From: an uncultured Desulfobacterales bacterium
GTDB lineage: Bacteria > Desulfobacterota > Desulfobacteria > Desulfobacterales > G020354645
Length of the DNA: 8,267 nucleotides
Reading direction: 5' to 3'
Assembly (NCBI GenBank): GCA_947259865.1
Contig: CAMYNZ010000275.1
Location: forward strand, 1 to 8,267
This document shows, piece by piece, positions 1 through 8,267 of the stretch (its first letter is position 1; every line of letters begins with the position of its first letter). The notes under the pieces were generated by a model that had not been told where the DNA came from, did not search any database, and saw nothing but the letters and a program-made list of their open reading frames with translations. A program made the position numbers and the translations under genes.

Positions 1-185
1 CCCCAATCCATGCTGCCCGAATCGTCGAGCATGAACAGGACAATTGGCTCGACTGGATTGGTGAGGAACAAAGGCGAGTCTGCGAGCGTACCCGGCGCGG
101 CGCCGACGGTACCAGGACCCAGCGATACGAGCGCACAGCATATGCCGGTCGCTGCGGTAATCCATTTGTGAAGACGGGTTGTCAT
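1..185 (-). CDS. pilY1: PilY1, type IV pilus tip adhesin/assembly factor, N-terminal fragment cut by window edge
   Basis: Only the first 61 codons are present; the gene continues beyond base 1. The start is the ATG at 185-183, 23 bases after the pilX stop, with only a weak GAGA ribosome site. Residues 1-30 form a signal peptide (basic MTTRLHK, hydrophobic stretch, GAA ending), so the protein is exported. It is followed by ADSPLFLTNPVEP and then, at residues 54-59, DDSGSM, which fits the DxSxS metal-ion-dependent adhesion site of a von Willebrand A domain. PilY1 proteins typically have this N-terminal vWA-like region and a C-terminal beta-propeller; they sit at the pilus tip with the minor pilins and influence assembly, adhesion and surface sensing. 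The gene order pilV-pilW-pilX-pilY1 supports the call. The propeller is outside the window, so completeness is unknown. Confidence 0.88.
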   Translation of the reverse strand, partial: MTTRLHKWITAATGICCALVSLGPGTVGAAPGTLADSPLFLTNPVEPIVLFMLDDSGSMDW

Positions 186-208
186 GATAGTTCTCGCTGA
201 GTCAATGT

Positions 209-766
209 TCAGAAAATTCGGCCGTACTGGCTTCGCAAGATGACCTCGGCGGAGTCTGCACTCGCGCCGATGCCACGGGCGGTAATCCTGAATACCGTCA
301 CGTCGCCGGTACCCTTGTTATCGCCGTAACCGGACATGTTCAGGGCACCTTCCGTACCGGTGATGGTCGTGAAATTCTTGATGAAAAAGCGTGGTGCCTC
401 GTACGAACCGAAGTCAGTCCCGGCAGCGACGTGGTTCGACGAATCGGTCCACGTGGTCTGGTCGTAGAAGACGGGCTCTGCGTCTGTACGACCGAACAAT
501 CCGGCGCCGCCCGTAAAATCGCCAAGGCTGGCGATGCCCTCGATAAAGACTTCGGCCTCGCGAACGGCTGACTCGGATGTCTGAAAGGCCAGGTTGCGGT
601 CGCGGGAGTTACCGGCCATCTTCTCTTCGAGCGTCGTGCTCTGCATGCTACCGACCGCGAGCAACGTGATGATAAGCAAGATGATCAGACTAACGACGAG
701 CACCGCCCCTCCCTGTCGGGCCGATGTCGCGATGGTCTGGTTCGATGGTGCTTTGCAAGTACTCAT
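209..766 (-). CDS. pilX: PilX, type IV pilus minor pilin
   Basis: This 185-residue protein starts at the ATG at 766-764, which has a GGAG ribosome site six bases upstream; the frame is open to a TTG at 778, but that lies on the ribosome site. Residues 17-20 (RQGG) give a class III leader that would be cut after G20, followed by a hydrophobic helix (AVLVVSLIILLIITLLAVGS) and the family signature LEEKMAGNSRDRNLAFQTSE. Mature position +5 is Val rather than the usual Glu. The analogous type II secretion tip pseudopilin GspK also lacks this Glu, which fits a place at the very tip of the filament. PilX, PilV, PilW and PilY1 form the priming complex that starts pilus assembly in the inner membrane. 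The gene lies 19 bases after pilW and 23 before pilY1 in an apparent operon. No damage is seen. Confidence 0.9.
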   Translation of the reverse strand: MSTCKAPSNQTIATSARQGGAVLVVSLIILLIITLLAVGSMQSTTLEEKMAGNSRDRNLAFQTSESAVREAEVFIEGIASLGDFTGGAGLFGRTDAEPVFYDQTTWTDSSNHVAAGTDFGSYEAPRFFIKNFTTITGTEGALNMSGYGDNKGTGDVTVFRITARGIGASADSAEVILRSQYGRIF

Positions 767-772
767 GATCTG

Positions 773-776
773 CTCC
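773..776 (-). promoter_or_regulatory. Ribosome binding site of pilX
   Basis: GGAG on the minus strand, six bases before the ATG at 766. It overlaps the alternative in-frame TTG start at 778-776 and therefore favours the shorter start. Confidence 0.6.
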
Positions 777-785
777 AACGACTCA

Positions 786-1805
786 TCAGAGTCGGTTCCT
801 GACGGTGACCGTCGTTGTGTAGGTCTGGCGTAGCCGCTCGTCGGCCGCGGTGAGCGACGCGCCGAGAACGGAATAACTCTGATTCATGCCGCTGGTCAGG
901 TTGTCATCGTAGGACCGTGCAACGATCGCAAAACGGATGCTGACCACGCGCCCCATGTCGGCGACCTGGTCCGCGCGGACGTAGTAGTCCGCGATGCCGA
1001 AACCTGCGGCACCTTCGGCATCCGTATCCTCGCCGTACAGCACTTGCAGGTCCTCGACACCGTCGAGAAACTCGGCGCCATTTCGAAACAGGGCCGGTTG
1101 TCCTTCCGAACCCATCGCAACGGTATAGATGATCTCCTCCAGCCCGAAGACGGTGGCATCCGCTCCATAGACCTTGGACAGGCAATGCGCATTCGCGCCG
1201 GGACAGCCCGGATTGGACGCGTTGTAATTGCCCGGCTCAGTCGTACTGCCGGTGTTATGCACGATCGTCCCGGATGTGTCCGGATTGGCATTTGATACCT
1301 GGAATATATCGGCGGCTTCGCAGTCAGAGACAAAGAGGATATCGCCCTGCTCAAGACCGTTACCCGCGGCGGATTTGAGATTGGCGGATGCCTGCGGGCC
1401 ATAGGGCGGCTGCAACGCGAGACCGCTGTTGTTGCCGCCGCGCAGGATCAACGTGTCGGGACTGCCGGGCCCGCCCTCCATTCCTCCGATGCCTCCCGCT
1501 CCGAAATCGATATATCCGGCACCGGCATTGTTGAGGTTATTGACGACCTTGGTAATGTCGGACGCGCAGCCCCAGAAATCCGCCATTCGAATATCCCGGG
1601 ACATAATCTCGAGGGCCATGCGACCGGTTTCCTGCATCCGCGCAGTTGCTTCGTGAACCCGGTGAGTCTGCCGGGATGACGAAAACACCTGCACCACACT
1701 GCCGAGCAGGAACAGGCTCAGCAACATTGCGATCATGATCTCGATCATCGAGACACCCGCCTGCCTGCTTTTGAGATTGACCCTCTGCATGGAACTCGTG
1801 ATCAC
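786..1805 (-). CDS. pilW: PilW, type IV pilus minor pilin
   Basis: 339 residues from a GTG at 1805 that overlaps the pilV stop codon (GTGA), implying translational coupling; an in-frame ATG at 1790 (Met6) is an alternative start, and neither has a strong ribosome site. The prepilin leader ends at Gly17 and is followed by VSMIEIMIAMLLSLFLLGSV. Position +1 is Val instead of the usual Phe, and the Glu at +5 (E22) is kept, as needed for methylation and assembly. After the helix comes a PilW-typical stretch (ARMQETGRMALEIMSRDIRMADFWGC, residues about 55-80), then a long polar domain with cysteines that may pair. The C-terminal part (FLDGVEDLQVLYGED, then RVVSIRFAIVARS) also matches the family. PilW works with PilV, PilX and PilY1 to prime pilus assembly. 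Confidence 0.9.
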   Translation of the reverse strand: MITSSMQRVNLKSRQAGVSMIEIMIAMLLSLFLLGSVVQVFSSSRQTHRVHEATARMQETGRMALEIMSRDIRMADFWGCASDITKVVNNLNNAGAGYIDFGAGGIGGMEGGPGSPDTLILRGGNNSGLALQPPYGPQASANLKSAAGNGLEQGDILFVSDCEAADIFQVSNANPDTSGTIVHNTGSTTEPGNYNASNPGCPGANAHCLSKVYGADATVFGLEEIIYTVAMGSEGQPALFRNGAEFLDGVEDLQVLYGEDTDAEGAAGFGIADYYVRADQVADMGRVVSIRFAIVARSYDDNLTSGMNQSYSVLGASLTAADERLRQTYTTTVTVRNRL

Positions 1806-2173
1806 AACTGGAAGTTGATCGCGAGTCGCTCCATATTTGCAGGAGTCACGCTGATTGCGCCATCACGATCGTCGTCCCACCAGATCTTTATCGAGAAGCG
1901 TGTTCCGGCACCGTCACACTGCGGATTCCCGGGTCCGGTGCCGTCGTATGGCGTACTGTCCACGCACACGAAGCCGGTACCCATTGGCAGATTGGTGGCG
2001 AGCGCGGTGGTCCACTCTGCCAGATCATTCTCCGCAAGCTGCTGCGACCCACAGCCGACCGGTGTGCCGCAATTCGCGTCAACCGCCAAAAATATCGTAA
2101 ACGCCTTTTGATTACAAAACACTTCTTGACATTTGCACATTGTATACCGTATACAAAAACCTGTTGAATCCAC
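1802..2173 (-). CDS. pilV: PilV-like minor pilin, 5'-truncated and fused to a foreign leader
   Basis: The frame is open from a GTG at 2173 to the stop at 1804-1802 (123 codons), but only codons from about 30 onward look like PilV. Recognisable family segments are ENDLAEWTTALATNLPMGTG (residues 48-67), FVCVDSTPYDGTG, the cysteine in NPQCDGAG, and FSIKIWWDDDRDG, all typical of the C-terminal half of PilV. The N-terminal part (MDSTGFCIRYTMCKCQEVFC) has no prepilin peptidase site (G/FSLIE type) and no hydrophobic helix, both essential in every pilin. It is instead the reverse complement of a promoter region that serves the plus-strand gene. The homology stops near base 2,085, where GC content also falls. 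The true protein would be longer, about 160-200 residues. As it stands the product could not enter a pilus. Confidence 0.75.
   Translation of the reverse strand: MDSTGFCIRYTMCKCQEVFCNQKAFTIFLAVDANCGTPVGCGSQQLAENDLAEWTTALATNLPMGTGFVCVDSTPYDGTGPGNPQCDGAGTRFSIKIWWDDDRDGAISVTPANMERLAINFQL
2086..2125. other. Junction between two compositionally different DNA segments
   Basis: To the left, PilV coding sequence on the minus strand is GC-rich and ends without its conserved N-terminus. To the right, an AT-rich upstream region leads into a plus-strand promoter. No inverted terminal repeat, target duplication, tRNA end or transposase is visible at the boundary. This is either a recombination/deletion breakpoint in a real genome or an assembly join between two organisms; the loss of the pilin start codon with no trace of the usual upstream fimT/fimU gene makes the assembly explanation likely. 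The exact base cannot be fixed from one sequence. Confidence 0.6.
2126..2155 (+). promoter_or_regulatory. Sigma70-type promoter of the CoA-transferase/mutase operon
   Basis: A perfect -35 hexamer TTGACA (2126-2131) is followed, after 18 bases, by TATACA (2150-2155, five of six matches to TATAAT-like consensus). Transcription would begin near base 2,162 and leave about 90 bases of leader before the ATG at 2251. The palindromic operator lies over the -10 box, so a bound repressor would block RNA polymerase directly. Confidence 0.6.
2141..2155. promoter_or_regulatory. Palindromic operator, probable GntR-family binding site
   Basis: TGTATACCGTATACA is a perfect inverted repeat: seven bases per arm around a single central C. 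GntR-family regulators with FCD domains commonly bind short palindromes with a GT...AC core such as TTGTATACAA, so the gntR-type gene two positions downstream (3309-4016) is the natural partner. The site covers the -10 box, which predicts repression relieved by an effector. I found no second full copy of this palindrome elsewhere in the window. The pairing of this regulator with this site is inferred. Confidence 0.6.
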
Positions 2174-2187
2174 ACCTTATGTCCCCG

Positions 2188-2218
2188 GTGGTGCCGGAAC
2201 TACCGGCCGCACGACCAC
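2188..2218 (+). promoter_or_regulatory. GC-rich hairpin in the 5' leader of the CoA-transferase mRNA
   Basis: An outer five-base stem (GTGGT 2188-2192 with ACCAC 2214-2218) surrounds an inner five-base stem (GCCGG 2193-2197 with CCGGC 2203-2207, loop AACTA), separated on one side by a six-base bulge. It lies between the predicted transcription start and the ribosome site at 2241. No T-run follows, so it is not a classical terminator, and it does not resemble a cobalamin riboswitch, which is much longer. It may only affect mRNA stability. Confidence 0.25.
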
Positions 2219-2250
2219 TGACCCCAATTTAGCTGTTATTGGAGAGGACC

Positions 2251-3204
2251 ATGGCATTTTTCAATGACCTTACCGTACTTTCCCTGGAGCAGGCAACCGT
2301 TTTGCCCTATCTAACCTATCGCCTGGCCCATGATGGGATGCATGTCATCCGCTTGGAACACCCCGTTTACGGAGATCCCAATCGATTCATCGGCGAAAAT
2401 GTTCTCAACGAAAAACGAATGAACGCCTATTTTTTGTGCATCAACGCCGGTAAGAAAGCGCTGACATTGAATCTGGTGGAGGATGAAGGCCAGGAGATTT
2501 TTCGTTCATTGATCAAAGAACTCAATGTGGACATTTTTGCGACCAATCAACTGCCCAAAAACTACCAGAAACTGGGCATCGATTATGACAGCTTAAAATC
2601 TTTGAAGCCGGATATCATCTGGCTGGGTGTTACCGGTTTTGGCCCTGACAGCAATGAAGCCGCCTACGATCCCATATTACAGGCCCGGTCGGGTTTGATG
2701 GAATTAACCGGTGAGGCCGAAGGCGACCCCCAGGTGGTGGGCATCCCCCTGCCGGATATGGGTACCAGTGAGCACGCCTATGGGTTGCTTATGAAAGCGC
2801 TTTACCAGCGCCAGGTTACCGGAGAGGGCAGTTGTATCCACATGGCCATGTTTGAATCTTCCGTATCGTGGCTGACCGTGCCGATTACCCTGACCGGCAG
2901 TTTCGGGAAAAATATCAGCCGCCGGGGGAATACGCATGAATTTTTTGCGCCGGTATCTGTTTATCAGACCCAAAACGGTTTTGTTTATATAGCAGTCGGC
3001 AACGATCGTCAGTGGAAAACGATTGTCGCTCAGGATATGTTTAAGGCCCTGGATAAGCCGGAGTATGAAAACAACGCAGGCCGCATAAAAGATGTAAAAC
3101 AATTGAATCAGGCCATAAGTAAAATTACCCGCAAGCACACGTCTGAAGAACTGATTGACATGTTCACAACCCTTACGGTTCCGATCAGTCGGCGAACAAA
3201 ATAA
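2251..3204 (+). CDS. Family III (CaiB/BaiF) acyl-CoA transferase, C-terminally damaged
   Basis: 317 residues from the ATG at 2251, preceded by GGAGAGG at 2241-2247; a TTG at 2239 is in frame but lies before the ribosome site. Family III CoA-transferases move CoA between carboxylic acids through an aspartyl-CoA anhydride. Family features are VLSLEQATVLPYLTYRLAHD (9-28), RLEHPVYGDPNR, INAGKKALTLNL (64-75), YDPILQARSGLMELTGE (139-155) and LPDMGTSEHAYGLLMALY-like sequence at 167-184. D169 in PDMGTSEHA is the likely catalytic aspartate. The reading frame ends abruptly after TLTVPIS at residue 313; relatives of about 395-400 residues continue for roughly 80 more, and the last 29 codons of that tail survive downstream in another frame. 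About 50 residues are therefore deleted. The enzyme would lack part of its interlocked dimer fold and is probably inactive unless the deletion is an assembly error. The substrate cannot be read from sequence. Confidence 0.85.
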   Translation: MAFFNDLTVLSLEQATVLPYLTYRLAHDGMHVIRLEHPVYGDPNRFIGENVLNEKRMNAYFLCINAGKKALTLNLVEDEGQEIFRSLIKELNVDIFATNQLPKNYQKLGIDYDSLKSLKPDIIWLGVTGFGPDSNEAAYDPILQARSGLMELTGEAEGDPQVVGIPLPDMGTSEHAYGLLMKALYQRQVTGEGSCIHMAMFESSVSWLTVPITLTGSFGKNISRRGNTHEFFAPVSVYQTQNGFVYIAVGNDRQWKTIVAQDMFKALDKPEYENNAGRIKDVKQLNQAISKITRKHTSEELIDMFTTLTVPISRRTK

Positions 3205-3277
3205 CGACATATACGGCCGGAAACTGGGTTATTCGGATGATGATCTTGTCCGTTTGAAGGAAAACGGAATTATTTAA
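3191..3277 (+). pseudogene. Out-of-frame C-terminal remnant of the CoA-transferase
   Basis: Read one frame away from the gene above, these bases encode GEQNNDIYGRKLGYSDDD (3191-3244), then LVRLKENGII and a TAA stop. This matches the conserved C-terminal end of CaiB/BaiF enzymes (GEHNxEIYGxxLGYSxEDLxxLKExGII). It begins within a few bases of where the main frame departs from the family, so the break lies around 3186-3192. A deletion of a non-multiple of three, about 50 codons long, explains both the shift and the missing segment. Confidence 0.8.
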
Positions 3278-3308
3278 GATTTGGCAAATTAACTATAGGG
3301 ACAGCACG

Positions 3309-4016
3309 ATGAGAAAAAGAGCGGTGTTAAACGATCTGGACCTCGGGCCGCTGCAGGCTTTTCAGGAACGAAAATCTTTAGGGGAACATGTTTTTGAAAG
3401 CCTGAAGCATTCGATTATCAGGGGGAAAATATCCTCGGGTGAATGGCTGGTTGAAAGCCACATCGCCGAAACGCTGGGAATCAGCCGAACGCCCGTACGG
3501 GAGGCGATTCACAAACTTGAGCGCGAAGGGCTCATCGAGCGTCAACCCCGGGGCGGCTTCACCGTTCTGGGCCTCAACCGCAATGATATCGAAGAGACCT
3601 TCGGTATTCGCAGCGTGCTGGAGGGCTATGCTGCCCGGCTTGCAGCCGTCAAACATAACGAAGAAGAACTCGCCGCACTGGAACAGAAAATTGAAGAATT
3701 CCAGGATGCCCTGGATAGAAGAAAGATGGAGGTCTTACCGGTGATCAACACCGAATTTCATGATTTGCTTTATGCGCTGAGCAAGAATCCAAAACTCCTG
3801 AATATGATCAACGGCTTGCAGGATCAGATTTATCGCTATAGAGAAATGATCTTGAAGGAAAAAAAATTTGCGGTCACCAGTAACCGGGATCACATTCAAA
3901 TGTTGAAACACATTCGCAAGCGCGACGCCGAAGGAGCCGAACGTTTGGTGCGGGACCATATATTAAGAGGGCAGGAAATGGTGCTAAAGGTATATGACCG
4001 GCAGCGGCAGGATTAA
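3309..4016 (+). CDS. GntR-family transcriptional regulator, FCD (FadR/VanR) subgroup
   Basis: 235 residues from the ATG at 3309 with AGGGA about eight bases upstream. Residues about 20-88 are the winged helix-turn-helix; the recognition helix and wing read SRTPVREAIHKLEREGLIER (59-78) followed by QPRGGFTV, the diagnostic GntR pattern. Residues about 93-222 form the all-helical FCD effector domain. Its likely metal-binding set is complete: N147 and H151 (NTEFH), H195 (DHIQMLKH) and H217 (RDHI), suggesting a carboxylic acid ligand bound through a divalent metal, as in other FCD proteins. It lies 31 bases after the CoA-transferase remnant and 28 before the mutase small subunit, inside the operon it probably controls, with a matching palindrome over the operon promoter at 2141-2155. 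Such regulators are usually repressors released by a pathway substrate or intermediate. The actual ligand is unknown. Confidence 0.9.
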   Translation: MRKRAVLNDLDLGPLQAFQERKSLGEHVFESLKHSIIRGKISSGEWLVESHIAETLGISRTPVREAIHKLEREGLIERQPRGGFTVLGLNRNDIEETFGIRSVLEGYAARLAAVKHNEEELAALEQKIEEFQDALDRRKMEVLPVINTEFHDLLYALSKNPKLLNMINGLQDQIYRYREMILKEKKFAVTSNRDHIQMLKHIRKRDAEGAERLVRDHILRGQEMVLKVYDRQRQD

Positions 4017-4044
4017 CCAGCAGAATTATGACGGGAAGAATAGC

Positions 4045-4440
4045 ATGACACGAAAAAAAATAAAAATACTGATCGGCAAACCCGGTCTGGATGGACATGA
4101 TCGCGGTGCCAAGGTAACTGCTCTGGCTTTAAGAGATGCTGGCTTGGAAGTTATCTATACCGGACTCCACCAGACCGTTGAGCAGATTGTCAGAACGGCC
4201 TTACAGGAAGCGGTAGATGTGGTCGGTTTAAGTATTATGTCCGGCGCCCACATTCCCATCTGTCAGAAGCTTTTAGAAATGATGAAAGCTGAAGGGCTTC
4301 AGGAAATTCCGGTGGTCGTGGGAGGGGTTATCCCCAAACAGGATATACCCAAACTGAGTAAGCTGGGCATTGCCGGTGTTTTTCCCGGAGGGACGCACTT
4401 TGATGAAATCGTGAGCGGCGTTAGTAAAGTCGTCAAGTAA
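4045..4440 (+). CDS. Acyl-CoA mutase small subunit, cobalamin-binding
   Basis: 131 residues from the ATG at 4045, with GGGAAG six bases upstream; an ATG at 3994 is in frame but lies inside the upstream gene. It is a stand-alone B12-binding domain of the methylmalonyl-CoA mutase type. The DxHxxG motif is complete (D16, H18, G21), so the cofactor can bind base-off/His-on with H18 as lower ligand. K12 matches the Lys of the Lys-Asp-His triad of methylmalonyl-CoA mutase. The other two cobalamin motifs are also present: GLSIMSGAH (61-69) and VVGGVIP (91-97). Two-subunit mutases of this layout include archaeal methylmalonyl-CoA mutase, isobutyryl-CoA mutase and 2-hydroxyisobutyryl-CoA mutase. Its partner is the large subunit starting at 4547. 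About 100 bases of palindromic spacer separate the two genes, which is unusual for subunits needed in equal amounts. Confidence 0.92.
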   Translation: MTRKKIKILIGKPGLDGHDRGAKVTALALRDAGLEVIYTGLHQTVEQIVRTALQEAVDVVGLSIMSGAHIPICQKLLEMMKAEGLQEIPVVVGGVIPKQDIPKLSKLGIAGVFPGGTHFDEIVSGVSKVVK

Positions 4441-4448
4441 ATTGTAAA

Positions 4449-4530
4449 ATGCCTAAAATGATCTAAAGTGCCTAAAATTAAAATATGGATTTCATCTGTT
4501 TTTATTTTAGACAATTTAAATTTTAGTCAT
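4449..4530. repeat. AT-rich long imperfect palindrome between the two mutase subunit genes
   Basis: The ten-base unit TGCCTAAAAT occurs at 4450-4459 and 4469-4478, and its complement core ATTTTAG at 4504-4510 and 4520-4526. The inner arms 4472-4483 and 4499-4510 pair at 11 of 12 positions around a 15-base loop; the outer arms ATGCCTAAAAT (4449-4459) and ATTTTAGTCAT (4520-4530) pair at 10 of 11. The whole spacer could thus fold into one imperfect hairpin ending six bases before the ribosome site of the large subunit. It could damp readthrough, set subunit ratio, or be a dispersed genomic repeat of the host lineage. It is too AT-rich to be a strong terminator. Confidence 0.6.
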
Positions 4531-4546
4531 TTTTTAAGGAGTCAAT

Positions 4547-6181
4547 ATGGGAGTGGCAAAATACATTAAAGACGAAAAAGATGCGATTAAGGAAGTCATC
4601 TATCAGTCGGGCATCAAGATTAAACCGGTCTACACCCCCAAAGATCTCGAAGAAGTCGGTTTTGAATACGAAAATGATCTGGGGGATCCTGGGGAATATC
4701 CCTTCACACGCAGCCTGCACCCTCAGGGTTACCGCTCACGGGCCTGGACCACTCGACAATACACCGGTTTTGGTACGCCCCAGGAGACCAATGAACGCTT
4801 TAAGTTAATGATATCACATGGGCAAACCGGTTTGAATGTCGCTTTTGATTTGCCGACACAGATGGGATACGACTCCGATGATCCCAAGGCCCTGGGCGAG
4901 ATCGGTCGGGTCGGGATGGCCATCGATTCTCTGCGTGATTTTGAAATTGCCTTTGACGGCATTCCACTGGATCGTATCGGATCGGGGCTAACCATCAATG
5001 CGGTTGCCTCAATTATGCTGGCCATGTATCAGGCCGCTGCGGAAAAATTCGGCTACCCCAAGGAAAAAATCAGCGCCACTCCCCAAAACGACATTCTCAA
5101 AGAAATGATTGGTCGCGGCGCCTGGATATTTCCAGTTGAACACGCCGTACGTCTGGTAGGAGACAGCATCGAATACTCGGTCAGGGAACTGCCGCGTTGT
5201 AATCCGGTCAGTATCTGCGGATATCATATCCGTGAATCAGGGGCCAACCCTGCCCAGGAAATCGCCTGTGCTTTTGAAATCGCCAAAGCCTATATCGACA
5301 ATGTCAAGGGCCGGGGGTTGGCGGTTGAGGATTTTGTCGGGCGGTTTTCTTTTAACCTGAATGTTTTTGGCAACCTCTGGGAGCAGATCGCCAAATTCCG
5401 GGCTGCTCGCAAGTTATGGGCCAAGATGCTTAAGGAAGAATACGGCGTTCAGGAAAAGAAAAAGCTGTTTCTCAGGGGGCTTTTCGGCGGGGGCGGCAGC
5501 GGCCTGACCAAGGATCAACCGGAAAACAATATCATGCGCGGGGCCTTTTATGCCCTGGGCGCTGCGCTCAGCGGTGCCCAAACGACTGCCCTGTGTTCCT
5601 TTGATGAAGCCTACACGATTCCGACCGAAAGAGCGGCCCTCTTATCTCTGCGCACCCTTGAAATCATTATGGACGAGGTTGGACTGCGCGATACCGTCGA
5701 TCCACTGGCGGGATCGTATTTCATTGAGACCCTGACCCTGCAGATGGAAGAAAAAATCCTGGATGAAATGCAACAGATTCAGGAAGTCGGCGGGATGGTC
5801 CATGCCGTCGCCACCGGTTTTATCCAGCGAAAAGTTGCCCAGCAGGCGTATGAATATGAAAGCGGAATTCAAAGGGGTGAATATATCAAGGTCGGCGTTA
5901 ACAAATATACGGAAGGCACCGAAGCGCAAACTGATGTGGAACTTCATGAATACAACGAACAATGGGTCGACCAACAGGTTGCCAGCCTCAAGAAGCTTCG
6001 CAGAACCCGTGATAACCGGGAAGTCACGCGCCTGCTAAAAGAATTAGAAAAGGGTGCGCGCGATGGGAAAAATGTGATGCCCCTTCTGGTCGACTGTTGT
6101 CGGGCCTATGCAACCGTAGGTGAAATGGCCGGGGTATTTCGAGATGTTTTTGGTGAATGGACCGAACCCAGTATTTTCTAA
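4547..6181 (+). CDS. Methylmalonyl-CoA mutase-like acyl-CoA mutase, large (catalytic) subunit
   Basis: 544 residues from the ATG at 4547, with AAGGAG five bases upstream; length is normal for the large chain of a two-subunit mutase, and there is no B12 domain, which comes from the preceding gene. The (beta/alpha)8 barrel is recognisable from TRQYTGFGTPQETNERFK (69-86), GLNVAFDLPTQMGYDSDD, PQNDILKEMIGRG (179-191), GYHIRESGAN (225-234) and TVDPLAGSYFIE. By eye-alignment to Propionibacterium methylmalonyl-CoA mutase (numbers recalled), Y89, Q197, R207, H244, E247, R283 and E370 correspond to Y72, Q180, R190, H227, E230, R266 and E354, all kept. Y72 and R190 distinguish it from isobutyryl- and 2-hydroxyisobutyryl-CoA mutases and favour a carboxylated acyl-CoA. 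The conserved THxQTxG loop is replaced by GLFGGGGSG (311-319), and N366 by C350. I read it as a divergent mutase whose substrate is not certainly methylmalonyl-CoA. Confidence 0.9.
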   Translation: MGVAKYIKDEKDAIKEVIYQSGIKIKPVYTPKDLEEVGFEYENDLGDPGEYPFTRSLHPQGYRSRAWTTRQYTGFGTPQETNERFKLMISHGQTGLNVAFDLPTQMGYDSDDPKALGEIGRVGMAIDSLRDFEIAFDGIPLDRIGSGLTINAVASIMLAMYQAAAEKFGYPKEKISATPQNDILKEMIGRGAWIFPVEHAVRLVGDSIEYSVRELPRCNPVSICGYHIRESGANPAQEIACAFEIAKAYIDNVKGRGLAVEDFVGRFSFNLNVFGNLWEQIAKFRAARKLWAKMLKEEYGVQEKKKLFLRGLFGGGGSGLTKDQPENNIMRGAFYALGAALSGAQTTALCSFDEAYTIPTERAALLSLRTLEIIMDEVGLRDTVDPLAGSYFIETLTLQMEEKILDEMQQIQEVGGMVHAVATGFIQRKVAQQAYEYESGIQRGEYIKVGVNKYTEGTEAQTDVELHEYNEQWVDQQVASLKKLRRTRDNREVTRLLKELEKGARDGKNVMPLLVDCCRAYATVGEMAGVFRDVFGEWTEPSIF

Positions 6182-6235
6182 ATTGATAGCTCAGGACGTT
6201 ACGGATAGAATGATTTCCTGGTTTGGCTTAAACTC

Positions 6236-6476
6236 TATTTGCTAAGAATATCGAAGTACGCCTGATTTAATAAAATTGGCCTAAATCCGAAACAAATTCT
6301 AAATTCTAATTTTCAAATGCTTTAAAAATTGACAAAAAAAAAGAAAATATTGAAAATAAACGAGCTCATATTAATTTAGAAGTTTTGAATTTATCGCATT
6401 TGATAATTGGATTTGTTTCGGCCAATTTTATTACATCAGGCGATATTCGAATTTAGAAATTAAATTCAGGCAAATA
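6236..6476. repeat. Long interrupted inverted repeat, MITE-like or structured element
   Basis: The two halves of the 341-base gap between the mutase and the hyuA-like gene are near-complementary. The core arms 6259-6281 and 6420-6442 match at 22 of 23 positions; CCGAAACAAAT (6287-6297) pairs fully with 6411-6421; CAAATGC (6314-6320) pairs with 6396-6402; and TATTTGC (6236-6242) pairs with 6470-6476. The left arm carries three extra blocks of about seven to eight bases relative to the right arm. The centre (about 6321-6395) is AT-rich with an A-run and no open frame of note. GCTTA flanks both ends (6226-6230, 6478-6482), possibly by chance. No transposase is present. It could be a small non-autonomous mobile element, a dispersed palindrome, or an mRNA hairpin isolating hyuA from the mutase transcript. 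In the rest of the gap, 6182-6235 and 6483-6510, I see no promoter or terminator I would defend. Confidence 0.7.
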
Positions 6477-6522
6477 AGCTTACCGAATTGGTTAGGATTT
6501 TAGTTCAGTTAGGAGAAATTAG

Positions 6523-8267
6523 GTGGGAAACGCTTCTTACAGGTTGGGCTGTGACATCGGCGGTACCTTTACAGACTTTGTGCTGGTCAATGATGAAACC
6601 GGCGAGTTTCAGATCAACAAATGTTTGACGACACCGGCAGATCCTTCAGACGCGGTGGAAGCGGGCATTCGCGGTTTGTTGGAACGGGTTTCGGGGTTTA
6701 TGCCTAAAATTGATGAGGTTATTCACGGCACGACGCTGGTGATAAATGCCATCATCGAAAGAAAGGGCGCGAAAACAGCGCTGATCACTACCCGGGGCTT
6801 TCGGGATGTCCTCGAGCTGGGACGCGAGATTCGATATGACGCCTATGACATATTTGCCGAATATCCGGAACCGCTCGTCCCCCGGTCGCGCCGCCGAGAA
6901 GTAAACGAGCGGATCAGGGCCGACGGCCGTGTAATGATGCAGTTAAATCCGGCAGAGGTCAAGCAGGTGCTTGACGGGCTGTGTGATTCAGGGATTGAAT
7001 CACTGGCCGTATGCCTGATTAATTCCTATGAGAATCCAGCGCACGAAATTCAGATCAAAGAGATCGTAAACAAACGGGCACCTCAGATATCGTTGTCGAC
7101 CTCTTATGAAGTATTGCCCCAGATCCGTGAATACGAGCGAACCTGCACCACCGCCACCAACGCCTACGTTAAGCCCATTACGGCAAAATATCTGGCCAAA
7201 CTTTCTGCCAGATTAGAATCCCTCGGCTTTCAGGGAAAGCTTTTCATCATGCTCTCCAGCGGTGGTATTACCTCCGTAGAAACCGCCTGCGAATATCCGG
7301 TTAGGATCATTGAATCCGGGCCGACAGCAGCAGTAATCGCGTCACAGCATTATGGTAAAATGTTTCAGATCAAGGATATGTTCTGTTTTGATATGGGCGG
7401 AACAACCGCCAAATCCTGCCTGATTCAAAAAGGTCACGCCGGGCTGGTATCCACCTTTGAAGTCGGTCGCGTTCAGCGATTCAAAAAAGGCAGTGGTTTA
7501 CCCATACAGGTCCCGGTGGTGGACTTGATGGAAATCGGAGCCGGCGGCGGGAGTATCGCACGCATGAGCAAAATGGGGCTTTTGCAGGTTGGACCGCAAA
7601 GCGCCGGTGCCGATCCCGGACCGGCCTGTTACAACCGCGGCGGTAAAAACCCGACCGTGACGGATGCCGATCTGGTGCTGGGATATCTGGATCCGAATTA
7701 TTTTCTGGGCGGAACCATGCCGCTGGACAAAAATGCTTCGGAAAAAGCAATCGAAGAAAAAGTCGCCAAACCCCTTGGGACCCAGGTTACGGAAGCCGCC
7801 TTCGGTATTCACGATCTGATTAACGAGACCATGGCGGCGGCCGCTAAAACCCATATTGCTGAAAAAGGCGGCAATCCAAAGGTTGTGACAATCTCTGCAT
7901 TCGGGGGCGCCGGACCGGTTCACGCATACGGCCTGGCCAAAAAAATTGGGGCCCCGCGCATTCTGGTCCCACCCCTTGCCGGAGTCGGATCCGCTCTTGG
8001 ATTTTTTACGGCACCGGTCGCCTTTGATCTGACCCGCAGCCACCGGGTCGCCCTGGATGATGCTGATTTTAAGCAGATCGAACAGCTATTTGGAGAGCTT
8101 GAGAAGGAAGGCGCTGCCATTTTGCAGGCAGCGGATAAAGATCAAAAAGTTATTATTGAGCGCACACTGCTGATGCGATTTGTGGGGCAGGGTGCTGAAA
8201 CGGATCTGGCCATTGATGCCAAACCGTTTGATCAATGGAAAAAAGAACAAATCAGAGAACTTTTTGA
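6523..8267 (+). CDS. HyuA-type hydantoinase/oxoprolinase/acetone carboxylase subunit, cut by window edge
   Basis: 581 codons are present and the frame is still open at base 8,267; family members have about 680-720 residues, so the C-terminal domain is incomplete. The start is the GTG at 6523 with AGGAG at 6511-6515. Residues about 8-185 are the hydantoinase A N-terminal domain, opening with CDIGGTFTDFVLV (D11 of the phosphate-binding loop) and including HGTTLVINAIIERKGAK. Residues about 205-490 are the hydantoinase A domain, with the second ATP loop FDMGGTTAKS (D290), EIGAGGGSIA (338-347), SAGADPGPACYNRGG and FGGAGPVHAYGLA (460-472). The family couples ATP hydrolysis to opening of cyclic amides (N-methylhydantoin, 5-oxoproline) or carboxylation of ketones (acetone, acetophenone), normally with a HyuB partner, which would lie just downstream. 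The sequence does not tell which reaction applies. It follows the mutase on the same strand after the palindromic spacer. Confidence 0.88.
   Translation, partial: MGNASYRLGCDIGGTFTDFVLVNDETGEFQINKCLTTPADPSDAVEAGIRGLLERVSGFMPKIDEVIHGTTLVINAIIERKGAKTALITTRGFRDVLELGREIRYDAYDIFAEYPEPLVPRSRRREVNERIRADGRVMMQLNPAEVKQVLDGLCDSGIESLAVCLINSYENPAHEIQIKEIVNKRAPQISLSTSYEVLPQIREYERTCTTATNAYVKPITAKYLAKLSARLESLGFQGKLFIMLSSGGITSVETACEYPVRIIESGPTAAVIASQHYGKMFQIKDMFCFDMGGTTAKSCLIQKGHAGLVSTFEVGRVQRFKKGSGLPIQVPVVDLMEIGAGGGSIARMSKMGLLQVGPQSAGADPGPACYNRGGKNPTVTDADLVLGYLDPNYFLGGTMPLDKNASEKAIEEKVAKPLGTQVTEAAFGIHDLINETMAAAAKTHIAEKGGNPKVVTISAFGGAGPVHAYGLAKKIGAPRILVPPLAGVGSALGFFTAPVAFDLTRSHRVALDDADFKQIEQLFGELEKEGAAILQAADKDQKVIIERTLLMRFVGQGAETDLAIDAKPFDQWKKEQIRELF

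What the first reader, a model, noticed from the sequence alone, without database searches (positions are those of the whole stretch)
5477..5605. Mutase large subunit with a glycine-rich loop in place of the conserved THxQTxG active-site motif
The residues that hold the carboxylated substrate in methylmalonyl-CoA mutase (counterparts of Y89, Q197, R207, H244, R283) are all present, but the segment holding H328 and Q330 reads GLFGGGGSG, giving Leu and Gly at those places, and H364 and N366 are replaced by Ala and Cys (QTTALCSFDEA). Spacing on both sides is preserved, so this is a coherent variant and not damage. Known methylmalonyl-, ethylmalonyl-, isobutyryl- and 2-hydroxyisobutyryl-CoA mutases, as far as I recall, keep the His/Gln motif. 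With the CoA-transferase and HyuA neighbours it suggests a different substrate, probably one carrying a free carboxylate.
Basis: partly seen in the sequence, partly recalled or inferred. Interest (0 to 1): 0.72.

Follow-up and report, generated by a model that had tools for sequence, protein, structure and literature searches.

The report
Glycine-loop B12 mutase for indoleacetate breakdown
This is most likely the vitamin-B12-dependent rearranging enzyme of a known oxygen-free pathway that breaks down the plant hormone indoleacetate, with an active-site loop emptied to glycine, probably to fit an aromatic ring; its gene neighbourhood argues for that role, but the protein itself was not tested.

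Summary
The mutase large subunit (4547-6181 +) keeps the carboxylate-holding Tyr/Gln/Arg/His, but the counterparts of H328, Q330, H364 and N366 are Leu, Gly, Ala and Cys. The trait is conserved: [LI]G[AG]C in 360 of 360 proteins from three loop-bearing queries and in 76 of 80 related loci, and one clade, 100/100, with the loop columns removed. Four characterised enzymes (human, P. shermanii and E. coli MCM; HcmA) read H/Q/H/N.

Neighbours in relatives (family III CoA-transferase, HyuAB, PaaK-like ligase, molybdenum hydroxylase, ETF, dehydrogenase with the GGG motif published for IaaF) match the anaerobic indoleacetate (iaa) operon. The mutase fits IaaG of IaaGH: (2-aminophenyl)succinyl-CoA to (2-aminobenzyl)malonyl-CoA. 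Some loci also carry indolepyruvate-oxidoreductase-like genes.

Other undescribed mutases also change this quartet. New member of a known kind.

The parts
4547..6181 (+). Mutase large subunit (IaaG-type), 544 aa
   Evidence: PF01642 E 5.6e-177; nearest solved structure HcmA 4r3u by sequence and by fold, TM 0.91
5474..5509 (+). Glycine loop RGLFGGGGSGLT in place of R-T-H-x-Q-T-S-G
5579..5611 (+). QTTALCSFDEA; H364 and N366 counterparts are Ala and Cys, E370 kept
4045..4440 (+). B12-binding small subunit (IaaH-type) with DGHDRG
   Evidence: PF02310 3.8e-24, TIGR00640 2.5e-42 (run on 4042-4440); DxHxxG in 59 of 59 neighbours clustered as small subunit
6523..8265 (+). HyuA-type subunit (proposed 2-oxoindoleacetyl-CoA lactamase alpha), runs off the window end
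   Evidence: PF01968, PF05378; relatives of it beside other Gly-loop mutases
2239..3204 (+). Family III CoA-transferase (proposed IaaL), shortened against its relatives
   Evidence: PF02515 1.9e-70; 321 aa against a median of 396 in 43 relatives
3309..4016 (+). GntR/FCD regulator of the cluster
   Evidence: PF00392, PF07729; 52 cluster members among 80 related loci

Best explanation
The gene is the large subunit of an IaaGH-type, adenosylcobalamin-dependent arylsuccinyl-CoA mutase in an anaerobic indoleacetate (tryptophan) degradation operon of a Desulfobacterales-like bacterium. Proposed route: indoleacetate is bound to CoA by the PaaK-like ligase (or made as indoleacetyl-CoA from indolepyruvate), hydroxylated at C2 by the molybdenum enzyme, opened by the ATP-dependent HyuAB lactamase to (2-aminophenyl)succinyl-CoA, its CoA is moved to the carboxyl next to the aryl-bearing carbon by the family III transferase, and the mutase shifts the thioester group to give (2-aminobenzyl)malonyl-CoA. 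The Tyr89/Arg207/His244/Gln197 counterparts hold the free carboxylate and thioester as in methylmalonyl-CoA mutase; Leu/Gly/Ala/Cys in place of His328/Gln330/His364/Asn366 empty the space on the side of the migrating carbon, where the aryl ring must sit; the product radical is benzylic. Shown: sequence, conservation, clade, gene neighbourhood. Inferred: substrate, reaction, regiochemistry, the pocket role of the loop.
For: Clade: all 26 Gly-loop rows are one side of a branch, 100/100, loop columns removed (79-row quick tree, 29 rows, SH-aLRT 100). Neighbourhood: with flanks of up to 3 kb, HyuA lies beside 9 of 11 Gly-loop mutases and 0 of 29 other mutases of the 40 stretches fetched (Fisher p 2e-7, relatedness not corrected). 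Relatives carry CoA-transferase III, EtfB, EtfA, acyl-CoA dehydrogenase, HyuA/B, PaaK-like ligase and Mo hydroxylase. [quoted passage not shown] of 35 clustered dehydrogenases in the 80 loci 30 read GGG (27 by a strict pattern; L056, L078, L079 read), the other five (L016, L017, L041, L050, L067) read YEG. The paper also says that predicted iaa operons of sulfate reducers carry an ETF paralogue, as seen. [quoted passage not shown] IaaL is discussed as a family III transferase (PMC11659651, passages). IorA/IorB-like genes stand upstream in seven loci. In 9 of 10 genomes whose locus shows no HyuA behind the mutase a HyuA of 68-72% identity exists, about 8 kb downstream on the same contig in the three I compared (G298, G001, G392).
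Against: No IaaF orthologue in the 8 genomes that hold the first eight loci, those closest to the window (E<=1e-80); best hits in four of them are 35-37%. A control with the same query rings in 6 of 6 other Gly-loop genomes at 46-100% and again in neither of two of the eight. GGG alone is not specific: an unrelated dehydrogenase with IGGGADEI occurs in G002 and G003. The model's loop has pLDDT 55-73, so the pocket is not modelled. The window ends inside HyuA, and its CoA-transferase is truncated. HyuAB is only 30-39% alike in part of the loci; 1 of 10 genomes had no HyuA match. Despite 8 kb on the downstream side, L012, L044, L053, L076 and L080 show at most CoA-transferase and/or HyuA of the genes sought, and G002's operon shows no CoA-transferase and only the FAD subunit of the Mo enzyme.
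Confidence: 0.77

Rival explanations
1. A Gly-loop mutase for another C2-substituted succinyl-CoA: the window's own IaaF-less subclade may act on a different aryl- or heteroaryl-succinyl-CoA, with the product handled by other enzymes.
For: No IaaF orthologue in 8 of 8 closest genomes (control); a thiolase-like gene follows the ligase in L002, L003, L005, L007 and L015; an MmdA-like carboxyltransferase, in several loci next to a YEG dehydrogenase, stands upstream in six IaaF-less loci.
Against: In G003 the CoA-transferase, HyuA/B, ligase and Mo-enzyme FAD and large subunits are 75-80% identical to those of IaaF-bearing loci (the FeS subunit 67%); G002 has HyuA/B, ligase and FAD subunit at 77-81%. 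The loop RGLFGGGGSGL is the same in window and IaaF-bearing L009.
Confidence: 0.13
2. Alkylsuccinyl-CoA mutase of fumarate-addition alkane degradation ((1-methylalkyl)succinyl-CoA to (2-methylalkyl)malonyl-CoA).
For: Same reaction geometry (recalled chemistry) and a similar group of hosts; PMC8360864 names alkylmalonyl-CoA and (2-aminobenzyl)malonyl-CoA side by side.
Against: The neighbours are a lactamase, Mo hydroxylase and PaaK-like ligase, for which I know no need in an alkane route; none of the shared gene clusters that I annotated is an alkylsuccinate synthase, but not all clusters were annotated and I did not search for that enzyme by profile.
Confidence: 0.04
3. An ordinary methylmalonyl-CoA mutase, or a catalytically dead subunit like the small (MutA) partner of bacterial MCM, whose loop has drifted.
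For: Pfam and public names call it methylmalonyl-CoA mutase.
Against: Loop glycines are invariant across 58 rows, E370 and the carboxylate site are kept in 360 of 360, its small subunit keeps DxHxxG, and mutases with the usual HxQ and H-x-N motifs occur in 5 of 5 genomes examined that also hold the Gly-loop one.
Confidence: 0.03

Closest known systems
IaaGH, phenylsuccinyl-CoA/benzylmalonyl-CoA mutase of Aromatoleum aromaticum (iaa operon)
   Same: Split B12 mutase co-encoded with a family III CoA-transferase, HyuAB-type lactamase, CoA ligase and, in many relatives, a GGG-motif IaaF-type dehydrogenase
   Different: Sequence of A. aromaticum IaaG not compared; the relatives here add their own ETF genes, as PMC8360864 reports for sulfate reducers; the genomes closest to the window lack an IaaF orthologue
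HcmA, 2-hydroxyisobutyryl-CoA mutase large subunit (4r3u)
   Same: Best solved match by sequence (E 5.9e-128) and fold (TM 0.91); separate large subunit
   Different: HcmA has Ile/Gln at Y89/R207 and keeps H/Q/H/N; the window does the reverse
Methylmalonyl-CoA mutase (P. shermanii, human, E. coli ScpA)
   Same: Same fold, same Y89/Q197/R207/H244/E370
   Different: H328/Q330/H364/N366 replaced by L/G/A/C; 38% identical to ScpA, 38% to the human and 32-33% to the P. shermanii enzyme in fold alignments; B12 domain on a separate subunit

Membership tests
Acyl-CoA mutase family (PF01642), large subunit | Full-length MM_CoA_mutase domain and barrel fold | tested here: met
   (20-536 of 544 matched)
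Acyl-CoA mutase family, AdoCbl dependence | Partner with base-off B12 motif DxHxxG | tested here: met
   DGHDRG in ORF 4045-4440; 59 of 59 neighbours. A second pattern of mine for the GG part matched 1 of 59; it was badly chosen, since the window reads VGGV
Methylmalonyl-CoA mutase type active site | His/Gln at 328/330 and His/Asn at 364/366 | tested here: not met
   L/G/A/C; hence not filed as methylmalonyl-CoA mutase. Characterised ethylmalonyl-CoA mutase was not in the alignment
IaaGH-type mutase | Carboxylate-binding Y/Q/R/H as needed for a succinyl-/malonyl-CoA type substrate | tested here: met
IaaGH-type mutase | Sequence orthology to A. aromaticum IaaG | not tested
   No route to that sequence: genome-contig scan spent; the genome search needs a genome centre in that phylum, and the E. 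coli locus was not held
IaaGH-type mutase | Turns phenylsuccinyl-CoA into benzylmalonyl-CoA | not testable with these tools
   needs enzyme assay
iaa operon | Family III CoA-transferase (IaaL) near the mutase | tested here: met
   window 2239-3204, shortened; 43 cluster members in 80 loci
iaa operon | HyuAB-type 2-oxoindoleacetyl-CoA lactamase | tested here: met
   HyuA in the window; HyuB in relatives; substrate not tested
iaa operon | CoA ligase and C2-hydroxylating Mo enzyme | tested here: met
   in the window's subclade: ligase and all three Mo subunits in G003 (L213), ligase and FAD subunit alone in G002 (L216); the window ends before that place
iaa operon | IaaF orthologue with GGG motif | tested here: not met
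   absent from the 8 genomes closest to the window (control); present in 27 of 56 loci with 5 kb or more upstream of the mutase. So the window's cluster is not filed as a complete iaa operon

The most novel reading that the evidence does not exclude
Positions 328/330/364/366 form a second specificity axis of B12 acyl-CoA mutases, independent of the known 89/207 axis: mutases that keep the carboxylate site but change this quartet (the Gly-loop clade for aryl groups, and 12 other rows here such as SGNA, FGHA, GVFC, LGYA, VFFC) rearrange a whole range of undescribed bulky succinyl-/malonyl-CoA substrates, and in the window's own subclade arylmalonyl-CoA is decarboxylated by a biotin-type carboxyltransferase plus an ordinary dehydrogenase instead of IaaF.
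Probability: 0.35. Interest if true: 0.65.

Novelty: new member of a known kind. Interest (0 to 1): 0.42.

Why it matters
It ties an odd active-site loop to a named reaction and gives a sequence signature by which candidate anaerobic indoleacetate degraders can be picked out of the many genes named methylmalonyl-CoA mutase: 78 of 395 Desulfobacterota genomes hold a relative of at least 64% identity (the loop was read only in those fetched), and the second Gly-loop group has members named Anaerolineae, Thermoplasmata, Latescibacteria and Planctomycetota. It also marks a place in the fold to test for substrate control.

Tried and rejected
Considered and dropped: (1) a frameshift or damage in the loop, rejected by conservation. 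(2) A His/Gln motif shifted along the loop, rejected by gapless flanks. (3) Reading the pocket from a model: the AlphaFold2 model (pTM 0.89) has pLDDT 55-73 in the blocks from residue 311 to 360, and no coordinates were among the files open to scripts, so it only confirms the fold. (4) Reaching A. aromaticum IaaG: the plasmid search gave no record at 60% or more; two further protein searches with divergent queries listed no Aromatoleum or Azoarcus name, but most rows carry no name at all. (5) Literature on residues 328/330/366: one search found nothing usable; PMC4413051 passages cover only Glu370. My statement that H328, Q330, H364 and N366 line the substrate/adenosyl side is recalled, not from a call. 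(6) NCBIfam names for the neighbours: none reached its cut-off (the mutase subunits themselves did), so IaaL, IaaB, HyuAB and IorAB are assignments by homology and context. (7) The MmdA plus YEG-dehydrogenase pair as a substitute for IaaF: among 56 loci with 5 kb or more upstream, script flags gave 25 with GGG, 27 after I read L036 and L070 by eye; 6 have MmdA and none both (hypergeometric 0.015, relatedness not corrected). A seventh MmdA locus, L074, fell below the flank limit and shows no dehydrogenase. The pair could equally serve propionyl- or glutaryl-CoA, so it is only noted.

Papers: PMC8360864 (passages and two sections, of the second only part 1); PMC5214803, PMC6737245, PMC9613470, PMC4207700, PMC11599936, PMC4413051, PMC11659651 (passages only); PMC6129605 (searched, no passage matched); all others in search listings only. 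Ebenau-Jehle 2012 was not held, Schuhle 2016 was not looked up; both are known only through PMC8360864. That the Gly loop is not described in print rests on searches of one open-licence library.

Full report
Observation. The window holds, on the + strand, a family III CoA-transferase (2239-3204), a GntR regulator (3309-4016), a B12-binding small subunit (4045-4440), a mutase large subunit (4547-6181) and a HyuA-type protein that runs off the end (6523-8265). Against P. shermanii, human and E. coli MCM and HcmA, the window keeps Q197, H244, R283 and E370 (with Y89 and R207 as in the MCMs) but has L, G, A, C at H328, Q330, H364, N366.

Conservation and clade. Three protein searches each listed their best 120; over these 360 proteins (55-97% identical to the window) the quartet is [LI]G[AG]C in 360, residues 314-317 are GGGG in 359 (one gap), and Y/Q/R/H and E370 are kept in 360. 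All three queries bear the loop, so this is not an unbiased sample. With the loop columns removed, Gly-loop rows are one side of a branch with 100/100 support in a 60-row tree (19 of 79 rows dropped beforehand) and SH-aLRT 100 in the 79-row quick tree. Of the 50 non-Gly rows in the 79-row alignment, 21 read HQHN; 12 keep Y/Q/R/H but change at least one of the four. So this is a place where several undescribed mutases differ.

Neighbourhood. In the 80 loci the shared gene clusters include mutase large and small subunits, GntR, CoA-transferase III, HyuA, HyuB, a molybdenum hydroxylase (three subunits), a PaaK-like CoA ligase, an acyl-CoA dehydrogenase, EtfA with a ferredoxin part, EtfB, and in some a TRAP transporter or a MeaB-like GTPase (TRAP and MeaB named by eye). 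With flanks of up to 3 kb, HyuA lies beside 9 of 11 Gly-loop mutases and 0 of 29 others of the 40 stretches I fetched. In 10 genomes whose locus shows no HyuA behind the mutase, most of them with the TRAP genes in its place, 9 have a HyuA of 68-72% identity, about 8 kb downstream on the same contig in the three compared (G298, G001, G392). Against this, L012, L044, L053, L076 and L080 show few or none of the genes sought in the stretch held.

Match to the iaa pathway. PMC8360864 describes IaaB (ligase), IaaL (phenylsuccinyl-CoA transferase), IaaGH (mutase) and IaaF (benzylmalonyl-CoA dehydrogenase), says that predicted iaa operons of several strict anaerobes including sulfate reducers and Ferroglobus carry an ETF paralogue, and that IaaF enzymes have GGG instead of YEG. 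Of 35 clustered dehydrogenases 30 read GGG (27 by a strict pattern; L056, L078, L079); the other five (L016, L017, L041, L050, L067) are YEG enzymes standing 2.6-6.1 kb from the mutase. PMC5214803 assigns predicted lactamases of the pathway to the hydantoinase branch. IorA- and IorB-like genes stand upstream of the CoA-transferase in L023, L035, L037, L041, L050 and L052, and IorB alone in L077; the L035 IorA scores 634.6 bits against a cut-off of 650.9. They would deliver indoleacetyl-CoA from indolepyruvate.

How it would work. By the established chemistry of these enzymes (recalled), the deoxyadenosyl radical takes a hydrogen from the CH2 that bears the free carboxylate, the thioester group moves there from the aryl-bearing carbon, and the product radical is benzylic. 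The ring must find room in the pocket; four side chains changed to Leu/Gly/Ala/Cys would make it. This pocket role is inference: the model's loop is of low confidence.

What does not fit. The eight genomes that hold the first eight loci, two of them single-chromosome MAGs, have no IaaF orthologue at E<=1e-80; four examined further have best hits of 35-37%. The control is sound: the same query rings in 6 of 6 other Gly-loop genomes at 46-100%, and again in neither of two of the eight. In this subclade a thiolase-like gene follows the ligase in five loci (L002, L003, L005, L007, L015), and six IaaF-less loci among 56 have an MmdA-like carboxyltransferase upstream, none together with IaaF. I therefore call the mutase IaaG-type but not the window's cluster a complete iaa operon.

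Judgement. Observation confirmed and specific; function most likely that of IaaGH; the enzyme kind is known; the loop signature was not found described in the library searched.

Noticed in passing
window 2239-3280: The CoA-transferase ORF is 321 aa against a median of 396 in relatives: it stops soon after TVPIS, and its conserved C-terminal end is seen in another frame at about 3190-3280, so a stretch of some 55 codons is missing; real decay or an assembly fault.
   Followed up: partly
L002, L015, L016, L041, L050, L067 upstream of the operon: MmdA-like carboxyltransferase, in L016, L041, L050 and L067 next to a YEG acyl-CoA dehydrogenase (and in L002's genome G407 one lies just beyond the MmdA gene, L236), only in loci without IaaF; possible other route for arylmalonyl-CoA, or unrelated propionyl-/glutaryl-CoA genes.
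   Followed up: partly
L088, L102, L104, L106, L111, L143, L144, L147, L178, L180, L181, L182: Other mutases with intact carboxylate-holding residues but a changed 328/330/364/366 quartet, candidates for undescribed acyl-CoA rearrangements.
   Followed up: no
genome G044: 19 PF01642 matches in one Desulfobacterota genome; several genomes of the 395-genome search show 20-33 first-look candidates.
   Followed up: no
L145, L146, L148, L158, L167, L184, L187-L190: HyuA/HyuB beside Gly-loop mutases come in two kinds, one 63-81% alike to the reference type and one only 30-39%, as if swapped.
   Followed up: no
genome G004 (L096, L100): Two Gly-loop mutases in one genome.
   Followed up: no
P0127, P0128, P0150, P0188: Gly-loop group members that also carry the B12-binding domain, 686-698 aa, one named Thermoplasmata.
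   Followed up: no
window 209-1805 (-): Type IV pilus genes of PilX and PilW type lie upstream on the other strand.
   Followed up: partly
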